DNA of 64,000 nucleotides. Source: Pseudanabaena sp. Chao 1811. GTDB lineage: Bacteria; Cyanobacteriota; Cyanobacteriia; Pseudanabaenales; Pseudanabaenaceae. The translations under genes were made by a program, and so were the position numbers. Location: the NCBI RefSeq assembly GCF_027942295.1, contig NZ_CP101416.1:620001-684000 (forward strand), written 5' to 3'. This document shows, piece after piece, positions 1 to 64,000 of this stretch (the stretch's first letter is position 1; the number at the start of each line of letters is the position of its first letter). The notes under the pieces were generated by a model. The model saw only the letters and a list, made by a program, of their open reading frames with translations. It searched no databases and had not been told where the DNA came from.

Positions 1-1
1 T

Positions 2-601
2 GAACCTGAGATACCAAAGCAGTTTAGTGCGCTATTTGCGAGTGGGCATATTGTGCGGATCTATCTGGATGAGTTGCCAGAGTCTGAGTCACTGAGTTTA
101 GGGCTGGTAAGGTTGATCGTTGCGCCTAAGAGGGAAACCATTGCTTTAGCACATCAGTTGGCTGATCGAGTGGAGCAAGGCGATCGCGAGAGGATGATAG
201 AATTTATTGAGACAGTTTTGCTGTATAAGTTTCCCCAAATGAGTCGAGAGGAGGTTGAAGCGATGTTTACGTTAGGTGATCTCAAGAAAACAAGGGTATA
301 TCGCGAGGCAAAGCTTGAGGGCAAACTTGAGGGCAAGCTTGAAGGCAAGCTTGAGGGTAAACTTGAGGGCAAGCTTGAGGGTGAAAAGATTGGGACGCAG
401 CGCGGTCAGGTTTTGGGACGGCAGCAGGCGCTTAAGCAGGTTGCAGTAAGGTTATTGACGCGGAAGTTTGGTAAGGTGTCGCTGAAGACTGGAAAGCGGT
501 TGGAGAGGTTGTCGGCTGAACATTTGGAGGAGTTGGCGGAGGCGGTGTTGGATTTTGAGAAGGTTGCTGATTTGGATGCGTGGTTGAAAGGTAAAAAGTA
601 A
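2..601 (+). CDS. Rpn/DUF4351-type putative nuclease-transposase family protein, 3' part
   Basis: The frame is open from the first bases of the window, so the 5' end lies outside; a GTG at 53 is the first possible internal start but is probably not the real one. The visible ~199 residues contain a helical region (LSLGLVRLIV, then a run ending FPQMSREEVEAMF), a tandem KLEG tetrapeptide repeated about six times (bases 307-384), and a basic C-terminal module with LTRKFGKVSLK followed by LERLSAEHLEELAEAVLDF. That ending resembles the DUF4351 tail of the Rpn-like (PD-(D/E)XK) proteins common in cyanobacteria. The nuclease core would be upstream and cannot be checked. No partner gene is adjacent. 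The family assignment rests on the C-terminal pattern only. Confidence 0.6.
   Translation, partial: EPEIPKQFSALFASGHIVRIYLDELPESESLSLGLVRLIVAPKRETIALAHQLADRVEQGDRERMIEFIETVLLYKFPQMSREEVEAMFTLGDLKKTRVYREAKLEGKLEGKLEGKLEGKLEGKLEGEKIGTQRGQVLGRQQALKQVAVRLLTRKFGKVSLKTGKRLERLSAEHLEELAEAVLDFEKVADLDAWLKGKK
307..384 (+). repeat. 12-bp coding tandem repeat (KLEG)n
   Basis: The 12-base unit aagcttgagggc is repeated about six times with only synonymous changes, encoding KLEG each time. It forms a charged helical linker. Copy-number change by slippage would stay in frame. Confidence 0.85.
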
Positions 602-1020
602 AAAGTGACTGCGTTGTGAGGTTTGGGCGCAGCATTACCGATCGCTGATGACGGTAAATGCATAAATGGTGGCGGTAATGCTTCGCCCCTAAGGGGAACT
701 GGTTTTTTTGATGAATATTTGGTTATGTTTTTTGTAACGATCGCCTGTTTTGGGGAATATCACTTTATGCTGGCTGGTAGGTAACTGTGGGTTTGATCTA
801 AATGTAAGGATATGTGCGATGAATAAGTTTGTTGGGATTGCGATGTTGGCTTTTTTGATTTGTGGGCAAGCGCAGATAGTGATGAGCGAAAGTGTCCAAG
901 CTCAAGCAACCCAAGACCGTAAAGTAGAAGCAGATCGACTAATTGATCAAGGGATTCAGCAATATCAAATTAGCCAGTTTGAAGCAGCATTGCAGTCATG
1001 GCAGCAAGCATTGACCATTT

Positions 1021-1900
1021 ATCGCGAAATCAAAGATCGACTGAATGAGGGAGCAGCACTGGGAAATCTGGGAATCGCTTACCGAAATCTCGGCAAATAT
1101 AACAAAGCGATCGAGTACCACCTGCAAAGCTTAGTGATCGCGAGGGAAATCAAAGACCAAATCGGTGAGGGAAATGCGCTGGGCAATCTGGGAAATGCTT
1201 ATCAAAACCTCGGCAAATATGACAGAGCGATCGAGTTCCATCTGCAAAGCTTAACGATCGCGCGGGGAATCAAAGACCGTCGCAGTGAGGGAGTCTCGCT
1301 GGGAAATCTGGGACTCGCTTACGATTCCCTCGGTAAATATGATAAAGCGATCGATTTCCATCTGCAAAGCTTAGCGATCGCGAGGGAAATCAAAAGCCGA
1401 TTCCATGAGGGCGCAGCACTGGGGAATCTAGGAAACGCTTATTATTTACTTGGTAAATATGACAAAGCGATCAAGTTCCATCTGCAAAGCTTAGTGATCG
1501 TGAGAGAAATCAAAGACCGTCGCGGTGAGGGGAATGCACTGGGGAATCTGGGAAGTGCTTACGAAGTTGTCGGCGAATATAACAAAGCGATCAAGTTCCA
1601 TCTGCAAAGCTTAGAAATCAAGCGGGAAATCAAAGACCGAATCGGTGAGGGGAATTCGCTTGGCAATCTGGGAAACACCTACGATGATCTTAGGAAATAT
1701 GACAAAGCGATCGAGTTCCATCTGCAAAGCTTAGAAATTAAGCGGGAAATTAAAGACCGACTTGGTGAGGGACAGTCGCTGGGAAATCTGGGAGCCACGT
1801 ACTATTCCCTCGGCAAATATGACAAAGCGATCAAGTTCCATCTGCAAAGCCTAGAAATTAAGCGAGAAATTAAAGATCGTGATGGTGAGGAAAAGTCTTT
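1021..1900 (+). repeat. 120-bp tandem repeats encoding TPR units
   Basis: Successive 120-bp units share blocks such as ttccatctgcaaagcttag and gaaatcaaagaccg almost unchanged at the DNA level. The second TPR-CHAT gene has the same 120-bp period but is far more diverged between units. This suggests recent homogenisation or expansion of repeats in the first gene. Confidence 0.85.
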
Positions 1901-2365
1901 GAATAATCTGGGGGTTGCATTTTCTAAACTCAATCAACTTGAACTCGCAATTTTATTTTACAAACAAGCGATTAACGTTACTGAATCTATTCGTAAAGAT
2001 ATCCGTAAATTAAACAGAGTAGAACAAAGATCTTATTTAGAAACTGTCACTGGTATATATAAAAGACTAGCTGAGTTACTGATTCAGCAAGGTCGGATTG
2101 TGGAGGCATTACAGGTTATCGATCTCCTCAAAGTCCAAGAACTCGAAGACTATTTCAAAAATATCAAAGGCAGTGACAGATCGGCGCAAGGTGTCCGACT
2201 GTTAGAACCAGAGAAAGCGATGAGCGATAAGCTATTAGCGGTTAGCTTTGAGAATAGTCCTGAAATTAACAGCCAACTTGCTCAGCAGATCCAACAACTT
2301 CCTAAATCAGAAATCAACAAGGTTCCAGATTATCTCCAAACAATTCCTCAAGGCACTGCTTTACT

Positions 2366-3630
2366 TTATCTGAGAACTTGCACCATTCTGGAAAGGGGTT
2401 GCAAAGAGAGTAAAGATGTGAAAAAAAGGGCGTAGTAGTAAATTAAATAACGATTATGGAAAGCATCGTTAAGCACGCCCAAGGTTTAGTGTATAGCCTA
2501 ATTTGTCTGATGCCAAGTGTGTATCAAAAAGCAAGTCTGAATGCAATATTAGGGCTATTTCTGGAAGCGCAAGGGCATCCCTATCCAGAACATACACAGG
2601 TAAAATCAGCGAGTGCATTAAGCCGATTTCTCAATCACTATAACTGGTCAACAAGAGGACTAATTCGAGCAACAAGGCTGTCAATTTTGGGGCAAATCGC
2701 CAAGCATCGCCCATCGAAGAGAGTGCCATTAAAGATACTGATAGACCTGACCACCTTAGAAAAAAGCGGCAAGTTTTTACATTTGAGCAATCCCACCCCA
2801 AACGAACCAGACCCATGGGTGAGAATCCTCAACGGAAAGCGAGGACTACATCTGGTTGTACTGTATCTGGTCTATGGAGAGTGGCGCGTACCATGGAGTT
2901 TTAGAGTATGGCGCGGCAAAGGATACTCCAGTCCCTCTGACTTAGCTTGTAAGTTATTGGGGACAGTACCCAAGCAACTAACCCAAGGCAAGACTGTGAT
3001 TGTCCTTGCTGATACTGAGTTTAGTACGGTGAAGTTTTTCAATGCTGTCCGCGCCAAGTCTTGGCGCATCGTTGTCGGTGTCCGCAACAATCGTAAACTT
3101 CAAGATGGACGTACCGTCAAACAACTTTATCCCCATGGCAAACGTGGACAACTAATTTTACTGGAAGGGCTAAGTACGCCTTTGACGATCTCTTGGTTCT
3201 GGCTCAAAAGAGCCGATAGTAAACGGGAGTTACGCTTTGTGGTCTCTTCTCATCCTTATTCTGGCGCTTATCTGGTGATGTTAGGTCGTAAGCGTTGGGC
3301 GATTGAGGGATTCTTCAAAACCATCAAACATCGCTTTGGTTTGCATTGTTTTGGGCAATCTACAAAACTTGGCGTTTATCGTTGGCTTATCCTCTCTCTG
3401 CTTTCTTATCTTTTGGCTCATTGGATTGATCAATGGTCGTTTCCTCCCATCTTGGACTGGAAAGCTACCTGTGATTTAACCCTTTCTGTTTTATTCCCTT
3501 CTGTCCTTTGGTTGAAACTTCTCAGGTATCTTCAAATTAGTGCCGATATTGCTGCTCGTCATGGCTTTGAAATTATTCTCAAACCCATTCCCACTTGACT
3601 CTTTCACGAATGCTGCAAGATCTCAGTTAT
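2366..3630 (+). mobile_element. IS4-superfamily-like insertion sequence with 4-bp target duplication
   Basis: The element spans 2370-3626 (1257 bp). Its ends are imperfect inverted repeats: left CTGAGAACTTGCACCATTC, and the right end read in reverse complement CTGAGATCTTGCAGCATTC. It is flanked by a direct TTAT (2366-2369 and 3627-3630). It holds one transposase gene in the same orientation as the gene it interrupts. The DDE transposase and terminal repeats place it in the broad IS4-like group; IS701 is a candidate, but its usual YTAR target is not matched exactly, so the family is left open. Confidence 0.92.
2456..3598 (+). CDS. DDE transposase of the IS in the TPR-CHAT gene
   Basis: This 380-residue transposase cuts and joins the IS ends. 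The likely catalytic acidic residues are the Asp in KILIDLTTLEKSG (~residue 95), the Asp in VIVLADTEFST (~185) and the Glu in RWAIEGFFKTIKHRFGL (~285). The last motif resembles the Y/R-x-E-x-K signature of IS4-type enzymes. Length and single-ORF organisation suit an intact, possibly active, element. No frameshift or stop is visible. Confidence 0.85.
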   Translation: MESIVKHAQGLVYSLICLMPSVYQKASLNAILGLFLEAQGHPYPEHTQVKSASALSRFLNHYNWSTRGLIRATRLSILGQIAKHRPSKRVPLKILIDLTTLEKSGKFLHLSNPTPNEPDPWVRILNGKRGLHLVVLYLVYGEWRVPWSFRVWRGKGYSSPSDLACKLLGTVPKQLTQGKTVIVLADTEFSTVKFFNAVRAKSWRIVVGVRNNRKLQDGRTVKQLYPHGKRGQLILLEGLSTPLTISWFWLKRADSKRELRFVVSSHPYSGAYLVMLGRKRWAIEGFFKTIKHRFGLHCFGQSTKLGVYRWLILSLLSYLLAHWIDQWSFPPILDWKATCDLTLSVLFPSVLWLKLLRYLQISADIAARHGFEIILKPIPT

Positions 3631-4639
3631 CCCTTGATTTTAGGCGATCGCCTCGAAATCATCCTCTTCACACCCAACACCATCCCCATCAGCCGCACCG
3701 TCAAAATCTCACAAAAAGAACTAGAAACCCTAGTAACTGATTTTAAAGCAACACTCCTTGATAAAGGCTCCGAAGACTACAAAGAACCTGCTACACAACT
3801 TTACAAATTGCTGATTAAACCAATCGAAACGGAACTCACCCAAGCCGAAGTCACCACAATCCTCTATGCACCTGACGGCATCTTGCGCTATATTCCCATT
3901 GCCGCACTCTATGATGGCAAGCAATGGCTTGCTGAGAAATACCGCATTAATAATCTGATCGCCTACAGCCTCTTCGACTTTGTATCACAGCGAAATACTC
4001 AACCCAATATCCTTGCAGGCGCTTTTGGTGGTAAAGCGGGCGATCGCAAGTTTGGACAAGTTGGTTTGCCTGCTACAGTTAGAGAAGTTCAAGTGATCGC
4101 AAATTCCTTTGACAACTCAGTTACTTTAATCGAAGATCAATTTAGCCGCCAAGCGATCGAGTCTAAATTCAAAAATCATAATATTCTCCATCTTGCTACC
4201 CATGCAGAGTTTAATACGGGTACACCTGATAACTCTTTCATCATTTTTGGCAATGGCGACAAAATCCGTCTTAATGAAATCACTGATTGGCAGATTCCGA
4301 ATATCGATTTGATTGTGTTGAGTGCTTGTCAGACTGGAGTTGGTAAGCTCGGTGATGGTGTAGAGATTTTAGGTTTTGGTTATCAAGTTCAAAAGGCTGG
4401 TGCAAAAAATGCGATCGCTTCTCTCTGGTCTGTCAACGATAAAGGCACTCAAGCTCTAATGGAAGCATTTTATAGTGAACTCAAAAAAGGTGATGTCACA
4501 CCTACTGAAGCATTAAATAGAGCGCAAGTTGCTCTGATTAAATCACCAAAATATAGTCATCCAAATTATTGGTCAGCATTTTTTGCGATCGGTAATGGAT
4601 TGTAGTCATTTGTTAAGTATCTCAGCATAGTTATAAAAT

Positions 4640-4692
4640 AAACCCAAATTGGTGTTCCGCCAGCTACGCTGGCGGAACACCAATTTGGGTTT
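4640..4692. terminator. Perfect 25-bp hairpin with TAC loop after the first TPR-CHAT gene
   Basis: The two 25-base arms are exactly complementary around a three-base loop at 4665-4667, capped AGC-TAC-GCT. No clear T-tract follows, so it could be a terminator or a repeat-derived hairpin. The base of the stem (AAACCCAAAT) recurs in the hairpin at 46649. Confidence 0.75.
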
Positions 4693-4756
4693 AAAGTTTA
4701 GATGGACTATTGTGAGGCGCAATCAAATTTTGTGATTTAGGAGAGCAGTTTTTGCC

Positions 4757-7285
4757 ATGAATAAAGGTTTGGGCGCGATCGCATTGGGCACTCTTTTGTC
4801 TTGCTTGTCCGTACCAACATTAGGTAGTGATCGCCTATGGGCGCAAGAAGCTCCTGACCGCAGAGCAGAGGCAGGTAGATTGCTAAACCAAGGATTGCAG
4901 CAGTACCGCAACAATCAGACTCAAGCGGCTCTTCAGACATGGCAGAAGACATTACAAATTTATCGAGAAATCAAAGACCGTGCAGGCGAAGGAAAAGTAC
5001 TGAACAATCTTGGCATTGCGTACTACATGCTGGGGCAGTACAACAAATCAGTTGATTTTTTTCAACAGCGTTTAGCGATCGCCCGCGAACTCAATGATCG
5101 TAAAAGTGAAGCCAATGCCCTCGACAGTCTTGGACTTGACTACATTCTCCTAGGACAGTACGAAAAAGCGATCGCCTTCTACCAACAAGCGGTGAAGATA
5201 TTCCAAGAACTTAACGATCGCCAGAATGAAGGAAATGCTGTCGGGAATCTTGGCATCGCTTACCGTGAACTAGGGAAATATCAGCAAGCAATCAATTTCC
5301 ACCAACAACAGTTAGCCATTACTCGCGAAATCAAAGATCGTGCAGGAGAGGGAAGAGCGCTCGGTGGACTTGGCATTGTTTATCGCGAATTAGGGCAGTA
5401 TCAAAAAGCAATTACTTTTTACGAACAGGATTTGGCGATCGCTCGCGAATTTAAAGATCTTAACGGTCAAGGCAGGGCTTTCAACAACCTTGGTATCGCC
5501 TATAGTAATTTACTGAAATACAAAGAAGCCGTTACCTTTTACCAACAATCTTTAGCAATATTTCGTGATATCGAAAATCGCAAGGAAGAAGGAAGTACCC
5601 TCGGTAATCTTGGCATTGCTTACCGCGAACTGGGTCAGTACCAAAAAGCCCTCACCTTCCACCAGCAACAATTGGCGATCGCCTATGCCATCAAAGATCG
5701 CGTCACTGAAGGTAGAGCCGTTGGTGGGCTTGGCATTATTTACAACAAACTCAGACAGTATGACAAAGCCCTCCCCTTTTATCAGCGAGACTTAGCGATC
5801 GCGCTTGAACTTAGCGATCGACGCGGAGAAGGGAGAGTACTCAATAACTTGGGGGTAATCTTTGCCGACCTCAACCAAACAACATTGTCCATCCTTGCTT
5901 ACAAACAATCAGTGAATATCCAAGAATCGATCCGCAAAGATCTACGCGGCCTGAGTAAAGAAGAACAGAAGTCTTTTTTGGATACAGTTGCCCGCACCTA
6001 TCGACATCTTGCCAGTCTACTGCTAATGCAAGGACGGGTAATAGAAGCTCTACAAGTCCTCGATCTCCTGAAAGTGCAAGAGCTAGAAGACTATTTCAAA
6101 AATGTGAAAGGGAACGATAGAACGGCTCAGGGAGTAAAGCTTTTAGAGCCAGAGAAAGTGATTGGTCGTCAATTGTCGCTTTTAAAGTTGGAGAATAGCG
6201 AAGAAATCAATCTGCAACTTGCTAAGCAGATCCGCCAAATCCCCATATCAGAGCTAAACAAAACTCCCGACTATCTGCAACAAATTCCTCAAGGCACAGT
6301 GCTGCTCTATCCATTGATTTTAAGCGATCGCCTTGAGCTAATTCTCTTCTCTCCCAATTCTCCTCCCCTCAACCACACTGTCAAAATATCCCAAAAAGAA
6401 TTAGAAGACTTAATTAATAATTACAGAACAGGACTTCTCGATACAACTTCTGAAGATTATAAAGCTACGGCTATTGCCCTTTACAATCTACTAATCAAAC
6501 CCATCGAAGCAGAACTCATCCAATCCAAAGCCCAGACGATTCTCTACGCACCTGATGGACAAATGCGATATGTTCCCCTTGCTGCACTCTATGACGGCAA
6601 ACAATGGCTGATTGAAAAATATCAAATCAGCAACCTCATCGCCTATAGCCTATCGGACTTTTCTCAAAAGCCTAAAGCTCAGCCCAATATCCTCGCAGGA
6701 GCATTTGGTGGGAAAGCAGGGGAGAAAAGATTTGGACAATTGGGATTACCTGCTACGCTCAAAGAAGTCCAAGCGATCGCCAATTCATTCCAAAATTCCG
6801 TTACCTTAACCGAAGACCAGTTCAGTCGCTCAGCGCTAGAGTCTAGATTTAAAGACCACAACATTCTCCATCTCGCCTCCCATGCCGAATTTAATACTGG
6901 TGTACCAGACAATTCGTTCATCATCTTTGGCAATGGCGATAAAGTCCGCTTAAATGAAATCAGCGATTGGCAAATTCCGAATATAGATTTGGTTATACTC
7001 AGCGCTTGTCAAACGGGGATTGGGAAACTCGGTGATGGAGTCGAAGTTTTAGGATTTGGTTATCAAGTTCAAAAGGCAGGGGCCAAAAATGCGATCGCTT
7101 CGCTTTGGAAAGTTGATGATGCAGGCACACAGGCACTTATGGAAGCATTTTACAAGGAACTCAAGAAAGGTAATATCACCTCCACCGAAGCATTACAACG
7201 CGCCCAAATATCCCTGATTAAATCTCAAAATTACAATCATCCTAATTATTGGTCAGCATTTTTTGCGATCGGCAATGGCTTGTAG
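4757..7285 (+). CDS. TPR-CHAT (caspase-like) protein, intact paralog
   Basis: This 842-residue protein has an N-terminal signal-like segment (GLGAIALGTLLSCLSVPTLG), about eight TPR units of 40 residues to roughly residue 370, a helical linker, and a C-terminal CHAT domain (~residues 515-842). The caspase-type dyad is visible as His in ILHLASHAEFNTG (~705) and Cys in VILSACQTGIGKLGDG (~755). CHAT proteases are known in HetF and in several defence or cell-death systems; the target here is unknown. It lies 151 bp downstream of an IS-disrupted paralog of the same architecture, so it may be the only functional copy. Export is inferred from the signal sequence alone. Confidence 0.85.
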   Translation: MNKGLGAIALGTLLSCLSVPTLGSDRLWAQEAPDRRAEAGRLLNQGLQQYRNNQTQAALQTWQKTLQIYREIKDRAGEGKVLNNLGIAYYMLGQYNKSVDFFQQRLAIARELNDRKSEANALDSLGLDYILLGQYEKAIAFYQQAVKIFQELNDRQNEGNAVGNLGIAYRELGKYQQAINFHQQQLAITREIKDRAGEGRALGGLGIVYRELGQYQKAITFYEQDLAIAREFKDLNGQGRAFNNLGIAYSNLLKYKEAVTFYQQSLAIFRDIENRKEEGSTLGNLGIAYRELGQYQKALTFHQQQLAIAYAIKDRVTEGRAVGGLGIIYNKLRQYDKALPFYQRDLAIALELSDRRGEGRVLNNLGVIFADLNQTTLSILAYKQSVNIQESIRKDLRGLSKEEQKSFLDTVARTYRHLASLLLMQGRVIEALQVLDLLKVQELEDYFKNVKGNDRTAQGVKLLEPEKVIGRQLSLLKLENSEEINLQLAKQIRQIPISELNKTPDYLQQIPQGTVLLYPLILSDRLELILFSPNSPPLNHTVKISQKELEDLINNYRTGLLDTTSEDYKATAIALYNLLIKPIEAELIQSKAQTILYAPDGQMRYVPLAALYDGKQWLIEKYQISNLIAYSLSDFSQKPKAQPNILAGAFGGKAGEKRFGQLGLPATLKEVQAIANSFQNSVTLTEDQFSRSALESRFKDHNILHLASHAEFNTGVPDNSFIIFGNGDKVRLNEISDWQIPNIDLVILSACQTGIGKLGDGVEVLGFGYQVQKAGAKNAIASLWKVDDAGTQALMEAFYKELKKGNITSTEALQRAQISLIKSQNYNHPNYWSAFFAIGNGL

Positions 7286-7292
7286 TAGAGCT

Positions 7293-7333
7293 AGATAAGG
7301 ATGGGCGGCGCTTCGCGCCGCCCATCCTTATCT
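7293..7333. terminator. Perfect 19-bp hairpin, TTC loop
   Basis: Arms 7293-7311 and 7315-7333 are exactly complementary, apex GGCGC-TTC-GCGCC. It follows the TPR-CHAT stop at 7285. Most of the stem reappears at 8912. Confidence 0.75.
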
Positions 7334-7357
7334 CAATAACATTAACGTGAGTTCGAT

Positions 7358-7386
7358 AACGCCATTTGCGCGGCGCAAATGACGTT
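7358..7386. terminator. Near-perfect 14-bp hairpin at the end of the minus-strand gene at 7390
   Basis: Arms 7358-7371 and 7373-7386 pair with one mismatch. The preceding AACGTGAGTTCGATAA (7343-7358) resembles the terminal inverted repeat of the 147-bp miniature element found elsewhere in the window, so this may be an element relic used as a terminator. Confidence 0.55.
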
Positions 7387-7389
7387 AGA

Positions 7390-7812
7390 TTATTTGCGAT
7401 TAAAAACCTCTAAGGTCTGGCGGCTGAACTCGCGTAGGTTTTCAGCACCATCATCCTTGGGTAGCGTATCCCCAAAAAATTGCCAATTGTCCACCGTGGA
7501 AAAGCGCCAACGTTCTCCTTTATAGTCATGCCCACTTGCTTCAATGCCGATCGCCCGCAAGTCACCATCTACAGGATCTTCATAGAGACGGATTTGAAAG
7601 AGAATACTCCGCACCCTGAGCCGCCAACTTACCCCCGGAAAATGAAAACCCACATCAATCGAGTCAGGGTCAAGTAACCTGCGTGTATCCGAATTGTTTA
7701 GCCAAGGTTTCAGATCGGAGCGGGCAGCAGGGTAAATGGTTTTAAACAAATTAACAACGGTGGCGATTTTGGTCGCTACTTCAACATTCCTAGCTTGTTC
7801 GGCAGCATTCAC
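7390..7812 (-). CDS. Conserved hypothetical protein
   Basis: The product is about 140 residues if translation starts at the GTG at 7812 (reading MNAAEQARN); the frame is open to a TTG at 7845, with another GTG at 7827, so the start is uncertain. The N-terminal half is helical, ending in LFKTIYPAARSDLKPWL, followed by a beta-rich segment (DVGFHFPGVSWRLRVRSILFQIRL) and an acidic Gly-Ile patch. No transmembrane segment or catalytic motif stands out. I do not recognise a function. It is followed by a hairpin and preceded by a 148-bp gap to the next minus-strand gene. Confidence 0.6.
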   Translation of the reverse strand: MNAAEQARNVEVATKIATVVNLFKTIYPAARSDLKPWLNNSDTRRLLDPDSIDVGFHFPGVSWRLRVRSILFQIRLYEDPVDGDLRAIGIEASGHDYKGERWRFSTVDNWQFFGDTLPKDDGAENLREFSRQTLEVFNRK

Positions 7813-7959
7813 GGGCAAGAACCTCACATAAAACCTACAAAACAAAGCTTTATCAGCCTTTGGTAGCTGATTTTAGCATTTGCAAACAATAAATCGACTA
7901 CTCAGCGATCGCTGTAGCGATTGTTATCATTCAACAAAAAAATAGACAAGTCTGTAAAT

Positions 7960-8868
7960 TTAGCGCTTTACTGGCACTAGATCCGATATATCTGCCAATT
8001 GGGGCAGTACATTGTGATCAAAACTGAGGCGATCCAGCAGCTTCGCAAATTCTTTACAACATTGTATAGAACTTTGAAAAATTTGCTCTTGGGAAAACTT
8101 GACAATCAACCAACCTGAATCTACTAAAAATCTCTCGGCTAGATCATCTCGCATCATAATTGCCGCGTTATCGGAAGGTACAGTAATTTCGATCGCAATG
8201 TGGAGATTAATCTCAGGATCGACATAAACCAAGGCAGGCGACCAATCATAATCAATACTCGGAATAAATAACTTTATGCCTTGATAGAGTGTCCCCTTTA
8301 AATATTGCTGAAGAGTAACGCCAAAATAGTAGATTACACCTTCGGTTTCCTGTGCATCGGTTGGCTCAATTTTTCCTAAGGGATTACTACCTGCTTTTAA
8401 GGATTTTGCCCCATCATAATCAGGCATCTTTGCAAAAAAATCACGGTATTGCTGATGGCGAAACTCAAGGATGCGATCTGGTGCATGGGCGATCGCTAGT
8501 TCACGCTGATAGCGAATTTCTTGATGGGAATAGGCTTCAAATTTTGCTAAATATCGCTGAAGCGTATCCTGATGTCTTTTTTCGCGTTTTTTATAAGTTT
8601 GAAATTGATACTTAACGCGCACAATAATTGCGACCGTCCCCACGAGTAGCAAGATGATTCCTAATTCCTTAGCGATCGCCGTAACTAAAGCAACTACTAT
8701 GACCAAGCCGCAAGTTAGCCCCAAAGCCTCTTGAATATGAATTGGCTTAGGCTGACGAAAAGCAGGCACACTGGGAATCTCAACATCAAACTTAGGCGCA
8801 TCGGGCTTAGATTGAGCGATTCGCTGCACTTCTGGAGGAATAAGAATAATCGGGAACTGACGCATCAT
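7960..8868 (-). CDS. Membrane-anchored protein with nuclease-like C-terminal domain
   Basis: The 302-residue protein has a proline-rich N-terminus, two adjacent transmembrane segments (~residues 48-85: LGLTCGLVIVVALVTAIA and LGIILLLVGTVAIIV), a basic coiled region (YQFQTYKKREKRHQDTLQRYL), and a C-terminal domain. That domain contains SPALVYVDPEINLHIAIEI and, later, LAERFLVDSGWLIVKFSQEQI. The second motif resembles the GW-x-V-x-RF-x-E-x-QI tail of DUF559/Vsr-like restriction folds, and the first supplies a D...E pair. Nuclease activity is an inference from these patterns. ATG 8868 is preferred over the TTG one codon upstream. Confidence 0.6.
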   Translation of the reverse strand: MMRQFPIILIPPEVQRIAQSKPDAPKFDVEIPSVPAFRQPKPIHIQEALGLTCGLVIVVALVTAIAKELGIILLLVGTVAIIVRVKYQFQTYKKREKRHQDTLQRYLAKFEAYSHQEIRYQRELAIAHAPDRILEFRHQQYRDFFAKMPDYDGAKSLKAGSNPLGKIEPTDAQETEGVIYYFGVTLQQYLKGTLYQGIKLFIPSIDYDWSPALVYVDPEINLHIAIEITVPSDNAAIMMRDDLAERFLVDSGWLIVKFSQEQIFQSSIQCCKEFAKLLDRLSFDHNVLPQLADISDLVPVKR

Positions 8869-8911
8869 CAATAGTTACTGGGTAGTCCTAAAAAGGAAAG
8901 AATTTATATGG

Positions 8912-8946
8912 TAAGGATGGGCGGCGCAAAGCGTCGTCCATCCTTA
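8912..8946. terminator. 16-bp hairpin with AAA loop between divergent transcription units
   Basis: It has the same stem base as 7293 (TAAGGATGGGCGGCGC), but two right-arm changes leave G-T pairs. It lies upstream of the gene at 7960 and downstream of glgA, so it could serve glgA. Confidence 0.6.
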
Positions 8947-9043
8947 ACTGTTTAGCACTACCGTGATTTTTACAGTGATTTAAAGATTTTGGCAATCTTT
9001 CCAACAGAAGGGCTACAAAGTGTCCCTTCTGTAAATTTGGATT

Positions 9044-10420
9044 TTAAGCGTTTTCTAAACCGGGGATTGAGCGATAAAGCTGGACATACTTTTCGGCTGA
9101 GGTTTCCCAACTAAAGTTACATCTCATGCCACGCTGTTGTAATAAGCGCCAAGCATCGGTATAGCGATAGCTTTCCCATGCACGTACCATGCAGGTATAC
9201 ATATCGAGTGGCTCATAGCGATCAAAGCTAAAACCAGTACCTGTCTGTCCAATAGGATCATGGAAAGATACGGTATCGACTAAACCACCTGTACGGCGGA
9301 CAATTGGCACAGACCCATAACGCAGTGCCACTAGTTGACTAATACCACAGGGTTCAAAACGGCTCGGCATCAAGAAAGCATCGGAACCTGCATAAACGCG
9401 ATGGGATAGCGCCGAGTTAAATAAAATTTGCGCGGACATACGACCAGGGTAGCGAGCAGCAATTTGCCAGAGTTGCGATTCATAATAGCGATCGCCTGTA
9501 CCTAAGACGACAAACTGCGCGTCGGTGTAAGCCATAAACCGCTCAAGAATTTGCAGCAGTAGATCAATACCCTTCTGCTCCACCAAACGCCCGACCATGC
9601 CAATTAAGAAAGTACTAGGATTAACGACTAGTCCTAATTCCTTTTGCAAAGCAATTTTGTTAGCAAGGCGATCATCAAGGGTATCTACGGAATAGTTTTG
9701 AGCTAGGGCAGGATCGGTAGCAGGATTTTCTAGGTCAGTATCAACGCCATTTAAAATCCCCCAAGGTTTGAGGAATGAGAGCAATCCTTCTAAGCCTTCT
9801 CCATAGCCTGGTGTACAAATTTGCTGGGCATAGGTCGGGGAAACAGTATTGACGCGATCGGCATATTTAATTCCAGCAGCCATAGTGTTGTGGGCATCCA
9901 TATACCAAGGAGTCCATGTAATCCGATCTAAGAACCAACGCCAAGGACCTTGATAAGCCAAGTTATGAATCGTAAAGACCGTACCGATATCCGAGATTTG
10001 GTGCATCCATACAGGGATCATGCCTGTGTGCCAATCGTGGCAGTGAATAAGGTTGGGTTTCCAATAGTTCCATGAAAACTCAGCGACTGCATTGGCAAAC
10101 ATGGTGAACCGCCAATCTTCGTCTTCACCACCATAAATGCGGGCAGGAATAAAGGAGCCATGCCCCACTAGGTAAAGGGGAACATCAGTCCCTGGAAGAA
10201 CCGTCTGAAAAATATCAAATTCCTGAAACATGGCATAGCCTTTCCAGATCCACTCAGGATTTTCCTTGAGCTTGTCTGGAATCACACCGTAGTAGGGCAT
10301 GATAATTCGGACATCATGTCCCATTTTTTTGAGAATTGGGGGGAGTGCGCCCACCACATCTGCCATGCCGCCAACTTTGGCGAGAGGAGCAACTTCAGCC
10401 GCCGCAAATAAAATTTTCAT
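9044..10420 (-). CDS. glgA: Glycogen synthase (ADP-glucose dependent)
   Basis: GlgA extends alpha-1,4-glucan chains from ADP-glucose in cytosolic glycogen synthesis. The 458-residue sequence has the GT5 N-terminal ADP-glucose loop KVGGMADVV (residues 15-23), the fold junction GILNGVDTD, and the C-terminal acceptor motif [13 protein letters not shown] (~residue 350) followed by [10 protein letters not shown]. Length is slightly short for the family but no domain is missing. The gene ends at a GAAAACGCT-TAA stop and lies downstream of rpaA on the same strand, separated by a terminator. RpaA governs glycogen-related genes in other cyanobacteria, which makes the adjacency plausible but not proof of co-regulation. 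Confidence 0.93.
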
Positions 10421-10528
10421 TCGTTGATCATTACTCGTATTTCAGGCTATCTAAATTATTTTCAGGCATAGCGCGATCGCTTGTGTGCAAAAAAGAAATT
10501 CACTTAGTGAGTTTGTACTTTTGCAAAA

Positions 10529-10558
10529 AAAAAGAGACTCACAGAGTGGTCTCTTTTT
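10529..10558 (-). terminator. Intrinsic terminator after rpaA
   Basis: Arms AAAAAGAGAC (10529-10538) and GTCTCTTTTT (10549-10558) pair just past the rpaA stop. Read on the minus strand the stem is followed by a long T run (complement of 10525-10533). Confidence 0.7.
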
Positions 10559-10560
10559 AA

Positions 10561-11319
10561 TCATTCAGCGATCGCTGCGGGTTCAGACGGATTGTTATCG
10601 GTTTCGTTGTCATTATCGTGGGGCAGCTCTAAGCAATACCCTGCACCATAGACAGTTTTAATATATTTAGGATGACGGGGATCTGGTTCGAGTTTGGTAC
10701 GCAAATGGCGAATATGTACGCGAATCGTCTCAATATCATCATCAGGCTCATAGCCCCACACCTCTTTAAGGATCTCACTAGGTGATACTGTTTGCCCATG
10801 ACGCTGCAACAGACAATGCAATAGCTCAAATTCTAAGTGAGTTAACTTGACGGTTTTGTTAAACCAGATTGCCTCAAACCGCTCAGGTACAAGGGTTAAA
10901 GAACCAAAAATTAAAATTTCACCATGTTTTGCCGTGTCAATAATGCGATTGGTACGACGCAATAAAGCACGTACCCTTGCCAGCATTTCTTCAAGCTCAA
11001 AGGGTTTAGTGAGATAGTCATCAGCCCCTGCATTAAAGCCCTCAACTTTATCTTGAGTTTGCCCCATCGCTGTGAGCATCATCACAGGAATTTCTCTAGT
11101 ACGTTCGTCACGCCGCAGTCTCTGACAAACAGTAAAACCATCAACCCTTGGCAACATCAAGTCAAGGATGATCATGTCTGGCATCAACTGAATGGCGAGT
11201 GCTTGTCCTTTAATGCCATCACTCGCTTGACTGACTTGATATCCAGCATTTTCGAGGTTGAGCGTGACCATTTCAGAGATTATGGGATCATCATCGATCA
11301 AGAGCAGCCTAGGCATCAT
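10561..11319 (-). CDS. rpaA: OmpR-family response regulator RpaA (circadian output)
   Basis: The 252-residue protein has a receiver domain (acidic IDDDP at residues 8-12, phospho-acceptor Asp53 in IILDLMLPR, Lys105 in LTKPFE) and a winged-helix DNA-binding domain with [14 protein letters not shown] and the recognition segment [20 protein letters not shown]. The near-invariant phrases [17 protein letters not shown] and [20 protein letters not shown] match cyanobacterial RpaA rather than RpaB. RpaA is known to be phosphorylated by SasA and to drive clock-dependent expression; sasA is not in this window. The gene is divergent from sds across a 317-bp gap. Confidence 0.87.
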
Positions 11320-11636
11320 TAGTCAAAGTTCCATCTATACGATTGGATTAATACGATTTGTAAAATAATATATCCTTTAGCAATTCTCAGTAAAGTTAGC
11401 CCATAAAACCCAGATATCAGTCGCAAAGTTAAGCGCGATCATCCATATTTTGAGGTTAGGGCAGTCTCTAAAAAAATTTCTGGCTAAAGGAGTAGTAGGT
11501 ACAGATTATCAGCTATTTACAGGCATGTTTACCATGATGATAAAGAAAACAAACAGAGTCTGTCTTCAACTCTTACAACATTACTCATACAATATATGAA
11601 GATATGTAAAAATTGATATAAAACTGGTTTATTCGC
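11320..11636. other. Divergent promoter region rpaA / sds
   Basis: This 317-bp non-coding gap between divergent rpaA and sds must hold both promoters. It is AT-rich near sds. A short frame ATG-TTT-ACC at 11525 encodes only 24 residues without a good ribosome site and is not called. No palindrome or regulator site is convincing by eye. Confidence 0.5.
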
Positions 11637-12620
11637 ATGAGCCTTCCAACTACTTCTGTCGCCGAACTTTTTGCACCAGTCAAGGATGACTTGCGTACTC
11701 TCACGGATAACCTGAAGCAGTTGGTAGGCGCAAGACATCCTATTCTCTACGCTGCTGCGGAACACCTATTTGAAGCTAAGGGCAAGAGTATGCGCCCTGC
11801 ATTAGTGTTACTAGCTTCACGGGCAACGATGAGCGATCGCGATATTACCTCACGTCATCGCCGCCTCGCCGAAATCACGGAAATGATCCATACAGCGAGT
11901 TTGGTACATGACGATGTGATCGACTCTGCCGAACTTAGACGTGGGATGCCAACGGTAAACAACAGCTTCGGCAATCGCATTGCTGTACTCGCAGGGGATT
12001 TTCTCTTCGCCCAAGCATCTTGGTACTTAGCAAATTTAGATCACCTCGAAGTCGTTAAGCTCTTGTCTAAGGTGATCACTGATTTTGCCGAAGGTGAAAT
12101 TCGTCAGAGCCTCACTGCCTTTGATAGCAGTTTGACCCTTGAGGATTATTTAGAAAAGAGTTTTTACAAGACTGCTTCACTGATGGCAGGTAGCGCTAAG
12201 GCGGCAGGTGTCTTAAGTGGTGTCAGTCAAGTACAGGCTGAGCAATTATTTAACTTTGGTAAGCATTTTGGCATCGCCTTCCAAGTGGTCGATGATATCC
12301 TCGATTTCACCAGTTCCACTGAGACTCTGGGCAAACCCGCAGGCTCCGACCTCAAGCAGGGTAATTTGACCGCACCAGTTCTCTTTGCCCTAGAGGAGCA
12401 TCCCCAATTGCGCGGCTTGATCGAGCGTGAGTTTAGTGAAGTGGGCGATCTCGATAAAGCTTTAGAACTTGTCTATAGCAGTGAAGGCATTTCGCGATCG
12501 CGTGAATTGGCTAAGAGCCATGTCAAGTCTGCTTTAACTGCGATCGAATGGCTGCCATCCTCTGCCCCCAAACAGTCCCTCATTGGCTTAACTAACTACG
12601 TTTTAGATCGGTTGTATTAA
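11637..12620 (+). CDS. sds: Solanesyl diphosphate synthase (all-trans polyprenyl synthase)
   Basis: This enzyme condenses isopentenyl diphosphate onto an allylic primer to make the C45 tail of plastoquinone. The 327-residue sequence shows the first Asp-rich motif DDVID (residues 92-96, within SLVHDDVIDSAELRRG) and the second DDILD (~219) in GIAFQVVDDILDF, with KGKSMRPALVLLAS before them. There is no bulky chain-stopper immediately upstream of the first motif (EMIHTASLVH), consistent with a long-chain product. The choice of solanesyl over geranylgeranyl synthase rests on overall likeness to the cyanobacterial Sds group. Confidence 0.87.
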   Translation: MSLPTTSVAELFAPVKDDLRTLTDNLKQLVGARHPILYAAAEHLFEAKGKSMRPALVLLASRATMSDRDITSRHRRLAEITEMIHTASLVHDDVIDSAELRRGMPTVNNSFGNRIAVLAGDFLFAQASWYLANLDHLEVVKLLSKVITDFAEGEIRQSLTAFDSSLTLEDYLEKSFYKTASLMAGSAKAAGVLSGVSQVQAEQLFNFGKHFGIAFQVVDDILDFTSSTETLGKPAGSDLKQGNLTAPVLFALEEHPQLRGLIEREFSEVGDLDKALELVYSSEGISRSRELAKSHVKSALTAIEWLPSSAPKQSLIGLTNYVLDRLY

Positions 12621-12624
12621 AAAC

Positions 12625-12650
12625 GGAGATAGCGCAAAGCGCTAATCTCC
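12625..12650 (+). terminator. Intrinsic terminator after sds, AAA loop
   Basis: Stem GGAGATAGCGC / GCGCTAATCTCC with one bulged base, followed by TTATTATT. It lies five bases after the sds stop. Confidence 0.7.
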
Positions 12651-12677
12651 TTATTATTAGGCTAATGAGGTGTAGCT

Positions 12678-13373
12678 ATGGTTGTGGTATTAGGCATCAA
12701 TAAAACTCCTGAGCACCCCTTTAAAAATTTCATAGATCAGCACCTAAATACTTGGGTAAAAGTCTCTTGGGCTGAATTTATCCAAGTTGCCGATGATCCT
12801 CAATATCAAAAAAACAAGTTTTATTACTTTAATGGGGAAGTAAGAGTCGAACCTATGTCCACAGGCTCAGATCATTCGGCTGATCATGCACTAATCGTCA
12901 TGGCAATTGGCTTATTTGTTGCTGTTAATGGATTAGCCCTAAATAGCAAAGACAATTGCTCTTATCGCAAAGTTGGGAATAAAGAAGTACAGCCTGATAT
13001 TTCCTATTACGTGGGCGATCGCGCTCAGTTAATTCCTTGGGGAACAGGGATTATTGATCTTGAGACTTATCCTGCACCTGATTTGGCGATCGAGATCGCC
13101 AATAGCTCTTGGGCTGACGATATCGGTAAAAAACGCTTGATGTATGAAGATTTGGGTGTTAAAGAGTATTGGGTAATTGATGTTAAAAATGTAGAGATTT
13201 TAGCCTTTGCAATTACCGATTTAGAAGGGGTTAAAGGTAGTTATCGCATTACGAGATCGCAAGTAATTACAGGTTTAGAAACTGCACTTTTGCAAGAAGT
13301 GTTGCGCTTGTCGAGAGAAAATGATCATGGCTATGTAACATCATGGTTACTCACACAATTGCAACACAAATAA
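12678..13373 (+). CDS. Uma2 family (DUF820) endonuclease-like protein
   Basis: The 231-residue protein has the cyanobacterial Uma2 pattern: an N-terminal helix, FYYFNGEVRVEPMS, a D-rich central strand (VQPDISYYVGDRA), and the putative PD-(D/E)XK core TYPAPDLAIEIANSSWADDIGKK followed by LMYEDLGVKEYWVIDV. Uma2 proteins are numerous in cyanobacteria and structurally nuclease-like, but their role is unknown. ATG 12678 follows GAGGTGTAGCT. The gene converges on the psbEFLJ operon with only 40 bases between stop codons. Confidence 0.82.
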   Translation: MVVVLGINKTPEHPFKNFIDQHLNTWVKVSWAEFIQVADDPQYQKNKFYYFNGEVRVEPMSTGSDHSADHALIVMAIGLFVAVNGLALNSKDNCSYRKVGNKEVQPDISYYVGDRAQLIPWGTGIIDLETYPAPDLAIEIANSSWADDIGKKRLMYEDLGVKEYWVIDVKNVEILAFAITDLEGVKGSYRITRSQVITGLETALLQEVLRLSRENDHGYVTSWLLTQLQHK

Positions 13374-13406
13374 AAAAGAGGGAGCGCGATGCGCCCCCCT
13401 TTTTTA
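13372..13406. terminator. Shared terminator between Uma2 and psbJ
   Basis: An imperfect stem with A-rich and T-rich feet (AAAAAAGAGG... / ...CCCCTTTTTTA) and apex GCGC-GAT-GCGC fills the 40-bp gap between convergent genes. It can work in both directions. Confidence 0.75.
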
Positions 13407-13413
13407 TGGAAGC

Positions 13414-13533
13414 TTAGGTTGCAGAACCTAACCCAACGTAGGAACCATAAAAGAATAGACCAACAACAACTAGTACACCAGTACCAGCAACAGTGGCTAC
13501 TAACCAAAGTGGAATGCGTCCATCTTTAAACAT
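13414..13533 (-). CDS. psbJ: Photosystem II protein J
   Basis: This 39-residue single-span thylakoid protein begins [17 protein letters not shown] and ends [10 protein letters not shown], as expected of PsbJ, which helps electron flow from QA and PSII assembly. A strong GGAGG lies at 13542-13546 (complement), about 10 bases upstream of the ATG. It is the last gene of psbE-F-L-J. Confidence 0.95.
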
Positions 13534-13641
13534 GAATTGAGACCTCCAAAGAAAATAATTTTATGAAAAGAATTAAAAAATTGCGTGGATGCAGAGCATC
13601 TGTCTAAGCAAGAGCTTTCTCCATCTACAAAAATTTAGGAC

Positions 13642-13758
13642 TTAGTTGAAGAAGTAGCTGGAAAATAGCAAAACAGTTACGAAAATGAGTAATAGTCCCA
13701 AGAAGAGAGAAGTACGATTCAACTCTACAGGTTGGCTATTTGGATTTTTAGGAGCCAT
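13642..13758 (-). CDS. psbL: Photosystem II protein L
   Basis: This 38-residue protein ([19 protein letters not shown], one transmembrane helix, ending SSYFFN) matches PsbL at the PSII dimer interface, needed for QA function. It is the third gene of the operon, 55 bp downstream of psbF. Confidence 0.96.
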
Positions 13759-13813
13759 AAGTAAATAGTTTTCTTGTATTTTGTTTCTAGATTACGTCTG
13801 GAATGAATAAGAA

Positions 13814-13948
13814 CTAGCGGCTAATGAATTGCATTGCTGCGATCGCGCCAATAAAAAACACGGTAGGAACGCCTAAGCCGTGAACTGCTAGCCAACGGAA
13901 GGTAAATACAGGATATTGAACGGGTTGGTTAGGATTGTTGCTTGCCAT
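13814..13948 (-). CDS. psbF: Cytochrome b559 beta subunit
   Basis: The 44-residue protein has one membrane span; His23 in [11 protein letters not shown] is the axial haem ligand shared with PsbE. The sequence [19 protein letters not shown] and the ending AAMQFISR are typical. It is the second gene of psbEFLJ, 87 bp after psbE. Confidence 0.97.
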
Positions 13949-14035
13949 AGTGAATGAGTAAAGTTTTGCAGTGGTTTAACGCGATAAACAGAATGAACTG
14001 AGTCTTGCAATATTTAGCAGAGAAATAGTTCGGAG

Positions 14036-14281
14036 TTATTTCCCAGTTGCGGAAATCTCAGCGTCAACATTGTAGCGCTCGATTACAATGGGCGCAGTTT
14101 GGCGATCTTGAGAGTAGTACTCGTTAGGGCGTGGTGTGCCAAATACGTCATAGGCTAAGCCTGTGCTTACAAACAACCAACCTGCCAAAAACAGTGCAGG
14201 AATGGTGAGGCTATGGATTAGCCAATAACGAACGCTGGTAATAATGTCGGAAAATGGGCGCTCTCCAGTAGTACCTGCCAT
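14036..14281 (-). CDS. psbE: Cytochrome b559 alpha subunit
   Basis: The 81-residue protein has the conserved [20 protein letters not shown] start, the haem-ligand His23 in [19 protein letters not shown], and the lumenal tail with [12 protein letters not shown]. With PsbF it binds haem b559 at the PSII reaction centre and is essential for assembly. GAGGA lies 6-10 bases upstream (complement of 14288-14292). In many cyanobacteria rubA and ycf48 precede this operon; here the neighbour is a divergent xisH. Confidence 0.97.
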
Positions 14282-14472
14282 AACAGTCCTCTAAATGTGT
14301 AATGTCTAAAATCTTTATTTTAAATAATAATTTACTATTGTACCAAGTTGCGATCGCAGAGCTAAAACAATACCCTGCCACAGGCTGAAATCACAAATAA
14401 TTCAGTATTAGTCGTTAAACCGCGAGAAAACCTCTAGCCATTTCCAGAAAAAATTATTGTTTCTCTAGCTAT

Positions 14473-14889
14473 ATGCCAGCCAAAGATATTTTTCATAATA
14501 CGGTCAAAATAGGGTTAGAGAAAGAAGGATGGGAAATTACCCACGATCCCATGTATTTAGACTTTGGTGGAGTTGAAATATATATTGACTTAGGGGCAGA
14601 AAAGCTAATTGCAGCAGAAAGAAAAGGGGAAAAAATTGCAGTTGAAGTTAAGAGCTTTATTAGTGGCTCAGTAATTTCTGAATTTCACAAAGCACTAGGG
14701 CAATTTATTAACTATCGCACAGCACTGAGCCAAAAAGAGCCAAATCGCATAATGTATTTAGCTGTTCCCAACACTATTTATGAAACATTTTTTAAACTGG
14801 AATTAATCCAAATAATCATTAAAGCCCAAAACATAAAATTGATTATTTACAATCCAAATAGAGAGGAGATAGCACAATGGATAAATTAA
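14473..14889 (+). CDS. xisH: XisH family protein
   Basis: The 138-residue protein starts MPAKDIFHNTVKIGLEKEGW and has the nuclease-fold core YIDLGAEKLIAAERKGEKIAVEVKSF (D...ExK pattern at ~residues 39-58) and GQFINYRTAL, all typical of XisH. In Anabaena xisH and xisI are needed for site-specific excision of the fdxN element by XisF. No xisF recombinase or fdxN is present here, and XisH/XisI pairs are widespread in cyanobacteria without nitrogen fixation, so the local role is unknown. The gene overlaps xisI by 13 bases. Confidence 0.9.
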   Translation: MPAKDIFHNTVKIGLEKEGWEITHDPMYLDFGGVEIYIDLGAEKLIAAERKGEKIAVEVKSFISGSVISEFHKALGQFINYRTALSQKEPNRIMYLAVPNTIYETFFKLELIQIIIKAQNIKLIIYNPNREEIAQWIN

Positions 14890-15212
14890 ACCAATATCGA
14901 GAAATTGTGAAACGATTAATCAAAGAATATGCCCATGATGACTATAGAAGAAATGGTGTAGACCGCGAACTAGTTTTTGATTTAGAAAATGATCATTACC
15001 AAATTATTAATGTGGGCTGGGAGAATGATCACCGTATTTATGGTTGCATTTTGCACTTCGATATTAAACAAGGTAAAATCTGGTTGCAATACAACGGTAC
15101 AGAAATCGATTTTGCCGAAGAGTTAGTGAAGCAAGGTGTACCAAAACAGAATATTGTCATCGGTTTTCATTCTCCTTTCATGCGTAAATTTACGGAGTAT
15201 GCCGTAAGTTGA
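14877..15212 (+). CDS. xisI: XisI family protein
   Basis: The 111-residue partner of XisH begins MDKLNQYREIVKRLIKEYA and contains DHYQIINVGWENDHRIYGCILHFDI and the C-terminal IVIGFHSPFMRKFTEYAVS signature of XisI. The start overlaps the end of xisH by 13 bases after GAGAGGAGATAG, so translation is likely coupled. Its biochemical role is unknown; a toxin-antitoxin-like or nuclease-control role for the pair is speculation. Confidence 0.9.
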   Translation: MDKLNQYREIVKRLIKEYAHDDYRRNGVDRELVFDLENDHYQIINVGWENDHRIYGCILHFDIKQGKIWLQYNGTEIDFAEELVKQGVPKQNIVIGFHSPFMRKFTEYAVS

Positions 15213-15214
15213 TC

Positions 15215-16438
15215 ATGAAAATTCGCAAGATTGATAAAAATGAACGTATTGAAATACTCAAGGGAGATTTGTATGCCTATTCGCGCTGGACTAATCAGGA
15301 CTTACCGCGATCGCATTTAACCGCAATCAATCCTGATGATGTATTAGCAGCCGAAATCGACGGCAAAATTGTGGCGGCGCTGCAATGTTTTCGATTTCAG
15401 CAGTTGGTACGGGGCGTGATTAAGTCGATGGGGGGAATTGGTGGAGTCTGGACATATCCTGAATATCGCAATCGTGGTTGTGTGAAAGCATTAATGAAAA
15501 GTGCTTTTTTAGAAATGCGGATGCAGGGTATTTGTGTGAGTATGCTTACGCCCTTTAAAGAGAGTTTTTATGAATCACTGGGCTATGCGATCGCCAATGT
15601 CACCAATGAAATCACAATTCCGATTGCGTCCTTAAGTAATTACTTAAAACTGCCCAATCAAAATAACTGGTCATGCGATCGCTTTCCCGCTACTGAAGTT
15701 AGAGATATTTTGTCTAATTTTCTCTACGAAAATCTGCGATCGCACACAATAATGCCCCATAGTCACGGGTTAGCAATTACAAATTTCACCTATGACCAAT
15801 GGTGGCATTTACATCGGCAAAAGCTCTGTGTGGTGATAAAGCGCGATCGCCAGCCCGTAGCCCTAGCCATTTATGGAATTGATAGCAGTGGCAATTTACC
15901 CATGAGCGATCGCCAGATCGAAATTTCATCTATATTTTGGACAGATTTAGAATCCCGCGATCGCCTGTTTGCCTTTTTTGCTAGCCATCGCAATCAAATC
16001 AATAGCTTGAAAATGCCAATCCCAATCAATGCACATATACATTCATGGCTCAACGATGCAGGAAAGTTGCAATCATCAATAACAGAGCCTTGGATGGTAA
16101 GGATTGTGGATATTGTCGAAGCTTTGAATGGGTTGCCGATCGCCTGTGAGCCATTTACCTTTGCCCTGAGTGATCCTCAATGCAGTTGGAATGAGAGTAT
16201 TTTTAGAGTAGACGGCGATCACGGTAGTCTCACAGTCAAACGCTATAACGGTGATGTGCAAAATATGGTGATCGACTTTCGTGCCACAATTGCAGGTATA
16301 TCTGCTCTGATCTATGGCACTTGTGAGATCGCCGAACTCGTTCATAAACAATGGATTACTAATCTAAATCCAGTTACTTACGAATTATTAGAAAACGCCT
16401 TTACCCCATGCGTGATTTATAATCCTTTTAAGTTCTGA
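15215..16438 (+). CDS. Eis-like GNAT N-acetyltransferase with SCP2-type C-terminal domain
   Basis: The 407-residue protein follows the Eis plan: an N-terminal GNAT domain with the acetyl-CoA loop VWTYPEYRNRGCVKALM (~residues 88-104) and FYESLGYAIAN, a second GNAT-like half, and a C-terminal sterol-carrier-like domain ending VYELLENAFTPCVIYNPF. Eis proteins acetylate amines on varied substrates; the substrate here is not predictable. ATG 15215 lies two bases after the xisI stop and is chosen over the TTG at 15209 inside xisI. It is probably cotranscribed with xisHI. Confidence 0.78.
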   Translation: MKIRKIDKNERIEILKGDLYAYSRWTNQDLPRSHLTAINPDDVLAAEIDGKIVAALQCFRFQQLVRGVIKSMGGIGGVWTYPEYRNRGCVKALMKSAFLEMRMQGICVSMLTPFKESFYESLGYAIANVTNEITIPIASLSNYLKLPNQNNWSCDRFPATEVRDILSNFLYENLRSHTIMPHSHGLAITNFTYDQWWHLHRQKLCVVIKRDRQPVALAIYGIDSSGNLPMSDRQIEISSIFWTDLESRDRLFAFFASHRNQINSLKMPIPINAHIHSWLNDAGKLQSSITEPWMVRIVDIVEALNGLPIACEPFTFALSDPQCSWNESIFRVDGDHGSLTVKRYNGDVQNMVIDFRATIAGISALIYGTCEIAELVHKQWITNLNPVTYELLENAFTPCVIYNPFKF

Positions 16439-16444
16439 CCTCCG

Positions 16445-16879
16445 TTGCTTGAGCCTACAACTCAGTTGCTGCAACACCTTAATAAAAGCATGAAAGAAAA
16501 ACTCACTCGCAGTCAAGAACGAGTGCTACATCTCCTCCAACATCACGATCACGCGGTATCCGCGCAAGATATTCATTCGGAATTACGCAATAGTGAAAAA
16601 AGTGTGGGTTTGGCGACGGTTTATCGATCGCTAGAAACGCTCAAATTGCAAGGTTTAATCAAGGCTCTCACCTTACCCAATGGCGAAACGGTTTATAGCG
16701 TCACTCGTGCCGATCGCCATCATCTTAATTGCCTGAACTGTGGTAAATCCTTACCGATTGATAGCTGCCCCATTCACGATCTAGGCAATCAACTCGCCAA
16801 AAAACATAGCTTTCAGATTTATTATCACACTCTCGAATTTTTTGGTATGTGCAGTCAATGTCAGGAGGATAGTCATTAG
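16445..16879 (+). CDS. Fur-superfamily repressor, probably Zur
   Basis: The protein has a Fur winged-helix domain (SLATVYRSL-like: KSVGLATVYRSLETLKLQGLIKAL) and a dimerisation domain with two CxxC structural zinc pairs (LNCLNCGKS and FGMCSQCQ) plus RADRHHLNC carrying regulatory-site His residues. YHTLEFFGMC is reminiscent of cyanobacterial Zur, but PerR/Fur cannot be excluded. The frame opens at TTG 16445 (144 residues); an ATG at 16490 is an alternative start. It begins six bases after the acetyltransferase stop. No zinc transporter gene is adjacent. Confidence 0.7.
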   Translation: MLEPTTQLLQHLNKSMKEKLTRSQERVLHLLQHHDHAVSAQDIHSELRNSEKSVGLATVYRSLETLKLQGLIKALTLPNGETVYSVTRADRHHLNCLNCGKSLPIDSCPIHDLGNQLAKKHSFQIYYHTLEFFGMCSQCQEDSH

Positions 16880-16911
16880 CTTTTAGCTTTTAGCTTTTAG
16901 CTTTTAGCTTT
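16876..16911. repeat. Heptanucleotide tandem repeat (TTTTAGC)
   Basis: TTTTAGC is repeated about five times directly over the end of the Fur-family gene. Such short tandem repeats are common between cyanobacterial genes. Confidence 0.85.
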
Positions 16912-16989
16912 ATCAATTGTGATATAAAGCAAATCTGTAAAATGGCTATAATGCATTCCATCCTATTAATCAACATTCCCCATCCCCAA

Positions 16990-17022
16990 AGCTAACAGCT
17001 AACAGCTAATAGCCAACAGCTT
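16990..17022. repeat. Short tandem repeat GCTAACA/GCTAATA
   Basis: The unit GCTAACA (with variants) is repeated about four times just upstream of the DJ-1 gene. Its reverse complement resembles the TTTTAGC run 80 bp upstream, so the two could pair. Confidence 0.75.
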
Positions 17023-17030
17023 AAAAAAAC

Positions 17031-17570
17031 ATGCCCACTGCACTTGTCCCCCTATTTGAAGGCTTTGAAGAAATCGAGGCGATTACGATTATTGATGTAT
17101 TGCGACGCGGCAATATTGAAGTAGTGACTGCCAGCCTCGCCGAGCAGACAGTGATGGGCGCTCATGCGATAGCTATTATTGCCGACAAACTTCTCGATGA
17201 AGTTGATGCGAGTAAATTTGATGCGATCGTCCTTGCTGGTGGTGCAGGCACTTTCCGCTTGCGCGAAGACCATCGCATTGCATCAATACTCAAAACACAA
17301 GCAGCAGCAAATAAACTCGTTGCGGCAATTTGTGCGGCTCCCACTGTTCTCTCTAATGCAGGATTACTGCGAGGTAAACAAGCCACATCCTTTCCCGCCG
17401 TCAAAGAACAACTGGAAGTGGGCGAATATCTGGAATTACCTGTGGTAGTTGATGGCAATGTGGTCACTAGTCGTGGCGCAGGAACAGCTATGGCATTTGC
17501 CCTCAAATTAGTAGAGATTTTGCAAGGTGAAGCGATCGCTAATAAATTAGCCAAAGACATGATTGTCTAA
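17031..17570 (+). CDS. DJ-1/PfpI family protein (YajL-like)
   Basis: The 179-residue protein has the DJ-1 features: the acidic residue in FEGFEEIEAI (~residue 14-16), the nucleophile-elbow Cys in VAAICAAPTVL (~103), and TSRGAGTAMAFAL (~150). DJ-1 relatives act as glyoxalase III or as oxidative-stress chaperones; which applies here is unknown. ATG 17031 lies a few bases after the short repeat with no clear Shine-Dalgarno. The 3' end runs into a miniature element within four bases of the stop. Confidence 0.85.
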   Translation: MPTALVPLFEGFEEIEAITIIDVLRRGNIEVVTASLAEQTVMGAHAIAIIADKLLDEVDASKFDAIVLAGGAGTFRLREDHRIASILKTQAAANKLVAAICAAPTVLSNAGLLRGKQATSFPAVKEQLEVGEYLELPVVVDGNVVTSRGAGTAMAFALKLVEILQGEAIANKLAKDMIV

Positions 17571-17573
17571 AAA

Positions 17574-17700
17574 AACGTCAGTTCGGGTTAAGTTAGCAAA
17601 TTTTAAAAGCCCAAAAATAAAAGCCTTGCGTAGCAAGGCTTTTATTTTTGGGCTTTGAGAGAGGGTTTGCTACGCAAACCCTCTCTCAAAGCCCATTTCT
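17574..17700. mobile_element. Double-hairpin miniature element, right end missing (copy 1)
   Basis: It starts AACGTCAGTTCGGGTTAA, then holds two long hairpins: AGCCCAAAAATAAAAGCC... around a GTA loop and GAGAGAGGGTTTGC around a TAC loop. It stops before the right terminal repeat seen in the copy at 39926. It separates convergent genes and may terminate both. Confidence 0.8.
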
Positions 17701-17701
17701 T

Positions 17702-18298
17702 TTAGGTAAAGGCTAACAAACCAAAGTAGAGAAATACACCTAATATCGGCACAAAAAGTAATAGACCATAGAGAGATGATTTATTCAGGCTCGTTGGTAT
17801 TGAAAAGAAGACAATTAAGCCAATCACAAAGTTAACAAGCGGAATCAAAAATAAAATTACCCACCAACCGGGTTTACCCGCAGCACGTACCATGACCCAA
17901 ATTTGAGCGATGGGAATCCATGATAACCAACTATTTGGAATTTTCAACTTATCAGCAATTTTCATCAGACAGAAACTGGTGAAAATATAAGCAACAAGAC
18001 CAAATGTCCCAGCAAAAAGTAGGATTTTATCAGCAAGGGCTTTTTGCTCTTCAGTTAGAGAATCATAATTAACAGTAGTTGAATCAGAACTTTGAGCAAT
18101 AAGCTGATCGCCATTTTGAACTGAAGCTGTGGCGATCGCACTAGATGTGTTGCTAGATATCACATTAGAAGCAGATAAACTTGGCTCAGCAATGAAATGT
18201 TGGAGACTTACAACAGCGAACAAAGCAATAAAAAACAGAGCGAATCTGCGCCAGACCACACTTATATATTGAAAAGGCAAATATTTAGACAAATTCAC
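17702..18298 (-). CDS. DUF5684-like membrane protein
   Basis: The 198-residue protein has an N-terminal hydrophobic segment (~residues 18-35), an extracytoplasmic Ser/Thr-rich stretch, then transmembrane segments at ~93-112, ~143-165 and ~176-197. The phrases KIADKLKIPNSWLSWIPIAQIWVMVRAAGKPGWW and LIPLVNFVIGLIVFFSI fit the DUF5684 family, whose function is unknown. It ends beside a miniature element. Confidence 0.7.
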   Translation of the reverse strand: MNLSKYLPFQYISVVWRRFALFFIALFAVVSLQHFIAEPSLSASNVISSNTSSAIATASVQNGDQLIAQSSDSTTVNYDSLTEEQKALADKILLFAGTFGLVAYIFTSFCLMKIADKLKIPNSWLSWIPIAQIWVMVRAAGKPGWWVILFLIPLVNFVIGLIVFFSIPTSLNKSSLYGLLLFVPILGVFLYFGLLAFT

Positions 18299-18427
18299 TA
18301 TTTACACTCCTACAGAATTTGTAAAGATAGGACGCGATGCTTTTAAACAATACTGTAAGCCTATAGGAATGTAGATCTAGTTAATTGCAGAACGTTAGAT
18401 TTCTTAATTCTTAAATCAACTTATTTT

Positions 18428-18913
18428 TTAGGGTAATTTACCTATGTAATCGCGAATAACAGGTGTAAAAATCTTGACTACCTGTTGATAAACTTCTCTT
18501 TTAAACCTGACAATAGAATCAAGAGTTTGCTCGATCGCCATAAACTGCACTACCCGAAATTCGCGATCGTGGATATCTAACTTGCAGTCAGAGGCAGGAT
18601 GATCCCAATAAAAAGCATACCAACGCTGTCTTTGTCCGCAATAATTTGCCCATTTGCCTGTCAATTTCAGCGAAGGTGGAAAGTCGTAGTACAACCATTC
18701 AGGATGAACATAGGCAAGCTCAGCATTATCAATGCCAACTTCTTCATAAAGCTCCCGTAGAGCTGCCACCTGTGGATCTTCTCCCTCATCAATGCCACCC
18801 TGTGGAAATTGCCACGAATCAGGCACGCCCAGACGCTCACCAACTAGCACTTCTCCCTTGCGATTAAAAACGATCAGCCCGACATTTGGGCGGTAAGATT
18901 TTTCAGGTTTCAT
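18428..18913 (-). CDS. rppH: RNA pyrophosphohydrolase (Nudix)
   Basis: The enzyme removes pyrophosphate from mRNA 5' ends or hydrolyses dinucleoside polyphosphates. The 161-residue sequence has an exact Nudix box, GG-IDEGEDPQVAALRELYEEVG (~residues 36-57), and the RppH hallmarks SYRPNVGLIVFNRKG and GQRQRWYAFYW. The internal ATG at 18913 (MKPEKSYRPN) is preferred to the upstream ATG at 18946 because the family starts there. Confidence 0.88.
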   Translation of the reverse strand: MKPEKSYRPNVGLIVFNRKGEVLVGERLGVPDSWQFPQGGIDEGEDPQVAALRELYEEVGIDNAELAYVHPEWLYYDFPPSLKLTGKWANYCGQRQRWYAFYWDHPASDCKLDIHDREFRVVQFMAIEQTLDSIVRFKREVYQQVVKIFTPVIRDYIGKLP

Positions 18914-18966
18914 ACTTTTTAATTTAACAAATCCAAAGCATAGCACCGTCGCTAATTATCATCAAA

Positions 18967-19001
18967 AAAGAATGCTGCACGCATAACGTACAGCATTCTT
19001 T
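18967..19001 (-). terminator. Hairpin between ilvB and rppH
   Basis: Arms AAAGAATGCTG and CAGCATTCTTT pair around an imperfect apex. It is a second candidate stop signal for ilvB, upstream of rppH. Confidence 0.55.
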
Positions 19002-19066
19002 AATATCTTGCTTAAGAGTATTTTAAAACAATGCTCTCAACAGAAATATTACGAAAAGCCCGATCT

Positions 19067-19105
19067 AAAAACTGTGGTGAACGCGCAGCGTGTACCACAG
19101 TTTTT
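19067..19105 (-). terminator. Intrinsic terminator after ilvB, GCA loop
   Basis: An 18-bp stem with two mismatches (AAAAACTGTGGT... / ...ACCACAGTTTTT), apex CGC-GCA-GCG, directly past the ilvB stop at 19111. On the minus strand the stem ends in TTTTT. Confidence 0.75.
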
Positions 19106-19110
19106 GTTTT

Positions 19111-20919
19111 TTAAACAAGTTGAGCAGCACGTTCTAGACCAGAGGCAATCTCTTTTGCTTCTTGACTTAACTGCGATCGCTTTGGAGTTTGTAAGCCAAC
19201 CATCTGATCATTACTTGCGCCTGGGGGAACCATTGGATAACAGTTCTCATCACGTTTAACACGGAAGTCCGCAAATACAGGGCCATCATAGGCCAAAATC
19301 TCCGCAACTGCGGACTGTAGGTCACTTGGTTCAATTACCTTGATCCCCTTAATGCCATAGGCTTCAGCAAGCTTAATAAAATCAGGCATACCCGCTTCCA
19401 TATTGGAAGAAGAATAACGCTCATCATAGAAGCTCTCTTGCCACTGACGTACCATGCCTTGCCAACCATTGTTGACAATGATCACTTTGACATTGATGCC
19501 ATACTGCGCCAATGTCCCCAATTCCTGAATATTCATCTGAATACTAGCATCACCACTAATACAGATTACTTGCTCATCAGGCAGAGCCACCTTTGCACCC
19601 ATAGCCGCAGGCATCCCATAGCCCATCGTGCCAAGTCCTGCACTGGAAATCCATTTGCGGGGGCCAGTTTTAATCAACTGAGCTGCCCACATTTGGTGCT
19701 GACCGACATCAGTGGTGAAACAAGCATGGGGAGACTGCTTGCCAAATTCATAAATTACCTGCTGTGGTGAGAGAACTCCCTCATAGGTTGGTACTTCAAG
19801 GGGATAGTCTTCGCGCCACTCATCAAGCTGTTTAAACCAATCCTTAGTTTGAATGGTTTCTTCGTAACTAGTCGCATCGAGAAGCGCTTGTAATACTTCC
19901 TTAACATCACCAACAATAGGGACATCAGGCTTGCGATTTTTACCAACTTCCGCAGGATCGATGTCAATATGAATGACTTTCGCATCGGGAGCAAATTTAT
20001 CTAGACGACCTGTAACGCGATCGTCAAATCTTGCGCCAACCGCAATCAACAAATCACAACCCTGTACCGCAAAGTTTGCATAGGCAGTGCCGTGCATTCC
20101 CAACATACCAAGGGAAAGGTAATTGTTTTCATCGTAAGCACCTTTACCCATAAGGGTTGTAGTCACAGGTAACTGGAAGCGCTTCGCAAGTTCAGCAATT
20201 TCGACATGGGCATCAGCGAGGACAGCACCACCACCCGCATAGAGCAGTGGACGTTTAGATTCACGGATTAAAGCGATCGCGGCAGCAATTTGATGTAAAT
20301 GCCCCTTAACTTTCGCTTGATAACCAGGAAGATCAATCTCCACCTCAGGACTGTACTCAAAGGCTTGCTGGGCAATATCCTTAGGAATATCAATCAATAC
20401 AGGACCTGGGCGACCCGTACCTGCAATATGGAAAGCCTCAGCAACAATGCGAGCAATATCTTCAGGCTTGCGAATCACATAGGAATGCTTGACGATCGGT
20501 AAAGTAATGCCCCAAATATCTGTCTCTTGGAAAGCATCAGTACCGATCGCATAGGAAGGCACTTGTCCCGTAATCACTACCATCGGAATAGAATCCATTT
20601 GGGCAGTGGCAATGCCTGTCACCAGATTAGTTGCCCCAGGGCCTGAAGTTGCCACACATACTCCCACCTGACCAGTTGCGCGGGCATATCCATCGGCAGC
20701 ATGGACAGCTCCCTGCTCATGACGCACGAGGTAATGCTTAATCTCGCCTCTTGACTCTGCCTGATAAATTTCGTCATACACTGGCAGAATCGCTCCACCA
20801 GGGTAGCCAAAAATATGTTTTACACCCTGTCGTCTCACACTGTCGATGAGAGCAAATGCACCCGTTGTTCGCAAAGTAGCCTCCTCTAGACTCTTAACTC
20901 TTAATTGTTCGCGATCCAA
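19111..20919 (-). CDS. ilvB: Acetolactate synthase, large catalytic subunit
   Basis: This ThDP and FAD enzyme joins two pyruvates, or pyruvate and 2-oxobutyrate, in branched-chain amino acid synthesis. The 602-residue sequence has the N-terminal [15 protein letters not shown] and catalytic Glu in [15 protein letters not shown], a middle FAD-type domain, and the C-terminal ThDP motif [15 protein letters not shown]...NN (~residues 470-500). The regulatory small subunit (ilvN) is not adjacent. The gene is divergent from petH across a 512-bp gap. Confidence 0.94.
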
Positions 20920-22325
<1,406 letters not shown>

Positions 22326-22353
22326 ACTTTTAGTAGTTACAACTTAAACCCAG

Positions 22354-22390
22354 AAGAATAAATGCGGCGCTTTGCGCCGCATTTATTCTT
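22354..22390 (+). terminator. petH terminator, perfect 17-bp stem, TTT loop
   Basis: Arms 22354-22370 and 22374-22390 are exactly complementary, apex GGCGC-TTT-GCGCC, followed by TTTAC. Confidence 0.82.
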
Positions 22391-22400
22391 TACATGTTTT

Positions 22401-22431
22401 AAAGAGAGGGCTGCTGTGCAACCCTCTCTTT
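22401..22431 (+). terminator. Second hairpin after petH, TGT loop
   Basis: A 10-bp outer stem AAAGAGAGGG / CCCTCTCTTT with inner TGC-TGT-GCA and a T-rich tail. It lies just upstream of the kinase gene. Confidence 0.7.
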
Positions 22432-22463
22432 TTGTATATAATCAAACAAATATACCTGTTGCC

Positions 22464-23816
22464 ATGAAACTGGAATTGCTCTGGCTGCTTGTAGGAATTA
22501 TCATTGGGGCGATCACCACTAGTGCTTGCTGGTTTAGCTGGCACTATGCCCAAAAGAGACGTAATCGGAAATTTCGGAAGCGATCGCGACAGGTGTTTAA
22601 GGTCAAATCACTCCATAGCCTTAAATCTTGGGCACAAAATATTCAACAAAATATTCAACAAGATTTACAGCAAAAATATCGCGATCAATTTGGGAATAAT
22701 CAATTTCTCGAGTATGAGTCTGATCGCCTATTGTGGGAAAAAATCGTTGAGGCTGCCCCCATCGGTTATATCCAAGTTGATCAAGATAATCACTTAAATG
22801 TCTGTAATCAAAGGGCGGCAACCATGATGGGAATTAATAACCATCAGCAGGGGCTACTCCGCAAGCCATTTTTATTACAGGTAATTCGCTCCTATGAACT
22901 CGATCATTTAATTGAACAAACCCGATCGCAAAGTATGGGTTCTCAAGTTGATTGGGTATTTCATCCTGCTATTCCCGATCCTGTTGATCCAGTACCTCAA
23001 CAGGGCAGACCGATTCGAGCCTATAGTATCTATCTTGATCAGGGACAGGTAGGGATTTTTTTAGAAGATCGTCAAGAGGCGATCGCCATTGCTCAACAGC
23101 GCGATCGCTGGACATCGGATGTTGCCCATGAGCTAAAAACTCCCCTCACTTCGATTCGCTTAGTTGCTGAGACCATCGAGCCAAGAGTCGATCCTTCCGC
23201 CAGAATTTGGGTAGAGCGGCTCCTTAGTGAAATCGATCGCATTACCAATCTGGTGAAAGACCTGCTCGATTTAGGACAGATGGATGTGGGTATTGAGCCG
23301 CCTTTGCATCTCCAAGAGGTAAATTTAGCAGCCCTAGTGCGATCGGTATGGACAACCTTAGAGCCATTGGCGAATCGGAAGCAGGTTAGCCTCAAATATA
23401 TTGGTGATGAGACAACATCTTTGCTGGTTGATGAGTCGCGCATTTATCGACTACTGCTCAACTTATTAGACAACAGCATCAAGCATAGTCCTGCCCTCCA
23501 GAGCATTACCATTAAAGCTAGTGTGGTTGATACCAATATTGAAATTGAGACTATTGATGCTGGGGAAGGTTTTCCTGAAGACTCCTTACCCTACTTGTTC
23601 GATCGCTTTTATCGCATTGATCCATCACGTACTCGCTCAGGACTTGATTATGGGGGTAGTGGTTTAGGTTTGGCGATCGCCCATCAGATCGTTTTATTAC
23701 ACAAAGGGACGATCACTGCGAAAAATCATCCTGAGACTGGGGGAGCATGGATTACAATCGCGCTACCATATCAACACCCTGCAAACAATGGAAAACTTGC
23801 AAACCTTACAGCGTAA
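22464..23816 (+). CDS. Membrane-bound sensor histidine kinase (PAS-HisKA-HATPase)
   Basis: The 450-residue protein has one N-terminal transmembrane helix (LLWLLVGIIIGAITTSACWF), a basic region, a PAS-like domain (EAAPIGYIQVDQDNHLNVCNQRA), the phospho-acceptor His222 in DVAHELKTPLTSIRL, and an ATP-binding domain with N box LLNLLDNSIKHS, G1 DAGEGF, F box FDRFYR and G2 GGSGLGLAIAHQIV. The layout is like the phosphate sensor PhoR/SphS, but no response regulator is adjacent, so the signal is unassigned. ATG 22464 is chosen; upstream codons overlap terminators. Confidence 0.85.
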   Translation: MKLELLWLLVGIIIGAITTSACWFSWHYAQKRRNRKFRKRSRQVFKVKSLHSLKSWAQNIQQNIQQDLQQKYRDQFGNNQFLEYESDRLLWEKIVEAAPIGYIQVDQDNHLNVCNQRAATMMGINNHQQGLLRKPFLLQVIRSYELDHLIEQTRSQSMGSQVDWVFHPAIPDPVDPVPQQGRPIRAYSIYLDQGQVGIFLEDRQEAIAIAQQRDRWTSDVAHELKTPLTSIRLVAETIEPRVDPSARIWVERLLSEIDRITNLVKDLLDLGQMDVGIEPPLHLQEVNLAALVRSVWTTLEPLANRKQVSLKYIGDETTSLLVDESRIYRLLLNLLDNSIKHSPALQSITIKASVVDTNIEIETIDAGEGFPEDSLPYLFDRFYRIDPSRTRSGLDYGGSGLGLAIAHQIVLLHKGTITAKNHPETGGAWITIALPYQHPANNGKLANLTA

Positions 23817-23819
23817 ATC

Positions 23820-24812
23820 ATGAGTGCAGACAAACTTTTGAAGGAATATGCTGCTGGTCGGCGTGACTTTGCCAGTATTAATCTAGCTAATGCCAATCTA
23901 TTTAACAGTGATTTAATTGGTGTTAACTTAACCAAAGCCGATCTCAGACGTACAAATTTAGTCTTTGCTTATCTAAACAAAGTCACTTTTAATCATGCCA
24001 ATTTAGTTGGCGCAAAATTAGGTGGGGCAACCCTCAACCAAGCGATCATGATGAATGCCAACCTCTCCGAAGCTGATCTGCATGGCGCAATGTTGCAAAG
24101 GGTAAATTTATTTGGAGCAAATCTTTCTTTAGCTAACTTAATGGATGCTAATCTGGGGGAAGCGGACTTACGCAGTGCAAATTTGCGGGGGGCAAATTTA
24201 CGTTGTGCGATCTTAAGTGCGGCTCTGATGCGCGAAGAGCGAGGCTATCCACCCACAACCATGAATGGTGCGAACTTACGCAAAGCTGACTTACGGGGGG
24301 CAAACCTCAGTGGAGCGGATCTGTCTGGGGTCGATCTTTCGGAAGCCAATCTCAGTGAAGCAACCCTTGCGAGGGTTAATTTACAGGGTGCAAATCTCAG
24401 TGGGGTGATCGCGATCGGGACAATTTTTACGGAAGCCAATCTGAATAATGTCAATCTTACGGAAGCTAACTTGAAGAATGCCAATTTCACCAAGGCGGAT
24501 CTTAAAAATGCAAATCTCCGTTTAGCAAACTTATTTGGCGCTAATTTGAGCAAGGCAAATGTTAGTATGGCGACTTTAAGCAATGCAGGCTTAATTCAGG
24601 CTATCCTCACAGGTACAGATCTATCGCGATCGCTACTTGATAAAGCTAATCTCAGTCAAGCGAGTTTAGTGGATGCCTATTTAGTCAGAGCTAATCTCGA
24701 TGGCGCTGACCTCAGCTATGCCGTTCTCACCAGAGCCGAGCTAAGCGGAGCCAGTACCATTGGTACAATCTTTAGTGGCGCAACCATGCCCGATGGCAAA
24801 AACCATCCCTAA
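23820..24812 (+). CDS. Pentapeptide-repeat protein
   Basis: The 330-residue protein consists almost wholly of A(D/N)Lxx repeats (for example LRGANLSGADLSGVDLSEANL), which fold as a right-handed quadrilateral beta-helix. A short insertion near residue 140 (MREERGYPPTT) is a common break in cyanobacterial members. No catalytic domain is attached. Function is unknown. It starts three bases after the kinase stop, so the two are probably one operon. Confidence 0.9.
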   Translation: MSADKLLKEYAAGRRDFASINLANANLFNSDLIGVNLTKADLRRTNLVFAYLNKVTFNHANLVGAKLGGATLNQAIMMNANLSEADLHGAMLQRVNLFGANLSLANLMDANLGEADLRSANLRGANLRCAILSAALMREERGYPPTTMNGANLRKADLRGANLSGADLSGVDLSEANLSEATLARVNLQGANLSGVIAIGTIFTEANLNNVNLTEANLKNANFTKADLKNANLRLANLFGANLSKANVSMATLSNAGLIQAILTGTDLSRSLLDKANLSQASLVDAYLVRANLDGADLSYAVLTRAELSGASTIGTIFSGATMPDGKNHP

Positions 24813-25015
24813 ATTTAGGCATTGCCCTTGACTTGCCTAACCACCATCTACCAAGATGGCAACATAAATTACGGCAATTGCTGCATAAACAAATATCATT
24901 TAGGGCAACATTGTCTAACAAAAAGTAGTGATTTAGAGGTTAGAATGGACGGCGCTTTAGTCAGGCATTCTCATCCTAATATCCTGCTATCTTTAGCAAC
25001 ATCACAAAAAAGTCT

Positions 25016-25732
25016 ATGGAAGATTTAAATCTTCTAGAGGAAGTTATAGATAGCTTGGAGCAAGACAGCAATGTACTTCGCATCAAACGACTCATCCTCT
25101 TCACTTGTAATGACACTTGGTCAAATGATGTCAACGAAGTCAAAACGTTGCATATCCGTCAGCTTGTGCGCGAATTGATGATTTTATTCCCCAATCTCAA
25201 TACACTCAAGCAAAAGTTAAATAGTCATGTCAAGCAGCTTAGCAAGCAATCAGATTATCTGCTTGCTGCCGATAATATTATCGATAGCATCGGGTTTCTC
25301 TATACCTTGCGAGATGAAGGTAAACTCCCGAATAGCTTTTTACATCCCGATGAAGCTGTGGCGATCACATATCGCAACGAAGCTGACATCATTGATCCTG
25401 ATAGTCAGTCAACAATTCCCCATCGCCATAATCTTAAATATTTAACGAATTTATTTGATTTACGGGCGGACATTTCGCGAAATATCAGTCCACTCCATGC
25501 CAAGATTCTATTATTTTCGAGTCTTCATTATCGTTTTAGTCCACAAGAACGGGACTGGTCTGCACTCTATACCTATGATCTCGATGATTTGATGCAGCTT
25601 ATTTTCCAAACCTATGAAACCTTTGATGCGTTAGAGCAACAGCTAACTCAAGTCAGTCAAACTCTTGATCATGCAGAAGATGCAAAACGTGCCTCAGCCG
25701 TAATTTTACAGGCGCTAAGACCTTTCTATTAA
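25016..25732 (+). CDS. Conserved hypothetical protein
   Basis: The 238-residue protein is soluble, acidic and largely helical, with RIKRLILFTCNDTWSNDVNEV near the N-terminus and a helical C-terminus rich in Gln/Leu (YETFDALEQQLTQVSQTL). No known motif is visible. It follows the pentapeptide gene by 203 bp with a possible separate promoter. I do not recognise the family. Confidence 0.7.
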   Translation: MEDLNLLEEVIDSLEQDSNVLRIKRLILFTCNDTWSNDVNEVKTLHIRQLVRELMILFPNLNTLKQKLNSHVKQLSKQSDYLLAADNIIDSIGFLYTLRDEGKLPNSFLHPDEAVAITYRNEADIIDPDSQSTIPHRHNLKYLTNLFDLRADISRNISPLHAKILLFSSLHYRFSPQERDWSALYTYDLDDLMQLIFQTYETFDALEQQLTQVSQTLDHAEDAKRASAVILQALRPFY

Positions 25733-25764
25733 AAGAGATAGGCACTTCGTACCTATCTCTTTTA
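25730..25764 (+). terminator. Terminator after gene 25016, TTC loop
   Basis: A 16-bp stem with one mismatch (AAAAGAGATAGG... / ...CCTATCTCTTTT) ending in T residues. The 25732 stop codon lies at its foot. Confidence 0.78.
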
Positions 25765-25793
25765 TCGCGATTTTATATTGCGTATATCAATCT

Positions 25794-25844
25794 AGTAAAG
25801 AGGGCTGTGTCCTCACCAAAGGTGGGGACACAGCCCTCTTTACT
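25794..25844. terminator. 24-bp hairpin, AAA loop, between convergent genes
   Basis: Arms 25794-25817 and 25821-25844 match with a single G-T pair, apex CACC-AAA-GGTG. It lies 18 bp from the hsdM stop and can terminate the R-M operon. Confidence 0.75.
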
Positions 25845-26665
25845 TCGCTTACTTGAAAAGAGCTATATTGCGATCGCATTAAGGTTTTCCATAATTTCCC
25901 GAAAGCTGTCTAAGCCTGCTTCGATATTTTCGATGATTTCATTAGCCAGAATGTCGGGATCGGGGAGATTATCGAGATCGGCGAGGCTTTTGTCCTTGAG
26001 CCAGAAAATATCGAGGTTGGTTTTGTCTCGCGCCATGATTTCGTCATAGCTAAATTTGCGCCAGCGTCCTTCGGGGGTTGCTTCTGACCATGTTTCGATG
26101 CGGTGGTAGCGATCGCCTGATTTGTAGCAATCGATAAAAGGCTGGAGATCTTCAAGTTTGAGGGGATTTTTCTTGAGGGTATGTTGGACATTGGTGCGGT
26201 AGTCATAGATCCAGACTTCCTTTGTCCAAGGCTCTTTGGCGGCGGGTTTGTTGTCAAAAAAGAGGACGTTTGCCTTGACTCCTTGGGCATAAAAGATGCC
26301 TGTGGGCAGTCGCAAAATTGTATGTAAATCGGTGGTTTTCATTAGCTCTTTGCGGACGGTTTCGCCTGAGCCGCCTTCAAAGAGAATGTTGTCGGGAAGG
26401 ACGACGGCGGCTTGTCCGTTGACTTTGAGCAGGGTGCGGATATGCTGCAAAAAGTTGAGTTGTTTGTTGGAAGTGGTTGCCCAAAAGTCTTGGCGGTTAT
26501 AGCTAAGGTCTTGGCGTTCCTGTTCGCCTTCTTGGTTGGTGATGGTGATGCTGCTTTTTTTGCCGAAGGGTGGATTGGCGAGGACATAATCAACGCGAAT
26601 ACCTTCATCGGAAATGAGTGCGTCATTGGTAGAGATAAAACTATCGCCATCAATTTCGCCGATGT

Positions 26666-27697
26666 TACAGCCTATTGAGGGAAAGAGTAGTACAAGATAA
26701 GCTAGGATAGCAAAACCCAAAAGAGAGTAAAAAATGGCACCTTACTCACTAGATCTCAGAGAAAAGATCGTAGCAAACTACGAAGCAGGAAATACATCGA
26801 TTCGGGAAGTAGCGAAGCAATTTCAAGTCGCGACGAAAACAGTGCAAAAACTACTGAATCAATACCGAGAGACAGGAGAACTAAACCACAAACCATTAGG
26901 TAGTCCAATCAAAAGTCCCCTCGAAGCGCATCAGGAGAAAATCCTCGAAATTGTCTCAGAGCATCCAGATTGGACACTATGGCAGTACTGTGAAGAAGTA
27001 GCAGAACAAACAGGAGTATCAGTGACCACAGGCAGCATGTGCCGATTTTTCCAGAGGCATAACATCACTCTAAAAAAAAGACCTATCGCCATGAAAAGGT
27101 AAAAAGTGAGGCAGTACAACAGCAAAGATGTGAATTTTGGGAAGCATTGAATGAAGTGAAAGCTGAAGATCTGATTTGTATTGATGAAACGGGAGTATGG
27201 CAGGGGATGGAACGCTCTGTGGCAAGAAGTGAATGTGGCAAAAGAGTATTCAGTCTTCGTCCCTTTTACAAAGGTCAGAAATACACAATAATTGGCGCTA
27301 TTTCAGTTGATGGGATTGTTTGCCTGAAAACGATTCAGGGTTCTATGAAAGGAGCAGATTTTCTCACCTTTGTCCAAGATGACCTAGTACCTAAATTACG
27401 TCCTGAGCATAGGATCATCATGGATAACCTCAACTGCCATAAAGTTGAGGGGGTCGCAAAAGCAATTACAGCGACAGGTGCTAAGATTTTGTACTTACCC
27501 ACCTATTCTCCTGATTTTAATCCAATTGAGATGATGTGGTCGGTTCTCAAATATTTTATTAGATTGCTTAGACCTCATTCTCAAAAACTACTTCAGCATT
27601 TAATCAACGTTTTCCCTTACTTGTTAGAAAAAGATTTCTTCAAAAATTGGTTTACTAAGTGTTGTTACTGTACTACTTAATCCCTCAATGGACTGTA
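26666..27697 (+). mobile_element. IS630-like element copy 1, TA target duplication, in hsdM
   Basis: The element is 1028 bp (26668-27695) flanked by TA on both sides. The ends are inverted: left CAGCCTATTGAGGGAAAGAG, and the right end in reverse complement CAGTCCATTGAGGGATTAAG. TA targets and the two-frame DDE transposase mark the IS630/Tc1 group. It is inserted opposite to hsdM transcription and appears identical to the copy at 62795. Confidence 0.95.
26734..27680 (+). CDS. IS630-family transposase made by -1 frameshift (copy 1)
   Basis: Frame one (26734-27102, 122 residues) has a helix-turn-helix (SIREVAKQFQVATKTVQKLL) and a second winged region. The other frame, with 177 residues from an ATG at 27147, contains DDE residues: Asp in LICIDETGVW, Asp in RIIMDNLNCHK, Glu in PDFNPIEMMWS. 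A run of eight A (27072-27079) just before the first stop lets ribosomes slip back one base and continue as KKTYRHEKVKSEAV into the second frame, giving about 315 residues. Such frameshifting is known in IS630 elements; here it is inferred. Confidence 0.88.
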
Positions 27698-28464
27698 TGC
27701 AAAAACATATTCATCAAGCAGAGGCGGCGGGTACTGGCGACGATTTCATTTCCTGAGAAGGTGCGATTTTTGAGAAAGATTTTCTGATCTTTGTCGAGGC
27801 GATGGTGTTTGATGATGTGGTCATAGGCGGCGAGAAAGAATCCTCCTGTACCACAGGCGGGATCGTGAATGGTTTTGCTGGGTTGCGGATTGACGCAGGC
27901 AACCATTGCTTTGATTAAGGCTCTGGGGGTGAAGTATTGTCCTGCACCGCTTTTGGTGTCTTCGGCGTTTTTCTCTAGCAGTCCTTCGTAAATGTTGCCT
28001 TTGACATCGGTTCCCACCATTGTCCATTGCTCTTTGGCGATCATGTCGATGATTTTGAGCAGTTTTGATGGGTCTTGGATTTTGTTTTGCGATTTGGTGA
28101 AGATTTGCCCTAATGTGCCTTTTTCGGTGGCAAGCGATCGCAACATTTGGTTGTAATAATTTTCGAGTTCTGCGCCGCGTTTGTTGCTGGTGAGGGTTGC
28201 CCAGTCGCACTTTTCGCCGTTAGCGATTTCGTTGCCTTCTGCGTCTTTGATGTGCGGAAATTTGATGATTTTGCTGTAGGGCGGTTTGGACATTTCGTCT
28301 GCCATTTTGAGGAATAGCAGGTATGTAATTTGTTCGAGGTAGTCGCCATAGCTCACACCGTCGTCACGTAGGACGTTGGCGAAGTTCCAAACTTTAGAGA
28401 TTAGGCTTGATTCGTTACTCATTTGTAGCTTTTCTTTTTTAGATAATTTAGATTTAGATAGGTT

Positions 28465-28866
28465 TTAAGGAAATAAGCCCAAACGTATCCATAGTTTTCT
28501 TGCTGAAAGTTGGCTGGAGCTATTCATCATTAATTTTTCTACAGTGACTTTGCCGATATCAGTTATGCCATTGACTATGCCTGATTCAGGATCGGCTAAA
28601 AAATGTTGATGCCACTGATCATTTCTCGGATTGAATAGTCTAACTTCAATATTTGAGTTAGGAGAAATTACGCTAGTACTTGAGCCTTTACGCAAATTGC
28701 AGGATCTACAAGCAAGGGCTAAATTGTCTGCGTTATCTGTGCCTTGTTTGGAGATGGGGATAATATGCTCTACTTCAAAGGGAAAGTTGAAAACTAGTTC
28801 TGGTGCGTGGCAATATTCGCAATGATGATTAGCTCTGGCAGATACTTCTGAATAATATTGATTCAT
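28465..28866 (-). CDS. HNH endonuclease
   Basis: The 133-residue protein has a zinc-type HNH motif: CEYCHAPE, then FEVEHIIPISKQGTDNADNLALACRSCNLRKGS (~residues 16-60). The two CxxC pairs and EHIIP/N/C pattern indicate an active ββα-metal nuclease. Its start overlaps the stop of the upstream small gene as TAATG, implying translational coupling. It lies 42 bp before hsdM in the same operon. Confidence 0.85.
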   Translation of the reverse strand: MNQYYSEVSARANHHCEYCHAPELVFNFPFEVEHIIPISKQGTDNADNLALACRSCNLRKGSSTSVISPNSNIEVRLFNPRNDQWHQHFLADPESGIVNGITDIGKVTVEKLMMNSSSQLSARKLWIRLGLFP

Positions 28867-29225
28867 TAATTCAAAGGCTGCACTAATAATTCTGTGCGCT
28901 TAGTGGCGGCTTTTAGCTCGGCTTCAACTAAACTATCAAGTTCTGCTTGTTTTTCGGTTGGTAATTCTTGACCCTGCTCTCTAGCAATTCGCCAATGATT
29001 CATTAGTTCGGATAGTCGTTTTTGCTGGTTGGCACTAAAAAATGAGTCGGGCTGAAAGCTCTGAATAATTAGCATCCCGCTAAAGTCAGTTTCCTCTAGT
29101 TGTGTGGTTAGCCTATCTAAGGCTTGTCCCGCAGTTTTGCCTGTGCTTTGTTTGTCTCCCGCGATCGCACGGTAGGATTTTTCGCCATTGATGTTTGAAA
29201 TAGGCAAAATTGCTACTGTTGTCAT
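28866..29225 (-). CDS. Small conserved protein coupled to HNH nuclease
   Basis: The 119-residue protein has an N-terminal beta region (VAILPISNINGEKSYRAIAGDKQSTGKTAGQALD), then SGMLIIQSFQPDSFFSANQQKRL and a helical C-terminus (ELMNHWRIAREQGQELPTEKQAELDSLVEAEL). I do not recognise a named family. Overlap with the HNH start suggests a dedicated partner, for example an inhibitor or specificity factor, but that is inference. Confidence 0.7.
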   Translation of the reverse strand: MTTVAILPISNINGEKSYRAIAGDKQSTGKTAGQALDRLTTQLEETDFSGMLIIQSFQPDSFFSANQQKRLSELMNHWRIAREQGQELPTEKQAELDSLVEAELKAATKRTELLVQPLN

Positions 29226-29256
29226 TGGTTTAACTTGGTGAGCTTGGTGTTTTAAA

Positions 29257-29451
29257 TTATAGTTCAGCGATCGCTAAGATATTTTCTCTGTTTGCTTGGA
29301 GTTGCTGTAGTTGCATATTTAAGTTTACTGGCTCAAAAAATGGATTATGGCGATCGCTACGTTTTACTTCTTCAATTCCAATAGAATTTGATTGCTGAAT
29401 AATAGCTAGTTGATCAAATAATTCTCTGATAGTAGGAATTTCTTTAGCCAT
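29257..29451 (-). CDS. Small hypothetical protein in the R-M operon
   Basis: The 64-residue soluble protein (MAKEIPTIRELFDQLAII...NRENILAIAEL) is helical and has no motif I recognise. It lies 26 bp after rhuM and 31 bp before the next gene on the same strand, which supports its reality. Its size would suit an antitoxin or adaptor, without direct evidence. Confidence 0.5.
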   Translation of the reverse strand: MAKEIPTIRELFDQLAIIQQSNSIGIEEVKRSDRHNPFFEPVNLNMQLQQLQANRENILAIAEL

Positions 29452-29476
29452 TTTTATCCGTTTAATATACTGATAA

Positions 29477-29905
29477 TCAAGTATTTAACTGTTTCTGATT
29501 CAGAGGTTTTACTGGATGCGATAAATAGGGTAAGTGTTGTTTTTGGTTGATGGCATAGCCTTGGACTAGATAATCTTTGAGGCGTTGGGTCGCCCATTGG
29601 CGAAATTGTGTGCCTTGTTTGGATTTGACGCGATAGCCAACTGAGATAATTACATCGAGGTTGTAGTATTTGGTGTTGTATTTTTTGCCATCTGTGGCAG
29701 TATGTAAGAATTCCTTACTAACTGAAATTTCGTCTAGTTCACCTTCTTTGAAAATATTGCCGATGTGTTGTGTGATCGCTACCCGATTGCGTTGGAATAG
29801 TTCTGCCATTTGTGCTTGAGTGAGCCAAACTGTGTCGGTCTCAAATTTGACGTTTAGCTCGATTTGGTTGTCTTGGCTTTGATAAATTTCAATGTTGCTA
29901 TTCAT
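29477..29905 (-). CDS. RhuM family protein, C-terminally shortened
   Basis: The 142-residue product matches the N-terminal region of RhuM: FETDTVWLTQAQMAELFQRNRVAITQHIGNIFKEGEL (helix-turn-helix), KYYNLDVIISVGYRVKS and GTQFRQWATQRLKDYLVQGYAIN. Full RhuM proteins are usually more than twice this length, so the C-terminal domain is absent. It overlaps the hsdS stop by four bases (ATGA). RhuM genes commonly sit beside type I R-M genes; the function is unclear. Confidence 0.8.
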   Translation of the reverse strand: MNSNIEIYQSQDNQIELNVKFETDTVWLTQAQMAELFQRNRVAITQHIGNIFKEGELDEISVSKEFLHTATDGKKYNTKYYNLDVIISVGYRVKSKQGTQFRQWATQRLKDYLVQGYAINQKQHLPYLSHPVKPLNQKQLNT

Positions 29906-31191
29906 TTACTTTTCTTGTTTTTAACTCTTTCCAATAGTTTAGCAGCAGGTTCCCAGTCGGGTTGTTGGCGACAGGTTTGGAGTTCGTCTTGGCTGAGGAG
30001 TTTGCCTTCAAAGGCTTTTTTGAGGATGCTTTGTCGTAATGCTTGGGCTTTTTCTAGGCTTTGATCAATGCTTTCTTTAAGTTTGTCGCAAACAGATAGA
30101 CGGGTTTCAATTTCTTGGACAATTTTGTTTTGTGAAGTCTTATCCAAGTAGGGAACCTTAACACTTTTGATAGTTACTTGGCTAACTGTATTTTGACCAG
30201 CAGATGAAACCATATTGTCATGAATATATTTCCTTGTCTCTGGCATTTGAAAAAAATAAAAGTAGAACTTTGAGTTAAATTTGTCAGGATCTAGACTCAA
30301 TCTTATGAAGTGATCGCAAAAAGTCCAAGTCTCTAATTCATCTTTTTGTGTAAAAGAAATTAATCTGCCAACTAAATCCTTACTGCCATTAACTCTAATT
30401 ACCAGTAAGTCATTTTTACTGATTTTATATTTTTTAATTTCAGTATCATCTAATAATATATACCTAGGAGACTCATAATTAATTTGTAGATCTGAAATAT
30501 CTGCTAAACGCAATACTTTAGTTTCCTTACCACTTATCCCTTGTCTCTTTGAGATTCCATTTTGCGATGATTTTATAATCTCCTCAAAAGAAACAAGTTC
30601 AATCCCGTCCAACATCTTTTTAAAAACAGATTGGCGATAGATTTCTAGTTTAGATTTGGCGGCTTTGAGGTTGGCTATGCCGTTGTCTAGTTCGCTAAAT
30701 AGTTGCTCAATTTTGGCAGCGATCGCCCTTTGTTCAGGCACTGGCGCAAGAGGTAATGGAAGCTTTTTAAGTATTGTTTGACTTATATTTGGCTGAGCAC
30801 CTCCAGTACCTTGCTCAATCAATTTTTGTCTTTTGTGAAATAGATAATTAAATAAAAATTTGGTTTCAAATAATTTGTTTTTATAAATGCCACATATTGC
30901 CTGATTTGTAGTTGCAGGAACACCTAAAACAGCAAGTTTCCCAATAGTTGCACCATAAAGAGCAATTAATAAAGTTCCTTCTGGGAAAATTTTTGCACTT
31001 GATTTTTGTACTGCTTCATCAGAAATATGTTCTTCAGTATCAAAGATTATGTTGTAGTTTAATTCCCCTGATTTAACCCAAGGAATTGTCCCCTTGTAAT
31101 ATTCCGATTTACTTCTGCTTGGCGTTCCTCCTGAAGTAGTAAAGCAAACATCCCCTAATTCAACCTCAATCCAATCTTCTCTCATCATCAT
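29902..31191 (-). CDS. hsdS: Type I restriction-modification specificity subunit
   Basis: HsdS selects the bipartite DNA target. The 429-residue sequence has two target-recognition domains: the first from GDVCFTTSGGTPSRS to about residue 140, then the conserved spacer PVPEQRAIAAKIEQLFSEL...LEIYRQSVFKKMLDG (~150-200); the second ends near 370, followed by the matching distal helix KIVQEIETRLSVCDKLKE...ALRQSILKKAFEGKLL. It appears intact. It lies in the operon between the PIN toxin and rhuM. Confidence 0.92.
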   Translation of the reverse strand: MMMREDWIEVELGDVCFTTSGGTPSRSKSEYYKGTIPWVKSGELNYNIIFDTEEHISDEAVQKSSAKIFPEGTLLIALYGATIGKLAVLGVPATTNQAICGIYKNKLFETKFLFNYLFHKRQKLIEQGTGGAQPNISQTILKKLPLPLAPVPEQRAIAAKIEQLFSELDNGIANLKAAKSKLEIYRQSVFKKMLDGIELVSFEEIIKSSQNGISKRQGISGKETKVLRLADISDLQINYESPRYILLDDTEIKKYKISKNDLLVIRVNGSKDLVGRLISFTQKDELETWTFCDHFIRLSLDPDKFNSKFYFYFFQMPETRKYIHDNMVSSAGQNTVSQVTIKSVKVPYLDKTSQNKIVQEIETRLSVCDKLKESIDQSLEKAQALRQSILKKAFEGKLLSQDELQTCRQQPDWEPAAKLLERVKNKKSK

Positions 31192-31234
31192 TAACCTGAT
31201 TTATCGCCCAAAACTCTCAAAATAATAGATTTGT

Positions 31235-31705
31235 CTATAGCTGGATATCTTGCCACTCAAAAGCCTCAGTAAACAACGACAAATGACGCACATTAGTCGT
31301 CGCAACTACCACATAACGACTAGGAAACTCATCTCGTAATAATTGCCAATGAGCGCAAACAATTGCATCAACATCAATACCAGTCAAATTTGACATTGGT
31401 TGCCCCTGTAAACGCGACCTTGCCCAAATATCCGCAGCCTTGCCCAACACTTGCGGAGAAACTGATATAAATTCAACAAATTCATGCAACTCATCTAGTG
31501 CAATTAATGAATGCGATCGCCGCTCAAAACGCATCGCTTCAAGCACTAAATTTCGTCTTACCTCATAATCACAAATATCTGAACTGACAACATATACACT
31601 CTTTGCTAACAAACTATACAGCCAATTCTCACACGCAATAACCAGAGTATTCTTATTGGGATTGGACAATATGCCAATTACACCAGAATCGAGAAATACA
31701 ATCAT
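31235..31705 (-). CDS. PIN-domain toxin (VapC-like)
   Basis: The 156-residue protein shows PIN acidic residues: Asp6 in MIVFLDSGV, Glu in CDYEVRRNL (~48), and Asp residues in TGIDVDAIVCAHW (~108-113). PIN toxins cut RNA. It overlaps the upstream antitoxin-like gene by four bases (ATGA) and precedes hsdS by 43 bp. Confidence 0.82.
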   Translation of the reverse strand: MIVFLDSGVIGILSNPNKNTLVIACENWLYSLLAKSVYVVSSDICDYEVRRNLVLEAMRFERRSHSLIALDELHEFVEFISVSPQVLGKAADIWARSRLQGQPMSNLTGIDVDAIVCAHWQLLRDEFPSRYVVVATTNVRHLSLFTEAFEWQDIQL

Positions 31706-31959
31706 AGATAAAGTTTGGCATCCACAGCGCGATCGCTATCGATGCTTACCTTAAATCGATCAAAAGCAACCTCAGCTTCTTGCATTTCTGATACTGTCAT
31801 TTGCGCTAGCCGATTACGTCTTTTCTCTAAAAATTTTTGTGCTAAGTTAATTCGCGATGAATTATCCCACAAAGGATAATTTTTTAAATGAAGACGGAAT
31901 AGCTCATTAGCAGTCTCTCTAACTTGTTCTTTTGCCAACATATCAAACCTCTTCAGCAA
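31702..31959 (-). CDS. Antitoxin-like partner of the PIN toxin
   Basis: The 85-residue protein is helical and basic in the middle (KFLEKRRNRLAQMTVSEMQEAEVAFDRF) and ends SDRAVDAKLYL. Its position directly before and overlapping the PIN gene is the main evidence for an antitoxin role. No ribbon-helix-helix or AbrB pattern is obvious. It is the first gene of the operon that ends with hsdM. Confidence 0.7.
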   Translation of the reverse strand: MLKRFDMLAKEQVRETANELFRLHLKNYPLWDNSSRINLAQKFLEKRRNRLAQMTVSEMQEAEVAFDRFKVSIDSDRAVDAKLYL

Positions 31960-32122
31960 ATATAAACATTATAAAACGATACACCAACCAAACTAGATTA
32001 CCCATAGCAATGAATGCTTTGCTTATGACCTAACCCCCAACCCGCAGCAAATTGCGATCGTCAAAATCATCTCATCAGACAAATAACATATACTCAAAAA
32101 TAATCCCTACGCTGAATGAGTC

Positions 32123-32347
32123 ATGACAACCCTAACCGTCACCCTCCCCGAAGCACTAACCCAATATTTGCAAGAACAAATCGCATCAGGACATTACAAC
32201 AACACCGACGATTATATTCAAACCCTGATCAAACAAGACCAAGCTCGCAAAACATACCTTGAACCTCTAATCCTCGAAGGCATCGCTTCAGGTGAAGCAA
32301 CCCCAATGAAAGAAAACGATTGGGACACAATCCGTCAAGCTGTCTGA
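32123..32347 (+). CDS. Orphan ParD/CopG-like antitoxin
   Basis: The 74-residue protein starts MTTLTVTLPEALTQYLQEQI and continues GHYNNTDDYIQTLIKQDQ, a ribbon-helix-helix pattern typical of ParD. No ParE toxin follows: the next frame is the hsdR 3' end on the other strand, eight bases away. It is either a solitary antitoxin or one acting on another locus. Confidence 0.78.
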   Translation: MTTLTVTLPEALTQYLQEQIASGHYNNTDDYIQTLIKQDQARKTYLEPLILEGIASGEATPMKENDWDTIRQAV

Positions 32348-32354
32348 TAGATGC

Positions 32355-35150
32355 TTACGCCGCCAGTGCCTCATTTAACTCCTCGATAATCTCACCCATG
32401 CGATCGCCAAAAAGTTGATACATCTTACCGACACCTCCCTCCGCATCAAAAGGCGTATATTCCAAATCATCCACATCAATATGAAAACTTGAAATGATAT
32501 GTTCCTTCATCATCCGTAACCAGCGCATCTGCTCCTCCGTAAACTTCAACGCGCCCGCCTGCTTACCAAATACCCAATTCTGAAAATTGCGATCGATCAT
32601 CTTGTCATAGGGAGTCAACGCATTATCAATTCCCGTCACCCGTCGAATCAGCGCAACTAAAGCTACCAACTCATTTTTGGGACTATCAACCCGCACATTT
32701 TCTAATTGCTTGTACGCATCCCAAACATAGGTCGGCGCTAACATCGGACGATCCGCCTTTAACTTCTCTAATAGCTCCTGCACCATCCGATAGGTTAACT
32801 CCCGTCGGCGATAGGGCTGATCATAAAATAGGCTCAAAGCCACGATTTCATCGCGATTTGCGGCAATATAATCAGTAAAATCTTGAATCATCGCGCTAGC
32901 CTTATCGACCGAAAAAGCATCAAACTCTGACTTCAAAATCTTGTCCTGATTGATCGTATCGATAATCTGTTCATGCACCTTCCGCACATTCTCAAGGTAA
33001 GTATTCAACTCACCATTAAAATTTGCTGAGGCAAGATCCGCTAACTCTGACTGCGCTTGTTTAAGCGCCGACTCTTCTAAAGCAGGAGTGCGATCGCCTA
33101 GAGGCAAATTGTTGATCAAAGCCTCGGATCTTTCCGCGATCGCATCAGGATCGTAAGCCGTCAACAGATCCTTGACCACAGTATGAATACTCTTACCGCC
33201 TGTAAGCTCCGTAAATTTCACCTGCTCAGGTTCCGTTAGTTGTTTATCTAATCGCATCAACCGATTAGCCAAGGTCAAGAATAAATCCTCATCCTGCGCT
33301 CCCATCGTCACGGCTCCCAATAAATCCTTAAGCGGAACATTGGGCTTGCGCTCTAGCGGACGACTATCGGTTTTCTTCGACTTCATCGCGCCGACAGCAT
33401 CGACAATCACAAAATGGGTTTTCGTAAAATTCGCCGTGCTAGTCACCCTTTGCAAATCATCAAAGGCGATCGTTCTTGTGCCGCGCCCCTTCATCTGCTC
33501 GAAGTAATTGATACTCTTGACATCGCGCATAAATAGCAACACTTCCAAGGGCTTCACATCGGTTCCCGTAGCGATCATGTCCACGGTTACAGCGATGCGT
33601 GGATGGAAATCATTGCGGAAGCGATTTAGCACCGATTTGGGATCTTCCTTACTCTGATAAGTCACCTTTTTACAAAACTCATTCCCCTCGCCAAATTCCT
33701 CCCGCACGATCGCAATAATGTCCTCAGCATGGCTATCCGTCTTCGTAAAAATCAATGTTTTCGGTACTTCATACTCACCATTAGGCATGACGCGATCGCG
33801 AAAAATCTCCTCCTTTAACGCCCGTTTGAACTCCCGAATAATTTCGCGAATTTGATTAGGATTCACCACATCGCGATCTAACTTATTCGCCTTATATTCA
33901 ACATCCTCATCTAACTGTTCCCAGCGCTTTTTACGAGACAGCTTTTCGCGCTTGTCGATATATTCCTTCGCTTTCAGTTTTGCGCCATTTTTCGTAATTT
34001 CCGTCTCAATCGTATAAACGTTGTACGGCACATTCACCCCATCCGCGATCGACTCCTCATAGGTATACTCGCTGACCACATTCTGATTAAAAAAGCCAAA
34101 GGTGCGCTTATCAGGCGTAGCCGTCAGCCCAATCAAAAACGCATCATAATATTCCAACACCTGCTTCCAAATGTTATAAATCGAGCGATGGCACTCATCA
34201 ATGATGATGAAATCGAACTGCTCGATCGCATTTTTTAAGGAATAGCTCACGGGCAAAGGTTCTTTTTTCTGCCAACTCCAAGCCGACTCATTGGGGTTTT
34301 CCTGCTCTGCCGACTCATCTAATTCCTTACCCTGCAAAATTGAATAGAGTCGCTGAATTGTGGAAATGCACACCTGACTATCGGAAGCAATATAGCTAGA
34401 ACTCAGACGCTGCACATTATAAAGCTCCGTAAATTTGCGATTATCATCCGTCGGCTGATATTTGAGAAACTCCTGTTCCGCCTGTTCTCCTAAATTCTTG
34501 GTATCCACTAAAAATAAAATCCGCTTGGCTCTGGCAAACTTCAACAACCGATACACAAAAGTACAAGCCGTAAAAGTCTTTCCCGCCCCCGTCGCCATTT
34601 GAATCAACGCCTTGGGACGATTGGCTTTAAATGATGCCTCCAAATTAGCGATCGCCTTAATCTGAGCAGGTCGCAACCCCTCTGCTTTTAATTCAGGAAT
34701 TTTATTCAGCCTTGCCCGTAAAGTTTCCGATTCTGCCATCCATTCCGCTAAGGTTTCAGGACGATGGAAATGAAACACAGCTCTAGCTCTCGGCTTGGGA
34801 TCGCGATAGTCCGTAAACCTAGTTAACGCGCCTGTGCTTTCATAAACAAAGGGCAAAGGATCGTTTTTGAGATATTTCAGCTTGCTTACGGCGTAATATT
34901 TCGACTGCTCCTCATGGGCGCTCAGTTTCTCCCCCTCCTCTTCTCGCTTGGCTTCGATAATGCCCACAGGTTTCTTATCGACAAACAAAACATAGTCCGC
35001 AATCCCCGCATCGGTCTGATATTCCCGAACCGCCACACCTCTACTAGCCGCCAGATTAATCTTGCTCTTTGATTGCACGCCCCATCCCGCCGCAATCAAC
35101 ATCCCATCGATTTTATCTCTTGCGATTTGTTCTGGATTTTGGTTTACCAT
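32355..35150 (-). CDS. hsdR: Type I restriction subunit (nuclease-translocase)
   Basis: The 931-residue protein has the N-terminal nuclease with DYVLFVDKKPVGIIEAKRE (D...ExK, ~residues 48-66), a superfamily 2 motor with Walker A MATGAGKTFTACTF (~185), DECH (~316), LIGLTATPDK (motif III), the MIATGTD and GRGTR motifs, and an EcoEI-type C-terminal domain (FTEEQMRWLRMMKEHI). It looks intact. ATG 35150 is chosen over the GTG one codon before. It needs HsdM and HsdS to restrict; hsdM here is split. Three genes lie between it and hsdS. Confidence 0.93.
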   Translation of the reverse strand: MVNQNPEQIARDKIDGMLIAAGWGVQSKSKINLAASRGVAVREYQTDAGIADYVLFVDKKPVGIIEAKREEEGEKLSAHEEQSKYYAVSKLKYLKNDPLPFVYESTGALTRFTDYRDPKPRARAVFHFHRPETLAEWMAESETLRARLNKIPELKAEGLRPAQIKAIANLEASFKANRPKALIQMATGAGKTFTACTFVYRLLKFARAKRILFLVDTKNLGEQAEQEFLKYQPTDDNRKFTELYNVQRLSSSYIASDSQVCISTIQRLYSILQGKELDESAEQENPNESAWSWQKKEPLPVSYSLKNAIEQFDFIIIDECHRSIYNIWKQVLEYYDAFLIGLTATPDKRTFGFFNQNVVSEYTYEESIADGVNVPYNVYTIETEITKNGAKLKAKEYIDKREKLSRKKRWEQLDEDVEYKANKLDRDVVNPNQIREIIREFKRALKEEIFRDRVMPNGEYEVPKTLIFTKTDSHAEDIIAIVREEFGEGNEFCKKVTYQSKEDPKSVLNRFRNDFHPRIAVTVDMIATGTDVKPLEVLLFMRDVKSINYFEQMKGRGTRTIAFDDLQRVTSTANFTKTHFVIVDAVGAMKSKKTDSRPLERKPNVPLKDLLGAVTMGAQDEDLFLTLANRLMRLDKQLTEPEQVKFTELTGGKSIHTVVKDLLTAYDPDAIAERSEALINNLPLGDRTPALEESALKQAQSELADLASANFNGELNTYLENVRKVHEQIIDTINQDKILKSEFDAFSVDKASAMIQDFTDYIAANRDEIVALSLFYDQPYRRRELTYRMVQELLEKLKADRPMLAPTYVWDAYKQLENVRVDSPKNELVALVALIRRVTGIDNALTPYDKMIDRNFQNWVFGKQAGALKFTEEQMRWLRMMKEHIISSFHIDVDDLEYTPFDAEGGVGKMYQLFGDRMGEIIEELNEALAA

Positions 35151-35178
35151 CACATTTTTAGGTAAATAATACCTAAAT

Positions 35179-35213
35179 TATAGCTCTAGGGCGCTCTGCG
35201 CCCTAGAGCTATA
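35179..35213. terminator. Perfect 16-bp hairpin, TCT loop, at the pyrC end
   Basis: Arms TATAGCTCTAGGGCGC and its complement surround TCT. The pyrC-like stop codon lies inside the right arm. It separates that gene from hsdR. Confidence 0.72.
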
Positions 35214-36444
35214 GAACCTTGCCGATTAGCGATCGCCCGATGTAGCTACTATTTTTTGATTGTGAGGCGATCGCTTTTGCATCAACTAGCCATTCCAAGT
35301 TTGGATCGAAAAGAGTGGCAAGCTGAGGTTGAGCGAGTCCGAGAATTTTGGCAGGATTAATACTTAGCGCGTTCCATAATTCGCTTGCAGTTAATAATCC
35401 TGTAGTCACTAGGTTTTGCCAAAGTACAGGAAGCGCAAATTCTAAGCCGATCGCCCCAACGGGAGCTACCTCAAAGGGAACGACTTTTTCCTCATAGGCG
35501 CAGGGGGTATGATCGATCACGATCGCGTCGATGACTCCAGAACGAATACCTGCAATGAGTGCAAGGCGATCGCCTTCGCTACCAAGGGGAGGCATGAGGC
35601 GCAAATTGGGATCGTAACTTTCTAAATCGCGATCGCAATGACAGAGATGGAGCCAAGTTGTACTTGCGGTTACTGGCAAGCCATCGTTTTTGGCTTGGGC
35701 GATTAGTTCTACACTCTGCGCCGTAGAAATTCGCATAAAGTGAGTCGGGGCTTTGGTGAGGCGGACTAATTCGATGAGTGCCGCAAGGGCTGAAGTTTCG
35801 GCGGCGGCGGGATAGCCCGTCATGCCATATTGCAAAGACCATTTGCCCTCACGGATCACCCCACTGCCAGCCAGATCAGGATTTTGGGGAAATAGGGCGA
35901 TTGGCTTGCCCAAGGGTTTGACATATTCCATCGCTCGGCGCACTAACAGGAGATTAGAGATCGGTTTGCTATCGGTAAAGCCAATGACGGATTCGGCAAG
36001 TTCCGCCATGTCTGTCAGTTGTTTTCCCTCTAAGCCTTTGGTAATTGCCCCCCAAGGTTGCAAGCGATCGCCATATTTCTGCTGCACATTGCGCCAAAAT
36101 TCTAGCGCTGCAATATCATCGATCGCAGGTTGAGTATTGGGCAAAATCCCTACGGTGCTAAAACCACCATTTTGGGCGGCTTGGACTAATTCGGCAATGG
36201 TTTCTCGTGATTCATGCCCCGGTTCACCACTGGTACTGTAAAGATCGATCGCCCCAGTTCCTAAAATTAGCCCCGATCGCTCATCAACATTGGTATTTTC
36301 AGGAATTTGGTTAGCATCAACGTTCAGATGAATTTGGCGATCACCATCTATGAATATATCTGCAAATTTATCAGTAGCATCTGCATCAAGAATGCGTACC
36401 TGTTTGAAGAGGGTGGGATACGCAAGGGAATTTTCTAAAGGCAT
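35209..36444 (-). CDS. pyrC: Dihydroorotase-like protein lacking HxH metal ligands
   Basis: The 411-residue protein has the amidohydrolase fold of dihydroorotase: GTGAIDLYSTSGEPGHE (residues 63-79), VGILPNTQPAIDD, then LMPPLGSEGDR and DAIVIDHTPCAYEEK. In catalytic dihydroorotase the first motif is DxHxHxREPG; here both His are replaced (Tyr69, Thr71) and Arg by Gly, and HFMRIST replaces the usual HxxHxS pattern. Non-catalytic paralogues of this kind (PyrC') support aspartate transcarbamoylase in Pseudomonas. Whether the protein is active or structural here cannot be decided from the sequence. Confidence 0.8.
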   Translation of the reverse strand: MPLENSLAYPTLFKQVRILDADATDKFADIFIDGDRQIHLNVDANQIPENTNVDERSGLILGTGAIDLYSTSGEPGHESRETIAELVQAAQNGGFSTVGILPNTQPAIDDIAALEFWRNVQQKYGDRLQPWGAITKGLEGKQLTDMAELAESVIGFTDSKPISNLLLVRRAMEYVKPLGKPIALFPQNPDLAGSGVIREGKWSLQYGMTGYPAAAETSALAALIELVRLTKAPTHFMRISTAQSVELIAQAKNDGLPVTASTTWLHLCHCDRDLESYDPNLRLMPPLGSEGDRLALIAGIRSGVIDAIVIDHTPCAYEEKVVPFEVAPVGAIGLEFALPVLWQNLVTTGLLTASELWNALSINPAKILGLAQPQLATLFDPNLEWLVDAKAIASQSKNSSYIGRSLIGKVL

Positions 36445-36492
36445 AACAAAACGATTTTCTTTTTACTGTATAGCGCGATGGGTATCAAATCC

Positions 36493-36533
36493 TAAAAAAG
36501 TGTGGTGATGCAAAGCATCACCACACTTTTTTA
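36493..36533. terminator. Perfect 19-bp hairpin, AAA loop
   Basis: Stem TAAAAAAGTGTGGTGATGC with exact complement, apex ATGC-AAA-GCAT, T-rich on both sides. It ends the lipoprotein gene, whose stop codon is in the right arm. Confidence 0.82.
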
Positions 36534-37547
36534 TTGAACAATATTTAGTGATTTTTGATTTCGGTAATAGCTGCGCCATTGCCATTTACCCTGTGGGTCA
36601 ATATTGGGTGTGAGTACGCGCACATCAAGGGAATTTAAGCCAATTTCTTGGACAACAAGCTCAGGATAGCGATCACCATTAATTTCCTGAATACCATAGA
36701 GCGCATAACTACTCACACTGTCATTAATATAGGAGAGCGCCCGCGTATGGGTCAAAATTGGTTCCGCATTCCAATCATTGCCTGATTTTCGGAGCATCAC
36801 TAACATGCTGTACTCTTGGCGCTCAAGGGCAGGGCGCGATAAAAAATCTTTCCAAACTTGGGGATCAAAGCCTGTTGGACGTTGTGAGTTATCGAGGCGC
36901 AAACCTGCAATGATTTCAGGTTGATTATCGCCGTCAATATCCACACATACGAGGGAAGCGATCGCCACCTGCGAAGTTGCCGCTTGATTTGCCCCCAGTT
37001 TTAAAAATAAATTGCGAGACTTATCTAATACAAGGGGTTGAATTTTGCTGGGGCAGTTAAAGAAATAAGTGCGATCTTCTTTCGTAACGAGGCGATCGCT
37101 TGCCACAATTGTTAAATTCGATTGTTTTAAGACAGTGGGATCAAAGCCCTTGGCTGGTTGATTTTTGTCATTAGGATTCGGCTCCTGCACTTTAAAACTG
37201 GCGATCGCGCCAAAGGCATCGGAACCACGCACCGCACTAACTTGAAACATTCCTAGAGGCTTACCGAACTGTACCAAAGAAAACTTGCTACCGACGGGGA
37301 TCGATTGAATTACCCGATCCAAACTACCTAGCTGCTCTACGAGATCCGACGGCACAATTCCCTCAATTGTCTTGCCATCAGGAGAAGCCTGAATGAACAA
37401 AAACATCGGTACGGGGGACTTAGTTTCTTCAGGCTTTTTGTCGTTATTCGGACTCACGCAAGCATTAATACCAATCGCAATTCCTAAAGTAATCAGAAAT
37501 CCAAGAGCCGCATGGCGAAATTTATACGTGAATTGTCTAAATGGCAT
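36531..37547 (-). CDS. Putative lipoprotein with FG-GAP/VCBS-like segments
   Basis: The 338-residue protein starts with MPFRQFTYKFRHAALGFLI, a hydrophobic signal, then GIAIGINAC, a plausible lipobox with Cys ~30. The C-terminal half has two D-x-D-G-D / N-G-D segments (CVDIDGDNQPEIIAG and QEINGDRYPELVVQEIG) like calcium-binding FG-GAP repeats. Probably exported and lipid-anchored; function unknown. The ATG at 37547 is used instead of an upstream ATG at 37616 that overlaps a hairpin. Confidence 0.7.
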   Translation of the reverse strand: MPFRQFTYKFRHAALGFLITLGIAIGINACVSPNNDKKPEETKSPVPMFLFIQASPDGKTIEGIVPSDLVEQLGSLDRVIQSIPVGSKFSLVQFGKPLGMFQVSAVRGSDAFGAIASFKVQEPNPNDKNQPAKGFDPTVLKQSNLTIVASDRLVTKEDRTYFFNCPSKIQPLVLDKSRNLFLKLGANQAATSQVAIASLVCVDIDGDNQPEIIAGLRLDNSQRPTGFDPQVWKDFLSRPALERQEYSMLVMLRKSGNDWNAEPILTHTRALSYINDSVSSYALYGIQEINGDRYPELVVQEIGLNSLDVRVLTPNIDPQGKWQWRSYYRNQKSLNIVQ

Positions 37548-37575
37548 AATGGGCGATCGGTCTAGAAAAATATTT

Positions 37576-37625
37576 CCAAATAGAATGTAGGTGATTGCTG
37601 AGCAACCACCTAACATTCTATTTGG
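37576..37625. terminator. 22-bp hairpin with one bulge, TGA loop, at mscL 3' end
   Basis: Arms CCAAATAGAATGT... and ...ACATTCTATTTGG pair, apex TTGC-TGA-GCAA. The mscL stop lies in the right arm. Confidence 0.72.
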
Positions 37626-38043
37626 ATTCCATCACTTCCGCTAAGCGTTCAACCGCTAAAGTCAAACGTTCTTGGGGATCAGGCTTGACTTCAGGTGCGA
37701 CAGCTTCCTCTCGTTGTTTTTTGCGCTTCGCGGCTTCAAAGGTACGAATGATTAAAAAGATCACAAAGGCAATGACGAGAAAGTTGATCACAGCAGCAAG
37801 AAATACACCATATTTGATGCCATTGATTTGCAACTTGGCTAAATCTTCAACATTAGCAGCTTTGAGGGCAGGATTTAAAAGCAGAGGGGTGATGATGTCC
37901 TCGATCAAAGAGGTAACAATTTTTCCAAAAGCACCACCAATAATCACCGCAACTGCTAAATCAATCACATTACCTTTCAAAATGAATGCTTGAAAGTCTT
38001 TAATAAAACCACCAGCAGCCCGTTGCCCATTTTGCAAAGCCAT
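37618..38043 (-). CDS. mscL: Large-conductance mechanosensitive channel
   Basis: MscL opens under membrane tension to release solutes on osmotic downshock. The 141-residue protein has the N-terminal helix GGFIKDFQAFILKGNVIDLAVAVIIGGAFGKIV (TM1 with the gate) and TM2 GVFLAAVINFLVIAFVIFLIIR, then a charged C-terminal bundle (KKQREEAVAPEV). An MscS-type channel is encoded 1 kb away. Confidence 0.94.
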   Translation of the reverse strand: MALQNGQRAAGGFIKDFQAFILKGNVIDLAVAVIIGGAFGKIVTSLIEDIITPLLLNPALKAANVEDLAKLQINGIKYGVFLAAVINFLVIAFVIFLIIRTFEAAKRKKQREEAVAPEVKPDPQERLTLAVERLAEVMESK

Positions 38044-38074
38044 AACCTATTTCTCCTAAATTTGATTTGATCGG

Positions 38075-38111
38075 CAATCTACAAAGTTGACTTTGCCAAC
38101 TTTGTAGATTG
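38075..38111 (-). terminator. 17-bp hairpin, TTT loop, after gene 38136
   Basis: Arms CAATCTACAAAGTTGAC and GCCAACTTTGTAGATTG pair with one mismatch, lying between the 38136 gene and mscL on the same strand. Confidence 0.65.
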
Positions 38112-38135
38112 TTTTAAAGACGCTGAAAACAGTTT

Positions 38136-38552
38136 TTAATTATCATGCTTTTGATCACGTTTTGCTGATCGCACTTCATTACTCTTATTCCAAGGTAAGG
38201 CGATCGCCTGATGTCGATATAACCGATACATCAAATACATACAAGCCGCAAAATATCCTGAGCTTAAGGTTGCTTTGAGTAATTCTGTCGTCACTTGAAT
38301 TGACTGCCCATCACTGGGTACACCACCCATCGCACTATAGGAGATCGCCCAAGTCACCATCAAAGCGATCGCTACTTGGCTGACATCGCGTACCTTACGA
38401 CTACTCCTCTGCCGCACCAAAGCGATCGCCGATGGGATCAGCCCAAATACAGGCATCAAGCAAAAAAACATCTCGATTCTTTCCTTAGTAGAATCTCGTG
38501 ATATTTGCTCTGGAGTTTCAATTTGGCGATCGCGTTTAGGATAACGACTCAT
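38136..38552 (-). CDS. Hypothetical membrane protein
   Basis: The 138-residue protein has a basic N-terminus and likely three membrane segments (MFFCLMPVFGLIPSAIALV, VAIALMVTWAISYSAMG, and SSGYFAACMYLMYRLY). I do not recognise a family. It is the first gene of a minus-strand group with mscL downstream but separated by a hairpin. Confidence 0.65.
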   Translation of the reverse strand: MSRYPKRDRQIETPEQISRDSTKERIEMFFCLMPVFGLIPSAIALVRQRSSRKVRDVSQVAIALMVTWAISYSAMGGVPSDGQSIQVTTELLKATLSSGYFAACMYLMYRLYRHQAIALPWNKSNEVRSAKRDQKHDN

Positions 38553-38651
38553 AGATGTACCCTTACTCAGATGTTTATAGAGCGGCTTCGCTACTCTACA
38601 AGCTTATTTTACTGCGCGTTCCTAAGATCTCTCTGGGGCTTATTTTATGGC

Positions 38652-38693
38652 TAAAAACTACGGCACACGCACAAGCGTGTGCCGTAGTTTTTA
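38652..38693. terminator. Perfect 19-bp hairpin with four-base ACAA loop
   Basis: Arms TAAAAACTACGGCACACGC and exact complement. It lies upstream of gene 38136, directly abutting a miniature element, so it is not at an obvious gene end. Confidence 0.65.
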
Positions 38694-38839
38694 ACGACAG
38701 TTCGAGTTAAGCTGGCAAATTTTCAAAGCCCAAAAGTAAAAGCCTTGCGTAGCAAGGCTTTTACTTTTGGGCTTTGAGAGAGGGTTTGCGTAGCAAACCC
38801 TCTCTCAAAGCCCGTTTCAAATTATCCCGAACTCGCATT
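38693..38839. mobile_element. Double-hairpin miniature element (copy 2)
   Basis: It begins AACGACAGTTCGAGTTAA and ends ATTATCCCGAACTCGCATT, whose reverse complement (AATGCGAGTTCGGGATAAT) resembles the start. Inside are the same two hairpins as at 17574 and 39926, apices TTGC-GTA-GCAA. Confidence 0.82.
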
Positions 38840-38998
38840 TTTTAGTTGCGCCTAGCTACTTATAAATATTAATAAACTCATAAACTCTGTAGCATTTTTC
38901 CCAGCATCGTTCAAAATCTATAGATGTTGATGTCAGTGAATATTGCCATCTATATTTCTTATTAGTTTTATTAAGCTAAATTGGCATTTTGAATTTGA

Positions 38999-39049
38999 TT
39001 TTAGGGTTAGGCTGAGCATCATTTTGTACTGCTCAGCCTAACCCTAAAA
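38999..39049. repeat. Orphan perfect 20-bp inverted repeat, 11-base loop
   Basis: TTTTAGGGTTAGGCTGAGCA pairs exactly with 39030-39049. It sits 58 bp upstream of the MscS gene start and not at a gene end, so it may be regulatory or repeat-derived. Confidence 0.75.
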
Positions 39050-39107
39050 CCTCGCCACTATTAGCACCACTAAATCTCTCAACCAATAGGAGTATTTCTT
39101 TACAGTA

Positions 39108-39923
39108 ATGGATCCAACGACACTTCAAAATATTCTCTCCACAAATTTAAACCTGCTGGCTGGTGCAGCATTTAAGGTAATTGCAGCGATCATCCTCTGG
39201 TTTATTGGACGCAAACTCATCGATATTTCGATCAACATCACCTCACGCGCCCTCAGAAATCAGCGCATTGATCCCACACTGATCAGCTACCTGATTTCTA
39301 GCCTTGCGGTGCTATTAAATATCATTTTAGTAGTTGCCATTCTTGGTTACTTTGGTGTTGAAACAACGTCCTTTGCCGCACTGTTAGCGGCGGCTGGTGT
39401 AGCGATCGGAGCCGCATGGAGTGGATTGCTCGCTAATTTTGCCGCAGGTGCATTCCTGATTATCCTTCGCCCCTTCCAAGTTGGTGATTTCATTTCCGCC
39501 GCAGGCATCACAGGCACTGTTGTCGAGATTGGTCTATTTGTTACTACCATCAACACCCCTGATAATGTCCGCACGATCATCGGTAACAACAAACTGTTCT
39601 CTGAAAATATTCAAAACTTCTCTGCTAATGACTACCGCCGTGTCGATATTAAAGTACAGCTAGATCACTCAGTTAATCCTAGTGAAGCAATACGTGTTCT
39701 CCAAGAACGAATTGCCAATATTCCTAACGTAATTAGTAATCCTGTTCCTGTAATTGAGATCCTTGACTTCACTCCAATGGGTCCCGAATTAGCAGTACGT
39801 CCATTCTGCAACAACACCCACTATTGGCAAGTTTACTTTGACACCAATCGTGTCATCCGCGAAAGCTTTAGTGAGTCAGGCTTCCCCACTCCTAAACAAC
39901 ATTTCCAAATTCGCCAATCTTAA
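39108..39923 (+). CDS. MscS-family small mechanosensitive channel
   Basis: The 271-residue protein has three transmembrane helices (first at ~18-38; second ~62-86 LAVLLNIILVVAILGYFGV; pore TM3 with GVAIGAAWSGLLANFAAGAFLIILRPFQVGDFI), followed by a beta domain and a cytoplasmic vestibule. The Gly/Ala-rich TM3 and RPFQVGDFI are MscS hallmarks. It is length-typical. ATG 39108 is preceded by AGGAG (39088-39093 region). Confidence 0.9.
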   Translation: MDPTTLQNILSTNLNLLAGAAFKVIAAIILWFIGRKLIDISINITSRALRNQRIDPTLISYLISSLAVLLNIILVVAILGYFGVETTSFAALLAAAGVAIGAAWSGLLANFAAGAFLIILRPFQVGDFISAAGITGTVVEIGLFVTTINTPDNVRTIIGNNKLFSENIQNFSANDYRRVDIKVQLDHSVNPSEAIRVLQERIANIPNVISNPVPVIEILDFTPMGPELAVRPFCNNTHYWQVYFDTNRVIRESFSESGFPTPKQHFQIRQS

Positions 39924-39925
39924 GA

Positions 39926-40072
39926 AACGTCAATTCGGGTTAAGCTAGCAAATTTTAACAGCCCAAAAGTAAAAGCCTTGCGTAGCAAGGCTTTTACTTT
40001 TGGGCTTTGATAGAGGGTTTGCTACGCAAACCCTCTATCAAAGCCCATTTCAAATTATCCCGAACTCGCGTT
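39926..40072. mobile_element. Double-hairpin miniature element, complete (copy 3)
   Basis: This 147-bp copy has both ends: left AACGTCAATTCGGGTTAA, and right in reverse complement AACGCGAGTTCGGGATAA. Between are hairpins with stems AGCCCAAAAGTAAAAGCCTTGC and GATAGAGGGTTTGC. It lies two bases after the MscS stop. No transposase frame is inside, so it would depend on another element. Confidence 0.85.
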
Positions 40073-40079
40073 AAGAACC

Positions 40080-40106
40080 AACAAGCCCTGCATTGCGGGG
40101 CTTGTT
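40080..40106 (+). terminator. 12-bp hairpin, ATT loop
   Basis: AACAAGCCCTGC / GCGGGGCTTGTT with one mismatch, followed by TAGC. It comes after the miniature element, before zwf. Confidence 0.65.
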
Positions 40107-40194
40107 TAGCAGCGATCCTAAAGGAAAACATACGATATCTCTCGAACACTAGATGTATTGGCTAGAATCTAGCTAGCGTTCAACAACCGAGCCT

Positions 40195-41724
40195 GTGGTA
40201 CAAATACTCGAAAATCCCTTACGGGTTGGTTTACAGCAAGAAAGAACCCCTGAACCATTGATCCTTGTGATCTTCGGTGCATCAGGCGATTTAACCATCC
40301 GAAAGCTTGTTCCAGCAATCTACCATCTCAAACAGCAGCGTCGGCTGCCACCTGAACTGACCATCGTTGGCGTGGCCCGACGACCTTGGAGTCATGATTA
40401 TTTTCGTGAGCAAATGCGCGAGGGTATAGATAAGTTCTCAGTAGGCGTTGGGGCAGAAGCCATTTGGCAAGATTTTGCTGAAGGCTTGTACTATCAATCG
40501 CTGGATATGAGCAATCTTGATGATTATCGTAAGCTCGATGAATTGTTAGGAGAGATTGATAAAGAAAGAGGTACTCGCGGTAATCGAGTCTTTTATTTAG
40601 CAGTTTCGCCTAATTACTTCACCGATGCGATCGAGAAGCTAGGGCAAGCGGGAATGATTAAAAATGCCCAGAAAACTCGCGTGGTCATTGAGAAACCTTT
40701 TGGTAGAGATTTATCGTCCTGTCAAGATCTCAACCGCGTAGTGCAGAAAGCTTGTGATGAAAAACAGATCTATCGAATTGACCATTATCTAGGCAAAGAA
40801 ACGGTTCAAAATCTTTTGGTTTTGCGCTTTGCCAATGCCATTTTTGAGCCATTGTGGAATCGACAATTTATCGATCATGTGCAAATTACAGTTGCTGAGA
40901 CTGTTGGTGTGGAAGATCGGGCGGGCTATTACGAAAACTCTGGGGCGCTCAGAGATATGCTGCAAAACCATTTGATGCAGCTTTTCTGCTTAACTGCGAT
41001 GGAGCCACCTAACTCAATGGATGCCGATTCATTGCGAAATGAAAAGGTAAAGGTGATTCAAGCAACTCGTCTTGCCGATACTCGCAAACTAGAGCGATCG
41101 TGTGTACGCGCTCAATATAGTGAAGGTTGGATGAAAGGTAAGCAGGTACAGGGTTATCGCCATGAACCAAATGTTAATCCTGAATCCCTTGTGCCTACCT
41201 ATGTTGCGATGAAATTTGAAGTCAATAATTGGCGTTGGCAAGGTGTGCCTTTCTATTTGCGAACTGGGAAACGGATGCCGAAAAAGGTCAGTGAAATTGC
41301 GATTCAATTCCGTGATGTCCCCTATTTACTATTTCAGTCAGCCGCTAAGCAGGTTTCTCCCAACGTGCTAACACTAAGGATTCAACCTAATGAGGGGATC
41401 GCCTTAAAATTTGAGGCTAAGATGCCGGGGGCTGATCTGCGATCGCGTTCCGTAGAAATGGATTTCGGCTATGGCAAAACCTTTGGTATCGAAGGCTCCG
41501 ATGCTTATGATCGCTTGCTATTAGACTGTATGTTAGGCGATCAAACTCTATTTACACGCGGTGACGAAGTAGAAGCTGCTTGGAAAGTAGTAACACCTGC
41601 TCTTACTGCTTGGGAGCAGCCTAATGATCCCAGCGTCGTTCCTCAGTATGAGGCAGGCACTTGGGGACCAACGGAAGCAGAACAGCTAATCGAGCGTGAT
41701 GGACGACAGTGGCGACGACTATAA
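40195..41724 (+). CDS. zwf: Glucose-6-phosphate 1-dehydrogenase
   Basis: Zwf oxidises glucose-6-phosphate with NADP+, opening the oxidative pentose phosphate pathway used in the dark. The 509-residue sequence has the dinucleotide loop FGASGDLT (residues 27-34), the catalytic RIDHYLGKE (~194-202) and the EKPFGRD motif. The start is GTG. OpcA, encoded next, is its activator. Two hairpins lie between the genes, so opcA may also have its own promoter. Confidence 0.95.
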
Positions 41725-41727
41725 ACC

Positions 41728-41760
41728 CTTAAATAAGTTGGCTGAGCCAACTTATTTAAG
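41728..41760 (+). terminator. zwf terminator, perfect 15-bp stem, TGA loop
   Basis: CTTAAATAAGTTGGC / exact complement, four bases after the zwf stop codon. No strong T-tract follows. Confidence 0.68.
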
Positions 41761-41770
41761 AACAAATAAT

Positions 41771-41807
41771 GTTTTAGAGATTTGGGTATATTCCAAATCT
41801 CTAAAAC
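41771..41807 (+). repeat. Perfect 15-bp inverted repeat before opcA
   Basis: GTTTTAGAGATTTGG pairs with 41793-41807 around a seven-base loop. It lies 40 bp upstream of the opcA start and could be a terminator or 5' leader structure. Confidence 0.65.
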
Positions 41808-41846
41808 TCAAGGTAAACGGTGTTGATTTAGATTTAACTTTTTCCT

Positions 41847-42968
41847 ATGAATACTCAAGCAACTCCCGTCGTATCTTTGCAAGCTCCCAAAGATGTCTCG
41901 GTATCCCAAGTCGAAGCAGAGCTAAGCAAAATCTGGCAGTCCTATGGTGAGAACTCTGCGGCTCGTGCCACCACCTTTAACCTATTAGTATATGAACCAG
42001 AAACCATTGGCGCAGCATCACGGATTGCTTCGGTAGAATCGATCGCTTCTCAAAGCCCCTGTCGAGTCATTGATCTCGTCACAGTTGAGGGGGAGGATCA
42101 AGGAATTTCCGCACAGGTAGCAGCTTATTGTCCAATTCAAAAAAGTCGTAGCTCCTTAATTTGTGGAGAATATATCACACTCTCTGGGGCAAAGACTTCC
42201 TTTGAGCGGGTGCATAGTATTCTTCCAGAATTGCTGATCCCCGATTTGCCTGTATTTCTCTGGTGGAAGGATAGCCCTGCTCCCAATACAAGAATGTTTG
42301 AGAAGTTGGTTAATTTAAGCGATCGCTTAATTATGGACTCGGCAACTTTTAGTAATTCTGAAGCAGACTTGCTAAAGGTCAAAGCAATGATCCAAGCTAG
42401 CACCCAAATTGCCGATCTCAACTGGCAAAGGCTAGCTCCTTGGCAAGAACTCACGGCTCAAGCCTTTGACCAACCCGATCGCCGTGCTGCCGTTTGGGAA
42501 ATCGATGGAATTACCATTGACTATGAACGCGGTAATAGTACCCAAGCCCTGATGTTTTTAGGCTGGATCGCTAGCCGTTTGGAATGGGAACCGATCGAAC
42601 GTACCAGTGAGGGTGGCGATTATGACATTCAGCATATTATTTTTGAGGGGCGACACGATCTCCGAATCAAAGCTGAACTCGCCGCGATCCCCGTTGGTGA
42701 TCCTGGCGAAGTAGTAGGTGATTTGATTGGGTTGCGCTTAACTGCTTCTAATCAAAATACTGATGCTTGTAATGTGTTCTGCTCTGAGTCAACGGGCTGT
42801 ATGCGGATGGAAGCTGGTGGCGGCGCACAGAACTATCGTGTGCATCAGGTGTCACCTTTATCTGATCAAAGTGCTGATACCCTACTCGGTCAACAGTTAC
42901 AACGCTGGGGGCGAGAGGTTCTTTTCGAGGAAAGTCTGGCACTCGTAGCAAAAATATTAACTCTATAA
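41847..42968 (+). CDS. opcA: Glucose-6-phosphate dehydrogenase assembly protein OpcA
   Basis: OpcA helps assemble and redox-activate cyanobacterial G6PDH. The 373-residue sequence has LWQSYGENSAARATTFNLLVYE-like N-terminal phrase (KIWQSYGENSAARATTFNLL), LIPDLPVFLWWKDSP in the middle, and WEPIERTSEGGDYDIQHIIFEG. It is next to zwf as in other cyanobacteria. The stop lies in the following hairpin. Confidence 0.94.
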   Translation: MNTQATPVVSLQAPKDVSVSQVEAELSKIWQSYGENSAARATTFNLLVYEPETIGAASRIASVESIASQSPCRVIDLVTVEGEDQGISAQVAAYCPIQKSRSSLICGEYITLSGAKTSFERVHSILPELLIPDLPVFLWWKDSPAPNTRMFEKLVNLSDRLIMDSATFSNSEADLLKVKAMIQASTQIADLNWQRLAPWQELTAQAFDQPDRRAAVWEIDGITIDYERGNSTQALMFLGWIASRLEWEPIERTSEGGDYDIQHIIFEGRHDLRIKAELAAIPVGDPGEVVGDLIGLRLTASNQNTDACNVFCSESTGCMRMEAGGGAQNYRVHQVSPLSDQSADTLLGQQLQRWGREVLFEESLALVAKILTL

Positions 42969-43000
42969 AGAAAGGCTCGCTAAGCGAGCCTTTCTTTATA
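42964..43000 (+). terminator. opcA terminator, perfect 17-bp stem, TAA loop
   Basis: TATAAAGAAAGGCTCGC / exact complement, apex TCGC-TAA-GCGA; the opcA stop codon is in the left arm. Confidence 0.8.
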
Positions 43001-43002
43001 TA

Positions 43003-43039
43003 AATCAAAAAAGGGCTGCAACGCAGCCCTTTTTTGATT
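43003..43039. terminator. Perfect 17-bp hairpin, AAC loop
   Basis: AATCAAAAAAGGGCTGC / exact complement with T-tracts both ways. It closes the minus-strand gene at 43038 and backs up opcA. Confidence 0.82.
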
Positions 43040-43364
43040 AAAATTCTTCGATTTCTAGTTGTCCGACAATAAAGGCGACACAGCCAAATGCACAGGTAAT
43101 GGGTAGGGGATTTTTAAAGATAAAACTAAATATTGATGCAATGCAGGAAATCGTGATCGCAGCTAATGTCCAAAACTTTTCATCATCACTCATCCCCTTA
43201 GCAGCTTTGATCTCTCGAAGGGTATCGTTAGGGATTGGTAAGGGCATGACAGAGCTGGGCGGAAATGCCCAATAATTACAGCAGCGCTCTACAAATAGGT
43301 CAGTCCAACCATTTTCTTGACACCATTCGTCAATCCATTCATCCCGAAAACGCTTCATATGCAC
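43038..43364 (-). CDS. Conserved cyanobacterial small membrane protein
   Basis: The 108-residue protein has an N-terminal region with paired Cys (DEWCQENGWTDLFVERCCNYWAFPP), then ALRE-type segment DTLREIKAAKGMSDDEKFW, and two membrane segments (TLAAITISCIASIFSFIF and PITCAFGCVAFIVGQL). Function unknown. The second ATG (two codons in) is an alternative start. Confidence 0.7.
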   Translation of the reverse strand: MHMKRFRDEWIDEWCQENGWTDLFVERCCNYWAFPPSSVMPLPIPNDTLREIKAAKGMSDDEKFWTLAAITISCIASIFSFIFKNPLPITCAFGCVAFIVGQLEIEEF

Positions 43365-43391
43365 AAGTTGTCAGTTGGTCTATAAAAAGAG

Positions 43392-43423
43392 AAACATGAG
43401 TAGCATTTGCGCTGCTCATGTTT
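43392..43423. repeat. 13-bp imperfect inverted repeat
   Basis: AAACATGAG / CTCATGTTT plus inner pairs around ATTTGC. It lies upstream of gene 43038. Confidence 0.5.
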
Positions 43424-43483
43424 ATTTTATTTAGATTAACAGAGTATCTATTGATTGGGTTATAAGTTACAAAAACTTAAAGT

Positions 43484-43625
43484 AACGTCAGTTCGATCAA
43501 GCTTGCAAATTTTAAAACCCCAGAAGCAAAAGACCTGCCTAGTAAGTCTTTTGCTTCTGGGATTTGAGAGAGCGTTGGCGTAGCAAACCCTCTCTCAAAT
43601 CCCGTTTTAAAGTATCTCCAATGCT
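43484..43625. mobile_element. Double-hairpin miniature element, diverged (copy 4)
   Basis: It starts AACGTCAGTTCGATCAA and has decayed versions of both hairpins (ACCCCAGAAGCAAAAGA... and GAGAGAGCGTTGGCG...). The right end (AGTATCTCCAATGC) is degenerate. It is the oldest-looking of the four copies. Confidence 0.72.
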
Positions 43626-43634
43626 TATAGCTTT

Positions 43635-43931
43635 TTATTGCTTAGCTTCAACATTTACAAATGAGTTATCACAAAGATCAAAAGTTTCAGTTTTCCCAGC
43701 AGCTAAAGATGAAGTCAAGAAGGATTTACTGATCTTCCCTTCGCTATCACGACGATTGACAGATACATTGCTCACTGCTCGTCCAGTGGTATTTGTGGCT
43801 GTATAGGTAACACAATTCTGTCTGGGGGATTGTTTAGTTGAAATAGGGAGATAAACTGTTGCAGCTTGAGCCTGACCAACAATTTGTACTTGAGTATTAG
43901 AGATTGCTGTACTTAGAAATAAATCAAACAT
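43635..43931 (-). CDS. Small protein, probably secreted
   Basis: The 98-residue product reads MFDLFLSTAISNTQVQIVGQAQAATVYLPI, then a beta-rich part with two Cys (QNCVTYTATN and FDLCDNSFVN) that could form a disulphide. The N-terminus is only weakly signal-like and might be part of a longer, damaged start. No family recognised. Confidence 0.5.
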   Translation of the reverse strand: MFDLFLSTAISNTQVQIVGQAQAATVYLPISTKQSPRQNCVTYTATNTTGRAVSNVSVNRRDSEGKISKSFLTSSLAAGKTETFDLCDNSFVNVEAKQ

Positions 43932-44045
43932 ATTTTTTAGAATATCGTGAGCTAAATAATAGATATTCCCCTCTAAAAAATAATATTAACTTTATTTCAA
44001 TGACAAATAACCATATTAAAGGAGTTTATATAAATTTTTTGAGTT

Positions 44046-44090
44046 ATTCAAGGGAAAGCTCTATCCATCAAATAGGGCTTTCCCTTGAAT
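44046..44090 (-). terminator. Hairpin after the AI-2E family gene
   Basis: ATTCAAGGGAAAGC / GCTTTCCCTTGAAT plus four inner pairs, eight bases past the stop at 44098. Confidence 0.7.
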
Positions 44091-44097
44091 CTCTTTG

Positions 44098-45204
44098 TTA
44101 CTTAATTACAACTTCTGTATGTTCCTCAGCGATCGCCTTTATTTCTTCTTTCGTCGGTGGAATCTTGACACCACGGATCGTATCAAAGGTTCCTTTGATA
44201 AAACCAGCGATCGGTACTGCTACCAGCAAGCCTAAAACACCATTCAACTTAAACCCAATATCGAGAGAAATTAACATCCAGACTGGATTTAGCCCCGTTA
44301 ACTCCCCAACAATACGGGGACCTAATACATTTTCCACGACCTGAATAACAGCTACAGCTACCAGCAAAACCTTTACTCCCAACCAAAAGTTTTGTAGGGC
44401 AAGCAAGAGGCTAATCGTGATAATTGATGTTGAGCCACCAAGGGGAATTAAACTCGCAATCCCAATTCCAAATCCAAACAGTTGGGCTAAGGGGACACCT
44501 AAAATGAGCAGGGCAGTGGTTTGACATATACCAAGAATCGTAGCTAAAGTAACCTGTCCGACAATAAAGCGCTCAAAATTGCGAGGGAGTAAATTACGTA
44601 CCTGATCATTCCATTTTTGAGGCAGCCAGCTTAGCAATCCATTCCACAGATCTTGCCCACGCAGAACTAGAAAAATGGAAAAGACTAAAGTTAGAAAGAT
44701 GTTGACGATACTACCGATCGCACCAAAGACAAGTCCAAAAAGCTGACTCGTTAAAGATCTCAATACACCAGTTAGTTTTTCAATTAATTGATTAAAAGTA
44801 CTGCTGATATCGATTGGTAATTGCTGCGCGATCGCCCAAGTCTCAAGGGTTTGCAACTGCTGCTGACCTGACTTAATCCAATCAGGCAGACGCACAAGTA
44901 ATTCATTTGCCTGTGCCAAAATTAGCGGTACAAGAAAAATGGCTAGAGTGCCAAGCAGCATGAAAAATATGAGGATCACTAATCCTGCGGCGATACCTCG
45001 CTTTACTCTCAATTTAATTAGAAAGCGAATGGGATAATCTAGCAAAAACGAAATCACTGTTGCCGTAATGAGAATACTAACTAATGGTTGCAATTCTCTA
45101 CCAAGCAATAGCAATAGCCACCCGTTCAGGAAAATTAACGGGAAGGTTAAGCCCAGTGAAAACCAACGAGGCAACTTATTGAGGGTCTCAATCATACGAA
45201 ACAA
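44098..45204 (-). CDS. AI-2E family (PerM-like) membrane protein
   Basis: The 368-residue polytopic protein has paired helices at the N-terminus (WFSLGLTFPLIFLNGWLLLL; LVSILITATVISFLLDYPI), a central amphipathic domain (LLVRLPDWIKSGQQQLQTL), and a C-terminal block with FGFGIGIASLIPLGGSTSI and GPRIVGELTGLNPVWML, typical of the family. Members include the AI-2 exporter TqsA and Na+/H+ antiporter-like proteins; substrate unassigned. Confidence 0.87.
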   Translation of the reverse strand: MFRMIETLNKLPRWFSLGLTFPLIFLNGWLLLLLGRELQPLVSILITATVISFLLDYPIRFLIKLRVKRGIAAGLVILIFFMLLGTLAIFLVPLILAQANELLVRLPDWIKSGQQQLQTLETWAIAQQLPIDISSTFNQLIEKLTGVLRSLTSQLFGLVFGAIGSIVNIFLTLVFSIFLVLRGQDLWNGLLSWLPQKWNDQVRNLLPRNFERFIVGQVTLATILGICQTTALLILGVPLAQLFGFGIGIASLIPLGGSTSIITISLLLALQNFWLGVKVLLVAVAVIQVVENVLGPRIVGELTGLNPVWMLISLDIGFKLNGVLGLLVAVPIAGFIKGTFDTIRGVKIPPTKEEIKAIAEEHTEVVIK

Positions 45205-45321
45205 TGCGACGCGCTAGATATCTATGTATAAAGTGTAAGTTAAAACACAACTTTTCACTTTTTCCATGGTAGCCAATAAATAAGAGAGTTGCTTGTTTTG
45301 CTGGGTCTCAGACATCAGCAA

Positions 45322-46023
45322 TTAACCCAAATAAGCCTGACGCACTCTTTCATCAATCAATAAGTCTGATGCTTGCCCCTCAATTGTAATTATTCCTGAC
45401 TCCATCACATAGCCACGATTCGCATTTTGTAAGGCTAAGTTAGCATTTTGTTCTACCAATAAAATCGTTACACCAGACTTATTCAGTTCCACAATCGTTT
45501 TAAAAATTTCTCGTACAATTTGCGGCGCTAAGCCTAAGCTCGGTTCATCTAGCAGTAATAACTTCGGGCGACTCATCACCGCACGGGCGATCGCTAACAT
45601 TTGTTGTTCGCCACCACTTAGGGTTCCAGCGAGTTGATCGCGGCGCTCACCGAGGCGTGGAAATATCTGAAATTGCTTTTCGATATCGGCTTTAATCCCC
45701 CAGCGATCGCTCCGCAAAAAAGCACCGAGTTCCAAATTATCTAATACCGTTTGTCGAGCTAATACTCGGCGACCTTCGGGACTATGGGCAATGCCAGCTT
45801 GCACCACTTGATCAGGTCTTAAGCTCGTAATATTTTTGCCGTTGTAGAGGATCTGTCCCGATCGCGGTGATACCAAGCGCGAAATAGTGCGTAAAGTTGT
45901 CGTTTTGCCCGCACCATTTGCCCCGATTAAAGTGACAACTTCACCCTCATTGACAGTCAAGCTCACATCTTGCAAAGCCTGAATTCCGCCATAGTTAACA
46001 CTAAGGTTGTTGATTTCTAACAT
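45322..46023 (-). CDS. livF: ABC transporter ATPase, LivF type
   Basis: The 233-residue ATPase has Walker A GANGAGKTTTLRTI (~33-46), signature LSGGEQQMLAIARAV (~134), Walker B LLLLDEPSLGLAP and the switch His region replaced by LLVEQNANLAL, typical of LivF of branched-chain amino acid importers. LivG, the permeases and the binding protein are not nearby, a scattered arrangement also seen for the Nat systems of cyanobacteria. Urea-type UrtE is an alternative. Confidence 0.85.
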   Translation of the reverse strand: MLEINNLSVNYGGIQALQDVSLTVNEGEVVTLIGANGAGKTTTLRTISRLVSPRSGQILYNGKNITSLRPDQVVQAGIAHSPEGRRVLARQTVLDNLELGAFLRSDRWGIKADIEKQFQIFPRLGERRDQLAGTLSGGEQQMLAIARAVMSRPKLLLLDEPSLGLAPQIVREIFKTIVELNKSGVTILLVEQNANLALQNANRGYVMESGIITIEGQASDLLIDERVRQAYLG

Positions 46024-46105
46024 TGGATCATTTTATCTTGCCATCTAAAATTATCACTCTAAAAATGAGACTTAGAGCTTTAGATCGACTAATCTTATAT
46101 TTTAA

Positions 46106-46140
46106 TAAGTATAGGCGGCGCTTCACGCCGCCTATACTTA
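46106..46140. terminator. 15-bp hairpin, TTC loop
   Basis: TAAGTATAGGCGGCG / exact complement, apex GC-TTC-AC. It lies between gene 46161 (its 3' side) and livF. Confidence 0.72.
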
Positions 46141-46160
46141 CCTATTTAGCACTACTAATC

Positions 46161-46577
46161 TCATACTTTTGTTAATGGCTCAATTGGAAGATCTTGATCA
46201 ATTTCAAGCACTGTGATTATGGCATTTTCAACTACAGTGTTTCCTATAATTGTGTTATGCAATGCTTCAAACTTTGACTCTACTTCAATAATGTCTTCGT
46301 AGTGAAGAATTACATGGTAAAAACTATCAATGACTTCTCCTGTTTCTGATTTTTTTGTTTCTTCCCAATCGATGTTTTGTTGTTGATCCTCAGCAACCTG
46401 TCGATAGCTTGCTGCTAGCTTTTCCAGCGCATTAGCGATCGCATGTTCTCTTGTCTGACCATAGCAGCGAATAGTATTAGTGGAGAGGTCTGACAGTTCG
46501 CAGATATACCACCCATTATTTTGTGGATATACATTAATTGCAAAATTTTCAGTGATGGAATTGCTGATTTCTGTCAT
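46161..46577 (-). CDS. Hypothetical protein
   Basis: The 138-residue protein from MTEISNSITENFAINVYPQ contains WYICELSDLSTNTIRCYGQTREHAIANALEKLAASYR, resembling a small HicB/DUF1902-like αβ unit, and an acidic C-terminus. A longer frame to 46691 is rejected because it runs through a miniature element. Function unknown. Confidence 0.6.
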   Translation of the reverse strand: MTEISNSITENFAINVYPQNNGWYICELSDLSTNTIRCYGQTREHAIANALEKLAASYRQVAEDQQQNIDWEETKKSETGEVIDSFYHVILHYEDIIEVESKFEALHNTIIGNTVVENAIITVLEIDQDLPIEPLTKV

Positions 46578-46619
46578 AAGCCTGAACATTGAAATCTTTT
46601 GGACATTATATTTTTCTAA

Positions 46620-46729
46620 TATAGCAATGTAAGTTTTGCTTAGGACATAAAACCCAAATATAGTGAAGGCGGCACTTCGTGCCGCCTTCACTATATTTGG
46701 GTTTTGATTTGTTTTCTTACATTGCTATA
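46620..46729. mobile_element. 110-bp miniature element with perfect 14-bp terminal repeats
   Basis: TATAGCAATGTAAG at 46620-46633 is matched by its exact reverse complement at 46716-46729. Inside is a perfect 27-bp hairpin (46649-46675 / 46679-46705, TTC loop). There is no coding capacity. It differs in ends from the other two miniature families in this window. Confidence 0.82.
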
Positions 46730-46758
46730 AAAAAGCACCTCTTACGAGATGCTTTTTT
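46729..46758 (-). terminator. hemF terminator
   Basis: AAAAAAGCA / TGCTTTTTT with inner CTC/GAG and a TTAC loop, two bases past the hemF stop, T-rich on the minus strand. Confidence 0.78.
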
Positions 46759-46759
46759 A

Positions 46760-47782
46760 TTAGGCTTGCCAGTTAATCCAGTCTTGGGGTTTTAGGAAGG
46801 TTGTGTGCAATTCAGCTTCAGGGGTATTGGGTTCAGGATGATAGTCATAATCCCAACGTACCAGAGGAGGAAGTGACATCAAAATTGACTCAGTACGTCC
46901 GTTAGTTTGCAGACCGAAAATTGTGCCGCGATCATAGACGAGGTTAAATTCGACATAGCGTCCACGACGGTAGAGTTGCCATTGCTTTTCGCGATCGCCA
47001 AATTCAGTATTGCGACGACGATTTGCGATCGGGGTATAGGCAGGCAAGAACGCATTACCGCAATCTTGAACAAAGGCGAAAATTTCTTCCCAAGTACGAG
47101 GTACATCGCCGATCTCGTCACTCATGACCTGAGCAGTTGTCGAGTCATTACTGTTTTTATAAAGTCCTTCCTCGCCATTTTGGTAGTCAAAGAAAATACC
47201 ACCGACTCCACGAGTTTCACCACGGTGCTTGAGGAAAAAGTAATCATCACACCATTGCTTGAAAACAGGATAGTAATTAGGATTGTGGCGATCGCAAGCA
47301 GCTTTGAGTGTAGTGTGCAAATGCTTAGCATCTTCGCCAAAGCCATAGTAAGGGGTGAGGTCGAGTCCGCCACCAAACCACCAGATTGGACCTGCTTCAA
47401 AATAACGATAGTTTAGGTGAACTGTTGGTGCGTAAGGATTTTTAGGATGCAGCACCATCGAAGTACCCGTTGCATAAAATGTTTCGCCTGCAACTTCTGG
47501 ATGATGGCGCAAAATGGTTGGGGGTAATTGGGAGCCAAAGACCTCAGAGAAATTTACGCCACCCTTATCAAAATAGTCACCATCGGTAATTACACGAGAT
47601 CTGCCGCCGCCGCCTTCAGGTCGTTCCCACTGATCTTGTTTAAATTTAGCTTTGCCGTCTAATTCCTCTAAACCTTGGCAAATGCTGTCTTGTAAGTTCT
47701 GCATGAATTGTTTCACGCGAGTCTTAGAATCAACAGGAACTTTTGGTAAAACCTTACTAGGAGCAACAGGAGCGATAGTCAT
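46760..47782 (-). CDS. hemF: Oxygen-dependent coproporphyrinogen III oxidase
   Basis: HemF decarboxylates coproporphyrinogen III to protoporphyrinogen IX using O2, on the path to haem and chlorophyll. The 340-residue sequence has [21 protein letters not shown]-like core, [20 protein letters not shown] and the catalytic-region [18 protein letters not shown]. It appears complete. Confidence 0.95.
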
Positions 47783-47929
47783 AATCGTTTCTTTGTAATT
47801 ACTAAATATTTCAGGGATTGGACTTAGGATTTGTTATAAGCGTTTATCACTAAATAAATACTTTACATTTAGTCTGTGATGCTAGGTGAAATGTAAAGCA
47901 TTGTGTAGAAAATTTATAGAGCTATCACC

Positions 47930-48490
47930 ATGCGATATCTGCCAGAACAATTTCTAACTTTACAAACACCAAGACTGATTCTTCGTAAAATAACTATTGA
48001 AGATGCCGAGGATATCTTTGCCTATGCTAGCGATCCTCAAGTCACAACTTACACATTATGGGATGCACATCAGTCGATAAAGGATACCTACGAATATTTA
48101 AACAACGTTGCCTTTGCAATCTATCGTTCTGGGAAAGGGATGAAGTGGGGAATCGTTGAGAAAGAAAGTGGCAAATTAATTGGAACTTGTAGCTTACACA
48201 GTACATCCATCCATCATCGTGCGGAATTGGGATATGTAATTGCAAGGGAATATTGGGGACAGGGACTAATGACGGAAGCAGCACAAGCGGCGATCGCTTT
48301 CGGTTTTCATGTGATGCACTTACTCAGAATTCAGGCATATTGCGCTGTTGATAATATTGGCTCAGCCAGAGTTTTAGAAAAATCTGGAATGCAGTTTGAA
48401 GGAATTCTGCATAATTATGTATTCACAAAAAATCGTCCTTGGGATGTCAAGATGTATGCAATTACGCGATCGCCTGATTTTTTACTCTAA
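47930..48490 (+). CDS. GNAT acetyltransferase (RimJ/RimL type)
   Basis: The 186-residue protein has LTLQTPRLILRKITIEDA at the N-terminus, the acetyl-CoA segment LGYVIAREYWGQGLMTEAA (~residues 100-118) and YCAVDNIGSARVLEKSGMQFEG. This set fits RimJ/RimL enzymes that acetylate ribosomal protein N-termini or small amines; substrate unassigned. Confidence 0.87.
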   Translation: MRYLPEQFLTLQTPRLILRKITIEDAEDIFAYASDPQVTTYTLWDAHQSIKDTYEYLNNVAFAIYRSGKGMKWGIVEKESGKLIGTCSLHSTSIHHRAELGYVIAREYWGQGLMTEAAQAAIAFGFHVMHLLRIQAYCAVDNIGSARVLEKSGMQFEGILHNYVFTKNRPWDVKMYAITRSPDFLL

Positions 48491-48492
48491 TC

Positions 48493-48527
48493 AAAAAGAG
48501 AGAACTGCGAAGCAGTTCTCTCTTTTT
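48493..48527. terminator. Perfect 16-bp bidirectional terminator, GAA loop
   Basis: AAAAAGAGAGAACTGC / exact complement, A and T feet on both sides, between convergent acetyltransferase and SDR genes. Confidence 0.85.
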
Positions 48528-49300
48528 TAACTAACTTTAGGAGCAGCCATGAGCAAGATCTTTTCCATTAGGAATGGAAAGAGCCGATGACACCAGACTG
48601 CGAGATGACTCTGCCAACCGACCAGAATTTCGGGTGCTTCGCGCTCTACCCCAGAGATGAGCGCCTTAGCAACTTGCTTAGGAGTCATCAGGGAAACCCA
48701 GCGAAACCACTCCAAATCCTGTGCCATGTCGGTATCGGTAAGAGAGGGAAGTAAGGCAGACACCTTAATGTTGTAAGCAGCTAACTCTCCACGCAGGGCT
48801 TGAGTAAAGCCAACGATCGCAAACTTAGTCGCCGAATAGGTTGCCATCGTTGGTGCAGCAACTTTACCCATCAGGCTAGACACATTGACGATGCTACCTC
48901 GACGCTGCACTGCCATTCGTCGCGCTACCATTCTGGTGATGGCATACATACCAAGTAGATTGATTTCAATTTCCGATTGCACATCTTGAAAACGCGATCG
49001 CAAAAATGAGGATTGATGCGCGACACCCGCACAGTTAATCAAAATATCAATAGGACCAACATCTCTCCATACTTGAGCGATCGCAATGTTCACTTCAATC
49101 GTTTGCGATAGGTCTAAAGGTAGACTTACAGCTTCTATCCCTAGATCTTCTATTTCGGAAGCTAGTGAATTTAAACGGTCTTGATCGCGGGCAACCAGAA
49201 TCAAGCACTTTGCACCCTGTTGAGCTAATTCTAAGGCGATCGCTCGACCAATACCCCTCGAAGCTCCTGTAATCAGAGCTGTTTTTCCTCGTACATTCAT
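48527..49300 (-). CDS. Short-chain dehydrogenase/reductase
   Basis: The 257-residue protein has the NAD(P) loop TGASRGIGRAIA (~11-22), LINCAGVAH, and catalytic Ser/Tyr/Lys in SLMGKVAAPTMATYSATKFA (YxxxK). The C-terminal hydrophobic stretch suggests membrane association. Substrate is unknown. ATG 49300 has GGAGG at 49310-49314 (complement). Confidence 0.88.
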   Translation of the reverse strand: MNVRGKTALITGASRGIGRAIALELAQQGAKCLILVARDQDRLNSLASEIEDLGIEAVSLPLDLSQTIEVNIAIAQVWRDVGPIDILINCAGVAHQSSFLRSRFQDVQSEIEINLLGMYAITRMVARRMAVQRRGSIVNVSSLMGKVAAPTMATYSATKFAIVGFTQALRGELAAYNIKVSALLPSLTDTDMAQDLEWFRWVSLMTPKQVAKALISGVEREAPEILVGWQSHLAVWCHRLFPFLMEKILLMAAPKVS

Positions 49301-49503
49301 AAAACCTCCAATGTTGAGGTCTCACTATTTTTTACTGTTTGGGGTTGATATGGATTCTCTAACCTATGCCGTTAGCACGAAACCATACAACGTAAATTTT
49401 GTGAGACAAAAAGTAATCCCGTTGCGAGTTTTGTTGCCAGCAGATGACCAAACTTTTATATATGTTGACTTCTAAAAGGTTTGTTTAGTCATTGTGACAA
49501 CAA

Positions 49504-49523
49504 AGTGCTTCGTAAAAGCACGA
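49504..49523 (-). terminator. Small hairpin after the mini-ORF
   Basis: GTGCTT / AAGCAC with a short loop, followed on the minus strand by TTTGTTGT. A weak terminator or attenuator. Confidence 0.4.
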
Positions 49524-49534
49524 TGAAGCCTTCA

Positions 49535-49567
49535 TCAGTCTTGCAATTGCATACCTAGTTCTGTCAT
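49535..49567 (-). CDS. Candidate 10-residue leader peptide or small protein
   Basis: ATG at 49567 is preceded at seven bases by GGAGG (complement of 49575-49579) and reads MTELGMQLQD then TGA. The ribosome site is better than that of most genes here. A hairpin follows 12 bases after the stop, and the SDR gene starts ~235 bp downstream on the same strand. Whether it is a leader, a free peptide or a gene remnant is open. Confidence 0.35.
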   Translation of the reverse strand: MTELGMQLQD

Positions 49568-49802
49568 GACATTACCTCCATTAGTAATCATGATCTGTAC
49601 AGTAGCGAAAAGGAAATTTATACCAACTTTTAACATGGCGCTAACATTACAACTATTTTACAATCATGTAAAGTATTGTTAAATACATTTGCAATGTGCT
49701 TCGTTTATAGAGGTTAGAAAATGATACTAAAGAATTATTTCTAAAGAGATATAGCGATCGCCATGATCACAATAGTATTTTGCCTTCCATAAAATGATTA
49801 TT

Positions 49803-50459
49803 TCATAAAATTCTGATATTCAATGAATCGCGAAGCTCAGTTAGAGGCTTTTCCCACAGAAGTTTCCAATCTATCCCAAATAGAGGTTGAGCATGTTTTG
49901 CTAAAAGCCATCCTTGAGAAACTGCATCCATATACTCTGTAGAACGTTCAATATCATAGACCACAGTTTTTAAGAGATTTTTGGTAATTAAAGCTAACCA
50001 GAATCGGCTGAAACGCATTTGGGATACATAGAAAGCTTCTAACTGAATCTCGCCAATAATAGTGGTCTCAAATCCCGTAATCACATGCCAAATATCATGG
50101 GTTTCGGTAATATGTGCGCCTAAAAACTCATAGTCATTGTTACTAGGCTTGATTTGCAATGGCTTGAGGTTGTTTTTGAACATATGCTGAGCATAGGCAT
50201 AACCAAGAGTATGCTTTGGCAAAATAGCAAGCTGTTCTAAATCTACTTCACCAACACGTGGATAGGTCTCAAAAGCAAGTTTCCCTTGAGAATGGCTAGA
50301 TAAAGACTGAATCATTAACTGTAAGCTTTCTGAATCTGCACTCGCTATCGCAAGGCGATCAATTACACCAAAATCACCATCAGGCGATCGCACCATTTCT
50401 AGAAATGCCGATAATAGAGCTTCTTCTCTTTGTTGTTTAGCATCCAATAACTCAGTCAT
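49803..50459 (-). CDS. COQ4-family protein
   Basis: The 218-residue protein has the COQ4 zinc motif HDxxHx11E exactly: His121-Asp122, His125 and Glu137 in ETHDIWHVITGFETTIIGEIQ. COQ4 functions in ubiquinone synthesis in mitochondria; cyanobacteria make plastoquinone, so a role in quinone or another decarboxylation is inferred only. ATG 50459 starts MTELLDAKQQ. Confidence 0.82.
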   Translation of the reverse strand: MTELLDAKQQREEALLSAFLEMVRSPDGDFGVIDRLAIASADSESLQLMIQSLSSHSQGKLAFETYPRVGEVDLEQLAILPKHTLGYAYAQHMFKNNLKPLQIKPSNNDYEFLGAHITETHDIWHVITGFETTIIGEIQLEAFYVSQMRFSRFWLALITKNLLKTVVYDIERSTEYMDAVSQGWLLAKHAQPLFGIDWKLLWEKPLTELRDSLNIRIL

Positions 50460-50493
50460 AGTTTTCAGTAATACTTAATAAGTAAATTATAAA

Positions 50494-50608
50494 CCCGTAG
50501 TAGATAGATACAGCTAAAATAGTGTATTAGAAGTTCTTTTAAAACAAGCTAAACATAGTTACCAGAAATTTACTATGCATGATTTTAGCCATGTCTATCC
50601 ACTACGGG
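50494..50608. mobile_element. Miniature element flanking the deacetylase gene, left copy
   Basis: Ends are CCCGTAGTAGATAGATAC and, in reverse complement, CCCGTAGTGGATAGACAT. The inside carries AAAATAGTGTATTAGAAG and AAACATAGTTA. A second copy of the same orientation lies at 51710-51820. Confidence 0.85.
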
Positions 50609-50655
50609 GATGATTAACTGTCCCAATAACTCTAATAAAACAAGTACGGGAGACA

Positions 50656-51678
50656 ATGATGATTCGGTTTGCTACCTACTTACATCCTCAAACATTTTTG
50701 TCTTCTAAACCTATTCAGGAAATTTCTTTTGGCAAATATTCTTTCCCGTATTACAACAAAGTTCGACATAATCTTGCAAACTCACTTCAAGATTATCCAG
50801 TACTACCTTTAAGAAAAGCTAAAGTTGATGATTACCTCCGAGTACATACCTATGAATATATACGGAAAATCACTTTAAAAGCTCTTGGAAAACCATTGGA
50901 TGAAATTAGTCTATCTCTACCACAATTGAATTTTGAGTGTTCAGGGCTAGAATATTGTTTGTCTGGTTATCTCTATGGATTAGGAGGAATGCTAACGGCA
51001 GTTGACAACATGAAACAGGGAAATCTAGACCGAGCTTATTGTTTCAGTATGGTTGGACATCATGCCCACAGTAACTGGGGACATGGCTACTGTCTTCTTA
51101 ATCCCCTTGCTGCTGCTACTCGATATGCTCAAAATCATGGATTTGAAAAGGTGCTGATTATTGATTGGGATATTCATCATGGTGATGGAACCCAAGAGAT
51201 TTTTAGCAATGATTCTACTGTCTATTGCATCAGTATTCATAGTGCAGTTGATCTCTACATGGCTAAAGCCTCAAACTTGAAAGTTGGGACAACAGATGCT
51301 GCGGAAGCAGTTGGACATTGTAACATTCCGATTATCACTGAATCTTTTCCAGTTGAAGTTCTTCAAGATGAGGGGATAACTGGAAATTTTTATTATGGGC
51401 ATGAAAGTATTGATGCTTTTCAACAAGCTTTAGAAAAGGTTCCATGGAAACCTAATCTAATCGCTATTTTTTCTGGCTATGATTCTCATAAGAATGATTG
51501 TGGAGCAAGGACAACGGGCTGGACAAATGACGACTTTTGCAAGCTAACTGAAATCGTTTTAAGTTATGCGAAGAAATGTGAATGTCCAGTTCTCTCTTCG
51601 CATGGAGGTGGGTATAAATTACCAGTAACAGTTTCAGCAGCAATTGCTCATATCAAGACTTTATCTACCTATATTTAA
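50656..51678 (+). CDS. Histone deacetylase family (AcuC-like) deacetylase
   Basis: The 340-residue protein has the arginase-deacetylase fold residues: paired His in VGHHAHSNWGHGYC (~135), the zinc-binding DWDIHHGDGTQEIF (~170) and FSGYDSHKND (~272), plus SSHGGGYKL near the end. Bacterial members act on acetylated polyamines, acetyl-CoA synthetase or small metabolites; the substrate is unknown. It lies between two 110-bp miniature elements in direct orientation and contains no GCGATCGC octamer, while both neighbours do. This hints at movement as a unit. Confidence 0.88.
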   Translation: MMIRFATYLHPQTFLSSKPIQEISFGKYSFPYYNKVRHNLANSLQDYPVLPLRKAKVDDYLRVHTYEYIRKITLKALGKPLDEISLSLPQLNFECSGLEYCLSGYLYGLGGMLTAVDNMKQGNLDRAYCFSMVGHHAHSNWGHGYCLLNPLAAATRYAQNHGFEKVLIIDWDIHHGDGTQEIFSNDSTVYCISIHSAVDLYMAKASNLKVGTTDAAEAVGHCNIPIITESFPVEVLQDEGITGNFYYGHESIDAFQQALEKVPWKPNLIAIFSGYDSHKNDCGARTTGWTNDDFCKLTEIVLSYAKKCECPVLSSHGGGYKLPVTVSAAIAHIKTLSTYI

Positions 51679-51709
51679 TTCCTCTCAGAGCAACCATTTT
51701 GTAGATCTT

Positions 51710-51820
51710 GTAGTGGATAGACACACCTAAAATAGTGTATTAGAAGTTCTTTTAGAAAAAGTTAAACATAGTTATCAGAAATTTGCTATTGCATTACCTT
51801 GGCTGTGTCTATCCACTACG
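51710..51820. mobile_element. Miniature element flanking the deacetylase gene, right copy
   Basis: Left end GTAGTGGATAGACACACC; right end in reverse complement GTAGTGGATAGACACAGCC. It shares most of its inside with the copy at 50494 in the same orientation. No transposase frame. Confidence 0.87.
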
Positions 51821-51843
51821 ATTTCGTCTAAATGGATAGGTAC

Positions 51844-53469
51844 TTACTTCGTATCAGCAGTAGTTAGCTCGGCAATGGGGGCGATCGCTTTTAATCTCAA
51901 CTTAGGATGATCCGCTTCCACTTGATTTAAGTTCCATTGGTTCTTAAAGAGCAACACAGGACGATTCCAGCTATCTTTGACTACCATTGTATTAAATAGT
52001 CTACCCACAGCTTCGAGGGCTTCCCAGCCATCCTCAACCCATCTTGCTACGGAATAAGGCATCGATTCGAGAATAGTTTCGACGCTGTATTCGCTTTGGA
52101 GTCGGTACTGAGCAACTTCAAATTGTAATTGCCCGACGGCAGCGAGAATCGGATCGCGCTTCGATTCATCAACGGAATACATGATTTGGATTGCGCCTTC
52201 CTCCTGTAGTTCCGAAATCCCTTTACGGAATTGCTTGAACTTAGAGGGGTTAGGATTACGGAGCGTACAGAATAGTTCTGGCGAGAAGCAAGGAATCCCC
52301 GCATATTGACGCTTTTTACCGAGATAAATCGTGTCCCCGATCGCAAACATTCCCGGATTATTTAAACCGATGACATCACCTGCATAAGCGACATCGATCG
52401 CTTCACGATCCTGTCCAAATAATTTTTGGGCATGGGACAGCCGAATGCTCTTGCCACTGCGTAAATGGGTCACACTCATATCTTTTTCAAACTTGCCAGA
52501 GCAAACTCGCACAAAGGCAATGCGATCGCGATGGCGTGGGTCCATATTCGCTTGCAGTTTAAATACAAACGCCGAGAAGTCCTCATCAGTGGGAGAGACT
52601 TCACCGCTTGAACTATCGTGAACAGTGGGAGTGATGCCAAATTCCAGAAAAGATTTTAAGAATAGTTCCACACCAAAGTTGGTCATGGCACTACCAAAGA
52701 AAATTGGCGTGAGCTTACCCCGATGTAAATCCTGTGTATCCCATTCTGCACCGAGGGAATCGAGAACTTCCAAGTCTTCGAGCAGTTGGTTATAGAGATT
52801 ATTGCCAATAAATTTAATGGCTTGGGGATCATCATAGGGATAGATATCAACAGTTGCTTCGCGTTGTCCGTGAGCACTCCGTTGAAACAAATGCACTGTC
52901 TTCGTGGCGCGATCATACACACCTTTAAACTGATCGCCCGTACCGATCGCCCAATTCATCACATAGGGAGTGATCCCTAACTCTTTTTCGATTTCATCCA
53001 ACAGTTCCAATGGCTCACGGGTAGGGCGATCCATTTTGTTGATGAAAGTAAAAATTGGTAGCGATCGCATCCGACAAACTTCAAACAATTTCCGAGTTTG
53101 TGGCTCTAATCCCTTTGCCCCATCAACTAGCATCACGGCATTATCCGCCGCCGCGAGGGTGCGATAGGTGTCTTCACTAAAATCTTTGTGACCGGGGGTA
53201 TCCAGCAAATTAATGCAATAGCCCATATAGTCAAATTGCAAAACCGTCGAGGTAATCGAAATCCCGCGTTGTTTTTCTAATTCCATCCAGTCCGATGTGG
53301 CATGACGCTGAGCGGCTCTAGCTTTGACCGCACCCGCAAGGTGGATTGCACCTCCGTACAGCAATAGTTTTTCAGTAAGGGTAGTTTTCCCCGCATCGGG
53401 GTGGGAAATAATTGCAAAGGTGCGCCGCCTTTCGACTTCGCGCTCTAACTCTTGCCACAGTTGACTCAT
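51844..53469 (-). CDS. prfC: Peptide chain release factor 3
   Basis: RF3 is a GTPase that removes RF1/RF2 from the ribosome. The 541-residue sequence has P-loop [15 protein letters not shown] (~20-34), [14 protein letters not shown] (G3), NKMDRP (G4) and a C-terminal domain with [16 protein letters not shown]3 is not universal in cyanobacteria. Confidence 0.95.
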
Positions 53470-53651
53470 GGAAATTTTTAACGAACTAATTTTTAGGATA
53501 GTGATAAAGATGGCGGTATTTTAGGATGATTAGAGCTATGCTCTGCTCATCTTAGAAACCATTTTTAGATGAATCGAGATTTCGCGATACTGCATCTATT
53601 ATGCTTACTTTTTAGCGCAAATTAACCTAATCCTAGAAACTAGAGAGCATA

Positions 53652-53900
53652 ATGCAAGAAAATTTTCAGGAAACCTTTGAACTAACGGGGGAATATATCA
53701 CCCTAAGCAATTTATTAAAGGTTTGTGGTGTTGCCGATACTGGCGGCATTGCCAAATTAATGATTATAGAAGGGGATGTAGAGGTAGATGGACAGATCGA
53801 ACTACGCAAGGGCTGCAAAATCCGTGCAGGTCAAACGGTAAGTGGCTATGGCTTCACAATTGATGTAGTGGCTGCTGAAGTTGATGATAAATGGGCTTAA
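53652..53900 (+). CDS. S4-domain RNA-binding protein (YbcJ-like)
   Basis: The 82-residue protein has the S4 fold: EYITLSNLLKVCGVADTGGIAKLMI, VEVDGQIELRKGCKIRAGQTV. Such proteins bind structured RNA; the target is unknown. It ends nine bases before the first cyclase start. Confidence 0.88.
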   Translation: MQENFQETFELTGEYITLSNLLKVCGVADTGGIAKLMIIEGDVEVDGQIELRKGCKIRAGQTVSGYGFTIDVVAAEVDDKWA

Positions 53901-53909
53901 GGTCAGCAA

Positions 53910-55421
53910 TTGTGCGAATTGACCACTATTAGCGATCGCGTTAGCATATTTATATATTTGTCAGTATTTGTATTTTACAAGTCTAGAAACCTGAGTATTA
54001 ACTACGCCACCAAATTGATCTGGGAAATATTCACCATCGCATTAATTGCATTAGTAGTAGCGATCGCTTGGTGGCGATCAATATTTTTGATCTCACAGCG
54101 TCTCAAAAAATCAAATCAGGAATTAGAATTACTAGTCCAGCAAAAAAGTAATGAGCTAGAAGCGTTAAAATCTTCACTACAACGCACTAATTTTTTGCTA
54201 GACCGTCGCGAAAATCAACTCAGAAAGCAGCAAAATATTTTATTTGCCTTAACAAAAGATCGAGCAATTAACCAAGGTGACTTTATTGTTGCTGTCCAAA
54301 ATATTACAAGAACGGGCAGTTTCGCTCTCAATGTCGAACGGGTTAGTATTTGGCTCTTCAATAAAAACAAGACTGTTTTACATTGCCTTGATCTCTACCA
54401 AAAAAGCTTAAATCTGCATACCGAGTCTGAAGTTTTAAGCGCAGAAATGTATCCTAGCTTTTTTGGGGCAATTCTCAAGGATCGGGCGATCGCTACCGAA
54501 GATATCCAAGAAGATCCTATTTTTCAAGAATTATTTTTACCCTATTGCTTGCCTTTAGGAATTGTTTCTACTTTGGTATCTAGATTTGAAGTCGGTGGAG
54601 AAATTATTGGTATTCTCGCCTTTGAGCATACCGAGATTGAACATCTATGGACAGAGGAAGAAATTAGCTTTGCCAATTCTTTGTCAGATTTATTAGCACT
54701 CGGAATGGAAGCCCAAGAACGCCGACGGGTCGAAGAAAGTCTAAGGGTTGAACAGAAAAAATCAGAGCGCCTCTTGCTGAATGTATTGCCACCAGAAATC
54801 GCCGAACGCTTGAAGTCGTTGCAATTTAAGACGCAAGTGCATCTCAAAACTAGCGGGACAATTGTGGCAGATTCCTTTGACGAAGTTACCGTGTTATTTG
54901 CGGATATTGTCAATTTTACGGAATATGCGGCGGCTATTTCTGCTAGTGAATTAGTGAATGTATTGAATGAGATATTCTCAGAGTTTGATTACTTCGTTGA
55001 GCAATACGACCTCGAGAAGATCAAGACGGTGGGTGACTCCTATATGGTAGTGGGGGGATTACCTGTACCCAGTGATGATCATGCGGAAGCGATCGCCGAA
55101 ATGGCTTTACAAATGCAAGCCTCGATCAAGAAATTTAAACGCTCTGATGGTAGCCAATTTTCATTGCGGATCGGTATTCATACAGGACAGGCGATCGCTG
55201 GGGTAATTGGCACAAAAAAATTCATTTATGACCTGTGGGGCGATACGGTCAATGTCGCTAGTCGTATGGAGTCCTATGGTATTGCCGACTGTATTCAAGT
55301 TACTGAAGCGACCTATCAACTTTTAAAAGACAAATATTATTTTGAACAACGCAGTGCCATTAATATTAAGGGCAAAGGAGAAATGACGACCTATCTCTTG
55401 AAAGGACGTATAGGTGCTTAG
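53910..55421 (+). CDS. GAF-domain class III adenylate cyclase (first of tandem)
   Basis: The ~503-residue protein has an N-terminal membrane helix (FTIALIALVVAIAWW), a coiled coil, a GAF domain (~110-280), and a cyclase domain with metal Asp in VLFADIVNFTEYA, Lys and Asp in LEKIKTVGDSYM, Asp in FIYDLWGDTVNVASRME; the Lys/Asp pair favours ATP over GTP. No ATG lies near the start; TTG 53910 is the likeliest, but the exact start is uncertain. The next cyclase overlaps its stop by eight bases. Confidence 0.86.
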   Translation: MCELTTISDRVSIFIYLSVFVFYKSRNLSINYATKLIWEIFTIALIALVVAIAWWRSIFLISQRLKKSNQELELLVQQKSNELEALKSSLQRTNFLLDRRENQLRKQQNILFALTKDRAINQGDFIVAVQNITRTGSFALNVERVSIWLFNKNKTVLHCLDLYQKSLNLHTESEVLSAEMYPSFFGAILKDRAIATEDIQEDPIFQELFLPYCLPLGIVSTLVSRFEVGGEIIGILAFEHTEIEHLWTEEEISFANSLSDLLALGMEAQERRRVEESLRVEQKKSERLLLNVLPPEIAERLKSLQFKTQVHLKTSGTIVADSFDEVTVLFADIVNFTEYAAAISASELVNVLNEIFSEFDYFVEQYDLEKIKTVGDSYMVVGGLPVPSDDHAEAIAEMALQMQASIKKFKRSDGSQFSLRIGIHTGQAIAGVIGTKKFIYDLWGDTVNVASRMESYGIADCIQVTEATYQLLKDKYYFEQRSAINIKGKGEMTTYLLKGRIGA

Positions 55422-57246
55422 CAGCAAAGGCATTACTTACTTAGGCATCATGTTTAAAATCTCGTATCTAGCTGGGTTATTAAAAAATGTTCCACTGAAA
55501 AACTTACTAGTGGTTCCATTTGTGTTTCAGCTTATCCTCGCGACAGGACTAGTTGGCATATTTATTTTTTATAGTCGCCTAATGGTAGTAGTAATTCCTG
55601 AATCTCAATTTACAGGTTCGATGCAGGATTATACACAAATAGTGATTTTGCTATACTTTGCAATATTAGCGATCGCTATTTTGGTGAGCATGATGATCGG
55701 GCGATCAATTTCTTCTTCTATAGAGAAATTAAATGAAGCTTCCCAAGCAGTTACTCAAGGCAAGATCGATACAAGGGTATCAATAGAAGGAACTCACGAA
55801 ATTCAAGTTTTGGCTGCATCATTTAATACGATGGTAGAAATGATGGCAAATTCTTTGTTGCAACTAGAGCAATCCAACCAAGACTTAACATTAAATTTAA
55901 GAGAAACAAACTATGAACTCAATGCATCCAAAGCCTCATTGCAACGCATAAATTTCCTATTAAGTCGCCGTGAAGATCAACTGCGAAAACAACAGGATTT
56001 TCTACTAGGTTTAACCAAAGATAAATCAATTAATCAGGGAGATTTTATCGGTGCTGTTCAAAATATTACCTATACAGGAAGCCATGCTCTAAATGTAGAA
56101 AGGGTTAGTATTTGGCTATTTGATACAGCAAAAACTCTTCTACATTGTCTCGATTTGTATATTAAAAGTACAGATACTCATACAGAAGCAGATTATTTAA
56201 CTTCTCAAGATTATCCCAATTTTTTTGCTGCCCTTAAATCACAAAATAGTATTTCTGTTGAGGATGTACGGGAGGAATCATCGTTACAAGAAATCATGGA
56301 GTATTTCAACTCTGCAAACACGGTATCTTTATTGATTAAGCCCTTTGAAGTTAACGGCGAATTAACAGGCATTATTGCCTTTGAAAATACTGATATAGAA
56401 CGTTTATGGCTACCAGAAGAGCATAGTTTTGCTAGTTCTTTGGCAGATTTATTAGCATTGGGCATGGAATCTCAAGAGCGTCGCCGAGCTGAAGAAAAGC
56501 TGCGAATTGAACAGATGAAATCGGAACGTTTATTACTAAATGTTTTACCGCAAGAGATTGTAGAGCGCTTAAAACTGTCTCAGTCAAAAGCTTTAGCAAG
56601 TAAGGTTGTAGAGGCTTATTCTAACAATTTACTAGAGATAGATCCTATGTTAGATAGTCTCACCAACGGTAAAATCTCTGGTGCAGTTGTTGCTGATGCC
56701 TTTGATGAGGTAACAGTGTTATTTGCAGATATTGTCAATTTTACGGAATATGCGGCGGCTATTTCTGCTAGTGATTTGGTCAACTGTTTAAATGATATAT
56801 TTTCAGAATTTGACCGTCTAGTTGATGTTTATGAATTAGAGAAAATTAAAACTATTGGTGATTCTTATATGGCAGTTGGAGGATTGCCAACACCAAGTAA
56901 GGATCATGCGGAGGCGATCGCCGAAATGGCATTGGAAATGCAAGCATCCATCCAGCAATTCAAGCGTACTGATGGTAGTCCCTTTTCATTGCGGATTGGT
57001 ATTCACACTGGACAGGCGATCGCAGGAGTAATTGGCACGAAGAAGTTTATTTACGACCTTTGGGGTGATACGGTCAATGTGGCAAGTCGGATGGAGTCCC
57101 AAGGTGTTGCTGGTTGTATCCAAGTTACCGAAGTAACCTATCACCTGTTAAAAGACAAGTATCAATTTGATTCCCGTCGAGAGATCGATATTAAAGGTAA
57201 GGGTAAGATGATTACTTATTTATTAACAGGAAGGCTCCCAAGCTAG
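55414..57246 (+). CDS. HAMP-GAF class III adenylate cyclase (second of tandem)
   Basis: The 610-residue protein has two membrane helices (~33-53 and ~75-95), a HAMP linker (GRSISSSIEKLNEASQAVTQGKIDTRV), coiled coil, GAF (~200-370) and cyclase domain (~430-610) with the same FADIVNF, EKIKTIGDSYM and YDLWGDTVNVASR motifs. GTG 55414 follows AAGGA (55402-55406), overlaps the first gene's stop, and is chosen over ATG 55450. The pair is a tandem duplication: the coiled-coil to cyclase part is closely alike. Confidence 0.87.
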   Translation: MLSSKGITYLGIMFKISYLAGLLKNVPLKNLLVVPFVFQLILATGLVGIFIFYSRLMVVVIPESQFTGSMQDYTQIVILLYFAILAIAILVSMMIGRSISSSIEKLNEASQAVTQGKIDTRVSIEGTHEIQVLAASFNTMVEMMANSLLQLEQSNQDLTLNLRETNYELNASKASLQRINFLLSRREDQLRKQQDFLLGLTKDKSINQGDFIGAVQNITYTGSHALNVERVSIWLFDTAKTLLHCLDLYIKSTDTHTEADYLTSQDYPNFFAALKSQNSISVEDVREESSLQEIMEYFNSANTVSLLIKPFEVNGELTGIIAFENTDIERLWLPEEHSFASSLADLLALGMESQERRRAEEKLRIEQMKSERLLLNVLPQEIVERLKLSQSKALASKVVEAYSNNLLEIDPMLDSLTNGKISGAVVADAFDEVTVLFADIVNFTEYAAAISASDLVNCLNDIFSEFDRLVDVYELEKIKTIGDSYMAVGGLPTPSKDHAEAIAEMALEMQASIQQFKRTDGSPFSLRIGIHTGQAIAGVIGTKKFIYDLWGDTVNVASRMESQGVAGCIQVTEVTYHLLKDKYQFDSRREIDIKGKGKMITYLLTGRLPS

Positions 57247-57398
57247 GATCTCCAAACTTGCGATCGCTTAACCCTCAAGACAACCTTAAATTTTGTAGAT
57301 AAATCCACAATGTAAGATTGTCTTGATATCATATTGGTTAATCTATAAGTTAAAAGATAATCTGTAGAATTAATTAAGATCGATCAATCAGTAAAAAA

Positions 57399-58670
57399 AT
57401 GAGAATTAAACTTCTAAGACTAAAATCATTTAGAGGATTTGAGAACCTTGAAATTAATTTCGATGATAAGCTTTCTACTATTTTCTTAGGTGGTAATGGT
57501 ACAGGTAAATCTACTATTCTAGATAGTATTTCTACTATGCTATTTTCAGTTTTTACTAGTCTATTTAAGCTAAAGTCGATGAACTTAAAACCTAAAGTTG
57601 ATTATCCATTTGCAGAGTTTAATAAAGATGATATTAGTAGTAATTCAGGAAAGGGCTTTATTTCTATTGCGATAAAATCTCTAGATATAGATTGTTCAAT
57701 TGATGTTGAAATAGAAAATCATTTAGAAAGTTTTGAAGCTTACAACTTACACCAATTATTAGAAGATATCTCATCTATGTATAAAGCTGAAGGGAATTTA
57801 CCTTTAGTTGTCCATTACATAACAAACCGAATCGTTCCCGAAATTGAGCCTAAATTTTTAGAACCTGTATCACTAGACGATATAGATATAAGAGAAGTTT
57901 ACAGTTTTTATTCTAAAATCAGACAAACAAACTTTGTCGAATTATTTACTTGGTTTAGATCGCTAGAAGATATCGAAAATCAAATGCGTCTTGATGGTGA
58001 ATCTAGCTATCGTGATAAGCAACTGCAAGCAGTACGTGATGCAATTGCCAATGTAGTCCCTGAGTTTTCTGATTTAAAAGTTAATCGTAGACCACCTGCA
58101 AAGATTGAGGTGACAAAAAATAATAAAGAAAGATTCTCTATTAATCAGCTTTCCGATGGAGAAAAATGTTTTTTGGCGATGGTAGGAGATTTAGCACGAA
58201 GATTAGCGATCGTTAACCCTAAAAACGACGATCCGTTAAAAGGTTATGGCATTGTTTTAATTGATGAAATTGAATTGCATCTACATCCTGAATGGCAACG
58301 TCGAGTTATTCCTAGACTGACAGAAACTTTTCCTAATTGTCAATTTATTATTACGACCCATTCACCACAAGTGTTAGGCGAATTTAAAGGACAGGTCTAT
58401 AGATTGAAACAGTCTGAATCAGGTATTATTGCTGAACTTCGTCATACCTACGGCAAGGATAGCAATCGTATTTTAGAAGATGATATGGAATCCACAGAAC
58501 GAGATCGTGATATTCAAGAAGATATATTGCAACTGTTTCGACATATTGATGATGGTGATTTAAAAGCTGCGCGATCACTAAAACATTCTCTACAAAAAAA
58601 AATAGGTGAAGATCCTACTTTTATAAAAGCTGATGTACTTATGCACCGTAAGGAAGTACTTGGTCGATGA
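57399..58670 (+). CDS. ptuA: AAA ATPase, PtuA of a Septu-like defence system
   Basis: The 423-residue ABC-type ATPase has Walker A GGNGTGKST (31-39), a long middle coiled insert, signature QLSDGEKCFLAMVGDL (~248-263), Walker B GIVLIDEIELHLHP (~283-296) and TTHSPQVLGE. It overlaps the HNH gene by four bases (ATGA). PtuA-PtuB pairs form Septu, which protects against phage by DNA cutting when ATP falls. No reverse transcriptase lies beside it, so a retron-linked version is unlikely. Confidence 0.85.
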   Translation: MRIKLLRLKSFRGFENLEINFDDKLSTIFLGGNGTGKSTILDSISTMLFSVFTSLFKLKSMNLKPKVDYPFAEFNKDDISSNSGKGFISIAIKSLDIDCSIDVEIENHLESFEAYNLHQLLEDISSMYKAEGNLPLVVHYITNRIVPEIEPKFLEPVSLDDIDIREVYSFYSKIRQTNFVELFTWFRSLEDIENQMRLDGESSYRDKQLQAVRDAIANVVPEFSDLKVNRRPPAKIEVTKNNKERFSINQLSDGEKCFLAMVGDLARRLAIVNPKNDDPLKGYGIVLIDEIELHLHPEWQRRVIPRLTETFPNCQFIITTHSPQVLGEFKGQVYRLKQSESGIIAELRHTYGKDSNRILEDDMESTERDRDIQEDILQLFRHIDDGDLKAARSLKHSLQKKIGEDPTFIKADVLMHRKEVLGR

Positions 58671-59308
58671 AATACATTTCTAAAGATCCTAGTCGTGAAC
58701 CAGAGAGCGTAAAGCAATGGAAACAACTAGCTGCTAATGATCCCAATTATGGATATGAGTATTTGCGTAGTAAAGAGCGCAAGGAATTACTTCAAACCTT
58801 GATCGAAGAACAGGGGTATATTTGCTGCTATTGCGGTATGGAAATAAGCGATCGCACCAGTCACATAGAACATGTTGCCCCACAAAGTACACATCCTGAA
58901 CTATCACTTGAATATACTAATCTACTCGCATCTTGCGGAATCTCTGATCACATAATTGCTAAAAATCTTGCAATAACACACTGTGAAGAGCATTGTGGAC
59001 GTAAACGGGGAAATAAATACTTATCGGTTGAGCCTACTAATCCAGATTGTGAGACAAAGTTTAGCTACAGTGCTGAAGGTGAAATTTTACCTAATAATGA
59101 CTCAACGGTAAAAACTCTCAATCTTAACTACACTGAGTTAAAAAAGCTCAGAAAAGCTGCAATTGAGGGGTTGATTAGTTTGTTTGAAGATGGGTTTAGT
59201 AATGAGGAAATAGATCTTTTTGTTAAAAGTTTTGGGAAACGCGATCGCGACGGTAAATTTCAGCCTTTTTGTTTTGCGATTACATATTTTTTAAAAAGTT
59301 ACATTTAG
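58667..59308 (+). CDS. ptuB: HNH nuclease, PtuB of a Septu-like system
   Basis: The 213-residue protein has an HNH zinc core: ICCYCGMEISDRTSHIEHVAPQ (~51-72), NLLASCGI and EHCGRKRGNK (~106-115). This TIGR02646-like layout is typical of PtuB. Start overlaps ptuA as ATGA. Defence function is inferred by gene pairing and motifs. Confidence 0.85.
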   Translation: MKYISKDPSREPESVKQWKQLAANDPNYGYEYLRSKERKELLQTLIEEQGYICCYCGMEISDRTSHIEHVAPQSTHPELSLEYTNLLASCGISDHIIAKNLAITHCEEHCGRKRGNKYLSVEPTNPDCETKFSYSAEGEILPNNDSTVKTLNLNYTELKKLRKAAIEGLISLFEDGFSNEEIDLFVKSFGKRDRDGKFQPFCFAITYFLKSYI

Positions 59309-59323
59309 TGGCTTCCAAAATTT

Positions 59324-59374
59324 AAACCCATAAATTAGAGAAGGAAATTACTACCATTTCTAATTTATGAGTTT
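59324..59374. terminator. Hairpin between ptuB and leuS
   Basis: AAACCCATAAATTAGA / TCTAATTTATGAGTTT with one mismatch and a 19-base loop, between convergent genes. Confidence 0.5.
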
Positions 59375-59405
59375 AGGCAAGATACTAATATTAGTAATTG
59401 AAGCA

Positions 59406-61970
59406 CTACACAACTACAAAATTCACCAATTTACTGGGAACTGAAATCACTTTCTTAATCTCCTTACCTTCGAGATACTTCTTCGCCGCCTCCGAACTGC
59501 GAGCATATTCTTCCAATGCTTGCTTATCATTGCTGGCGCTAGATGGCACTTGGAGACTGCCGCGCACTTTACCATTGATTTGAATTACGAGCGTAATCTC
59601 GTCAACGGTGAGTGCATCAGGATCATGGGTGAGCCAAGGCTGCAAATGGATTGAGTCTGTATGCCCAATCAATGACCAAAGTTCCTCAGCAATGTGCGGG
59701 GCAAAGGGAGCAAGCAAAGTTAAGAGGGTTTCAATACCTTCTAAGAAAGTAGCCGAACTCTTATCTTCAGCATCTTGTAAGGCGTTGCTGAGCTTCATCA
59801 ATTCGGAAATAGCGGTATTTAGTTGATAACCTCCATCAAAATCTTCAGAAACTTCCTTAATGGCAATGTGAATCGCTCGGCGGAGATTCTTATCAATCTT
59901 CTTAGAGATGCCATTCTGCTTAGTTTCGGCAAAGCTAGAGACTAAACGCCATACGCGATTTAAGAAGCGTTGTTGACCTTCGACATCCGCATCTTCCCAT
60001 TCCAAATCCTTTTCAGGAGGAGCTTTGAAGAGAGTGAACATCCGCAAAGTGTCAGCTCCATACTTAGCGATCGCATCTACAGGTGACACACCATTACCCT
60101 TAGATTTGGACATCGTGGCAAATAGCGCCTGCAAAGGTTCACCAGTTTTCGGATCTTTAGGGTCTTTGGGATCAACTAAAGCCGAAGGAACCCATTTGTC
60201 CTTGCCGCCTTTGTTGGGATTCATGTAGGTCAAGCCCTGAACCATGCCCTGAGTAAGCAATCTCGTAAAGGGTTCATCGAAATTTAGTAAGCCGCGATCG
60301 CGCAAAACCTTAGTCACAAAGCGGGAATAGAGCAAATGCAAAATCGCGTGTTCTACGCCGCCCACATATTGATCGACGGGTAGCCAATTATTTACCGCAG
60401 TGCGATCGCAAATTTCCTGTTCATTCCGCGCATCACTAAAACGTAAGAAATACCAAGAAGAATCAATAAAGGTGTCCATCGTGTCAGTTTCGCGCTTAGC
60501 AGCCGTGCCGCATTTAGGGCATGGGACATTGATCCAAGATTCTTTTTGGGCGAGAGGTGAGGCTCCTCGTCCTGTGAGTTCCACATCTTCAGGCAAAATT
60601 ACGGGCAAATCTGCATGGGGAACGGGAACGATGCCACAACTTGGACAATGAATTACGGGAATCGGACAGCCCCAATATCTTTGGCGAGAAATCAACCAAT
60701 CACGCAAGCGATAGGTTATTTTGGCAGTTCCCCATTGGTTCTTCTCCGCAAGTTTCACGATTTTAGTTTTCGCAGTTACGGAATCCAATCCGTCAAACTC
60801 TCCCGAATTGACCATAATCCCTGCTTCCGTGTAAGCCGCCTTGAGTGCTTCATCTGGTGCATTAGGTGCATTAATTACTGTCTGAATTGGAAGGTTATAC
60901 TGCTTGGCAAAAGCGAAATCGCGGACATCGTGGGCAGGAACGCCCATGACTGCGCCAGTGCCATATTCAAAGAGAACGTAATCAGCAATCCAGATGGGAA
61001 CTTCTTTTCCTGTGAAGGGATTAATCACACTCGCACCGATCGCTACGCCACGTTTGGGGCGATCGTCTGAAGTGCGATCAATTTCGCTAAGATTTTTGAC
61101 CTCTTCGATGAATTTGCTGACGGCTTCTTTTTGAGCAGCACTGGTCAAAGTCTCGACTAGAGGATGCTCAGGGGCAAGCACGACATAGCTCACACCGTAA
61201 ACCGTATCAGGACGGGTGGTAAAAACTGTAATTTTTTCGTCACTGTCAACGATGGGGAAACTTAGCTCTGCGCCTGTGGACTTGCCGATCCAGTTGGCTT
61301 GCATGATCTTGACGCTAGAGGGCCAGTCATTGAGCTTATCCAAATCTTGCAAAAGCTGCTCGGCATAATCAGTGATTTTCAAGAACCATTGGCGTAATTT
61401 GCGCTTCTCGACAATCGCCCCTGATCGCCAAGAACGACCTTCACTATCCACCTGTTCATTGGCAATTACAGTCTGATCAATGGGGTCCCAGTTAACCTTG
61501 GCTTCTTTTTGATATGCCAACCCTGCTTCCAAAAATTGCAAAAAGATCCATTGTGTCCATTTGTAATAGTCGGGTGAACAGGTGGCTAACTCGCGATCCC
61601 AGTCGTAGGACAAGCCCACTTGCTGAAGCTGCGATCGCATATTGTCAATATTGGCATAAGTCCATTTCGCAGGATGAGTATTGCGATCAATCGCTGCATT
61701 TTCCGCAGGTAATCCGAAAGCATCCCAGCCCATCGGGTGCAATACTTGATAGCCCTGCATTCTTTTATAACGGGCAATTACATCGGTGATCGTGTAGTTA
61801 CGGACATGCCCCATATGCAGATCGCCCGATGGATAGGGAAACATTGACAGTGCGTAAAATTTCTTTTTGTCTGCACTAATTGCATCGTTGCTTACTTTGT
61901 CAAGTTGTTTCTCTGCCCAAACTTTTTGCCATTTGGGTTCGATCTGCTGGGGATTATATCTAGTGTCCAT
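59406..61970 (-). CDS. leuS: Leucyl-tRNA synthetase
   Basis: This class I synthetase charges tRNA-Leu. The 854-residue sequence has HMGH (52-55), the editing domain ([20 protein letters not shown]), the zinc-type CPSCGIVPV and [11 protein letters not shown], and TMSKSKGNG (~620, the KMSKS motif). Length is normal. Confidence 0.97.
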
Positions 61971-62102
61971 TACTTATCAATCAATATGCGAAAATATGCG
62001 AAAAGGAAAAGCAGCGATTGCGTAGATCGCTAGTCTTGAATCTTAATAATACTAAACATTTAGCATGAAAGCTCTAACCTACTTGAATTGAGGTGAAATA
62101 CG

Positions 62103-62681
62103 ATGACAGCCCAACTAGTTACACCCAGTTTTACGAGCAATATCCATAAATTTACAGTGCAGCAATACCATCTCATGCATGAGGCGGGGGTGTTTGCGGA
62201 AGGCGATCGCTATGAATTAATTAATGGAGAAATCAGAGAAATGTCCCCGATTGGCATCAAGCACGCAGTTTGTGTGGCTCGTTTGACTAAACAGTTTGAA
62301 AGAAAGTTAGGTGATCAGGCAATTATTTGGACGCAAAATCCCATTCGTTTAAGCGATCAATCCGAACCACAGCCCGACCTAGCAATTTTAAAGTTACGTG
62401 ATGATTTTTATGCTAGTGCCTTGCCAACACCAGAGGATATCTTATTAATTATCGAAGTTGCTGATAGCACGATCACCTATGACCGTGATGTGAAAGCGCC
62501 TTTATATGCTGCCAATGGGATTCCTGAAATGTGGCTATTTGATGTCAATCAACAAATTATCGAAGGCTATTCGCAACCATCCGCTTCAGGCTATAAGCGA
62601 TCGCAGCGCTATGAACAGGGTGATACTCTATCTTTGCTTACATTTCCTGAAGTAGTTTTTAATTGGGAAGCCCTGATGTAA
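62103..62681 (+). CDS. Uma2 family (DUF820) protein
   Basis: The 192-residue protein follows the Uma2 pattern: YHLMHEAGVFAEGDRYELINGEIREMSPIG, then QPDLAILKLRDDFY, and the nuclease-like LLIIEVADSTITYDRDVKAPLYAANGIPEMWLFDV. It converges on another Uma2 gene from the opposite strand, overlapping by 23 bases. Function unknown. Confidence 0.85.
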   Translation: MTAQLVTPSFTSNIHKFTVQQYHLMHEAGVFAEGDRYELINGEIREMSPIGIKHAVCVARLTKQFERKLGDQAIIWTQNPIRLSDQSEPQPDLAILKLRDDFYASALPTPEDILLIIEVADSTITYDRDVKAPLYAANGIPEMWLFDVNQQIIEGYSQPSASGYKRSQRYEQGDTLSLLTFPEVVFNWEALM

Positions 62682-62792
62682 AAATTTGATTTGCTGTGAG
62701 GTTTAGCTCAGGGAAAATTTGAGAGATCAGGCGATCGCTATTCTGAAATTTGCTAATTTGATATTCTCCATCCACCAAATTACAAACTGAGA

Positions 62793-63824
62793 TACAGCCT
62801 ATTGAGGGAAAGAGTAGTACAAGATAAGCTAGGATAGCAAAACCCAAAAGAGAGTAAAAAATGGCACCTTACTCACTAGATCTCAGAGAAAAGATCGTAG
62901 CAAACTACGAAGCAGGAAATACATCGATTCGGGAAGTAGCGAAGCAATTTCAAGTCGCGACGAAAACAGTGCAAAAACTACTGAATCAATACCGAGAGAC
63001 AGGAGAACTAAACCACAAACCATTAGGTAGTCCAATCAAAAGTCCCCTCGAAGCGCATCAGGAGAAAATCCTCGAAATTGTCTCAGAGCATCCAGATTGG
63101 ACACTATGGCAGTACTGTGAAGAAGTAGCAGAACAAACAGGAGTATCAGTGACCACAGGCAGCATGTGCCGATTTTTCCAGAGGCATAACATCACTCTAA
63201 AAAAAAGACCTATCGCCATGAAAAGGTAAAAAGTGAGGCAGTACAACAGCAAAGATGTGAATTTTGGGAAGCATTGAATGAAGTGAAAGCTGAAGATCTG
63301 ATTTGTATTGATGAAACGGGAGTATGGCAGGGGATGGAACGCTCTGTGGCAAGAAGTGAATGTGGCAAAAGAGTATTCAGTCTTCGTCCCTTTTACAAAG
63401 GTCAGAAATACACAATAATTGGCGCTATTTCAGTTGATGGGATTGTTTGCCTGAAAACGATTCAGGGTTCTATGAAAGGAGCAGATTTTCTCACCTTTGT
63501 CCAAGATGACCTAGTACCTAAATTACGTCCTGAGCATAGGATCATCATGGATAACCTCAACTGCCATAAAGTTGAGGGGGTCGCAAAAGCAATTACAGCG
63601 ACAGGTGCTAAGATTTTGTACTTACCCACCTATTCTCCTGATTTTAATCCAATTGAGATGATGTGGTCGGTTCTCAAATATTTTATTAGATTGCTTAGAC
63701 CTCATTCTCAAAAACTACTTCAGCATTTAATCAACGTTTTCCCTTACTTGTTAGAAAAAGATTTCTTCAAAAATTGGTTTACTAAGTGTTGTTACTGTAC
63801 TACTTAATCCCTCAATGGACTGTA
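62793..63824 (+). mobile_element. IS630-like element copy 2, TA target duplication, in a Uma2 gene
   Basis: The 1028-bp element (62795-63822) is flanked by TA and reads the same as the copy at 26668-27695 throughout. Identity of the two implies recent movement. It lies opposite to the gene it splits. Confidence 0.95.
62861..63807 (+). CDS. IS630-family transposase made by -1 frameshift (copy 2)
   Basis: Identical to the transposase at 26734: helix-turn-helix frame (62861-63229), A8 slip site at 63199-63206, then the DDE frame to 63807. See copy 1 for motifs. Both copies keep the same A8, so the split is a feature of the element and not random damage. Confidence 0.88.
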
Positions 63825-64000
63825 GTTGGCTGTTTGGGATTACCGATAAAGTTGCGTCCGCCCAATGCGGCATAATCAATAATCCAATATTCAGCTATGC
63901 CCATTTCTTCATAATCGGCAAATTTTAAATGATAATCATCGCGCCAATTGGTAGATACAATTTCGATCGCTAAAGGTATGGATGCACCCTGACTCAGAAC

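Follow-up and report, generated by a model that had tools for sequence, protein, structure and literature searches.

Arrangements in which two miniature elements bound a cargo have already been described. In TIME-COMP structures, these elements are derived from Tn3 (PMC4133298, PMC13367494), and integrons flanked by MITEs are known in Acinetobacter (PMC10969869, PMC3934969). A third relevant group is that of the GTAG-tagged palindromic repeats and REPINs, which also occur in cyanobacteria (PMC3733652, PMC3116915). The locus analysed here resembles TIME-COMP in that two miniature inverted-repeat elements without transposase bound a cargo. It differs in the size of the elements (about 110 bp, versus 262 bp for TIME), in the duplications left by the family (4 bp versus 5-6 bp, with none for the deacetylase unit) and in its setting, a cyanobacterial chromosome within a genus where no cognate transposase was found. 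As in the Acinetobacter integrons, the same MITE lies at both cargo ends, whereas the cargo is here a single enzyme gene and both the unit and the element are much smaller. The GTAG repeats and REPINs are likewise short extragenic hairpin palindromes with GTAG/CTAC at their outer ends. In contrast, the present family is rare, produces direct NTAN repeats of 4 bp and uses the tags of such palindromes as insertion points. In none of the 30 loci inspected, of 58 listed matches, did it directly flank a RAYT gene. MITE-bounded cargo is a known kind of arrangement, and what is new is the host and the variant. No such arrangement in cyanobacteria was named among the literature matches listed (titles and beginnings of abstracts, subscription papers being thinly covered), and no paper joining “miniature inverted-repeat transposable”, “cyanobacteria” and “Pseudanabaena” was found, with the same thin coverage of the subscription literature.

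The window, i.e., the whole 64,000-nucleotide stretch analysed, corresponds to positions 620001-684000 of a single-contig 4.73-Mb genome (G000). The junction of interest lies between a Coq4-family gene (49803-50459, minus strand) and prfC, the gene of release factor 3 (51844-53469, minus strand), which form its native left and right sides. As originally predicted, two elements of about 110 bp in the same orientation flank an intact deacetylase/amidohydrolase gene of the HDAC family (50656-51678, plus strand, 340 aa). The left one is a MITE-like palindrome of subfamily A (50497-50605, plus strand, 109 bp) and the right one belongs to the same family (51710-51819, plus strand, 110 bp). GTAG is the outer left and CTAC the outer right 4-mer of each bracketing copy and of the entire unit, none of which hence shows a direct target duplication. 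The two elements are 87.2% identical over their whole length in a gapped alignment, with 90% identity over the first 80 nt without gaps and 81% over a 31-nt stretch at the right end. The near-perfect terminal repeats announced for both are a property of the right element, whose first and last 16 nt are fully complementary (16/16), while those of the left element contain mismatches. Allowing up to three mismatches, GTAGTGGATAGACACA matches the window four times, at the four element ends, versus 0.21 expected. End-to-end folding of the left and right elements is better than in shuffled sequences, with RNA z values of -5.5 and -7.6 on the plus strand and of -4.6 and -5.0 on the minus strand, respectively.

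No ORF of 60 aa or more is listed inside either element, and comparison with known RNA families gave only two matches, both far below the gathering score. The left element had no match in the plasmid collection. A promoter and terminator scan of 50400-51900 found no terminator, and two promoter-like sites versus 4.9 in shuffles. A DNA search of the whole G000 genome detected these two full copies and one broken copy (1591977), to which a covariance model adds one weak match at 954149-954265. A simple post hoc calculation gives a probability of about 0.0015 for a pair within 1.2 kb when three copies are placed at random, or about 0.003 if the weak fourth match is counted. Among the matches listed for the 26 genus genomes, only the two window copies bracket a gene within 2 kb. 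Another feature put forward at the outset was the lack of the HIP1 octamer in the gene, in contrast to its neighbours. The counts are indeed 0 in the deacetylase gene, 1 in coq4 and 3 in prfC, but this absence was rejected as a mark of foreignness since it is not significant: 164 of 1258 segments of 1104 bp within the 64 kb also lack the octamer.

Like the HDAC-like amidohydrolases (HDAH, HDAC6 domains), the gene product carries the family domain (Pfam Hist_deacetyl, PF00850, 1.6e-45), and seven putative catalytic residues, H135, H136, D170, D172, H174, D276 and Y320, which we take to be those of the HDAC family, are invariant in nine aligned sequences. Unlike them, its best PDB sequence match is a distant one (HDAC6, 4.4e-38). 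The dN/dS ratio is about 0.08 relative to its two closest homologues, and the dN of 0.018 obtained in the comparison of G000, G023 and G030 suggests that the gene is under purifying selection. These three genomes are the only ones to contain it out of 26 in the genus. It was found in 3 of 38 genomes of the family at E<=1e-20 and in 12 of 388 genomes of the class at E<=1e-100, and the protein had no match in the plasmid collection at 1e-30. Pairwise comparison of G000, G023 and G030 gave NG86 dS values of 0.22, 0.21 and 0.22 for the gene, far below those obtained for the same pairs with prfC (1.08-1.20), coq4 (1.16-1.52), the dppC-like gene (0.57-0.71) and hisA (0.63-0.98). The gene therefore spread horizontally among all three lineages; vertical inheritance was rejected on account of both the dS values and the patchy presence.

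In G030 and G023, the gene is located elsewhere than at coq4-prfC, after hisA and a dppC-like permease gene (names assigned by eye). A block of about 1.1 kb (50617-51704, plus strand) is about 94% identical to the corresponding block at this dppC-like locus, the homology running from 50617 to 51704 in G030 and from 50617 to 51687 in G023. It begins 11 bp past the left element, after a short spacer (50606-50616) with an edge uncertain by a few bases, and stops 5 bp (G030) or 22 bp (G023) before the right element, these edges being dependent on the alignment scoring. The block common to G030 and G023 has nearly the same edges. No element of this family lies beside the gene in either genome, and G023 has a single copy of a sister-family element, on another contig. 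The gene has thus moved without elements too, and does not need one to move.

The coq4-prfC junction itself was then compared across relatives. A Coq4 match at 1e-20 or better is present in 16 of the 26 genomes; ten of these loci were compared, and the junction is readable in eight genomes including G000, while G012 and G025 lacked a view of both of its sides together. An empty site, one of the checks proposed for the original prediction, was found in five of the eight. The distance between the aligned coq4 and prfC ends is there 40, 38, 11, 40 and 40 bp (G023, G027, G030, G026 and G028, respectively), part of which may be an unaligned prfC end. The sister genomes G032 and G022 both lack the deacetylase gene, so that synteny kept without the elements, the other outcome considered in advance, is not what they display. 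Of the two sisters, G032 is the nearer one at all four genes according to dS; its junction holds one 79-bp GTAG...CTAC palindrome of another family. In G022 (L094, G022:C1:3514000-3533000), it is filled by about 7.4 kb of unrelated cargo bounded by element ends, which encodes a papain-type protease, a protein with a jacalin-like match and a LuxR-type regulator, and includes one further mobile element. The papain-type protease gene was found in G022 alone among the 26 genomes. One and the same site has thus four states across relatives: empty, one palindrome, the deacetylase unit and another cargo. This comparison supports real mobility at this site.

The edges of these fillings were also informative. 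Beside prfC, G022 has a full element of a sister subfamily, 69% identical to the window elements, which may therefore represent an independent arrival at the same place. Beside coq4, only a degraded GTAG-type end is seen, with an alignment running 34 nt into the left element of the window. The 12-base stretch GATCTTGTAGTG (51704-51715, plus strand) spans the right junction of the window, and the same 12 bases follow the gene on its 3' side in G030, there without this element. The motif GATCTT, found at this right junction, also precedes the G022 element beside prfC. Taken together, these two features indicate that the junction lies in shared sequence. In G030 and G023, GTAG is found at the place where the right element begins in the window.

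The element family was further explored in the genus with a covariance model built from seven copies, 149 of the 1051-2382 first-look candidates being scored per genome. At least 27 family places were obtained in at least 14 of the 26 genomes, with one to five in each, several of them weak; the single place listed in G008 looks unrelated by eye, and the two neighbouring copies of G019 form a head-to-tail tandem. In the 19 copies with both ends readable, the body measures 98-104 bp and mostly starts with TGG and ends with CCA. A direct 4-mer is present on both sides in 13 of them (CTAC in six, GTAG in four, CTAG in three), the body ends having been set by eye. Five others, including both window copies, are bordered by GTAG at left and by CTAC at right, and the last one is of another type. 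As the three CTAG copies represent one shared locus, at most 11 of 17 loci are independent. This count leaves out the broken G000 copy, the truncated G021:C3, the partial matches in G013/G014 and G027, and six weak or unread places (G000:954149, G015:C288, G015:C322, G019:C11, G026:C45 and G008:C9). Beyond the window, the GTAG/CTAC type is seen in the right-hand copy of G022 and in G024 and G011, which means that the missing duplication is not unique to the deacetylase unit.

Of the ten copies with a direct CTAC or GTAG, nine were seen by eye to lie right against the end of another palindrome. In G017, GTAG occurs twice at the insertion, and the element body comes after a leader that is directly followed, in G000 and G008, by another GTAG palindrome. 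Both the direct 4-mers and the G017 case correspond to the traces expected of a MITE that duplicates 4 bp (NTAN) on insertion. The bracketing elements are short, lack genes, have inverted ends and belong to a scattered family with 4-bp direct repeats in 13 of 19 readable copies, which supports the view that they behave like MITEs. Direct duplications of 4 bp are not expected from an IS200-type insertion, and this pattern argues against a GTAG-REP/RAYT system. That RAYT (HUH, IS200-like) transposases mobilised the gene by means of REP/REPIN elements is a very improbable scenario. It would account for the GTAG...CTAC outer tags, similar to those of the GTAG-tagged REPs (PMC3733652), and candidate enzymes are common: REP_Tyr_transpos matches occur in 22 of the 26 genomes (above the curated cut-off in 11), in five of them 1.9-3.0 kb downstream of the dppC-like gene, and in G019 (L115) two family elements lie about 1.1 kb from a RAYT-type gene. 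However, the GTAG...CTAC palindromes that flank RAYT genes at many of the 30 loci inspected, of the 58 listed matches, belong to other families, which, together with the 4-bp duplications, weakens RAYT/REPIN as the mobiliser.

Many short palindromes of unclear use populate cyanobacterial chromosomes, and here two copies of a rare one delimit a recently imported gene. These palindromes most likely point to places of exchange, through which foreign genes came in. More specifically, we favour the explanation that the deacetylase unit arose by exchange between palindromes at a site already holding one, to which we give a probability somewhat short of even. The bracketing elements would be non-autonomous MITE-like palindromes with a TGG...CCA body of about 100 bp, of a family that appears to be usually flanked by a 4-bp NTAN duplication and often inserted at the GTAG/CTAC end of another palindrome. 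The coq4-prfC junction of the clade probably already carried a GTAG...CTAC palindrome, and a horizontally acquired piece of about 1.1 kb with the HDAC gene would have entered it by exchange between palindromes. The simplest version is a single crossover between the resident element and a putative incoming molecule carrying the gene and one element copy. The product would be the gene between two elements pointing the same way, still bordered by the resident GTAG and CTAC and lacking a fresh target duplication. If the two direct repeats then recombined, the gene could be lost once more.

Such an exchange is consistent with the GTAG...CTAC palindromes also held by the coq4-prfC site of the sisters. 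Since no direct duplication is seen and the outer tags are kept, exchange or crossover would be favoured over transposition of the unit. On the other side, the G032 palindrome at the junction belongs to another family, and the predicted intermediate, either a lone subfamily-A element at the junction or the gene with one element elsewhere, was not found in the relatives.

The original proposal of a composite transposon made of MITEs was right about the presence of MITE-like elements on both sides of the gene. As a mechanism, it would mean that the unit travelled into the junction as one piece, through the action of a transposase, provided in trans, on its two outermost ends. It fits with a direct pair of closely related copies bracketing both homology edges, with the MITE-like 4-bp duplications elsewhere in the family, and with the broken G000 copy lying 1.3 kb downstream of the dppC-like gene, where relatives have their HDAC gene. 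However, neither the bracketing copies nor the unit has a direct duplication around it, so that a simple composite transposition is not demonstrated. Moreover, a second copy of the repeat-gene-repeat unit, looked for as proposed at the outset, is absent among the matches listed for the 26 genus genomes, the searches of the genus yielded no autonomous transposase having such ends, and the gene loci of G023 and G030 are devoid of elements. A true composite MITE transposon appears for these reasons unlikely, without being negligible.

The missing duplications also bear on independent insertions, in which the gene arrived by another route and one element was then added on each side, drawn by GTAG/CTAC-type sites. 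Elements of this family do insert at existing GTAG and CTAC ends, and a GTAG follows the gene in G030 and G023 precisely where the right element begins. Yet the duplication expected from such events is missing at both copies, and the family is so rare (two full copies found in G000) that two hits within 11 bp of both edges would be unlikely. In addition, the window copies are closest to each other among the eight compared (87.2%, the next value being 80.6%), and the sequence outside both elements resembles that of the sisters. We consider this succession of events rather improbable.

A cognate insertion sequence would be expected to have TGGATAGACA or TGGACTGTTT ends together with 4-bp NTAN duplications. 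The autonomous transposase that the original prediction called for was not found in the genus with the two end patterns searched. None of the 17 neighbourhoods of the GTAGTGGATAG type has a facing end within three mismatches. Most look like chance matches, and one, in G024, is a member of the family. At L144 (G012), the one among these 17 where ORFs were listed, the start of a RAYT-type gene lies some 70 bp away from an end-like match that has no facing end. In the eight TGGACTG-type neighbourhoods, also scanned for ORFs, one (G008, L201) has a DDE_Tnp_1 gene right behind the end. This DDE transposase was rejected as the autonomous partner because its G022 relative has its own, different inverted ends; the G008 transposase element appears thus to interrupt a family copy.

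The dppC-like locus of G000 has no deacetylase gene; the broken third element lies 1.3 kb downstream, ahead of a reading frame judged by eye to be a transposase fragment (helix-turn-helix domain, HTH_38). Among 25 such loci, some of them cut by contig ends, the element is present only in G000 and G019. Across 23 of the 25 genomes, 13 groups can be distinguished in the first 1.5 kb past the dppC-like gene (two stretches being too short to judge and two genomes omitted), and this region is a variable site. A broader proposal is that GTAG, CTAC and CTAG are docking tags common to unrelated cyanobacterial palindrome families, and that palindrome pairs would form a transposase-poor exchange system swapping single- or multi-gene cargo at fixed intergenic sites, such as coq4-prfC and the region downstream of the dppC-like gene; it is speculative, and we regard it as improbable. 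If the role of the palindromes were confirmed, the idea that they act as seams for the entry and exit of single genes in cyanobacterial genomes would become testable, and palindrome pairs could serve as a marker for finding other imported genes.

Several side observations were made. Of the five RAYT-type genes located 1.9-3.0 kb past a dppC-like gene (L114, L115, L116, L120 and L121), the one of G030 has stops and that of G021 is in pieces; G000 has an open RAYT-type gene at 3483390. In four genomes (L113/L119, L118, L184 and L191), GTAG palindromes belonging to different families come after a similar leader of 45-60 nt; these loci otherwise share little, L184 and L191 having other pieces in common in another order. 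Two deacetylase gene copies are present in Kamptonema sp. UHCC 0994 (L019, L033), with a common 1.1-kb block at 96%. Elsewhere in the window, two copies of a different mobile element (26662-27699 and 62791-63830), with 29-nt ends that are 83% complementary, are each about 95% identical to the further mobile element of the G022 cargo, and all three are presumably of the IS630 type. Lastly, at about 53910-57267, two related genes in tandem are suggested by the way this region cross-matches that of G022 (about 78% over 550 bp); we assume them to be of the adenylate-cyclase type.
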